Shown in pieces: positions 1 to 20,208 of a DNA stretch of 20,208 bases. Numbering within the stretch: the stretch's first letter is position 1; each line of letters opens with the position of its first letter. This stretch comes from a virus, in the IMG/VR virus record IMGVR_UViG_3300030451_001805, positions 1 through 20,208 of that record; one strand, 5' to 3'. The position numbers and the translations under genes are program-made. The notes under the pieces were generated by a model that had not been told where the DNA came from, did no database searches, and was given only the letters and a program-made list of their open reading frames with translations.

Positions 1-383
1 CTATCAGCTTTAGATATTAAATCAGCATCACCAGAGGCATGTGCTTTTTTGTAAAGCTCAGTTGCCTCACGCTCTTTTATTTGTACTGTTTCTTCTTCTT
101 TTTCTAATAAATTTTGTTGGTATGTAACAGCTGCATTGTAGTATTGTTGCACTTGTTGATCTTTTTGTGCCAACTGTTCTTCTAGTTGTGCAGCCTTTTC
201 TTCTGCTGCTCGGTTCCTAGCGTTTAGTTTGTTAATTCTTTTAGATACACTTTTAGTGTACTTTTCTAACTCATCATCACTGTTGGGTTCTGCTACTTCT
301 TCGTTTTGTGTTTCAGATTCAGTAACTTCTACCTCTATATCAGCAACTTCGGTTTCCATTTTGTTTTCGTTTTCTATCGTCAT
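1..383 (-). CDS. Scaffold-like coiled-coil protein, 3' end outside window
   Basis: An open frame starts at ATG 383-381 and runs off the left edge with no stop, giving at least 127 residues. The first 40 residues are strongly acidic (Glu/Asp/Thr/Asn). The rest is Lys/Glu/Gln/Ala-rich and looks like a long coiled coil. The start overlaps the stop of the GroES-like gene as ATGA, so translation is probably coupled. Position just downstream of portal and co-chaperonin genes, plus an acidic coiled-coil composition, fits a capsid scaffolding protein, with the major capsid gene expected next, outside the window. No diagnostic motif is visible, so the scaffold role is inference from context and composition. 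A tail or head accessory protein remains possible. Confidence 0.7.
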   Translation of the reverse strand, partial: MTIENENKMETEVADIEVEVTESETQNEEVAEPNSDDELEKYTKSVSKRINKLNARNRAAEEKAAQLEEQLAQKDQQVQQYYNAAVTYQQNLLEKEEETVQIKEREATELYKKAHASGDADLISKAD

Positions 384-820
384 AAGCTAACTATATCATC
401 TGGATTGAGTATTGTGGCAATAACCTCATCGTCATTAATGATTCTTACCTCTGCACCGTCCTCAAGTTTAAATCTCGAACCAGAGTAGCGTCCGATTAAT
501 ACCCACTGCTTTTCTTCGCACCAGGGGGTTTCTCCATACCTAGATTTATCGTTATAGCATAGTGGTCCTTTTTTAACCACATAAGCTACAACGGTTGCTA
601 GCGCCTCACGATCTGTCGTTTGTTTTGTTAGAACTATGCCTCCATCTGTTTTTGCCTTACCTGCATAAGGTAAAACTAACATTCTCCAACCTGTTGGCTG
701 TGGCATCCTTTCAAGTAATGATTTATCTAATTTTTCTGGATCTAGAACCAAAGTATCTGGATCTACATAAGCCTCAGCTATTTTTTTGTTTGTTGCGTTA
801 CTCTCTGTCGCTGCTGTCAT
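380..820 (-). CDS. GroES-like co-chaperonin (Cpn10 fold)
   Basis: 146 residues. An N-terminal extension of about 35 residues precedes a Cpn10-like core. The core shows a PxGWRMLVLPY strand, followed by GGIVLT at the position of the GroES mobile loop, then a VLIGRYSGSRFKLEDGAEVRIINDDEVIATI segment in pieces matching the end of the GroES barrel (Y/F-x-G-x-x, hydrophobic-I-x-x-x-D-I/V-L-A-like pattern). Phage GroES analogues such as T4 gp31 replace or supplement host GroES so that GroEL can fold the capsid protein. The location between portal and scaffold-like genes agrees with that role. The core holds an insertion of roughly 15 residues containing two cysteines (PLCYNDKS and PWCEEK). Start ATG at 820-818 overlaps the preceding gene's stop. 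Confidence 0.85.
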   Translation of the reverse strand: MTAATESNATNKKIAEAYVDPDTLVLDPEKLDKSLLERMPQPTGWRMLVLPYAGKAKTDGGIVLTKQTTDREALATVVAYVVKKGPLCYNDKSRYGETPWCEEKQWVLIGRYSGSRFKLEDGAEVRIINDDEVIATILNPDDIVSL

Positions 821-999
821 ATATCTTTTCCCATATCACTTATTGCGTTTGCAATATAGTATAAAGCAGAAAGCTCTCCTTGCAAATATTTATAATGTTC
901 AATATCTTTTAGTCCTCCAGACATCAAAGTTTCTTGTATCTGTTGTTCTCGTTCGGATATAGTTCTCTTAATTTTATCGATTACTTCTATTTCGTCCAT
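817..999 (-). CDS. Small helical protein of head module
   Basis: 60 residues, charged, predicted almost wholly alpha-helical, with a likely two-helix hairpin (residues 5-25 and 33-55). There is no signal peptide or membrane segment and no family I can name. It sits between the AT-hook-like gene, three bases downstream of that gene's stop, and the GroES-like gene, with which it overlaps by four bases. This arrangement implies cotranscription with portal and capsid genes, and a minor head or assembly role is a guess from position only. Confidence 0.7.
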   Translation of the reverse strand: MDEIEVIDKIKRTISEREQQIQETLMSGGLKDIEHYKYLQGELSALYYIANAISDMGKDI

Positions 1000-1002
1000 A
1001 AA

Positions 1003-1272
1003 TTAAGATTTTTTCGGCCTGCCTCTTTTTTTTGCCGCTGGTTTTTTTGTTGTTTTACTCGTGGTTTTTTTTGTAGTTTTTTTTGGTTTGTCCTCTTCAA
1101 CCACTTCACCATTTATTTTAGCCATCTTTTTTTCAATTCTGGCCATGTTCTCTTGATGTGCTTTTTCTGCTGCCTCAAGTGCAGCTTTTTGTTCTTTGGC
1201 TTCTTGTGCTCTTAGAATCTTTTTTTCTGCTTTGAGTTTTTTTTGTGCCTCTCGTATGTAAGATGTTGTCAT
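1003..1272 (-). CDS. Lys-rich protein with C-terminal AT-hook-like motif
   Basis: 89 residues. Residues 1-60 form a charged Ala/Glu/Lys/Gln helix, probably a coiled coil. From about residue 62 the chain becomes a Lys/Thr/Ala/Pro tail like histone H1 or HU-extension tails, ending in KKRGRPKKS. The RGRP core is the classical AT-hook, which binds the minor groove of AT-rich DNA. In an AT-rich phage genome, between portal and capsid-assembly genes, it could help condense or guide packaged DNA or bind the portal/terminase complex. That function is inference, since the RGRP core is short and could occur by chance in a basic tail. It overlaps the portal stop codon as ATGA. Confidence 0.75.
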   Translation of the reverse strand: MTTSYIREAQKKLKAEKKILRAQEAKEQKAALEAAEKAHQENMARIEKKMAKINGEVVEEDKPKKTTKKTTSKTTKKPAAKKRGRPKKS

Positions 1273-3755
1273 ATTAATCCCCTAAGTTTGTTTTCAAGTT
1301 CTAGTAGTTTCAGATCAGCATTTTGCTTTAGTCTGTTTACCGCTACTTCAAGTTTATCATCTGCTATTTGTTTTTGCACATCAATTCTCTGTTGTTGTAT
1401 TTGGCTATCTGTCATTTTTTCTTGTGCTCTTTGTGCTTGTTTTGCTACAAACTGGTCAGATTCCATATCTAATTCTTTATCTCTCAAGTCTAACTCACGT
1501 TTTCTTATATCTACTAATGGATCATCACCCCCACCCATACCTATGGATTGTAAAAACTCACTAGCTAACTGAGCCATAATTTGTGAGCTAAACTGCTCTA
1601 TAATCATTTGTATTTGTTGTTGTATAGCAGCAGCCTCCTGTGGTGACACCTGTTGCATTTGTGCTTGTATTTGTTGTATTTGTTGTTGCATTTCTGGTGG
1701 CATCTGTTCTTGGGCAATTTGTGCTGCTAAAAATTGTAAATGTTGCATGCAGTGACTAATAATTAACGCTTGCACCTGTGGACTTTCTTTGACTATTTGC
1801 GTTAAAAATAAACTTTTATGCGCCTCTAAATGTGCTTGGTGGTTTTGTTCTGGAAAAGCCTGTGCTGGTTGACCTAGTAATAAACCAGCGTTTTCTTGCC
1901 CTGCATCTACTGGTTTTGGTGTCATGTCTGGTGGAGGTTGTAACAAAGAATCCACATTATCTACACCTAAAGCGGCATACATGCGTTTATAGGCCTCATA
2001 TATACCCATAGGACCATGTATTTCTGGATTTGATTGCACCATTTGCAACAATTCTTGTGCTAACGTAACTCTTTGACTTTGCGAAAATATATTAGGATCC
2101 GACACTGGAATGATGTCAACACGATCATCAAAGTCTATTTGTTTTACCTCTTGCGGGCCAGAGCCAACTTGATAATTGTAAACTGGTGGCAAATATTCAC
2201 TAAAAACCTTTGCAAGCAACCCAAACTCTATTCTTTGTGCGTAATGCAATCTTTTGTGTATCGCACTCATAACTTTTGTGCCACGTTCTAGTAAAGCAAC
2301 AGTTGTCCCAACAGGCATAGCTGCGTTCATATCACCTACATTCATATCTGCTATAGCGGCGAATCTTTTACCAGAATCGACCAAGATGCCTAAAAGCTGC
2401 ATAAGTACATTGCTTGGTTCTTTAATAGGAAGAGGTATTAAGTTTTCTCGCAAAGATCCGCCTGTAGTATCAATATCTCTAAATTCACCTGGTTGTAAAG
2501 GATCATCTTCGTCCCTTATACGCATGCCTCTAGCTTTAAAACCAGCTGGTAAGTTTGCTAATGTGCCTGCATCTATTAGTTGTCTTAATATGCTAGTGCT
2601 TGCCTTTGACAATCCACCAATCATGTGTGACAGGCCAAGTCCATAGAAACCTAAGCCAGGTAAAAATTTGTATTGAACAAAATAATTGATTTTATTTTTA
2701 AGTAAATCGTTTTCTCTAAAGTTTCTTCTAATTGATAATATTTTTTGAGAGTCCTCTTCTATTGTCACAATGTATGGTAGTTTTAAACCTGTAGGCATGC
2801 CTTTTTGATCTAAATCCTCAAAACCCTCAATATCTAACACCGTATGTACCTCATATACGGTTCTATTTCTATTTTCTTTATAAGTTGGTGATATGCCCTG
2901 TATATCATCTATAGCCTCAGTAATATCATCTAAATCTTCGCTATAACTACCGCTACCTATATCTACGTTAGCGTAGAATCCAGTCACTTGTTGTTTTTTT
3001 ATTTCATTTGCAGACATGCTGATTGAGTGTGTGATTCTCTCTGCTGAACTAATGTCAGTCGCCTCATAAGGCACTATCAGATCCTCTGGTGCTATAAACT
3101 TGGCTACTGCTCTATTTAAAACAAAATCAAAATATACTTTTTTAAAACAAGAACCAGCCAAAGGTAAGTAAAATAACATTTGATCTAATTCTGGGTCGTA
3201 TTCGTCCATTTCGTTCATAATGTAATAATTCATAAACTCTTGAACGCGCTCTGCTTGATCTTCGGTTTGTATAGTTCTAGCACCAACGATTTCTGTTTTA
3301 ACAGGTCCTTTTGCTGGTAACATTTCTTTATATGCTTGTGCTTGGAACTGAGTTACAGCCTCAGCTAAGATTGGGTGCACGACACCAGAGCTACCTTCAA
3401 AAGGTTGTGATCTCGTATCGTCAAACTTCATACCTAAATATTTTAGTCCGTCGGTATAAGTTTTTTCCCACTCAGATCTAGACTCTTTATCGCTTTGTAT
3501 TGAGTCTAGTAAATCGTTTGATATTTTTTCCAATGTGTTTTGGTTTATGAAATCAACCAAGTTTGCATCAAAACTCATTTGTGGTTGAGCTGGCGCAACT
3601 ATTTCATCATCCAAGAAAACTTGTTCGTCGTCTACTAAAACCTGCGCAGCTGCCTGTATTTGTTCGTCTCTTGTAGTGTCTGGAACTATATTGACAGCAG
3701 ATCCTTGTACTTTTACATCTGGGTCATTTTCTGTTCCTAATTTTTCTATAGCCAT
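1269..3755 (-). CDS. Portal protein
   Basis: 828 residues. The N-terminal 80 residues are acidic and low complexity. The central part (roughly residues 95-600) resembles the portal proteins of marine podovirus- and siphovirus-type phages. It has an early RSEWEKTYTDGLKYLGM-type helix, an FEGSSGVVHPILAEA segment, and a long run of alternating helix and strand typical of the twelve-subunit ring through which DNA enters. Residues from about 690 are very Gln-rich (repeated QQ/IQQIQ) and lead to a charged coiled-coil C-terminus, so the gene looks like a portal core plus an extended crown or tail. It lies directly downstream of terminase and a 63-residue gene, the usual packaging order. The start ATG is two bases after the preceding stop. 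Confidence 0.85.
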   Translation of the reverse strand: MAIEKLGTENDPDVKVQGSAVNIVPDTTRDEQIQAAAQVLVDDEQVFLDDEIVAPAQPQMSFDANLVDFINQNTLEKISNDLLDSIQSDKESRSEWEKTYTDGLKYLGMKFDDTRSQPFEGSSGVVHPILAEAVTQFQAQAYKEMLPAKGPVKTEIVGARTIQTEDQAERVQEFMNYYIMNEMDEYDPELDQMLFYLPLAGSCFKKVYFDFVLNRAVAKFIAPEDLIVPYEATDISSAERITHSISMSANEIKKQQVTGFYANVDIGSGSYSEDLDDITEAIDDIQGISPTYKENRNRTVYEVHTVLDIEGFEDLDQKGMPTGLKLPYIVTIEEDSQKILSIRRNFRENDLLKNKINYFVQYKFLPGLGFYGLGLSHMIGGLSKASTSILRQLIDAGTLANLPAGFKARGMRIRDEDDPLQPGEFRDIDTTGGSLRENLIPLPIKEPSNVLMQLLGILVDSGKRFAAIADMNVGDMNAAMPVGTTVALLERGTKVMSAIHKRLHYAQRIEFGLLAKVFSEYLPPVYNYQVGSGPQEVKQIDFDDRVDIIPVSDPNIFSQSQRVTLAQELLQMVQSNPEIHGPMGIYEAYKRMYAALGVDNVDSLLQPPPDMTPKPVDAGQENAGLLLGQPAQAFPEQNHQAHLEAHKSLFLTQIVKESPQVQALIISHCMQHLQFLAAQIAQEQMPPEMQQQIQQIQAQMQQVSPQEAAAIQQQIQMIIEQFSSQIMAQLASEFLQSIGMGGGDDPLVDIRKRELDLRDKELDMESDQFVAKQAQRAQEKMTDSQIQQQRIDVQKQIADDKLEVAVNRLKQNADLKLLELENKLRGLI

Positions 3756-3757
3756 AA

Positions 3758-3949
3758 TTAATGTATTACCCTATTGCGTGGATCTTCTTTTAGATCAATC
3801 TCAGTACCTATAATAGCCTCTAATTCACCATCAAGCAAAAGGCCATGGTACTCTGCGATAAGTTTCGCATGTTCTAAATTAGGTGCATGAATTAACGGTC
3901 CCATGTATTCAGTGCCATCCCAAATAAATCTTGTGGCAAAAGTTTTCAA
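3758..3949 (-). CDS. Small protein between terminase and portal
   Basis: 63 residues with no recognised domain. The sequence suggests a compact alpha/beta fold (strand KTFATRFIWDG, then helix LEHAKLIAEYHG, then LEAIIGTEIDL). The only start that captures the full conserved-looking N-terminus is TTG (3949-3947), whose last two bases are shared with the terminase stop (TTGA), so translational coupling to terminase seems likely. No strong ribosome-binding site was seen. Its position suggests an accessory packaging role, but nothing in the sequence shows one. Confidence 0.65.
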   Translation of the reverse strand: MKTFATRFIWDGTEYMGPLIHAPNLEHAKLIAEYHGLLLDGELEAIIGTEIDLKEDPRNRVIH

Positions 3950-5448
3950 TAATATACTGTTCTGTTCTTTTTTAATAATTTAACCTCGTCTTGATAATCT
4001 TCGTAAAGAGATATAAAACCACCTTGTCTAAATCTCATCAAAGCCATTGTAGCACTATCGCAGTAGTCGTCATAATCACCGAATGGAAACGATGCCATTT
4101 CTTCGATTACTTCCTCTGCAAAATCATCTTCTGGTGCCCACACCATGCCAGATTCAAATATAGGTGCAACACTATTCATACGTGCTACTTTGTCTTGTCC
4201 TCTGCTAGGTGAATAAGATGTAACAGGTATACCCATACGTCTGAGTTCATGTGTCAAGGGTGTGCCAGATGCTTTAGCCTCTATCAAAACACAATCTGGT
4301 TCCCAGTATCTATACTCTTCTAATGCGAGTTTTTTAAGCTCTGGAAAGTCGCATCTAACTCTTTTTGCATCTAATAATATAATTTCATCATTATTTTCAT
4401 CACCCCTATTAAATATTGCCCAAGTGGTAATTGCAGAGTAGTCAGCAGTTTCTTTTTTTGAAAAAGCTGTATCGTAACTTTGTATAACATAACTGTAAGC
4501 TGGCACATCTTCATCCTCCCAACGATTCCACCACTCTCTTTTAACTATAGAACCTTCCTCTGCTGTTGGGTTTTGCATCCATTGACTGTTCCATTTTGAT
4601 ATTGGTAAAGATGCTTTTACGCCTAACAATTCATCTTTTTTCCAAAACTCTGGCCATAAAGGTTTTTCACTGTCTGGCATGATTGCAGGAAACTCTACTA
4701 ACTCCCATTGATCTGCATTTTCATCGCCTTGTTTGTTTAAAACCTTGCCAACCAAATCCTTTGTGCTCCACCTAGTCATTACTATCACAATTATCCCACC
4801 AGGTTGTAAACGTTGACGTGGGCCAGATGTGTACCACTCGTAAGCTGATTCTAAGGCTTTTGGTGACAAAGCATCTTGTTCTGAGTGTGGATCATCAATA
4901 ATTAGTAAATCTGCACCACGACCTGTAATAGCACCACCTACACCAGCTGCAAAGAACTCACCATCTTGGTTGCTAGTCCAACGTCCAGCTGATTTGTTGT
5001 CAGCTTGTAATTTAAGATCTGGAAATATATGTTGATATTCTTCGCTGTCAATAATATTTCTTACTTTACGACCAAACCTCACTGCTAACTCAGCCGTGTG
5101 TGTAGTTTGTATAATTTTGAGATTGCCTCTTCTACCCATCATCCATGCAGGAAAAAAAGTTGATGCAAACTCAGACTTGGAGTGTCTAGGTGGCAAACAG
5201 ACAATCAATCTTTTTAGTTTGCCGTCTGCTATTTTATTAAATTTATCAGATATTATTTTATGATGTCTGCCCTCAATAAACTCTGGCCACATGTGTTTTA
5301 TAAAACCCATAAAATCTTTTTGACAACCATCTTGTTTTTCAAGTTGATCGTATCTTTGTAACAGAGCTACTGCCTCAGCTTTATCTTGCTCAGATAATAT
5401 ATCAAAATCTTTAAATGATACGTCGCTCATAGGCGAGCTGAGAAACAA
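3946..5448 (-). CDS. terL: Terminase large subunit
   Basis: 500 residues from TTG 5448, or 494 from ATG 5430; neither start has a good Shine-Dalgarno sequence, and I favour ATG 5430. The motor pumps DNA into the procapsid and the nuclease cuts the concatemer. The ATPase shows a Walker A variant LPPRHSKSE (about residues 85-93) and Walker B LLIIDDP (181-187). The C-terminal RNase H-like nuclease has Asp in SYDTAF (about 326), Glu in VLIEAKASG (about 390) and Asp residues in DYDDYCD (about 459-464). No small terminase gene was recognised in the window. It begins a packaging/head block after a 67-base gap, the longest clean intergenic space here, so it may have its own promoter. Confidence 0.96.
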   Translation of the reverse strand: MFLSSPMSDVSFKDFDILSEQDKAEAVALLQRYDQLEKQDGCQKDFMGFIKHMWPEFIEGRHHKIISDKFNKIADGKLKRLIVCLPPRHSKSEFASTFFPAWMMGRRGNLKIIQTTHTAELAVRFGRKVRNIIDSEEYQHIFPDLKLQADNKSAGRWTSNQDGEFFAAGVGGAITGRGADLLIIDDPHSEQDALSPKALESAYEWYTSGPRQRLQPGGIIVIVMTRWSTKDLVGKVLNKQGDENADQWELVEFPAIMPDSEKPLWPEFWKKDELLGVKASLPISKWNSQWMQNPTAEEGSIVKREWWNRWEDEDVPAYSYVIQSYDTAFSKKETADYSAITTWAIFNRGDENNDEIILLDAKRVRCDFPELKKLALEEYRYWEPDCVLIEAKASGTPLTHELRRMGIPVTSYSPSRGQDKVARMNSVAPIFESGMVWAPEDDFAEEVIEEMASFPFGDYDDYCDSATMALMRFRQGGFISLYEDYQDEVKLLKKNRTVYY

Positions 5449-5460
5449 GGTAGCGACGAT

Positions 5461-5489
5461 ATATTATGTAACCCAGCTCTAAGCGTAAA
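5461..5489 (-). promoter_or_regulatory. Candidate sigma70-like promoter ahead of terminase
   Basis: On the minus strand TTTACG (5489-5484) and TAATAT (5466-5461) are separated by exactly 17 bases, each matching four of six consensus positions. CATAAT, two bases upstream of TAATAT, matches five of six but at 15-base spacing. The site lies in the only clear gap between the lysis and packaging genes. AT-rich DNA gives such matches easily. Confidence 0.25.
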
Positions 5490-5497
5490 ACGCCTAG
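5479..5497 (-). other. Inverted repeat between lysozyme and terminase
   Basis: On the minus strand CTAGGCGT and ACGCTTAG can form an 8-pair stem (one G-T pair) around a TTT loop, starting 19 bases past the lysozyme stop. No U-rich run follows, so it is a poor intrinsic terminator. It could be an RNA processing or stability element or an operator overlapping the candidate -35. Confidence 0.35.
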
Positions 5498-5515
5498 TCG
5501 TAGTATTACACAACA

Positions 5516-5998
5516 CTATACTTCGTGCCATTCCTTACCCTCGAATAGTAAAGCCTCTGCCTCTCTTCGTCTCACTAAACCCTCGTTTACCTTGCCATTA
5601 ACTTTGTTCCATCTTTGGATTTGGTGCGGTATGTCTGCCCAATCAACATGAGTACTGTTGAGAATTTTCAAAAGAGAAGAATTTTTAAGGTTCGTAGGGC
5701 CAAGATTAAACACCCATGATACCATCGCGTCGAATTGATTTTGTGTTAAATTACATTCTACCATTTCATTTATATATCCTTCATATTCCTCTAATTCATG
5801 CGCTAACAATTCTTCTGCCTCTTGCATGGTTATGGTCATATCATCTTCAACTGGACTACCGTCTATAAGTTTTAAGGAACCAAACCCTATGGTTTTTTTA
5901 TTAGCAGCGCATCTGTAAGATACAGCATCGCCTTTTGAATTTTTTGGACAACCCTCAAATTTTTTTATAAGGGCAATGCCCTCTTGTGATATTTGCAT
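5516..5998 (-). CDS. Endolysin, GH24 lysozyme (muramidase)
   Basis: 160 residues. It hydrolyses the MurNAc-GlcNAc bond of peptidoglycan at lysis. The GH24 catalytic pattern is visible: Glu15 in KKFEG, Cys30 in YRCAANKK at the position usually Asp or Cys, and Thr36 in KTIGFGS. The C-terminal NQFDAMVSWVFNLG and GLVRRREAE motifs are also typical. A nine- or ten-residue insertion (about 19-27) lengthens the first loop. There is no signal or signal-anchor segment, so it should depend on a holin. A longer reading from 6079 adds 27 residues encoded inside the nuclease gene and lacks support. ATG 5998 lies one base after the nuclease stop and has a GGGGAG site six bases upstream. Confidence 0.92.
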   Translation of the reverse strand: MQISQEGIALIKKFEGCPKNSKGDAVSYRCAANKKTIGFGSLKLIDGSPVEDDMTITMQEAEELLAHELEEYEGYINEMVECNLTQNQFDAMVSWVFNLGPTNLKNSSLLKILNSTHVDWADIPHQIQRWNKVNGKVNEGLVRRREAEALLFEGKEWHEV

Positions 5999-5999
5999 A

Positions 6000-6395
6000 T
6001 TATTCTCCCCATTTTTTGACTTTTGTTCCGCCAAAGTAATCGACGGCCAAATTTTCTTTTTTAAGTAATTCTGCCACATTTCCTTTCTCGCAAAATATAT
6101 CTCCCAGCACCCTACCGTATTTGTCGGTGCCGTAAGACTTTAAGGTTATATCACCTACCAACCATTCTTTCAACTTCTGTTTAGCAAGTAAACCTAGTTC
6201 TTTTTCTTTAGCTCGCTCTGGATATTTTTTAGTATTAATCCTAGATTCAGGCGTATCTATCGCATTGATTCGCACGGATTTATTGTGTAGTTGCACTGAA
6301 AATCCAAGATCTATAGTCTCTAAACGTACAGTGTCTCCGTCTATAACTTTTTTTAGTTTGCACTTATAGACAAAAGCATCGGGTGATTTAGCCAT
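6000..6395 (-). CDS. Staphylococcal-nuclease-like (thermonuclease) protein
   Basis: 131 residues, a nearly minimal SNase-type OB-fold. The residues that bind Ca2+ and catalyse cleavage in micrococcal nuclease have counterparts: Asp21 in VIDGDTVR, Arg42/Asp47/Glu50 in VRINAIDTPES, and Arg95 in KYGRVLGDI. It should therefore cut DNA or RNA to 3'-phosphates. No signal peptide is visible, so it would act in the cytoplasm or only after lysis. Lying between a holin-like gene and the lysozyme, it may degrade host nucleic acid late in infection or reduce lysate viscosity; that is inference. The start shares one base with the preceding stop. Confidence 0.88.
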   Translation of the reverse strand: MAKSPDAFVYKCKLKKVIDGDTVRLETIDLGFSVQLHNKSVRINAIDTPESRINTKKYPERAKEKELGLLAKQKLKEWLVGDITLKSYGTDKYGRVLGDIFCEKGNVAELLKKENLAVDYFGGTKVKKWGE

Positions 6396-6868
6396 TAGTC
6401 ATCGCCTTTATGTGACGCTCCAAAGTAAAAAGATATAATCGCGCTAGCCAAGCCACCTAAGTATCCTAATACTAAATTTATAAGTGCCTCACTGTTTTGC
6501 TCTGGTGGTTGTAGTGTTACTAAGAATATATAGCCTAAAAATCCAGCTATTGTTGCAACACCAATTATTCTAGCTGTCCAATCTTTACTAAACATACCTC
6601 TAGCGTTTTGCTTGTCTTGAGTTTCTAATCTGAAAACATCAACATCCAGCTCTTTCATTTGCACCTCAAACTCTTGTTCTGCTTTTTTAAGCTCTAACAT
6701 TTGTTCTGGTGTTGCATTTTGTATAGCTTGTTGAATTGATTTTTGGTCATTTGATACGCCTAGTACGCTTGCAATTTTAGACATTGCCATATTACCCATT
6801 GGACCACCAAGCGCTGTGCCTATGGTTGGAGCTACCGCACCTACTAAATTTTTTAATAATCCTTTCAT
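6395..6868 (-). CDS. Holin-like membrane protein
   Basis: 157 residues. An N-terminal Gly/Ala/Met-rich amphipathic stretch (1-40) is followed by a charged helix (about 41-95) and two predicted membrane helices (about 99-119 and 129-150), with a short charged C-terminus SHKGDD. This layout resembles the GTA/phage 3TM-type holin family, with FSKDWTARIIG just before the first helix. It would permeabilise the inner membrane to release the lysozyme encoded two genes downstream. The start overlaps the adenylate cyclase stop by four bases (ATGA), so it is cotranslated with the curli-like module. Assignment rests on topology and neighbourhood rather than a diagnostic motif. Confidence 0.7.
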   Translation of the reverse strand: MKGLLKNLVGAVAPTIGTALGGPMGNMAMSKIASVLGVSNDQKSIQQAIQNATPEQMLELKKAEQEFEVQMKELDVDVFRLETQDKQNARGMFSKDWTARIIGVATIAGFLGYIFLVTLQPPEQNSEALINLVLGYLGGLASAIISFYFGASHKGDD

Positions 6869-8622
6869 ATAGATTCCTTTACTGTATATATGTTAAGTTT
6901 CTTTTTTTTACCCTTAACATTAATAGGTTTTAGTGATTTTAATGCAAATTTGCAATTTTTTGCAATATTTTCACCAATAAGTATATCAACACCAACCTCT
7001 TTTGTTGCTGACTCTAGCCTTGCTGCTGTATTTACAGGATCGCCTATAGCTGAATAATCAAACCTAGATTCAGACCCCATATTTCCAATACATGCGAAAC
7101 CAGCTTGAGTCCCTACGCCCACTGCAACTGGAGTAGAAAGTGTTTTGTTTAGTTCAGCTATGCCTTTTTGTATATCTATTGCAGCCTGAACGGCTTTTGT
7201 TTCGTGATCCTCCAAATCTAAAGGTGCTCCAAAAATAAACATACCTGCATCACCAATAAATTTATCTGTCATACCACCTAATTTTTGCACGGCATTTACT
7301 TGCACAGTTAACGTCTTGTTCATAATATCAGTTACTTCTTCTGGAGATAGTTTTTCTGATAAAGCAGTAAATCCTCTTAAATCTGTAAAAAGAAACGAAC
7401 AATATTTTTTTTCTCCACCAAGTTTTAATAAACTTGGATTATCTTGTAATTGTTTTACTTGTCGTGGATCTAAATAATGTTCAAATTGTTTTTTAATTTG
7501 TTGTCTTAGTTTGTATTGCTCTCTAAACCTAACGTAAAAAATAGCGCTACCTTGTATAAACTCTGATACAAAAGTCCAAGAAAAATCAACAAGATAACCA
7601 GTTTTTATAATATAAACACCGCTTATAAAGGTTGCGGCCATGAATAAACCGCCAAATATAAGTGATTGTGTCATACCTGCATAACCAAAAATAATTGAAA
7701 CTATTATTAAGCACGAAGCAAACATAATTAATTCAGCTGCTATAGCCCAATCTGGGATATAAGGTGAGTCTTGTATAAGTATTGATTCTGCAAGTGCTGC
7801 TTGCACTTCATGAGGCGAAAGTAAGCCAACGGGGGTTGCAACGGTCGGAAACACGCCTGGAGCATTGACAGAAACAAAGACAAATCTATGGGCAACATTG
7901 AGTTCCTGTAAATTTGTTTGTGGTGTGTCCACCCAAGAGATCCATTTGCGGCCTAGATTGTCTACATCAACGGGAGGTAAGCCTTGTACAGTAATCTGTC
8001 GCATACCATTATCATCGCCTTTTATAATGTAGGTTTTTGCACCAGCTAATACTTTTAAAACTTCCGTTCCAAAAGATGCAACAAAACCATCTGGTGTTTG
8101 CATGAGTAAAGGCATGCGCCTTACAAGATTATCTATTTCAGTGGGAGCCGTAGACAAACCTTGAGGAACATCTATGAATATTGGGTCGTTTGCAACAACT
8201 CCCTTTGCCATAATACCATTAATATTTTCACCAAGTAAAACTGTTCCGCTTGTTGGTGGGTATGTACCGTTATCATATTCAAACATCGTTAAGATGCTTG
8301 GACTATAATCTAAGGCCATTAAAAACATTTCATCGCCACCAAAACGATCTGGATTTGGTAAAGATATTACCCAACCAACACCTATAGCGCCTGCCTCTAA
8401 AATATCCATGTGTATTTGTGCTAACTCTTGTCTTGGAAAAGGCCAGCCACCAGATTTTTGAATATCCTCTTGCGTGATGTTTAGCACTACAAAATTACCA
8501 CTTGGATCGTATTTTTTAACAAAAGTATCGAAAGTTTGTAATTTTAATATTTGCAAAGGGTATAACTGAAACAACAGTGGTAAGGCAAGTATTATAAATA
8601 CTATGAATATTACTTTTTTCAT
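6865..8622 (-). CDS. CHASE2-domain membrane adenylate/guanylate cyclase
   Basis: 585 residues. An N-terminal signal-anchor helix (3-24) precedes an extracytoplasmic CHASE2-like sensor domain (about 30-285; ITQEDIQKSGGWPFPR near 49-64 matches the CHASE2 W-P-[WF]-x-R signature). Several membrane helices follow (about 289-370), then a short linker and a class III cyclase domain (about 402-585). The catalytic set is intact: metal-binding Asp414 (FTDLRGF) and Asp458 (FIGDAG), purine-selecting Lys454 (DKF) and Asp528 (AIGDPVN), and transition-state Asn531 and Arg535 (NTAARLE). The Lys/Asp pair predicts ATP to cAMP. It would sense something outside the inner membrane and raise cAMP in the infected cell. 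It overlaps FecR-like and holin-like genes by four bases at each end. CHASE2 cyclases are familiar in bacteria, but one inside a phage late operon is unusual. Confidence 0.93.
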   Translation of the reverse strand: MKKVIFIVFIILALPLLFQLYPLQILKLQTFDTFVKKYDPSGNFVVLNITQEDIQKSGGWPFPRQELAQIHMDILEAGAIGVGWVISLPNPDRFGGDEMFLMALDYSPSILTMFEYDNGTYPPTSGTVLLGENINGIMAKGVVANDPIFIDVPQGLSTAPTEIDNLVRRMPLLMQTPDGFVASFGTEVLKVLAGAKTYIIKGDDNGMRQITVQGLPPVDVDNLGRKWISWVDTPQTNLQELNVAHRFVFVSVNAPGVFPTVATPVGLLSPHEVQAALAESILIQDSPYIPDWAIAAELIMFASCLIIVSIIFGYAGMTQSLIFGGLFMAATFISGVYIIKTGYLVDFSWTFVSEFIQGSAIFYVRFREQYKLRQQIKKQFEHYLDPRQVKQLQDNPSLLKLGGEKKYCSFLFTDLRGFTALSEKLSPEEVTDIMNKTLTVQVNAVQKLGGMTDKFIGDAGMFIFGAPLDLEDHETKAVQAAIDIQKGIAELNKTLSTPVAVGVGTQAGFACIGNMGSESRFDYSAIGDPVNTAARLESATKEVGVDILIGENIAKNCKFALKSLKPINVKGKKKKLNIYTVKESI

Positions 8623-9740
8623 CCAGAGCTTTGCGTTATGTTGATTGTTGAGTCAGCCGTGCCATTGACTTGTATCACCTTAGAAACTCCATCTTGCGTA
8701 AATATTATGTTGTATGCTTGATCGCTGTTTACCAAAACCTGCGCTCTTTGATTTACCATACGCATAAATTTTATTTGACTACCTTGTATTATAGTTGTTA
8801 CCTGTGTTTCTACATCTTGTCCAAAGTTTGTTCCGACTAATTGAATTCCACTTGAAAAATCTGCTAGATTATCCTCGTCTTTTACATCAAGCTCATCTAG
8901 AACATCAAGTAAATCTTCTAACAGATTTACGTTGAGTAAGTCAATGTCGAGCTCTGAAAAGTCAATATTATCTTCTTCATCCCAAATATCCTCATCTGAT
9001 AAAAAATCTATATCTAAATCAGTAAACTCTAAGTAATCCGCTTGTTCTGTTTGTGTTTCTTCATTTTCTACAAGTTGTTCTTTGGGTGGTGAAACAATAA
9101 GCATGTTATCTATAAAGTTTAAATCTATGTCTAAGGTTACTGGTTTTGTTGGCGCAACGTCATAAGCAGAAGTTGTTGTTGCTTGAAATGGTTTATTTAG
9201 CACTTGTTGTCCCATAGCTGTTTGCACCACTATTTCGCCACTTGCGTCTCCAAACTCGTTTGGTAATAAAATTATTAATGATTTACCAGTAATATCGATA
9301 GTGCAAACAAAATCTGTACCTTGCACAAAAATCTGAGAGCTAGGAGTAGATAAGGTGATGTTTTTTTTGTTAAGTTTATTTACATTACCGCTAATAAACC
9401 GAATGGTGCCGCTAGCAAACTGAAGAGCCATTTTAGATTTATCTGGGTTGGGATCATAAATATATTCATCAATAAGAAGTTCAGAGTGTTCAGTAAGTTT
9501 TACCGTGGACTCATCAAGAAATGTAATAGCTATTCGACCTGCGCTAGTTTGCACATTGTCCAAAGAGTTTATGTCAAAGTCTAAGGTCGCGTCATACGGC
9601 TCATCGCGATAGACTCTACCGTAACCTGTTAATTCTGTTATATCACCTATAGAATCAGCATGAAGTGGTGGTACCACCGTCATTTTGAATAATACAGATA
9701 TTAGAATTACTTGTATTTGCAATAACTTGTAACCAATCAC
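8619..9740 (-). CDS. Exported FecR-domain protein
   Basis: 373 residues. Residues 1-29 look like a signal peptide (Lys5, hydrophobic core about 6-18, possible cleavage after LHA). Residues about 55-175 carry a FecR-type beta domain: VQTSAGRIAITFLDESTVKL-like strands, a GTIRFISG strand, and LSTPSSQIFVQGTDF, the characteristic TP-x-[AS]-x-[IV]-x-V-x-GT core. A highly acidic Asp/Glu/Leu stretch spans 222-295, followed by a C-terminal beta region. FecR domains are periplasmic sensor or surface-anchor modules. In bacteria, FecR-domain proteins are often neighbours of CHASE2 cyclases, as here. No ECF sigma factor is nearby, so classical FecIR signalling is unlikely. The signal-peptide start forces an 86-base overlap with the curlin-like gene; the alternative ATG 9683 would lose the signal. 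Confidence 0.85.
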   Translation of the reverse strand: MIGYKLLQIQVILISVLFKMTVVPPLHADSIGDITELTGYGRVYRDEPYDATLDFDINSLDNVQTSAGRIAITFLDESTVKLTEHSELLIDEYIYDPNPDKSKMALQFASGTIRFISGNVNKLNKKNITLSTPSSQIFVQGTDFVCTIDITGKSLIILLPNEFGDASGEIVVQTAMGQQVLNKPFQATTTSAYDVAPTKPVTLDIDLNFIDNMLIVSPPKEQLVENEETQTEQADYLEFTDLDIDFLSDEDIWDEEDNIDFSELDIDLLNVNLLEDLLDVLDELDVKDEDNLADFSSGIQLVGTNFGQDVETQVTTIIQGSQIKFMRMVNQRAQVLVNSDQAYNIIFTQDGVSKVIQVNGTADSTINITQSSG

Positions 9741-10383
9741 GTGCTAATGTAGATGCCTGGGTAATGTTCATAGTGTTGCTGCTACCGTCAAGATCTAAAT
9801 TAAAGTATGCCGAGGTCGCCGCCGTGTTACCGCTATAACCACTACCTGTAAAATTAATAGTATTTGAACTACCGTTTATATCCATATAGTTGGTTGCGTT
9901 TTCATAGTCAATGTCAAAATCTAACTCATTACTATCACCCAGTATTATCCAATCTAAATTAAGATAGGAAGAGTTAGCGTTTTCACCTATTTTTATATCA
10001 GCCTCGTTACTTGAGCCTGTTACATCTATATTTAGATCAACATAGTCAGCAGTAATTAAGCCAGTAGAGTTCATCAAAACATCCCAAACGTTGCTATCGC
10101 CATCAAACTCAAAGAAACCTGTAAAGTTATCACCGTCTATAGCATCGGATCTAAATATATTGCTTGATCCGATTTGATTGATGTCTAATGCCATGGTTGT
10201 ACCGTCTAGGTCAAGAGCAGTCATGGTACCAGATACCGCAGATGTGCCACCAATAAGGTTTGATGATCCTAACTGTTCAAGATCAATAGTAGCGTTTGAA
10301 CCGCTTTGATCTACGTAGATTTCATTGTCCGCAAAAATTGAAAGTGAGAAAAAAAGTAAAAATAAATATTTATTCATTTGCAT
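9655..10383 (-). CDS. Curlin-like secreted repeat protein
   Basis: 242 residues. Residues 1-18 form a clear signal peptide (Lys5, hydrophobic 6-17, cleavage after IFA). The mature part repeats a motif ending in G-[SD]-S-N about every 22-33 residues: Asn30, 42, 75, 98, 126, 152, 174, 203 and 228. Each is flanked by alternating-hydrophobic strands and often preceded by LDLDG, FEFDG or MDING turns. VDQSGSN, LEQLGSSN and INQIGSSN recall the curlin consensus (Gln-x-Gly-x-x-Asn). It is much more acidic than CsgA and largely lacks the second Gln. The C-terminus has two Cys (230, 242). It lies directly after csgG, overlapping it by 14 bases, so it is the likely substrate of that pore. ATG 10377 (Met3) is an equally possible start. 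Confidence 0.82.
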   Translation of the reverse strand: MQMNKYLFLLFFSLSIFADNEIYVDQSGSNATIDLEQLGSSNLIGGTSAVSGTMTALDLDGTTMALDINQIGSSNIFRSDAIDGDNFTGFFEFDGDSNVWDVLMNSTGLITADYVDLNIDVTGSSNEADIKIGENANSSYLNLDWIILGDSNELDFDIDYENATNYMDINGSSNTINFTGSGYSGNTAATSAYFNLDLDGSSNTMNITQASTLARDWLQVIANTSNSNICIIQNDGGTTTSC

Positions 10384-11215
10384 ATTGCCAAAAATTTCGT
10401 TCGCGACCTTGTTTGATAATATCTACAATACCAATTTCTATAGCCGATTGCAAAGCGATAGACTTACTTTCATTCATGGCATTTCCTGTTTCAAATTCTA
10501 CTAACTCTGTATCGTTTGAATGAAACCTAAATACGTCAGATGATAAGCCGACTGATAAAATTGTTCTTGTTGTAAGATTTTCTAACAATATTTCACCAGT
10601 GCTTACAGATACAACACGTATTGAAACAAGCACTGTATCTTCACGATACTGTTTGCTGGCGCCGACGCCTAAATATCTGGCGCCTGCACCGCCGCTAGTA
10701 AGGTTAGTATTATAATCGACAATACCTCCTTCTATAATAACGCCAGCAAACAACAGGGGAAGTTGTTTTGTTTCATCTTCAAACTTTTCTCTAGTTGATC
10801 TAATAATCTGCCTTTCACGTGTGATGTGATCGATACCGCCTCGCTCTACTACGCGAAAAAAACCAGATTGTTTTAATGCTCTAATTAAATAAACCTCTGG
10901 TGCTTGTGTCATGGCTGTGCTGAAATTAGCGTAGCCATCCACAGATTTTCTTTGACCTGTGTAATCTGCAAACTTATATACTGCTGCCACTGGTTGTACT
11001 TCGGGTACGGGTATTTCTTGTATTTCTTTAGTAATAGGTTCGTTTATAAAAGCGTCTTTAGAAAAACACTTAGCCTTACTTACTATTGATACGACATCTT
11101 TATAATCACCCTCTGGGTTTGTAAGACATGGAGAAATTAGTTTGGTGTGCGAAACGCAACTAGCTACCAAACCCAAAGTCGCCAATAGGAATGGTAATCT
11201 CAGTAGTTGTTTCAT
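10370..11215 (-). CDS. csgG: CsgG-family curli secretion pore lipoprotein
   Basis: 281 residues. A lipoprotein signal ends in the lipobox VASC (Cys20). CsgG forms a nine-subunit, 36-strand outer-membrane pore for curli subunits. Family landmarks are clear: AVYKFADYTGQRK (78-90), the constriction-loop region ANFSTAMTQ (96-104), ERGGIDHITRERQIIRS (124-140), GGAGARYLGVG (175-185) followed by RVVSVSTGEIL (200-210), and VFRF near 228-231. Asn97 and Phe98 match the pore-lining Asn55/Phe56 of E. coli CsgG. The Tyr51 position seems displaced, with a Tyr at 95. The segment between the lipid Cys and the core is about 20 residues longer than in E. coli, with extra Cys30 and Cys50. The start lies inside csgF (56-base overlap), because the lipobox needs it. 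Confidence 0.95.
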   Translation of the reverse strand: MKQLLRLPFLLATLGLVASCVSHTKLISPCLTNPEGDYKDVVSIVSKAKCFSKDAFINEPITKEIQEIPVPEVQPVAAVYKFADYTGQRKSVDGYANFSTAMTQAPEVYLIRALKQSGFFRVVERGGIDHITRERQIIRSTREKFEDETKQLPLLFAGVIIEGGIVDYNTNLTSGGAGARYLGVGASKQYREDTVLVSIRVVSVSTGEILLENLTTRTILSVGLSSDVFRFHSNDTELVEFETGNAMNESKSIALQSAIEIGIVDIIKQGRERNFWQYANE

Positions 11216-11705
11216 CTAGCGTGTTATAGATAGTTAGGGTTATGTAAGTCCCGTCGCTGGACCAACTAATGATGTTGTCAAATAATGTAAAAGATCCTGT
11301 GGTTGATGGATTCTCGCCAAAAAGTTGCTCTACTATTTGTCTGGAAATTTGTGCAAAAATCCGTGACTCGAGATTACGAGTAAATCTGCTTATCACAGAA
11401 TTTTCCTCATCACGTTTTCTTTGTTCTTCTAGGGCCTTGAGATCTGCCTTTAGTTGCTCACGTCTTGAAAACTCTTGTTGTTCGATGGTCAAATAATGTG
11501 CACTCTGTCCAATGCCAGAAAAACTTGGAGATTTGAAGTGAAATTTAATCTCATCTGAATTAACGTTTTGTGCAAGGATTAAAGCAAACATAATAAAACC
11601 AATAAAAAAAGCCCATACGGCTATTCGTGTTTTTTCTATTTCTTCTTGTTTTTTAATCTTTTCTTTGGTCATTCCTGTCTGCCTTTGCAATTTTGTTACT
11701 GTCAA
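11160..11705 (-). CDS. csgF: CsgF-like curli assembly factor
   Basis: 181 residues from ATG 11705, or 170 from ATG 11672. A charged N-terminus (Lys/Glu) precedes a membrane helix (about 28-46). Residues 53-64, IKFHFKSPSFSG, match the CsgF N-terminus (T-F-x-F-x-N-P-x-F-x-G) that plugs into the CsgG constriction. A helical middle (about 70-130), charged and longer than in E. coli CsgF, ends in RNLESRIFAQISRQIVEQLFG like the CsgF helix. The C-terminal beta part (138-174) ends TTTEITIPIG, like CsgF's T-S-T-I-Q-V. In E. coli CsgF caps the pore on the cell surface and helps nucleate fibres. The long charged stretch before the hydrophobic helix is odd for a signal peptide and could be a membrane anchor. 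Confidence 0.85.
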   Translation of the reverse strand: MTVTKLQRQTGMTKEKIKKQEEIEKTRIAVWAFFIGFIMFALILAQNVNSDEIKFHFKSPSFSGIGQSAHYLTIEQQEFSRREQLKADLKALEEQRKRDEENSVISRFTRNLESRIFAQISRQIVEQLFGENPSTTGSFTLFDNIISWSSDGTYITLTIYNTLDETTTEITIPIGDFGFGS

Positions 11706-12003
11706 TCAGCTGTGGTACACCTAGTATAGTCTTAATAAGTGTATCTTGCCTAATTATTTCATTATCTAAACTGCGTATTCTATCTATCAATGCTACCAAA
11801 ATACCATGTTGAGAATCAAGTTTTGTGCCGAGCCTTTCTTCTAGTGCTGATATTTGTCCCTCTACTTTTTCATCAACTGTGTCTAGTTTAGTTTCCATGC
11901 CGTCAACAATTCGCATGATAAGTTTATAAATAAACCAGCCTAGACCTATTGCTGCCGCTATAGGAAATCCAACCTCTTGGATTAAAGTTACTGCTGAATC
12001 CAT
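11653..12003 (-). CDS. Small membrane protein with coiled coil, holin-like
   Basis: 116 residues. The N-terminal hydrophobic helix (about 11-31, GFPIAAAIGLGWFIYKLIM) is followed by a long amphipathic helix or coiled coil (about 34-95) and a charged tail. The GFP[IV]A-helix-then-Lys/Asp-coil layout resembles small phage proteins of the YvrJ or BhlA/UviB type, some of which act as holins. It lies immediately downstream of an XhlA-like gene and overlaps csgF by 20-53 bases depending on the csgF start. It could be a second lysis protein or a membrane anchor for the curli-like apparatus. The holin idea is inferred from topology. Confidence 0.6.
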   Translation of the reverse strand: MDSAVTLIQEVGFPIAAAIGLGWFIYKLIMRIVDGMETKLDTVDEKVEGQISALEERLGTKLDSQHGILVALIDRIRSLDNEIIRQDTLIKTILGVPQLIDSNKIAKADRNDQRKD

Positions 12004-12004
12004 A

Positions 12005-12187
12005 TTAGATCAGCTCTGCTATAACGATGGCTCCAACTATAAAAGGGTAAACAGCCCAAATCATGTTTTCTAATTTATCAAACCTTTTAGATCCATCTTC
12101 AAGACGCTTATCTATGCTTTTATACAAAGCTCTACACTCTCTTTCATGTGATTCAATTTTGTTTAAAGCGTCTTTTACTGTTGCCAT
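12005..12187 (-). CDS. XhlA-like coiled coil with C-terminal membrane helix
   Basis: 60 residues. Residues 1-40 are a charged, heptad-like helix; residues 41-58 (ENMIWAVYPFIVGAIVIAEL) form a C-terminal membrane helix. This tail-anchored architecture is that of haemolysin XhlA and similar phage proteins paired with holins. The neighbour one base downstream has the opposite arrangement (membrane helix first, then coil), so the two may pair through their coils. The start codon shares its A with the TAA stop of the preceding gene (TAATG). The function is inferred from architecture. Confidence 0.65.
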   Translation of the reverse strand: MATVKDALNKIESHERECRALYKSIDKRLEDGSKRFDKLENMIWAVYPFIVGAIVIAELI

Positions 12188-12345
12188 TATTTTTTACTTT
12201 TTTTTACTCTTTTAGTGGTATAAGCCTCATTAACATCTGGTGTAGATTTATCATCTGCAACATAACGTCCTTTTTTATTTCTAGCGCGTACTTGCACTCT
12301 TTCAGTGTTTGTAACCTTATCCCAAAATTTTTTTAAAAAACTCAT
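12187..12345 (-). CDS. Small basic protein
   Basis: 52 residues starting MSFLKKFWDKV. ATG 12345 is chosen because an AAGGA lies eight bases upstream. A longer reading from 12390 adds 15 residues encoded inside the oxygenase gene and has no ribosome-binding site. The protein is Lys/Arg-rich, with an N-terminal amphipathic helix and a basic C-terminal tail ending RVKKSKK. No family is recognised. It may bind nucleic acid or a membrane surface, but nothing proves either. Confidence 0.65.
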   Translation of the reverse strand: MSFLKKFWDKVTNTERVQVRARNKKGRYVADDKSTPDVNEAYTTKRVKKSKK

Positions 12346-12353
12346 AATTATTT

Positions 12354-12358
12354 TCCTT
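12354..12358 (-). promoter_or_regulatory. Ribosome-binding site deciding start 12345
   Basis: AAGGA on the minus strand lies eight bases before ATG 12345. It supports the shorter 52-residue product over an upstream start inside the oxygenase gene. Confidence 0.6.
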
Positions 12359-12362
12359 ATTA

Positions 12363-13070
12363 TTATATATTTTCTTCCACCACATCCCAACAGTTAAGGT
12401 TTGATGCAATAGTTCTTCTCTCACCCTCACCTTTAAAAGGATATACCATGTGTTGTAACCACGATGGAAATATTAATAGTTTACCAATTTCTGGCGTCAT
12501 AACAAATGATTGAGCTGGTGCTAGTCTTTCACTGTCTAACACCGACACTCTGCCATACTGAAAAGCAATGCAACCATCTGAGTGTCCACTTTCATTATAC
12601 AAAGAATAATTAGGTGTGTTTGCGACCGCTTTTGCACCTATTTGAGGTGGGACTTTTGTCCAAGCTGTTGTTGATATACCCATAATTGTTTTAGTGCCAT
12701 GATCGTGTATTGGGTTGTAATCACCATCATAACTGTGCACTGACCAGGTTTCGTCGATTTCTACTTTTTTTGCACACTTTAGAGGATTACCCGCAGCCGC
12801 AAACTGATTTATATATTCAACCGAAAGTGCTGTAACAAATTTATTGTAGCTTAGTAAACGAGGATCTTTGTGGTCTAAAAGCAGCTGCTCGCCTTTATGT
12901 ATTTGACCCACTAAACTTCCCGCTAATGATTTTTTGTTTTTATTTTGCCTATATTCGTCTATATAATTATTTACGTCATCAATAATTTCTTGAGGCATGA
13001 ATGTTTCTAGCAAGTAAACAGCAGGCAACACTTGCATTTTAAAATGCACTCTATCGTCGCTATTTTGCAT
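12363..13070 (-). CDS. 2OG-Fe(II) oxygenase-like protein
   Basis: 235 residues, resembling the phage-encoded 2-oxoglutarate/Fe(II) dioxygenase-like group (double-stranded beta-helix). Likely metal ligands are the histidines of NPIHDHG (122, 124) and His207 in LLIFPSWLQHMVYPF, with Arg218 or Arg219 in GERRTIASNLN binding 2-oxoglutarate. The substrate is unknown. Such enzymes are frequent in marine phages and are proposed to hydroxylate proteins or modify nucleic acids. It sits between tail-associated genes and small membrane proteins in the same operon. No good ribosome-binding site precedes ATG 13070; Met12 (13037) is an alternative start. Confidence 0.75.
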   Translation of the reverse strand: MQNSDDRVHFKMQVLPAVYLLETFMPQEIIDDVNNYIDEYRQNKNKKSLAGSLVGQIHKGEQLLLDHKDPRLLSYNKFVTALSVEYINQFAAAGNPLKCAKKVEIDETWSVHSYDGDYNPIHDHGTKTIMGISTTAWTKVPPQIGAKAVANTPNYSLYNESGHSDGCIAFQYGRVSVLDSERLAPAQSFVMTPEIGKLLIFPSWLQHMVYPFKGEGERRTIASNLNCWDVVEENI

Positions 13071-13076
13071 TTTATT

Positions 13077-13325
13077 TTATTTTTGCAAAGTTTTAGTCTC
13101 TGTTTCTAAAACCTCATCTGCTTGTTCTTTTGTTGAATCAATAAAAGCTCTTTCAAAAACACTTTTACTAGCCTTCACTTGATCTAATTGAAATTGTATT
13201 CGTGATTCTTGATTTAACAAATCACGTATCTGAGAATGTAAATATTGTTGTTGTGGTGTTAAGTCAGCAACTTTTATTTCTTCGTCGCCTATTTTAACAA
13301 TTGGTTCTTTGTTTTCTTTAGTCAT
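13077..13325 (-). CDS. Small coiled-coil protein
   Basis: 82 residues. The first 20 residues (KEPIVKIGDEEIKVADL) resemble a small beta-hairpin, a pattern seen in short phage proteins that begin I-x-x-G-x-x-[YI]-x-x-x-x-L. The rest is a long Gln/Glu-rich helix with heptad character (about 24-80). It may be a fibre-associated or chaperone-like protein, but no function can be read from the sequence. Two bases separate its start from the preceding stop. Confidence 0.65.
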   Translation of the reverse strand: MTKENKEPIVKIGDEEIKVADLTPQQQYLHSQIRDLLNQESRIQFQLDQVKASKSVFERAFIDSTKEQADEVLETETKTLQK

Positions 13326-13327
13326 TT

Positions 13328-13675
13328 TTACTCGCTTAATGTTTTAGTAACACTTGTTGGTGATACTTTTTTAGCTATCTGTGCATCTAATGATGTTTTC
13401 ATAGCAGTAACAGTATCAGAACCCATAGCTGTTTCTACCCAACCCTGTACGTCACTAGATTTTAAACTTGACCAGTTAATAAAACTAGACAGATCATCTG
13501 TGCTAACAGCTTGTGAGCCGTATGTCTCAGCAGTCCAGTTATTACCGTCACTATCTTTATTAGTATCGTCTGTTGCAGTAAGCCTCCAATGAACAGTATG
13601 CACTACATTAGATTTACCACTTTTTGAGGGATATGTATCGCATGTTTTACAATCCCAAGTATATCCTATTGCCAT
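13328..13675 (-). CDS. Tail-associated small protein, paralogue A
   Basis: 115 residues. An N-terminal beta region (YTWDCKTCDTYPS... VHTVHWRLTATD) precedes a helical C-terminal part with FINWSSLKSSDVQGWVETAMGSDTV. This last pattern (F-I-x-[WY]-x-S-L-x-x-x-x-V-x-G-W-[IV]-x-T-x-[LM]-G-S-D) recurs in the gene at 13770-14144, so the two are paralogues. CKTC near residue 9-12 is unique to this copy. Proteins of this kind lie after tail-fibre genes in many marine phages. A role in fibre assembly or as a fibre-tip component is inferred. AAGGAG lies seven bases before the ATG. Confidence 0.7.
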   Translation of the reverse strand: MAIGYTWDCKTCDTYPSKSGKSNVVHTVHWRLTATDDTNKDSDGNNWTAETYGSQAVSTDDLSSFINWSSLKSSDVQGWVETAMGSDTVTAMKTSLDAQIAKKVSPTSVTKTLSE

Positions 13676-13682
13676 ATTTATT

Positions 13683-13688
13683 CTCCTT
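13683..13688 (-). promoter_or_regulatory. Strong ribosome-binding site for 13675 start
   Basis: AAGGAG on the minus strand ends seven bases before ATG 13675, placed just after the stop of the interrupted mini-gene. It gives paralogue A independent translation. Confidence 0.6.
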
Positions 13689-13691
13689 TTG

Positions 13692-13763
13692 TTATAAGTT
13701 TTTTAACTCTTTAATTTCAGATTGTAAGGCATCAATCTGTTTTTGTTATTCTCTACTTGCCAT
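13692..13763 (-). pseudogene. Mini-gene interrupted by an in-frame TAA
   Basis: From ATG 13763 the frame reads MASRE, then TAA (13748-13746), then QKQIDALQSEIKELKNL and a final TAA at 13694-13692. Ignoring the internal stop, the product would be a 23-codon peptide with a clear heptad (I-x-x-L-x-x-x-I-x-x-L) that fills the 94-base gap between the paralogues. The internal TAA could be a single change from CAA, GAA or AAA. No strong ribosome-binding site precedes it. It could be a decayed gene, a sequencing error, or coincidence in a short region. Confidence 0.4.
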
Positions 13764-13769
13764 TATTTA

Positions 13770-14144
13770 TTAAAAAGGTAAAGCAGGTGTAGATTCTGTT
13801 GTATATATTCCATCAACATAACTTCCTCTTGCATCTGGATATTCTGTTTTAGTATCTGACATAAATCTTGTATATTCATTATTTACTAAAGTTTCCCACC
13901 AAGTAACACAATCTGAACCTAATGTTGTTTTAATCCATCCAACAATAGTAGCTTCATCTAATGATTCATAAGCTATAAATGATGCTGACGGGTCATAAGA
14001 AACTTCTGTATGTTGTATTACAGTTCTAGTATAAATACTATTTTCATCAATTTTATCTAAATACCATTCTATTTTAGTAACAACATTTTCTACACTACCT
14101 ATTGTTTTTGTGTGTAATTTACTTACTTTCCATTCTATTGCCAT
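13770..14144 (-). CDS. Tail-associated small protein, paralogue B
   Basis: 124 residues of the same layout as the gene at 13328-13675. An N-terminal beta part (IEWKVSKLHT... VVTKIEWYLDKID) is followed by FIAYESLDEATIVGWIKTTLGSDCV, then a longer Tyr/Thr/Asp-rich tail (YTRFMSDTKTEYPDARGSYVDGIYT). AGGAGT, inside the end of the tail-fibre gene, lies about ten bases before the ATG. It follows the fibre gene directly, so it probably acts in fibre assembly or decoration; that is inferred from position. Confidence 0.7.
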   Translation of the reverse strand: MAIEWKVSKLHTKTIGSVENVVTKIEWYLDKIDENSIYTRTVIQHTEVSYDPSASFIAYESLDEATIVGWIKTTLGSDCVTWWETLVNNEYTRFMSDTKTEYPDARGSYVDGIYTTESTPALPF

Positions 14145-14150
14145 ACTATA

Positions 14151-16631
14151 TTAACTCCTATTTGCCTCTAAAACACCACTATAATTTGCTGCCCAAGCAC
14201 TTAAAACTATTCTTGGACCTGTTGAGTTAGCTGAGGTTGCTAAAATTTGTATTTGCATAGTAGTAGTGCCACCTAAATCATTTAAAGACCAAGTAATACC
14301 AGCTCCTCCACTAGGATTTTCTTCATACTTTTGTACTGTTGCTAATGTACCATTACCTAGTATTGAAAAACCATAAGCAACATTTCCATAATTATGATCG
14401 CTTTGGTCTGAATCTATTTTGGAGCAATGTGCAACAATACTTGCTGGTTGCCATTCAGATGCACTAGCTGTCAAATAAAAAACTATACCTTCAGATTGTG
14501 CATTGTCAGCAGCAGCCATTAAACAACCACCTGTATTAGTTGTAGCAGACCCAAAACAAAGTCCACCATTACCTGTAGCCGAAACAGTTCTTCCAGAACC
14601 ACCTCCACGACCTGATACTATTTCTAAAGCACTTCCTGTAGCTACAGTAAATCCCATAGTGTCTGTGCCTTGGTGTGATGTAATGAAAGACCTGTTAACA
14701 TCATCTTTATCGCCCATGTTTATAGTACATGCAGCATTTGTTCCTGCAACCATGCTCATGCTACAACTTTGTGATGAATTGAAATTTCTTTGTAATATTA
14801 AAACTTCGCCACCATCAAATGTTGGAGTTCCTTCTGCGTTAGCATGAACTGCATGGATTCCACCAGATACACAACCAGGAGAAGTTGTTCCCACTCCAAT
14901 TGATCCTGAACTATCAATACGTGCTTTTTCAGATAATGTGACTGCTGCTCCTGCACTACCGCTAGCGTGTGTAAAAAATTGGTGATTACCAGCTTCTTGT
15001 CTGTAAGCTGAAGATTCATTAGCTTCAATGTACGCAAAAGCACCTGTGTCAGAATCAACATACATATTATCTGTAACAAAAGTACCATCGAGACCATGAA
15101 CTCCTGTAGCATTTTCACTTATTACTGAACCTTTTTGACCTATAAAAAGTTGTGTCCAACCAGTATGTGTATCGGTAGGTGGCGTAGTGCCCAAACCTAT
15201 TGCACCAGTGCTTGTTACACGCATTTTTTCTGAATTTCTAGTAAAGAAAGTTAAATCATCTGTAGTACAACCTATAAAATTACCTTCGTTAGTATTAGAG
15301 TCAGATATTTTTAAGAAAGTATTTGCAGTAGTTGATGTTAAATGTAAGACTGTATTTGCTGAAGAACCACCATCAATTTCTAAAGGAGAATCAGGACTTG
15401 TAGTTCCTACACCAACACGACCTGAACTATCTATCCTGACTCTCTCCGCTCCTGCTGTATTAAAACCAATTTCATTAGCAGCAACTTCATTAATGTATGT
15501 ATCATTACCACCATCAAGATAAAGAATCTTTGTAGGTTGTAATATTAAATCTGTATCAACCCTAATATCACCTGTAACATGAAGCATTTCAGCAGGACTT
15601 GTAGTTCCTATACCAACATTTCCTGCATCTGTAATAACTAATCTTTTTGTGCCTTCATCTGTTTGTAGGGTAAGACCACCAGACCCAGATGCTTTTATGT
15701 CCTCACCTATTATGTTGCCACCAAAAGTTGCACTTGAATTAAAAGTTGCTGCACCTGCTGCTGACATATCAAAAGTAAGTGCATTAATATCGCTTCCACC
15801 ATCATTACCAATAATAGTGAAATCTGCGTCAGAAGTAGAAGCAGTTATACTGGCGTTTCCACCTGCCATAACTAAGTCTGGAGTAGAATCTAAATTAAAT
15901 GTGTATCTGGTTGTACCACCATCTTTCATACTTATAGTTGAACCATCAGCGTCAAGAATAATGTCATCAGCAGAATCAATTATTATGTTTTCATTAGCAC
16001 TACCTGCTATAAGTAAATTATCATCAGCATCATTGCCAATAGTATGACTATCACCAAAAGTTATAGTTCCTGTGACTCCTAGAGTTCCAGATATATCTGC
16101 GTTACCGTTCATATCAATAGTAGTAGCGTTTATTTCTATTTCAGTATCAGAAACTAAATCTAAAACTCCGTCTGCTGATTGGTGGATGTAAGTTCCAGAG
16201 TCACCAAACTGTAGTTGTCTAGTGCTATTTAATAAAATACCTGTATCTGCAACGTGAGTGAGGGTGGTGTCTTGATCGTCACCTAAATTAATTACAGCTG
16301 CATCTGCTAAAAATAAATCGCTAAATTCTAAAGAGCTTGTTCCTAATGCCGCTCCGTCACTAGCATCTGGTACAAAAGCTGTAGTTGCAGTAATCGTTGT
16401 GCCTTGAATCGTGCTTGAACCTGTCAATGCTCCACTGACATTTAGTGCGTCAACCGTCGTTGTGCCTGCTAAGTTTAGATCGGTGAAAGCGTCTGCTACA
16501 GCAGCACCAGAGCCAGCTCCGTCTAAATAAACTGCTTTAACGTCACCAGCTGGTATCGTAACGTTTGATCCTGTGCCTTGAGATATTATTATATTTTGTG
16601 AACCTGTGGTTGCATTTTCAATGAAGTGCAT
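14151..16631 (-). CDS. Tail fibre protein, main part downstream of a frameshift
   Basis: 826 residues from the first ATG in this frame, but that ATG is probably not a true start: it has no proper ribosome-binding site and the frame continues upstream with fibre-like sequence. The chain is Gly/Ser/Thr/Asp-rich beta sequence with parallel repeats. It includes a GTTITATTAFVPDASDGAALG-type segment in pieces, several [VI]G[VIL]GTT[SP]P motifs (GNVGIGTTSP, GRVGVGTTSP, GAIGLGTTPP, GSIGVGTTSP), and a C-terminal portion rich in Cys, Ala and Gly (about 590-826). The repeats are typical of marine phage fibres that fold as trimeric beta structures binding the host surface. No protease-type C-terminal chaperone domain is evident. 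With its N-terminus restored, the protein would be about 910 residues. Confidence 0.85.
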   Translation of the reverse strand: MHFIENATTGSQNIIISQGTGSNVTIPAGDVKAVYLDGAGSGAAVADAFTDLNLAGTTTVDALNVSGALTGSSTIQGTTITATTAFVPDASDGAALGTSSLEFSDLFLADAAVINLGDDQDTTLTHVADTGILLNSTRQLQFGDSGTYIHQSADGVLDLVSDTEIEINATTIDMNGNADISGTLGVTGTITFGDSHTIGNDADDNLLIAGSANENIIIDSADDIILDADGSTISMKDGGTTRYTFNLDSTPDLVMAGGNASITASTSDADFTIIGNDGGSDINALTFDMSAAGAATFNSSATFGGNIIGEDIKASGSGGLTLQTDEGTKRLVITDAGNVGIGTTSPAEMLHVTGDIRVDTDLILQPTKILYLDGGNDTYINEVAANEIGFNTAGAERVRIDSSGRVGVGTTSPDSPLEIDGGSSANTVLHLTSTTANTFLKISDSNTNEGNFIGCTTDDLTFFTRNSEKMRVTSTGAIGLGTTPPTDTHTGWTQLFIGQKGSVISENATGVHGLDGTFVTDNMYVDSDTGAFAYIEANESSAYRQEAGNHQFFTHASGSAGAAVTLSEKARIDSSGSIGVGTTSPGCVSGGIHAVHANAEGTPTFDGGEVLILQRNFNSSQSCSMSMVAGTNAACTINMGDKDDVNRSFITSHQGTDTMGFTVATGSALEIVSGRGGGSGRTVSATGNGGLCFGSATTNTGGCLMAAADNAQSEGIVFYLTASASEWQPASIVAHCSKIDSDQSDHNYGNVAYGFSILGNGTLATVQKYEENPSGGAGITWSLNDLGGTTTMQIQILATSANSTGPRIVLSAWAANYSGVLEANRS

Positions 16632-16685
16632 CCTGTTTATGGTGTTAGGCCCTATAGTTATGGTGCAAGCTGAATCTAGGGTGCC
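16632..16685 (-). other. Out-of-frame fibre segment marking the frameshift
   Basis: In the frame of the main fibre part, the 18 codons upstream of its first ATG read GTLDSACTITIGPNTINR, which is sensible fibre sequence leading straight into MHFIEN. In the upstream frame the 68-residue fragment ends in GRALAP then TAG 16678-16676. The switch point is at about 16685-16688, where the sequence reads GCACTGGCACC. The frame change equals a loss of 3n+1 bases. Confidence 0.7.
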
Positions 16686-16882
16686 AGTGCTCGGCCTGCG
16701 TCGGCAGAGCCGTCGGCAACAGTCGTGGTGTGAGTATCTGCGTTTGTTGTTATGGCCTCAGTGCCAAAACCCAAAGCGTCGCCTATTAATTCTAAGTTTG
16801 TATTAGTTTCAGATCCCCAGGTACCGCTGGATTCACCTGTCCCTATTTCTTTTAATCTTAAATCATTTACATAACTTGCCAT
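16676..16882 (-). pseudogene. Tail fibre N-terminus, cut off by the frameshift
   Basis: 68 residues, MASYVNDLRLKEIGTGESSG onward through GTWGSETNTNLELIGDALG and ADTHTTTVADGSADAGRAL, then LAP and a stop. This is the characteristic N-terminus of many marine phage tail fibres, which attaches the fibre to the tail. In such proteins it runs on through a short strand and a GT/CTITI-type segment into a GSQNIIISQGSG-type region, exactly what is found in the next frame downstream. The start has a GAGG about ten bases upstream and is the natural start of the whole fibre gene. If translation ends at TAG 16676, the fibre body is not made from this start. Confidence 0.75.
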
Positions 16883-16899
16883 ATTTAAGTTACCTCATA

Positions 16900-17484
16900 T
16901 TATGCCGCGTCTCTACCTGCGTTTATTGTAGTATAGTTTGGAGATTGCGTTGTCGCAACCTCTGAGTATCCAGCAGTTTGGTTAGTAGAAACTTCCGCGT
17001 AACTGGGTGTTTGATCTGTATCTATCAAACCATAGACTAAAATAAATCCTGGTGAGGCCGTAGCGCTAACTCCAGATAGCGTGACTATAGCAGCAGCTTG
17101 TGTAGTTACGTCCGCGACTGAGGCTGTAGCTGACAGTCCTGTTAAATTAATAACCTCATTTTCGTGAACGATTACTGATCCAAGTGCAGAGGTGGTAACA
17201 AGTGTGCCGACGCTGACATTTGCTTTTGCAACAGTGGTCGGTGTGCCTAATGCAGATGTGGCTGCTTGTCCTGTTACATTTACGACGGCTCCAGCGACAA
17301 CACTTACAGACCCTAGCGCAGAAGTTGTAACTAATGTAGCTGGTGTGACATTTGCTTTTGCTACAACGCTTACAGATCCAAGACCAGAGGTAACTACGCC
17401 AACAGTAGAGAGATTTACAGGTAATGCAGAACCCCACGCACCTTCGTCCCAGGCACCTCGACCCCAGCCGTTAATATTAGCCAT
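16900..17484 (-). CDS. Repeat-rich tail structural protein
   Basis: 194 residues. A conserved-looking start MANINGWGRGAWDEGAWG precedes five consecutive 22-residue units (residues 33-142), beginning [SA]ALGSVSVV-like and ending LVTT or AAT/SAT. Units 1 and 3 (AKANV...LVTT) resemble each other, and units 2, 4 and 5 (VVN[VL]TG...AT) resemble each other. Three 11-residue units then follow at the C-terminus (157-189; pattern x-Q-[TS]-[PA]-x-Y-x-[ET]-[VI]-x-[TA]). Val/Thr/Ala-rich beta repeats fit a fibre or tail-surface protein. The start overlaps the 46-residue gene's stop (TAATG). No enzymatic motif is seen. Confidence 0.75.
   Translation of the reverse strand: MANINGWGRGAWDEGAWGSALPVNLSTVGVVTSGLGSVSVVAKANVTPATLVTTSALGSVSVVAGAVVNVTGQAATSALGTPTTVAKANVSVGTLVTTSALGSVIVHENEVINLTGLSATASVADVTTQAAAIVTLSGVSATASPGFILVYGLIDTDQTPSYAEVSTNQTAGYSEVATTQSPNYTTINAGRDAA
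16918..17016 (-). repeat. Three 33-base (11-residue) tandem repeats
   Basis: Residues 157-167, 168-178 and 179-189 of the tail protein align without gaps: DQTPSYAEVST, NQTAGYSEVAT, TQSPNYTTINA. The repetition is clear in protein and degenerate in DNA. Confidence 0.7.
17059..17388 (-). repeat. Five 66-base (22-residue) tandem repeats
   Basis: Residues 33-142 divide into five 22-residue units with no gaps. At DNA level the most similar stretches are the two copies of gacatttgcttttgc (near 17215 and 17347). A two-unit (132-base) higher-order period is suggested by the alternation of unit types. Confidence 0.75.
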
Positions 17485-17624
17485 TAGCTTAAATTATCTC
17501 TTACTTCTTCAAGTAACGTCTTGATTGATGTGAGGTCTGCTCGCACAGGATCCGTCATAAAATCAAGCAAAAGCATAGAATCAATCGTGGCTATAACGCT
17601 AATTATTTTATCTTTATCGCTCAT
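17484..17624 (-). CDS. 46-residue protein upstream of tail protein
   Basis: ATG 17624 to TAA 17486-17484; the product MSDKDKIISVIATIDSMLLL continues through DFMTDPVRADLTSIKTLLEEV to VRDNLS. It is short, helical and amphipathic, with no named family. A GAGGAAG sequence lies 11 bases upstream. It ends in a TAATG overlap with the next gene and starts seven bases after the end of the 579-residue gene, so it fits the operon spacing and fills an otherwise empty 146-base gap. Confidence 0.65.
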   Translation of the reverse strand: MSDKDKIISVIATIDSMLLLDFMTDPVRADLTSIKTLLEEVRDNLS

Positions 17625-17630
17625 AATTTG

Positions 17631-19370
17631 TTATTCTTCCTCAAATATATTTAGTGTGTTTGGGTTGTAGTTTTTTGTAAATTTGTGTAAACTGGTATTG
17701 ATGGAAACTTTAGAGACATTATATTTTTCTTGGGAGCGATCACCAGCTGTCATTGTTGATGTCACTCCAGAAAAAAGCGCTGGATTCATATTGCCAGTCA
17801 CAGAGATTGAGCTTGGTTGGAGAGAGGCTACGCCAGACCAAGTAAAAGATTTCTTTGTTGACGGCTCTAGATTATCAAAGTCCGAGTTTGAAAACATGTT
17901 CGGTGTCATTGGCGACAATCTGCCAGACTTACCAGCACTTACATAACCGCCAGAAAAAAACCTTTCTACAACATCTTTAAAAAACTCTGGATCTATGTCT
18001 TTGCCCGCTGCCTCAAATATTTCTTGCATAGTTTTTTCTAACCTTAGGCCCTCTGCTTTTATTTTTTTGATGTCAGTGCCGTCGGGTAATCCAAAATTAG
18101 TTTTTCTATACGCCTCATAAAAACCGTGTGCTTTATCTGCTGCGTCTAGCATAGGCTGAGTCACTATACCTATTTCACCTATAATTGTTTCGCCGTTTGG
18201 TCCTGTAACCTGAACGTTAAGTTTTCTATCTAAGTAACCAGATTTTTTCATCAATACTCGTTCGCCGTCTACCGTTGGAAATAATTTAGCTATGGCCTCT
18301 GCCGCTTGTTTTTCTTGTTGCGGTGTATTTACCACAATTCTTGTTCGTATTGGATCTGTTATTTGTGAGAAGTCACCATCATATTTGGTCATAACTTTTT
18401 CAATCGTACGTGGCATAAGTTTCACTTCGCCTACAGGAAAGCCAGTGGCCTCATCTATTCGTCCGATTTTTTTGCCGCCCACGGGATTAAATCCTTTGCC
18501 TAAATTTAAACTTTCACGCACGCCGTCAATGGCGCTTTGAAATTGTGGATTTAGTCTTAAGGCTCTATCAAAGAGTTGCTCTGCACTTGTTATGTCGCCT
18601 TGGTGTGCATTAAAAGTAAATTTAAACTGTTGCTCCATTTTATTACCAAGTTGTCTTACAGGTGACTCAAAGGTGGGATTGCCTAAGGTTGGTAATAGTT
18701 TCGACGCATCTGCTTGTCGTTTTACGTTTTTATTTCTTTTTCTAATAAAGTCAAAAGTATTGTATTCTTGTAGGCTATCAAAAATTTTCACGGGTATTTT
18801 TGTGGTTCCAGCCGATTCAAGAGCATCTAATGTTGCCTTACCTCCAAGTTGCTCAAACGTACCATCTGGTTTTTTTAACACCTCTATTGGCTGTCTTTTT
18901 TCGACTGTTACTCCCTTATAAGAAGATCCGCTCGCTGATTTTTCTAATAGTTTTTTAGCCTCATCTAGACGTTTTGCCTCTGTTTTTACAGGTTGGCCCT
19001 CTATATCCTTTGGCTTGGTTATGTTTTTAGAATCAACCACAGCATCGGCTTGCTTGGTGTCTATGCCCTTTAACAAAGATTTAGGTCCTCTAAGTAAATC
19101 ACCTATCAGAGGTATTGCGCCTAATGCTGATAATCCAGCAATACCACCAGCTATGGCAGCTTGTTTAAATCTACCCTCTTTGATATCGCGTGCAGCGTCT
19201 CTGCCATATTTGCCCGCAGCTGCAATATCCATAGCCATGCCAGGCGGTGTGAATCCTGCTGCAATCTGTGCAACCAAGGGTACGTTCTCCTCGTAGCCTT
19301 CAACAGCAATATCTAATAGATCTTTGTCAGCTGAACCGCCTTGTTGGAATATATCAACATCTTCGTACAT
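17631..19370 (-). CDS. Large phage protein with ParB-like and RelA/SpoT-like domains
   Basis: 579 residues. Residues 30-100 are Gly/Ala/Ile-rich with hydrophobic stretches (AAIAGGIAGLSALGAIPLIGDLL), like the pre-toxin or membrane-interacting segments of polymorphic toxins. Residues about 155-200 (PIEVLKKPDGTFEQLGGKAT, then LDALESAG, IPVKIFD) resemble a ParB/sulfiredoxin-like fold. Residues about 315-425 resemble a RelA/SpoT nucleotidyltransferase. There, GDFSQITDPIRTRIVV carries Asp339 and Arg344, SGYLDRKLNV carries Tyr379, GEIGIVTQPMLDAADKAHGFYEAYR carries Glu399 and His415, matching D-x-x-x-x-R, GY, E-x-Q-x-x-T and H-x-x-Y landmarks. It might make an alarmone or pyrophosphorylate a nucleic-acid target, or be an inactive scaffold. 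A role as ejected effector or tail component is inferred from its place before fibre genes. ATG 19370 lacks a ribosome-binding site. Confidence 0.75.
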   Translation of the reverse strand: MYEDVDIFQQGGSADKDLLDIAVEGYEENVPLVAQIAAGFTPPGMAMDIAAAGKYGRDAARDIKEGRFKQAAIAGGIAGLSALGAIPLIGDLLRGPKSLLKGIDTKQADAVVDSKNITKPKDIEGQPVKTEAKRLDEAKKLLEKSASGSSYKGVTVEKRQPIEVLKKPDGTFEQLGGKATLDALESAGTTKIPVKIFDSLQEYNTFDFIRKRNKNVKRQADASKLLPTLGNPTFESPVRQLGNKMEQQFKFTFNAHQGDITSAEQLFDRALRLNPQFQSAIDGVRESLNLGKGFNPVGGKKIGRIDEATGFPVGEVKLMPRTIEKVMTKYDGDFSQITDPIRTRIVVNTPQQEKQAAEAIAKLFPTVDGERVLMKKSGYLDRKLNVQVTGPNGETIIGEIGIVTQPMLDAADKAHGFYEAYRKTNFGLPDGTDIKKIKAEGLRLEKTMQEIFEAAGKDIDPEFFKDVVERFFSGGYVSAGKSGRLSPMTPNMFSNSDFDNLEPSTKKSFTWSGVASLQPSSISVTGNMNPALFSGVTSTMTAGDRSQEKYNVSKVSINTSLHKFTKNYNPNTLNIFEEE

Positions 19371-19376
19371 TCCATG

Positions 19377-19382
19377 ATTATA
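19377..19382 (-). promoter_or_regulatory. TATAAT box at the start of the 579-residue gene
   Basis: A perfect TATAAT on the minus strand lies six bases before ATG 19370, in the 31-base gap after the recombinase. No acceptable -35 is found at 16-18 bases (ATAGAT at 17). If used, the transcript would be nearly leaderless, consistent with the absent ribosome-binding site. Confidence 0.25.
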
Positions 19383-19401
19383 ACGAAATCTGTCAGATTA
19401 T

Positions 19402-20190
19402 CTATTCGTGAAGGCCTTGGAACTTACGCTTGAGTATTCTTTGCACTTTATGGAAGGGAAAGTCCTCGTAGCCTGGATGCGAACTTTGAATCTGTTTAGC
19501 TATTTTTCTCGCTCCAAGTCCCTTAGCTCTGAGTGCATAGATATGTTTTAACACTGCTTGCTCCTCTGGTATAGGCACTAACTTGGTTCTACGTCTGCTA
19601 CCAGAGTCATCGTATTGCTTTTCATAACCAAAGGGTGTTTGTCCTCCGATTGAGTAGCCTCGCTCTGCATAAACAAGTTTACCGCCGTTCAGCCTAGACA
19701 TAATCATTTCTCTCTCTATCTCAGCGAACTGAGCCATATTCGTAACAAGCTGTTGGTTAGCTATCCTAGTCATATCCATTTTTGCCTCAAGACCAGTCTT
19801 TTCTTTTTCTTTGGGTAACACCACTGGTATGTCTGCAAACATATCGCAGAAGTAAAGTGTAATACCAGTGTCCTCTAGAGTAGGAATCATGTTGACCATT
19901 TCTAAAAAGGATCTTGCAAGTCTATCTAGTTTGGTTGCTACTATCACGTCATTCGCATCCATAGTATCTGTCAGCTCTCTAGAGCCTGGTCGCTCTAATA
20001 AAGGTTTCATACCGCTAATACCAGCGTCGGTAAAAAACTGATCGACTTTGCGACCACCATATTTATTGGCTACAAACTCCTCAATCGACTTCTTTTGCTC
20101 GTCTAGTGAAGAGCCGTCTTTGACCTGTTGCTCAGATGATACTCTGATATAGCCATAGATATTGTTTACTTGTTTTCTTGGTTCAATCAT
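19402..20190 (-). CDS. Serine recombinase (resolvase/invertase family)
   Basis: 262 residues. The resolvase catalytic domain (about 10-165) shows the nucleophile Ser18 in GYIRVSSEQQ and the KLDRLARS motif (87-94), with Asp89, Arg90 and Arg93 conserved, plus QFAEIEREMIMSR on the long E helix. It forms a 5'-phosphoserine link to DNA. After a GGQTPFGYEKQ linker typical of larger serine recombinases, residues about 200-262 hold a helix-turn-helix-like DNA-binding part with LGARKIAKQI. It is larger than Gin/Hin (about 190 residues) but far smaller than phiC31-type integrases. It could integrate the phage, resolve dimers or invert DNA. No inverted repeats around the fibre genes were noticed. Confidence 0.9.
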   Translation of the reverse strand: MIEPRKQVNNIYGYIRVSSEQQVKDGSSLDEQKKSIEEFVANKYGGRKVDQFFTDAGISGMKPLLERPGSRELTDTMDANDVIVATKLDRLARSFLEMVNMIPTLEDTGITLYFCDMFADIPVVLPKEKEKTGLEAKMDMTRIANQQLVTNMAQFAEIEREMIMSRLNGGKLVYAERGYSIGGQTPFGYEKQYDDSGSRRRTKLVPIPEEQAVLKHIYALRAKGLGARKIAKQIQSSHPGYEDFPFHKVQRILKRKFQGLHE

Positions 20191-20194
20191 GCTG

Positions 20195-20201
20195 CCTCCT
20201 T
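20195..20201 (-). promoter_or_regulatory. Strong ribosome-binding site for the recombinase
   Basis: AAGGAGG on the minus strand lies four bases before ATG 20190. It is the strongest Shine-Dalgarno sequence in the window and fixes the start. The remaining bases to 20208 are upstream sequence with nothing recognisable. Confidence 0.75.
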
Positions 20202-20208
20202 ATTTGAT

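Follow-up and report, generated by a model that had tools for sequence, protein, structure and literature searches.

Why a marine phage should carry the parts of a curli-like secretion system next to a FecR-domain protein and an adenylate cyclase is the question raised by the window considered here, which is the whole 20,208-nt stretch of record IMGVR_UViG_3300030451_001805, with families assigned by Pfam and PHROG searches. An earlier note on this DNA had placed five such genes, each overlapping its neighbours, at positions 6865-11705 of the minus strand, and all five are borne out there, by Pfam family matches and, for the curlin-like protein, by the evidence from its repeats described below; the extent of the unit was drawn too short, as one more gene upstream belongs to it. 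The TerL protein of the window stands at 63% to that of 023Pt_psg01 and at 59% to that of HTVC027P; the phage is thus assigned, by its sequence, to the HTVC023P-type podophages, and because of this terminase similarity its hosts are probably SAR11 bacteria.

The CsgF homologue (11160-11705, minus strand) carries the motif FKSPSFSG and matches PF10614 over the cut-off (E=3e-15) as well as phrog_35372 (E=8e-36); its reading frame opens with TTG at 11705, the likely start being the ATG at 11672. It overlaps by 56 nt the gene for the CsgG lipoprotein pore subunit (10370-11215, minus strand; lipobox VASC), which matches PF03783 (E=1e-44), and a profile built from 14 phage CsgG proteins finds the solved E. 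coli CsgG (3x2r) at E=3e-63. The identity of both proteins, which the earlier note had read from motifs, therefore holds under profile search. CsgE, the periplasmic gate, is found in none of 13 phage records, the complete HTVC008M and Melnitz included; it enhances curli secretion and is not essential to it (PMC7029224).

The putative substrate of this type VIII secretion pore is the curlin-like repeat protein encoded at 9655-10383 (minus strand), which has a signal peptide and a C-terminal pair of Cys residues. Its score against Curlin_rpt (PF07012; E=0.0044, 17.4 bits) lies below the cut-off of 20.7; HTVC008M and Melnitz each have a second curlin whose match to this family does exceed it. The protein is called curlin-like not for its Pfam score but because seven GxxN repeat turns are invariant across 15 viral orthologues, because its fairly confident AlphaFold2 model (pLDDT 80, pTM 0.74) shows a repeated strand-turn-strand arrangement, and because the 'curlin-associated' proteins of HTVC008M and Melnitz occupy the corresponding position; on these grounds the curlin-like repeats noted earlier are supported. 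A fold search of the model against the PDB gave no match at E<=0.001. The gene is retained in 73 of 73 loci and has a dN/dS of 0.015-0.027, near that of the terminase; retention and constraint together suggest that the exported product matters, not the pore alone, and purifying selection of this strength speaks against a mere pore. In HTVC008M the second protein of curlin type also has a PA14 domain, which is often sugar-binding.

The association of these genes is not due to chance, since the order and strand of six genes are identical in 50 of 50 related viral loci with sufficient flanking sequence; this recurrent synteny in phages is what the earlier note had proposed to look for, and the six-gene module proved inseparable in every locus tested. 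The myophages HTVC008M and Melnitz have the six-gene core in the same order as the window. The earlier note knew of no described unit that included the substrate, FecR and the cyclase; here it was mistaken, as exactly such a unit, FecR and cyclase included, has been described in HTVC023P-type pelagiphages and in pelagimyophages, with expression seen in metatranscriptomes (Wittmers et al., 2022; PMC9599517). The gene unit is thus already known, and its treatment as undescribed is ruled out by that publication; the published order, csgF-csgG-csgA/B-fecR-(csgA/B)-AC, is found in all 50 of the loci with full flanks. FecR, CHASE2 cyclase and small membrane protein were all absent from 10 bacterial csgF loci (five alpha- and five gammaproteobacterial, a small sample, covered up to about 10 kb on each side), and an origin of the whole unit in a bacterial operon is rejected on this small sample. 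Most matches in 'bacterial genomes' carry the whole module and resemble phage contigs binned into MAGs.

The sixth member is a protein of 116 aa with a single transmembrane segment and a coiled coil, encoded directly upstream of csgF (11653-12003, minus strand) and matching phrog_18771 (E=1e-17), as do the copies of HTVC008M and Melnitz. Small coiled-coil genes of this kind stand upstream of csgF in one or two copies in 72 of 72 viral loci with flanking sequence, and the gene is accordingly assigned to the unit. Wittmers et al. (2022; PMC9599517) label the upstream gene 'histidine kinase'. The genes at this position encode 83-118 aa with one transmembrane segment and a coiled coil, the 116-aa protein matches no kinase family at E<=10, and HATPase_c is absent from 18 of 18 T8SS-phage records, so that a true histidine kinase elsewhere in these phages is rejected as well; the label looks wrong, while the membership of the gene is not questioned. 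The 116-aa protein shows a weak match to YvrJ (0.14), and weak matches to holin PHROGs (phrog_4898 at 1e-4 for the Melnitz copy, phrog_1296 at 0.015 for that of the window).

These holin matches bear on the proposal, put forward for Melnitz (PMC9004378), that CsgG and CsgF serve in lysis, as a pore that times it or depolarises the cell in the manner of a pinholin or a gated secretin, with the other genes as accessories. The absence of the CsgE gate would suit such a pore, as would the position of the module in the window, where it is in contact with lysis genes on its downstream side: a holin-like protein with three transmembrane segments (6395-6868, minus strand; weak GTA_holin_3TM match at E=0.019, phrog_1544), whose gene overlaps that of the cyclase by 4 nt, and a phage lysozyme (5516-6079, minus strand; PF00959, E=1e-35), both outside the unit. 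The earlier description of the unit as lying between lysis genes is correct for this side only, as the genes upstream are of other types (two small membrane proteins, a 2OG-Fe(II) oxygenase and a tail fibre). In HTVC008M and Melnitz, however, the module is not beside annotated lysis genes; a lysozyme and a holin-like protein are already encoded by the phage; CsgG belongs to the outer membrane, where a holin function is not expected; and the substrate gene is invariably retained and strongly constrained. A lysis pore is therefore considered rather unlikely.

What the family matches and the recurrent synteny do support is a type VIII export pore that the phage encodes together with a cell-surface substrate, as had been suggested, and the locus is probably, if by no means securely, a viral type VIII secretion (curli) module, in which a curlin-type surface protein would be exported late and a sensor circuit would run from periplasm to cytoplasm. 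During infection CsgG would form a pore in the outer membrane, capped by CsgF, through which the curlin-like repeat protein would leave, giving the infected cell a coat of curli-type β-repeat product; the sensor would be made up of the exported FecR protein and of CHASE2, on the cyclase, FecR reporting the state of the periplasm, the pore or the fibre to CHASE2 and so setting cAMP synthesis. The most likely benefit would be an altered surface of the infected cell, and hence superinfection exclusion or cell-cell capture. Also counted in favour of this reading are the expression of the module reported in metatranscriptomes, the conserved catalytic residues of the cyclase, the FecR-domain genes found beside CHASE2 cyclases in some bacterial chromosomes and the PA14 domain of the HTVC008M protein; counted against it are the absence of CsgE, the sub-threshold Curlin_rpt score, the lack of a significant fold match, the absence of clumping in Melnitz-infected cultures (PMC9004378), and a host family, inferred from the terminase, that appears to be without a canonical cAMP receptor.

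The FecR-domain protein (8619-9740, minus strand; PF04773 at E=1e-8, phrog_37870 at E=2e-58) consists of a signal-like N-terminal segment, the FecR domain, an acidic linker and a C-terminal β region; its structure model, with a mean pLDDT of 50, is not of usable quality. Neither an anti-sigma domain with a transmembrane anchor before the FecR domain nor any other accepted Pfam family was found in it. The name FecR recalls iron, and it has been suggested that the pore takes up nutrients or cofactors such as iron or vitamins during infection (PMC9599517, PMC7029224), FecR then signalling iron; without the anti-sigma part of the iron regulators, and with a curlin gene that is always retained, this is highly improbable.

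The cyclase (6865-8622, minus strand), whose gene overlaps that of the FecR protein by 4 nt, combines CHASE2 (PF05226, E=5e-23) with a class III catalytic domain (PF00211, Guanylate_cyc, E=3e-19). Scored over 69 phage cyclases, D414 is kept in 69/69, D458 in 69/69, K454 in all 68 readable, R535 in 67/67, D522 in 65/68 and N531 in 64/67, with Ser at both of the last two positions in three cyclases, that of Melnitz among them; the catalytic residues (two metal-binding Asp, the Lys/Asp adenine pair and Asn/Arg) are thus conserved and the active site, as read from the alignment, is intact. The cAMP circuit proposed earlier is in this respect upheld by the cyclase. Its canonical use in regulation is weakened, because cNMP-binding proteins are almost absent from the presumed SAR11 host family (2 of 60 species representatives, versus 42 of 58 in Alphaproteobacteria) and wholly absent from the phages (no PF00027 in 15 records); the target is probably not a CRP-type regulator. 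The same scarcity would fit a cyclase that acts by itself on host physiology or defence, as a nucleotide drain or a decoy of cyclic-nucleotide immunity, with the FecR-cyclase pair hitch-hiking on the curli genes; its catalytic domain resembles Pycsar cyclases, and in the bacteria examined it is unlinked to csgFG. The PycC profile, however, finds no more than the class III domain common to both, and the cNMP-binding effector is absent, so that a Pycsar cyclase is rejected; moreover, FecR and the cyclase are linked to csgFG in every phage sampled. A solitary role is quite unlikely. It may tentatively be suggested that the phage installs the FecR/CHASE2/cAMP circuit in a host family with neither class III cyclase (none was found there) nor cNMP-binding receptor, cAMP being an orphan messenger read by some phage or host protein, or put to a non-transcriptional use connected with late infection and the export pore. 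This raises a sharp question as to the reader of a second messenger that a phage makes within the ocean's most abundant bacteria.

Compared with known systems, the module shares with the E. coli curli system (csgBAC/csgDEFG) the CsgG pore, the CsgF cap and a secreted repeat substrate, but lacks CsgE, has strongly diverged curlin repeats, and adds FecR, the CHASE2 cyclase and the small membrane protein. Where FecR acts as an anti-sigma iron regulator it has a part that the phage protein, an exported FecR domain, is without. In bacteria, FecR-domain frames adjoin CHASE2 cyclases at loci such as L099, from a Polaromonas MAG, where they overlap, and L122, whereas none of the 10 bacterial csgF loci shows this pair linked to csgF/csgG. 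The curli loci of the pelagimyophage HTVC008M and the methylophage Melnitz (PMC7029224, PMC9004378) share the six-gene core and its order, and differ in having two small membrane proteins upstream, an extra curlin-type gene before the cyclase (with the PA14 domain in the HTVC008M copy) and a position away from annotated lysis genes. The window departs from the pelagiphage module of Wittmers et al. (2022) in lacking a second curlin gene and in having a single gene of the upstream family, which none of the searches identifies as a histidine kinase; the phage lineage is shared, and so is the gene order, from the upstream gene or genes through CsgF, CsgG, CsgA/B and FecR to the adenylate cyclase.

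The five genes at 6865-11705 (minus strand) encode CsgF, CsgG, a curlin-like protein, a FecR protein and a CHASE2 cyclase, as the earlier note had observed: CsgF, CsgG, FecR, and CHASE2 with the cyclase have Pfam matches well above chance, and Curlin_rpt matches the curlin-like protein weakly, under its curated cut-off. A profile built from phage CsgG sequences recovers the solved structure of the E. coli protein (E=3e-63). The curlin-like protein carries seven GxxN turns, invariant across 15 orthologues, and is modelled as a signal helix leading into repeated strand-turn-strand units (mean pLDDT 80, pTM 0.74); a Foldseek comparison of this model with the PDB gave no significant match, and FapC and CsgA, both bacterial amyloids, appear only among the insignificant ones. 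Adjoining genes overlap (FecR/cyclase by 4 nt, cyclase/holin-like by 4 nt, CsgF/CsgG by 56 nt), which suggests translational coupling.

Scanning 2.9 million viral contigs yielded 272 relatives of the window's CsgG, the best 80 of which were kept; at 90% identity their CsgG proteins group into about 18 clusters, and, being picked by similarity to this one protein, the loci are not a sample of all phages. Among these 80, no locus with sufficient flank lacks csgF (75/75), the curlin gene (73/73), fecR (68/68), the cyclase (55/55) or a small protein upstream (72/72; 116 residues in the window, 11653-12003); the order and strand of all six genes are identical in the 50/50 loci with full flanks. This order extends to the distant myophages HTVC008M and Melnitz, bearing out the recurrent synteny the earlier note had asked for; the module is a real, conserved six-gene phage unit. 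It is also an already described one, contrary to what the earlier note had supposed: Wittmers et al. 2022 (PMC9599517) describe a T8SS region in HTVC023P-type phages and pelagimyophages, comprising a histidine kinase, CsgF, CsgG, CsgA/B, FecR, an optional second CsgA/B and adenylate cyclase, and expressed in metatranscriptomes. The csgF and csgG genes of pelagimyophages and Melnitz appear in earlier or parallel papers (PMC7029224, PMC9004378). Six contigs (L087, L088, L089, L091, L094, L096) from MAGs assigned to Pelagibacter, Rhodobacteraceae and Flavobacteriaceae carry the phage-type module and thus look like misbinned phage DNA; OR851715.1 (hit H7), named Salmonella phage S.Kent 1-2-1, has a csgG-like gene on only 1,499 bases and may be host DNA.

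The 20.2-kb IMG/VR record belongs with the HTVC023P-type podophages, as its terminase is 62.7% identical to that of phage 023Pt_psg01 and 58-59% to those of Pelagibacter phages HTVC023P and HTVC027P; its portal also has matches in this group. This placement makes SAR11 the likely host, although the terminase of DSL-LC04, a phage assigned to Gammaproteobacteria, is equally similar (59%).

Compared with five close relatives (L003, L005, L006, L008, L009), the window's curlin gene has a dN/dS of 0.015-0.027 and its upstream gene one of 0.009-0.024, much like the terminase (0.010-0.023); values for CsgG, FecR, the cyclase and CsgF run from about 0.05 to 0.14. Such strong constraint on the putative exported product argues against the module being a pore alone.

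The gene or genes at the position published as 'histidine kinase, sometimes two' encode a family of proteins 83-118 residues long, each having a single TM segment and a coiled coil, belonging to phrog_18771 and weakly resembling holin and YvrJ. Pfam finds no kinase domain in 10 members even at E<=10, and HATPase_c, detected in 14/14 control genomes, is absent from 18/18 T8SS-phage records, including the complete HTVC008M and Melnitz. From position and copy number we infer that this family is the published kinase, whose label would then be wrong. Directly upstream of the window's 116-residue member, at 12005-12187 (minus strand), lies a 60-residue protein with a coiled coil, a C-terminal TM segment and a weak 'hemolysin' PHROG match, kept mainly in nearer relatives.

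The FecR protein has only a FecR domain after its exported N-terminus, leaving the reading as an iron regulator unsupported. On bacterial chromosomes, FecR-domain ORFs adjoin CHASE2 cyclases in 4/30 alphaproteobacterial CHASE2 loci (about 1.5 kb flank; 3/4 divergent), and in a Polaromonas MAG the two overlap on the same strand, which suggests a sensor pair. Almost all of the 69 phage cyclases compared keep their catalytic residues; in those of Melnitz (L083) and two MAG contigs (L088, L094), Ser replaces both the Asp that binds adenine and the Asn that binds ribose, so their substrate or activity may differ. Of 60 genomes from the presumed host family, 2 encode cNMP-binding proteins, one of the two being a 1.6-Mb bin in which a phage contig is also present; the only class III cyclases are in the two MAGs carrying the module itself. 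Among Alphaproteobacteria at large, 42/58 genomes have the receptor domain. It is found in 0/15 phage records, several of them incomplete genomes. This possibly orphan cAMP output is the part of the module worth following.

Together, the CsgG/CsgF pore and its curlin-like cargo would form an export system, with a FecR-CHASE2 circuit through which the periplasm would signal to the cytoplasm; CsgE, the periplasmic gate, is absent from 13/13 phage records. The module has also been proposed, for Melnitz, to set lysis timing, and in the window holin-like and lysozyme genes do adjoin it, but its locations in HTVC008M and Melnitz do not fit. The likeliest benefit is remodelling of the infected cell's surface, by which competitors would be excluded or neighbours captured.

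Elsewhere on the minus strand, a serine recombinase/invertase (19402-20190; Resolvase E=8e-26, integrase and DNA-invertase PHROGs) and a 579-residue protein (17631-19370) lie upstream of the tail-fibre genes and adjoin in several related contigs too; the latter has a RelA/SpoT-type Pfam match under cut-off (residues 316-415, E=0.009) and no PHROG or PDB match. Two adjoining DUF7936 (PF25590) proteins (13328-13675, 13770-14144) lie beside the tail fibre; a 2OG-Fe(II) oxygenase (12363-13070) and a GroES-like co-chaperonin (380-820) are also encoded.

HTVC008M differs from the window phage in having a second curlin-type gene (10638-11960 of locus L082), in whose product Curlin_rpt (5e-8) is joined to a PA14 domain (3e-6) that is absent from 21 podophage-type records; this domain fits an adhesive product. 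FecR, the cyclase and the small membrane protein occur at none of 10 bacterial csgF loci, a small sample that agrees with the published statement that bacterial curli operons lack them.

Follow-up and report, generated by a model that had tools for sequence, protein, structure and literature searches.

The locus and its phage

The stretch of DNA analyzed here, referred to below as the window, is a virus record of 20,208 bases in which genes for terminase, portal, endolysin and tail fibre are present. On its minus strand, CsgF, CsgG, curlin, FecR, cyclase, holin-like, SNase and lysozyme genes form a run in which all neighbour pairs overlap. The following features were annotated there, listed by coordinate:

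5516 to 6079, minus strand: phage lysozyme (endolysin; Pfam Phage_lysozyme, E 9.5e-36)
6000 to 6395, minus strand: SNase-like nuclease (Pfam SNase, E 6e-10)
6395 to 6868, minus strand: small membrane protein, weakly holin-like (GTA_holin_3TM below cut-off, E 0.019, 15.9 bits vs. 24.8), 4-nt overlap with the cyclase gene
6865 to 8622, minus strand: CHASE2-class III cyclase gene (585 aa, ATG start, single open frame)
8619 to 9740, minus strand: FecR-domain protein (Pfam FecR, E 1e-8), 4-nt overlap with the cyclase gene
9655 to 10383, minus strand: curlin-repeat protein, CsgA/B-like (below cut-off: Curlin_rpt E 0.0044, CsgB E 0.0019)
10370 to 11215, minus strand: CsgG, outer-membrane curli pore (Pfam CsgG, E 9.5e-45)
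11160 to 11705, minus strand: CsgF (Pfam CsgF, E 3.1e-15)
11653 to 12003, minus strand: small protein before CsgF, with a hydrophobic segment followed by a coiled-coil-like part

CsgF, CsgG, curlin (match below cut-off), FecR and cyclase are thereby found on one strand in the order of the pelagiphage curli (T8SS) module, and the counterpart of the curlin-repeat protein in phage HTVC008M is annotated as curlin-associated. Promoter and terminator scans of the window gave signals at chance level only, no convincing inverted repeat was found to accompany the recombinase, and the product of 17631–19370 had no sequence match in the PDB.

The original prediction described the cyclase as phage-encoded, and this was borne out by the virus record itself, its phage genes and its closest relatives, which are of the HTVC023P type. 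TerL is 62.7% identical to that of 023Pt_psg01, 59.3% to HTVC027P and 58.1% to HTVC023P, and the portal protein is 49–52% identical to those of the same three phages, so that terminase and portal both place the window within this type. HTVC027P and HTVC023P were isolated on Pelagibacter HTCC1062, and for the phage of the window we infer a host in the Pelagibacter family.

A curli module with FecR and an adenylate cyclase was described in HTVC023P-type and myovirus pelagiphages, together with evidence for its spread in the ocean and its expression (Wittmers et al. 2022, PMC9599517, in the accessible part of the text). The same part of this source names the enzyme (AC) and its product cAMP, traces the module to Alphaproteobacteria and gives the order CsgF-CsgG-CsgA/B-FecR-(second curlin)-cyclase for HTVC023P-type phages, the same as found here; the window adds another member to this published kind of module. 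It also places a 'histidine kinase' before CsgF, whereas the two small ORFs present there in the window had no kinase match in Pfam. A term search showed that the words 'CHASE' and 'catalytic' are absent from its main text. Curli genes are likewise discussed by Zaragoza-Solas et al. 2020 (PMC7029224) and in the Melnitz paper (PMC9004378), where the word cyclase is absent from the main text as far as accessible. An annotated cyclase lies downstream of CsgF, CsgG, curlin and the FecR gene (labelled FecR in Melnitz and hypothetical in HTVC008M) in both HTVC008M (NC_020484) and Melnitz (MZ577097), with 33% and 29% identity, respectively, to the cyclase of the window. Both have larger genomes (147 and 142 kb) and possess baseplate genes, as well as an extra gene between FecR and cyclase that is annotated as curlin in Melnitz. 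Further reports of comparable phage cyclases were not found in a literature search that covered few subscription journals.

Domains, active site and evolution of the cyclase

The reading of the 6865–8622 ORF as a CHASE2 sensor joined to a class III cyclase was upheld by the single open frame and by two Pfam domains, CHASE2 (residues 11–307, E 5e-23, 82.4 bits vs. a cut-off of 26.3) and Guanylate_cyc (residues 406–582, E 3.1e-19, 69.7 bits vs. 21.9), whose scores are so far above the cut-offs that they are not due to chance. Hydropathy indicated a single N-terminal TM segment and a later hydrophobic block (residues 289–340), and the AlphaFold model of the protein had a mean pLDDT of 90.6. The protein was divided as follows:

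residues ~4 to 22: N-terminal TM segment
residues ~25 to 290: CHASE2, predicted to be periplasmic
residues 289 to 380: hydrophobic TM block and long helix
residues 404 to 585: catalytic domain, predicted to be cytoplasmic, with D414, K454, D458, S524, N531 and R535

According to Pfam, hydropathy and the model, the CHASE2 domain is situated between TM segments and N-terminal to the output domain, the layout of a CHASE2 receptor cyclase, and the predicted extracytoplasmic sensor is supported by hydropathy together with the confident model. Matches to the catalytic domain took up the structure-search lists, so that the CHASE2 fold was hardly compared.

All residues originally proposed as the catalytic set (D414, K454, D458, D528, N531 and R535) are present at these numbers; the two Asp (D414 and D458) presumably bind metal, while N531 and R535 are taken here as transition-state residues. 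The part of the proposal that did not stand is Asp528 as the base selector, which was ruled out by alignment with solved cyclases: D528 sits in an 'IGD' turn, and its position is occupied by Arg in the P. aeruginosa adenylyl cyclase CyaB (3r5g) and by Ala in the guanylate cyclase Cya2 (2w01). Position 524 is Thr in CyaB and Gly in Cya2, which identifies S524 as the base-selecting partner of K454; position 454 itself is Glu in Cya2, and a Lys is found there both in CyaB and in 6fht, an engineered chimera that was deposited as an adenylate cyclase. A base-selecting pair of Lys and Thr/Ser is the rule for class IIIb adenylate cyclases, and the Lys/Ser site of the phage enzyme points to an ATP-using, IIIb-type cyclase, so that the original expectation of an intact class III site using ATP is supported by the core residues and the K454/S524 pair. 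Ser at the selector position would also predict a response to bicarbonate. The same has been stated for Thr (PMC3383692, accessible part). The model of the catalytic domain superimposed on S. platensis CyaC (1wc1; Z 26.0, 1.6 Å, 182 residues aligned) and on CyaB (Z 25.9, 1.6 Å, 182 residues aligned); both share the fold, and CyaB also the type of site (Lys and Thr), but they are cellular enzymes and the comparison covers the catalytic domain alone.

Conservation of the site was surveyed in 282 aligned cyclases (window-like, HTVC008M-like, Melnitz-like, bacterial and from MAG contigs), the viral ones coming from the best 80 loci of each scan, with contigs shared between scans, so that the counts are not independent. 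Among these best loci, D414, D458, K454, N531 and R535 were kept in 81/81 window-like sequences (position 524 being Ser in 62 and Thr in 19), and all core residues in 80/80 HTVC008M-like sequences in which the site is covered, the 81st being incomplete. The metal-binding Asp pair, Lys and Arg were likewise kept in 80/80 Melnitz-like sequences covering the site (again with an incomplete 81st), so that Lys454 occurs in every viral sequence of the three groups that covers it. Unlike the window, however, the Melnitz clade has Ser at position 531 and Asp at 524 (79/80 of the best loci), and a single locus (L215) retained Ser524 and Asn531. The active-site set was kept in 28/28 bacterial relatives and in 9/11 cyclases from MAG contigs, where one sequence was too short and another had an unread letter at 454. 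Replacement of a catalytic residue is in this way found in one viral clade and not in all relatives, and we consider it very likely that the cyclase of the window is catalytically competent.

Purifying selection on the cyclase gene was shown by computation: dN/dS against 12 relatives was 0.075–0.144 for the whole gene and 0.06–0.23 for the catalytic domain. The two halves of the protein gave different pictures. Compared with loci L001–L003, the sensor had few changes (pN 0.023–0.025, pS 0.32–0.42) and the catalytic domain far more (pN 0.101–0.105, pS 0.60–0.63); compared with L005–L012, the catalytic domain was at about the same distance (pN 0.088–0.109), whereas the sensor was distant (pN 0.128–0.209). 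Identity calculated over 60-residue windows was 92–98% up to residue 390 and 76–92% past it for L001 and L003, and 43–83% up to residue 390 and 83–98% over residues 391–570 for L005 and L011. These opposite profiles on the two sides of residue 390 hint that sensor and catalytic halves have been exchanged at a conserved linker.

The phylogeny that had been suggested as a check was computed for 77 of the 282 cyclases (random draw within the virus groups, midpoint root, bacterial sample of one class). It separated the 28 bacterial cyclases from those of viruses and MAG contigs by a branch that had full SH-aLRT support.

Association with FecR and curli genes

In the FecR protein, a hydrophobic segment at the N terminus is followed by the FecR domain and then by a beta-rich C-terminal tail, the last 70 residues being modelled as beta strands. 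The model of the FecR domain matched the cell-surface signalling domain of PupR (6ovk; E 5.9e-5, target-normalised TM 0.52). In hhalign comparisons (probability 69 and 22), the tail was weakly similar to the end of the curlins encoded by phages.

The neighbourhood of the cyclase was followed across viral loci by assigning genes with phmmer (E 1e-4), using proteins of three phages as queries and the best 80 loci per scan. A FecR gene was found at most 3.2 kb upstream of the cyclase in 43/43 window-like, 33/34 HTVC008M-like and 52/59 Melnitz-like testable loci, with 37, 46 and 21 further loci, respectively, being too short to judge; in the seven Melnitz-like misses FecR was present on the locus, but farther away or on the opposite strand. 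Starting from CsgG, both FecR and cyclase were located downstream in 55/55 testable window-like loci (25 of the best 80 too short), and FecR in 18/18 and cyclase in 17/18 HTVC008M-like loci (62 too short), the single miss (L443) being a locus that stops just before the cyclase known on the same contig as L095. The proposed link of the cyclase with FecR and the curli genes is therefore supported from both sides in the window-like loci.

The scan of genome contigs yielded 10 cyclase loci, of which the curli-bearing ones probably stem from phage contigs binned in MAGs. A window-like module with a 67% identical cyclase was located at L244, on a contig belonging to a 'Candidatus Pelagibacter' MAG. 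At four loci (L249, L250, L247 and L253) no curli genes accompany the cyclase in the available DNA, L247 having almost no upstream sequence. At two loci (L246 and L252) the cyclase is split in two pieces.

In bacteria, FecR genes were also found close to CHASE2 cyclases. In 40 loci from the best-ranked unique genomes (class taken as Alphaproteobacteria, several contigs short), a FecR gene was present within ~6 kb of the cyclase in 11, compared with 0.39 expected from genome-wide counts, an expectation that is somewhat low as the best 6 FecR matches per genome were scored and that was obtained with a FecR threshold of 1e-8 in genomes and 1e-6 in loci. The remaining 29/40 cyclases had no FecR within this distance. 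Five of the 11 neighbours were upstream on the opposite strand, five downstream on the same strand and one upstream on the same strand, the last being the only case with the phage arrangement. FecR as the immediately upstream gene of bacterial CHASE2 cyclases was considered and rejected, being found in 2/26 (27 scanned, one of them a phage-module control). Neither FecR nor cyclase was found in a small sample of three bacterial curli loci.

A comparable pair is known from the Burkholderia BiofilmReg operon, which is tied to biofilm and in which a periplasmic FecR-domain protein (FecR-LysM) adjoins a CHASE2 receptor; unlike the window, the receptor has a histidine kinase output and the operon is located on a bacterial chromosome (PMC5192318, accessible part). 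Considering the excess of FecR near bacterial CHASE2 cyclases, a FecR-CHASE2 signalling pair may have been joined to the curli pore in phages. We regard the predicted coupling of FecR to CHASE2 as slightly favoured, an estimate that was lowered by the loose bacterial arrangement.

Possible input and output of the cyclase

Our preferred reading starts from computed results (domain content, an intact active site, purifying selection, the bacterial FecR excess, and a FecR-cyclase-curli linkage that is fixed in the loci tested), to which we add by inference the activity, the dimer, the FecR-CHASE2 contact, the signal and any cAMP reader. The cyclase would be an active, homodimeric, ATP-specific IIIb adenylate cyclase that reads the state of the phage-encoded curli/FecR envelope system. 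The relay would start at the outer envelope with curlin subunits or the CsgG/CsgF pore, which would be contacted by the periplasmic FecR-domain protein; CHASE2 would then hand this state through the membrane block and the long helix to the catalytic domain, the read-out at the inner membrane, which would set the cAMP level during infection. Published precedents are the Burkholderia operon above and the CHASE2 cyclases of S. meliloti (see below), which respond to a plant protein via an outer-membrane barrel. For this relay as a whole we see the chances as evenly balanced.

What cAMP could act upon was approached through 147 genomes from the family of the MAG that bears L244 (taken as Pelagibacteraceae), whose sequences may be incomplete. 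A cNMP-binding match (PF00027) was present in nine genomes, the three strongest matches being in frames of 125–254 aa, and absent from the other 138. Class I cyclases were found in 0/147. Class III cyclases were found in three, two above and one below the cut-off; both contigs with a match above the cut-off carry the phage module, and the same two genomes were the only ones with CsgG. PF00027 was likewise not found in HTVC008M or Melnitz (0/2), nor in 29 hand-picked virus records, mostly long contigs and many of them incomplete, that included HTVC008M. Judging from these profile matches, the phage seems to bring the sole cyclase into a cell that is mostly devoid of a known cAMP receptor.

These counts weigh against the preferred reading as well as against the original suggestion that the phage raises cAMP to steer its host, for instance by switching a regulon of the CRP type. 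An intact class III site and the nine genomes with a cNMP-binding match are compatible with it, as is the precedent of S. meliloti, whose CHASE2 cyclases CyaD1, CyaD2 and CyaK are activated via the outer-membrane barrel NsrA, through which a plant protein is sensed, and work via the CRP-family receptor Clr (PMC13001267, accessible part). This system is, however, bacterial, with no curli or FecR mentioned in that part of the source, and most hosts of the phage seemingly have no cAMP circuit to hijack, given the class I and class III counts above. The suggestion was not supported as stated, and we consider it improbable. An equally doubtful idea is that of a self-contained second-messenger circuit foreign to the host, in which the product of an envelope-gated cyclase would be read by a phage protein of an undescribed receptor class; it was raised by a host lineage seemingly without a cyclase of its own and mostly without a known cNMP-binding domain. 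One candidate reader in window-like phages would be the overlapping small membrane protein (6395–6868).

Somewhat less probable still is a signalling scaffold, i.e., a protein acting by contacts, with catalysis secondary or lost in at least some clades. The cyclase gene was kept in the Melnitz-like phages in spite of Ser at N531, and the missing PF00027 receptor in the phages, the virus records and most host-family genomes would be in line with this, but the core residues are kept in every one of the 161 window-like and HTVC008M-like sequences with coverage of the site, and the catalytic domain is under purifying selection.

A timer of lysis, in which cAMP or another cyclic nucleotide would gate the adjoining small membrane protein for the phage's own use in a Pycsar-like manner, is suggested by the single overlapping run of cyclase, holin-like, nuclease and endolysin genes, by a holin-like or lysozyme gene at most 2 kb downstream of the cyclase in 43/57 testable window-like loci, and by matches of the cyclase domain to PycC profiles (best E 7.4e-25). 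Those lysis genes were nevertheless found downstream in 0/64 HTVC008M-like and 0/69 Melnitz-like loci (by similarity to the proteins of the window), PycC matches are expected from the common fold, the holin-like match is below the cut-off, and scanning of the FecR and holin-like neighbours gave no match to a Pycsar effector, which makes this role unlikely. A different product (cGMP or a cyclic pyrimidine nucleotide) is the least probable alternative. It is suggested by Cya2, a guanylate cyclase that also has CHASE2 (PMC5995499, accessible part), and by the PycC profile matches, but K454 with S/T524 resembles the Lys/Thr of CyaB and not the Glu of Cya2, and Lys454 is common to all three viral groups.

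Compared with the published module, the identification of CHASE2, the corrected active site, the substitution in the Melnitz clade, the almost perfect linkage seen in tested loci, a possible exchange between sensor and catalytic halves, and the receptor gap are new, the last being the most surprising. The phage HTVC008M and its host HTCC1062 are both isolated, which makes the role of curli in phages and the action of cAMP without a known receptor approachable in culture, and the Asn-to-Ser change of the Melnitz-like phages offers a natural variant for comparison. The hosts of pelagiphages rank among the most abundant cells on Earth. Should the relay from the curli/FecR system to the cyclase prove true, these phages would equip hosts that seemingly lack a cAMP circuit with one, and this circuit would be tied to the curli pore in small HTVC023P-type as well as in large HTVC008M- and Melnitz-type phages.

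Other genes of the window

Four further genes are carried by the same phage contig:

380-820, phage-encoded GroES-like co-chaperonin
14151-16631, tail-fibre gene
17631-19370, 579-aa protein with a weak RelA_SpoT match (16.7 bits, below the cut-off of 27)
19402-20190, serine recombinase or invertase

A PDB sequence search returned no solved relative of the 579-aa protein, and no clear inverted repeats were found with the recombinase/invertase.

Surroundings of the curli and FecR genes

A histidine kinase has been described before CsgF in the pelagiphage curli module (PMC9599517); a Pfam search of the two small proteins preceding CsgF in the window (11653-12187) gave no histidine-kinase matches. 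The C-terminal tail of the FecR protein (8619-9740, minus strand) is predicted to form beta strands, and weak similarity was observed between this tail and the end of phage curlin proteins.

Cyclases of other phages and MAG contigs

Two CHASE2 cyclases were located on contigs of a Rickettsiales-labelled MAG:

L249 5787-7715, CHASE2 cyclase
L250 6920-8848, CHASE2 cyclase

In the cyclase tree, rooted at its midpoint, both formed basal branches on the virus side, and no curli genes were present in the surrounding contig DNA. Among the Melnitz-like phage cyclases (L164-L243), 79 of 80 had Ser replacing the transition-state Asn, together with Asp at the base-selecting position. In three loci (L181, L182, and L183) the cyclase gene was situated on the strand opposite to the curli-FecR genes and not at the end of the run.

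Two halves of the window cyclase

The sensor half of the window cyclase (6865-8622) had its closest relatives in the loci L001-L003, while its catalytic half was about as distant from these as from the relatives L005-L012. These sequence comparisons hint at recombination at the conserved linker between them.

Follow-up and report, generated by a model that had tools for sequence, protein, structure and literature searches.

What does a large minus-strand gene beside a serine recombinase contribute to a marine virus, and does its product act alone? Within the window (the whole stretch of 20,208 nucleotides analysed here), this gene, hereafter the cargo gene, had been read from its sequence alone as a RelA/SpoT-like nucleotidyltransferase combined with a ParB-like segment, possibly an ejected effector or virion-borne toxin. 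We find that the fold assignment holds, and that two features beyond that account, a gene encoded antisense to the cargo gene and the swapping of the entire cassette, are more informative than the Rel fold itself. Judged by its sequence context, the cargo gene is the occupant of a swappable site in HTVC023P-like marine podoviruses. As a whole, the locus is probably best explained as a swappable effector-plus-immunity cassette whose immunity gene lies antisense within the effector gene (Table 1).

Table 1. Features of the cargo locus, in coordinates of the window.
Feature	Position	Strand	Remarks
Serine recombinase (Resolvase domain), left border of swappable site	19402..20190	-	Pfam E 8.4e-26
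TATAAT box just upstream of cargo start codon	19377..19382	-	sigma-70 scan, 10/12 with TAGATA
Cargo ORF, 579 aa	17631..19370	-	N-terminal module, ParB-like domain, RelA/SpoT-fold domain, predicted disordered tail ending LNIFEEE
Terminal 'DVDIF' tag and N-terminal module (GFTPPGM...KYGRDA), aa 1-105	19056..19370	-	module common to RelA/SpoT and zeta-toxin proteins
ParB/sulfiredoxin-like fold, aa ~106-216	18723..19055	-	loop GGKATL; VIA Z
RelA/SpoT (SYNTH) fold, aa 260-466	17973..18593	-	profile, Foldseek, VIA
Catalytic codons D339 and E399	18354-18356 and 18174-18176	-	
C-terminal tail, aa 469-579	17634..17966	-	predicted disordered; overlaps antisense gene
Antisense gene, 81 aa	17701-17946	+	candidate Tis1-like immunity/antitoxin protein
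Promoter-like element ahead of antisense start	17673..17693	+	equals sense codons 560-566; TGTAAACT at 17686-17693
46-aa ORF, conserved right border	17484..17624	-	
194-aa GWGRG...DEGAWG protein, conserved right border	16900..17484	-	tblastn match in 35/41 loci

A RelA/SpoT-fold domain with an invariant catalytic core

All of the motifs quoted in the sequence-only reading are present in the cargo frame. Family HMMs gave a divided answer. PF04607 (RelA_SpoT) aligned with residues 316-415 at 16.7 bits (E 0.0091), short of the curated cut-off of 27, which is a threshold and not a biological feature; restricting the search to the window record and one relative gave 20.3 bits (E 9.0e-6), and the best score met, in relative G001, was 20.6 bits, still below 27. 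For some Rel relatives the family was absent from the Pfam output altogether (L030 at E 0.1, L043 at E 1 and contig G003 of L010 at E 10), and the anticipated ParB family PF02195 was not among the seven Pfam families listed.

Despite these sub-threshold scores, the RelA/SpoT fold is established by a family profile of 31 aligned sequences (A7) together with AlphaFold2 and Foldseek. The profile retrieved GTP pyrophosphokinases from the PDB (2be3, E 1.4e-6; 3l9d, 4.9e-6; Bacillus subtilis YjbM, 8.8e-5), with Tas1 at E 0.016. AlphaFold2 modelled residues ~101-460 mostly at pLDDT 79-96 in 10-residue blocks, dipping near residues 291-310, 371-380 and 421-440. The resulting model found Tas1 first in Foldseek (6ox6_A, E 4.9e-6, prob 1.00), and VIA structural alignment of residues ~260-470 with small alarmone synthetases gave Z scores of 11.7-13.2. 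Structure prediction and family comparison therefore bear out the fold that had been proposed.

The two residues singled out in the sequence-only reading, Asp339 and Glu399, never vary across the 31 aligned sequences, and nor do K317, K325, R342, R344, G378, R382 and H415; in the profile alignment D339, E399, K317, K325 and R344 pair with D, E, K, K and R of YjbM. By computed fold and catalytic residues, the catalytic part of the cargo protein is a RelA/SpoT-fold pyrophosphokinase, and its alignment and model suggest that it would possess pyrophosphokinase activity. The acceptor site is less conventional. RSH (p)ppGpp synthetases are described as carrying SxH at syn3 and IR at syn4 (PMC12226406); the cargo protein has IV at syn4 and, at syn3, either DRK or, with a two-residue insertion in the alignment, KLN. 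The Apk adenosine 3'-pyrophosphokinase signature in the same source comprises RYT, GxN and YH at syn2 to syn4, where the cargo protein reads RTR, DxK or KxN, and IV, with agreement limited to the first R and, under one of the possible alignments, to the N. The suggestion of a (p)ppGpp-type product finds no support in these residues, which fit neither signature. Such divergent acceptor motifs, along with the sub-threshold Pfam score and the relatives lacking a Pfam match, could be taken to indicate a catalytically dead structural domain; nine residues, Asp339 and Glu399 among them, that are kept throughout the 31 sequences, some as little as 30% identical to the window protein, make this very improbable.

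The ParB-like domain and the tagged N-terminal module

The AlphaFold2 model and its structural neighbours also uphold the proposed ParB-like segment. VIA alignment of residues ~106-216 with Noc, ParB, sulfiredoxin (Srx) and SbnI gave Z scores of 8-9.3, the highest for Noc (7ol9). The active-site arginine of ParB sits in a GERR-type loop. Here, the loop reads GGKAT in the window protein and GGKST, GGGSS or AGKSS in its relatives, without that arginine, which is conserved in DdrB-like ParB proteins according to PMC5512222. Of the 31 Rel proteins in the alignment, 21 lack the domain altogether. A 531-residue protein of locus L006, considered as an ADP-ribosyltransferase, was dropped as such; in PHROGs it matches 'ParB C-terminal domain'.

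The first 105 residues were modelled with low confidence and match no family. No trafficking family was found at the N terminus among the Pfam, PHROGs and NCBIfam matches of the window protein; PHROGs returned nothing for this protein, and NCBIfam nothing for it or for the L002 relative. Other proteins of HTVC023P-like phages that bear the same terminal tag carry PBECR5 or ART-PolyVal effector domains. Across 518 redundant proteins, DIDIF-type motifs lay at the N terminus 37 times, at the C terminus 13 times and in the middle 10 times, against shuffled values of 0.20, 0.20 and 3.15. All terminal occurrences but one fall within a single mosaic similarity network of 53 proteins. We therefore claim no independent enrichment of the motif, do not count it as independent evidence for several families, and have dropped it as an independent packaging signal. 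Three isolates (L011-L013), each examined over a 50-kb stretch, yielded a single occurrence between them, mid-protein.

A conserved gene antisense to the cargo tail

The last ~100 codons of the cargo gene overlap a conserved gene on the opposite strand, the existence of which is well supported. The obvious objection is that a stop-free antisense frame could be a by-product of codon constraint on the sense strand, with no gene present and the tail being merely the low-complexity end of the effector. Indeed, long antisense frames in the same phase are common in the cargo gene, and with the sense protein held fixed, synonymous shuffling showed the openness of the antisense frame to be nothing unusual (P 0.04-0.45). 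The converse, an open sense frame with the antisense protein held fixed, was rarer (P 0.007-0.17 in 20 of 21 sequences; 0.82 in L046). Stop-codon shuffling was not relied on as proof; the case for the gene rests instead on a conservation control, on locus L083 and on an element preceding the start codon.

The conservation control used 21 sequences, six near-duplicates having been removed from 27. Of 193 divergent pairs compared within the cargo tail, 185 had higher normalised BLOSUM similarity in the antisense than in the sense frame; the same comparison in upstream control regions favoured the antisense frame in 0-2 of 193 pairs for six regions and in 12 of 72 for a seventh. In L083, Rel ends before the antisense gene, which is intact and stands tail-to-tail with it without overlap. 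Here dN/dS was 0.09-0.29 in six of seven comparisons, the seventh (against the window) being saturated; yet an open sense frame of 101 codons faces the gene in L083 too, although it is not part of Rel, which tempers the shuffling result for the sense frame. Ahead of the antisense start, synonymous codon identity within the element reached 0.982, the highest of 350 windows (mean 0.506). The predicted structures point the same way: the antisense protein was modelled at pLDDT 78.9, as against a sense tail near 30 and predicted to be disordered (blocks of 27-37 from residue 471 onwards). Against the conservation control, the non-overlapping copy, the conserved element, the predicted fold and the disordered tail, a mere by-product is scarcely credible.

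The conserved element would plausibly serve as a promoter for the antisense gene, as suggested by its TGTAAACT box, replaced by TGTATAAT in L048. The sigma-70 scan listed no promoter at the antisense start, and no Shine-Dalgarno sequence was clearly flagged at the 15 antisense starts tested. The cargo gene has a box of its own: TATAAT precedes the ATG in all eight loci listed, within an upstream region whose count of sigma-70 sites is not above that of shuffles.

A candidate Tis1-like immunity partner

Two antisense proteins were searched against Pfam and PHROGs, matching no family in either. The first PDB match of the modelled protein in Foldseek was Tis1 (6ox6_B), a weak match at E 1.0, prob 0.47 and TM 0.46/0.48; VIA likewise placed 6ox6_B first, with Z 4.3 over 61 of 76 residues, a score shared by an unrelated transporter domain (3puy_F). 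Tis1 was not among the five PDB matches of the antisense sequence profile (A6), up to E 10. The two chains found first for the two proteins of our locus, Tas1 (6ox6_A) for Rel and Tis1 (6ox6_B) for the antisense protein, belong to one complex. By analogy with this pair and from the predicted structures, the antisense protein is probably the protective partner of the cargo Rel domain and a candidate Tis1-like immunity protein. Searched against a viral fold library, the antisense model first matched an unnamed protein, A0A977KMG2 (E 0.018, TM 0.56/0.61).

The distribution of the two genes is concordant. Among complete loci with the N-terminal module, the antisense gene occurs in 26 of 26 that carry Rel and in none of nine that carry a zeta toxin, and all 41 loci with the antisense gene carry Rel, in counts that are not independent given that many loci are close relatives. 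The linkage is largely enforced, because the genes overlap in 40 of these loci; only in L083, where they abut, is it free of overlap.

A swappable site in HTVC023P-like podoviruses

The serine recombinase is present in all 41 loci with the N-terminal module, and the six without a match to the GWGRG...DEGAWG protein are sequences that end near or before that point. Between these borders, the same module is followed either by a zeta-toxin kinase or by RelA/SpoT, the latter sometimes accompanied by ParB-like or other inserts. The zeta relatives score 58.7 (L035) and 61.3 bits (L057) with PF06414 (cut-off 22.3; E 7e-16 and 1.1e-16), and their P-loop reads IGPPAAGKS; ORFs of 45-47 residues, similar to that of the right border, stand after the zeta genes. 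In L035 (4467-4652) and L055 (9064-9249), a small ORF overlaps the zeta kinase gene in a shifted frame. A shared N-terminal part combined with differing C-terminal toxin domains, RelA/SpoT or zeta, is an arrangement typical of polymorphic toxins. The earlier suggestion of an effector or toxin is in this way supported indirectly, through the zeta toxin on the same module and the PBECR5 and ART-PolyVal domains of tag-sharing proteins.

The portal protein of the window is 49% identical to that of HTVC023P, and its curli-FecR-adenylate cyclase genes match a cluster published for HTVC023P-type pelagiphages (PMC9599517). The full cargo protein had no tblastn match at E 0.01 among 50,697 phage records, HTVC023P included; two partial matches of the Rel part (E 0.5 and 2) were treated as chance, and the antisense consensus had no match in the phage collection at E 1. 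No cargo relative was found in GTDB genome contigs. The sole genome match of the antisense profile, in a Nitrospira MAG (L106), was rejected as chance: it lies antisense to an ORF that reads as an M16-like peptidase, beside a masked stretch, and no Rel-like ORF was seen nearby in the part listed. A pattern match, L016, was rejected as a relative, no listed ORF at that site encoding Rel.

Since the window also encodes an adenylate/guanylate cyclase and other possible host-modulating genes, and alarmone-like reprogramming has been proposed for polyvalent proteins (PMC5512222), the Rel domain might instead be a host-takeover enzyme that retunes the host nucleotide pool or transcription, the antisense protein being a timing regulator and not an immunity factor. 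However, a zeta-toxin kinase can occupy the same site, which points to toxicity and not to one metabolic need; we regard a takeover enzyme as improbable.

A model for the cassette

In the effector-plus-immunity cassette that we favor, the minus-strand gene would encode a multidomain phage effector with a RelA/SpoT-fold pyrophosphokinase part. This effector would most likely move pyrophosphate from ATP onto an adenine nucleotide, yielding (p)ppApp and halting growth in any cell that takes up or produces the effector. We infer both product and growth arrest from Tas1 being the best fold match and from the rule, reported in PMC11782079, by which Tis1-type inhibitors accompany (pp)pApp makers. The antisense partner may be made from its own promoter inside the 3' end of the effector gene, and would probably bind the synthetase and block its acceptor site as Tis1 does, Tis1-type inhibition having been described mechanistically (PMC11782079). 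Through its N-terminal module and DIDIF tag, the effector is probably directed to the virion or cell envelope for delivery, the weakest step of the model. Recombination between the conserved flanks could then exchange effector and partner together, for instance for a zeta-toxin kinase with a different small ORF.

Delivery is the step on which a further alternative differs. Both proteins may act within the infected or lysogenised cell as a toxin-antitoxin or superinfection-exclusion module, the effector never being packaged; imbalance between them would arrest the host or block competing phages. The promoter-like boxes near the start codons of effector and partner, the adjoining serine recombinase gene, and the placement of toxSAS among toxin-antitoxin and anti-phage systems (PMC11559606, PMC11782079) are consistent with such a module. 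Nevertheless, a plain toxin of this kind has no need of a tagged module of ~100 residues common to other large effector-domain proteins, and we consider the intracellular module unlikely. Returning to the delivered cassette, we lean slightly towards its most specific form: an antitoxin or immunity gene nested wholly antisense in its own toxin gene, with its promoter within toxin codons, in a compact cassette exchanged as a unit by ocean podoviruses, whether RelA/SpoT with a Tis1-like partner or a zeta kinase whose small partner overlaps it in a shifted frame, behind a common delivery module.

Relation to known systems

A close parallel is the Tas1/Tis1 pair of Pseudomonas aeruginosa (PDB 6ox6), made up of the type VI secretion effector Apk1 and the protein conferring immunity to it, which likewise joins a RelA/SpoT-fold effector to a small partner. 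Our cassette differs in being phage-encoded, the Pfam scan having shown neither PAAR nor any other T6SS component, in having its partner gene antisense within the effector ORF, in the weak similarity of that partner, and in syn2-syn4 residues that depart from those described for Apk enzymes. In temperate phages, MuF-Apk2 polymorphic toxins (PMC12226406, PMC5576092) share the combination of a common N-terminal part, a RelA/SpoT-fold toxin and partner genes; however, the window protein has no MuF domain (Pfam scan, E up to 10), and the partners iapK and aph1, as published there, come after the toxin gene whereas ours is antisense and nested. Phage polyvalent proteins combine ParB-like (DdrB-ParB), RelA/SpoT, ART-PolyVal and PBECR domains in a similar manner (PMC5512222), but the window has a single swappable site, bordered on one side by a recombinase gene, and a dedicated antisense partner, and the accessible text of that source yielded no Tis1-like partner. 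Lastly, in toxSAS modules (FaRel, FaRel2, PhRel, CapRel) a RelA/SpoT-fold toxin is also matched by an inhibitor of its own, which for FaRel is a Tis1-like domain (PMC11782079), whereas our effector is large and multidomain and its partner is on the opposite strand.

Zeta toxins had already been noted in marine phages: a homologue, one gene in one marine environmental viral genome, was read as toxin-antitoxin in PMC5332604. The words 'toxin' and 'ppGpp' do not occur in the main text of PMC9599517 on HTVC023P-type pelagiphages, and our literature search, based mostly on search listings, found neither an antisense-nested immunity gene nor such an effector in pelagiphages.

Taken singly, phage polymorphic toxins, RelA/SpoT-fold toxins and Tis1-type inhibitors are already known. 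An inhibitor gene placed antisense within its toxin gene would be an unusual means of keeping the pair inseparable, as neither could easily be lost or recombined away alone. If true, the locus offers a clear case of opposite-strand protein-coding frames under measurable selection, along with ready test pairs. Such pairs would escape surveys that seek immunity genes on the toxin strand alone, and the neighbourhood rule described in PMC3482391 is of this same-strand type. Taken together, our findings suggest an exchangeable toxin arsenal in phages related to the widespread HTVC023P type, and make podovirus delivery of a growth-arresting alarmone synthetase a directly testable question.

Results

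The effector carries a Rel domain and a ParB-like segment

A sequence-only reading had proposed that the 579-residue effector of the window (the cargo ORF) joins a RelA/SpoT-like domain to a ParB-like segment, and profile comparison together with AlphaFold2, Foldseek and the structure aligner VIA establishes that both domains exist. The Pfam scan of the window protein placed RelA_SpoT (PF04607) at residues 316-415, where it scored 16.7 bits, under the cut-off of 27. Adding relatives makes the assignment firm, the 31-sequence profile matching solved GTP pyrophosphokinases (2be3, E 1.4e-6; 3l9d, 4.9e-6; YjbM, 8.8e-5) and Tas1 (E 0.016). The AlphaFold2 model showed pLDDT values mostly of 79-96 per 10-residue block over residues ~101-460, dipping near 291-310, 371-380 and 421-440, and of 27-37 over the last ~110 residues. 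Its top PDB match in Foldseek was Tas1 (6ox6_A, E 4.9e-6), other SYNTH-fold enzymes coming next. In VIA, residues ~260-467 matched the exported alarmone synthetase 8vx3 (Z 13.2) and Tas1 (12.6), and residues ~106-216 matched Noc, sulfiredoxin, ParB and SbnI (Z 8-9.3). The effector therefore has the anticipated Rel fold and its catalytic residues, D339 and E399 standing with K317, K325, R342, R344, G378, R382 and H415 among the positions invariant in all 31 Rel sequences; the ParB-like part is absent from 21 of these proteins.

Cargo is swapped at a conserved site

Viral-contig searches with the full protein, its Rel part and the first profile found only three other phages. The N-terminal module (residues 1-105) as query found 41 loci, three of them on contigs of those phages, with the pattern '..DIDIF..GYEENVPL..GFTPPGM..KYGRDA..'. 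On ORF reading, this one module precedes differing bodies: ParB-like plus Rel, Rel alone, Rel with an extra insert, or a P-loop kinase. The insert matched ART-PolyVal below threshold at one locus (L051) and nothing in the family scan at another (L030); the kinase is a zeta toxin by Pfam (58.7 and 61.3 bits in the two proteins scanned, cut-off 22.3). Complete loci carry Rel (26/41) or zeta (9/41), the remainder being cut by the contig end (L044, L058), short fragments (L061, L062, L064) or a stub (L063), in which the module ends at 51 residues, the conserved downstream gene starts 140 nt further on, and the whole looks like an empty cassette site. A recombinase gene is present at all 41 loci, 33-86 nt from the cargo ORF in 39; at L034 a PBECR5-bearing gene intervenes, and the ORF of L044 is open-ended. 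The downstream 194-aa-type gene occurs in 35, the other six being cut near or before that point. Cargo swapping at this site is shown by the computed comparison.

The module's terminal tag is also found on other proteins of these phages bearing PBECR5 (L034, L064) or ART-PolyVal (L048) domains, all above cut-off. Three different large proteins of L048 each start MNLDD[IV]DIF, possibly a targeting tag that they share.

Coordinates of features in the window and in individual loci (L numbers) of the searched contigs
Feature	Source	Position	Strand
Effector (cargo ORF), 579 aa	window	17631-19370	minus
Antisense ORF, 81 aa, opposite the effector's disordered tail	window	17701-17946	plus
CHASE2-adenylate/guanylate cyclase	window	6865-8622	
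FecR	window	8619-9740	
CsgG	window	10370-11215	
CsgF	window	11160-11705	
DUF7936 gene	window	13328-13675	
DUF7936 gene	window	13770-14144	
GroES-like co-chaperonin	window	380-820	
Antisense gene, no overlap	L083	3998-4231	
N-module stub	L063	488-643	
MNLDD[IV]DIF protein	L048	505-1668	
MNLDD[IV]DIF protein	L048	1668-3110	
MNLDD[IV]DIF protein	L048	6554-8332	
531-aa protein	L006	1719-3314	
Tail-to-tail small ORF	L006	3315-3587	
Tail-to-tail small ORF	L022	7420-7692	
Tail-to-tail small ORF	L043	2811-3035	
Tail-to-tail small ORF	L047	6002-6253	
Tail-to-tail small ORF	L048	3064-3288	
Tail-to-tail small ORF	L064	3119-3358	
Zeta-associated small ORF	L035	4467-4652	
Zeta-associated small ORF	L054	1362-1553	
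Zeta-associated small ORF	L055	9064-9249	
Zeta-associated small ORF	L059	1734-1922	

An antisense gene is nested in the Rel effector

By tblastn, the antisense gene occurs in the window and at all 26 complete Rel loci, and at none of the nine complete zeta loci. Sense and antisense wobble positions fall together in this frame, so that an open antisense frame costs little; we therefore used an internal conservation control (normalised BLOSUM), comparing 193 divergent pairs drawn from 21 sequences after six near-duplicates had been removed. Over tail residues 474-556 the antisense frame was better conserved than the sense frame in 185/193 pairs, against 0, 0, 1, 0, 0 and 2 of 193 in six upstream regions, 12/72 in the variable region (residues 100-180) and 53/193 in the last codons past the antisense start (556-579). 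Separate alignment of both readings concurred (153/156 pairs), with the start residue mis-picked for L043, L046 and L048. An antisense-profile scan gave 41 loci, partly in the same phages, every one with Rel on the opposite strand (35 by motif test; L083, L096, L098, L102, L104 and L105 by ORF reading, all but L083 also confirmed by alignment). The antisense gene and its linkage to Rel are accordingly established by computation. In L083 alone, the gene abuts Rel (which ends at 4233) tail-to-tail without overlap; it is still evolving as a protein, with dN/dS of 0.09-0.29 in six comparisons and saturation in the one with the window, and the sense frame opposite is open as well, though outside Rel.

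Directly upstream of the antisense start codon, most loci have GTAAATTTTTGTAAACTAGGG or a near variant, L048 having a perfect TGTATAAT. The element coincides with sense codons 560-566, whose synonymous identity (0.982) tops the 350 windows in the gene (mean 0.506, sd 0.133), as would be expected of an embedded promoter, for which it is a candidate. A sigma-70 scan that also requires a -35 box did not list it.

The antisense model (AlphaFold2, 16 sequences; pLDDT 78.9, pTM 0.64) may resemble Tis1, which confers immunity against Tas1 and is in complex with it in 6ox6. Chain 6ox6_B was the top PDB match (E 1.0, prob 0.47, TM 0.46/0.48) and also led in VIA (Z 4.3, 61/76 residues), where a transporter domain tied; Tis1 was not among the matches of the profile-to-PDB sequence search. 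By itself this predicted likeness is weak, and it gains weight because the opposite-strand Rel protein independently picks Tas1, the other chain.

Other small ORFs and window genes

In divergent phages, the zeta gene at this site overlaps a following ORF of 61-63 aa (MEKSTQPQGL...FDY..EE) that lies on the same strand in a shifted frame and is a candidate zeta partner; in its 3' half nonsynonymous change is lower than synonymous in all pairs, but only moderately. Six of eight other large cargo genes examined have a small opposite-strand ORF tail-to-tail (0-47 nt overlap); these ORFs may be dedicated partners or may instead mark where a convergent operon ends. In L006, a 531-aa protein encoded upstream of the Rel locus matches PHROG 'ParB C-terminal domain' (E 3.2e-27), and a 90-aa opposite-strand ORF begins one base past its stop.

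The window's CHASE2-cyclase, FecR, CsgG and CsgF genes correspond to the viral type VIII secretion (curli/FecR/adenylate cyclase) cluster described for HTVC023P-type pelagiphages (PMC9599517). The window also has two DUF7936 genes side by side, each scoring above the Pfam cut-off, and a gene for a GroES-like co-chaperonin; HTVC023P, DSL-LC04 and CRP-902 likewise have such a co-chaperonin annotated close to their portal gene.

Discussion

Published phage proteins with RelA/SpoT domains include polyvalent proteins and MuF toxins (PMC5512222, PMC3482391; further PMC12226406, PMC12691689, PMC5576092), and PMC5332604 mentions a zeta-toxin homologue from one environmental genome of a marine virus. 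For the toxins described in PMC12226406 the partner genes come after the toxin gene, whereas here the partner is nested antisense; in the literature searched we found no toxin gene that harbours the gene of its immunity protein in antisense orientation.

The effector probably transfers pyrophosphate, which would lead to growth arrest, and the antisense partner probably blocks it. Delivery with the virion, the weakest step, is suggested by the shared tagged N-module and by published analogues, namely MuF toxins and polyvalent proteins. Tis1-type domains are described as inhibiting toxSAS that make (pp)pApp, whose acceptor site they occlude, tRNA-modifying toxSAS being held instead by zinc-finger-like domains (PMC11782079); by this analogy, a Tis1-like partner points to (p)ppApp as the product. 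The acceptor residues of the effector (RTR at syn2, DxK or KxN at syn3, IV at syn4) agree with neither of the signatures given in PMC12226406, that of RSH and that of Apk enzymes, so its substrate could be new.
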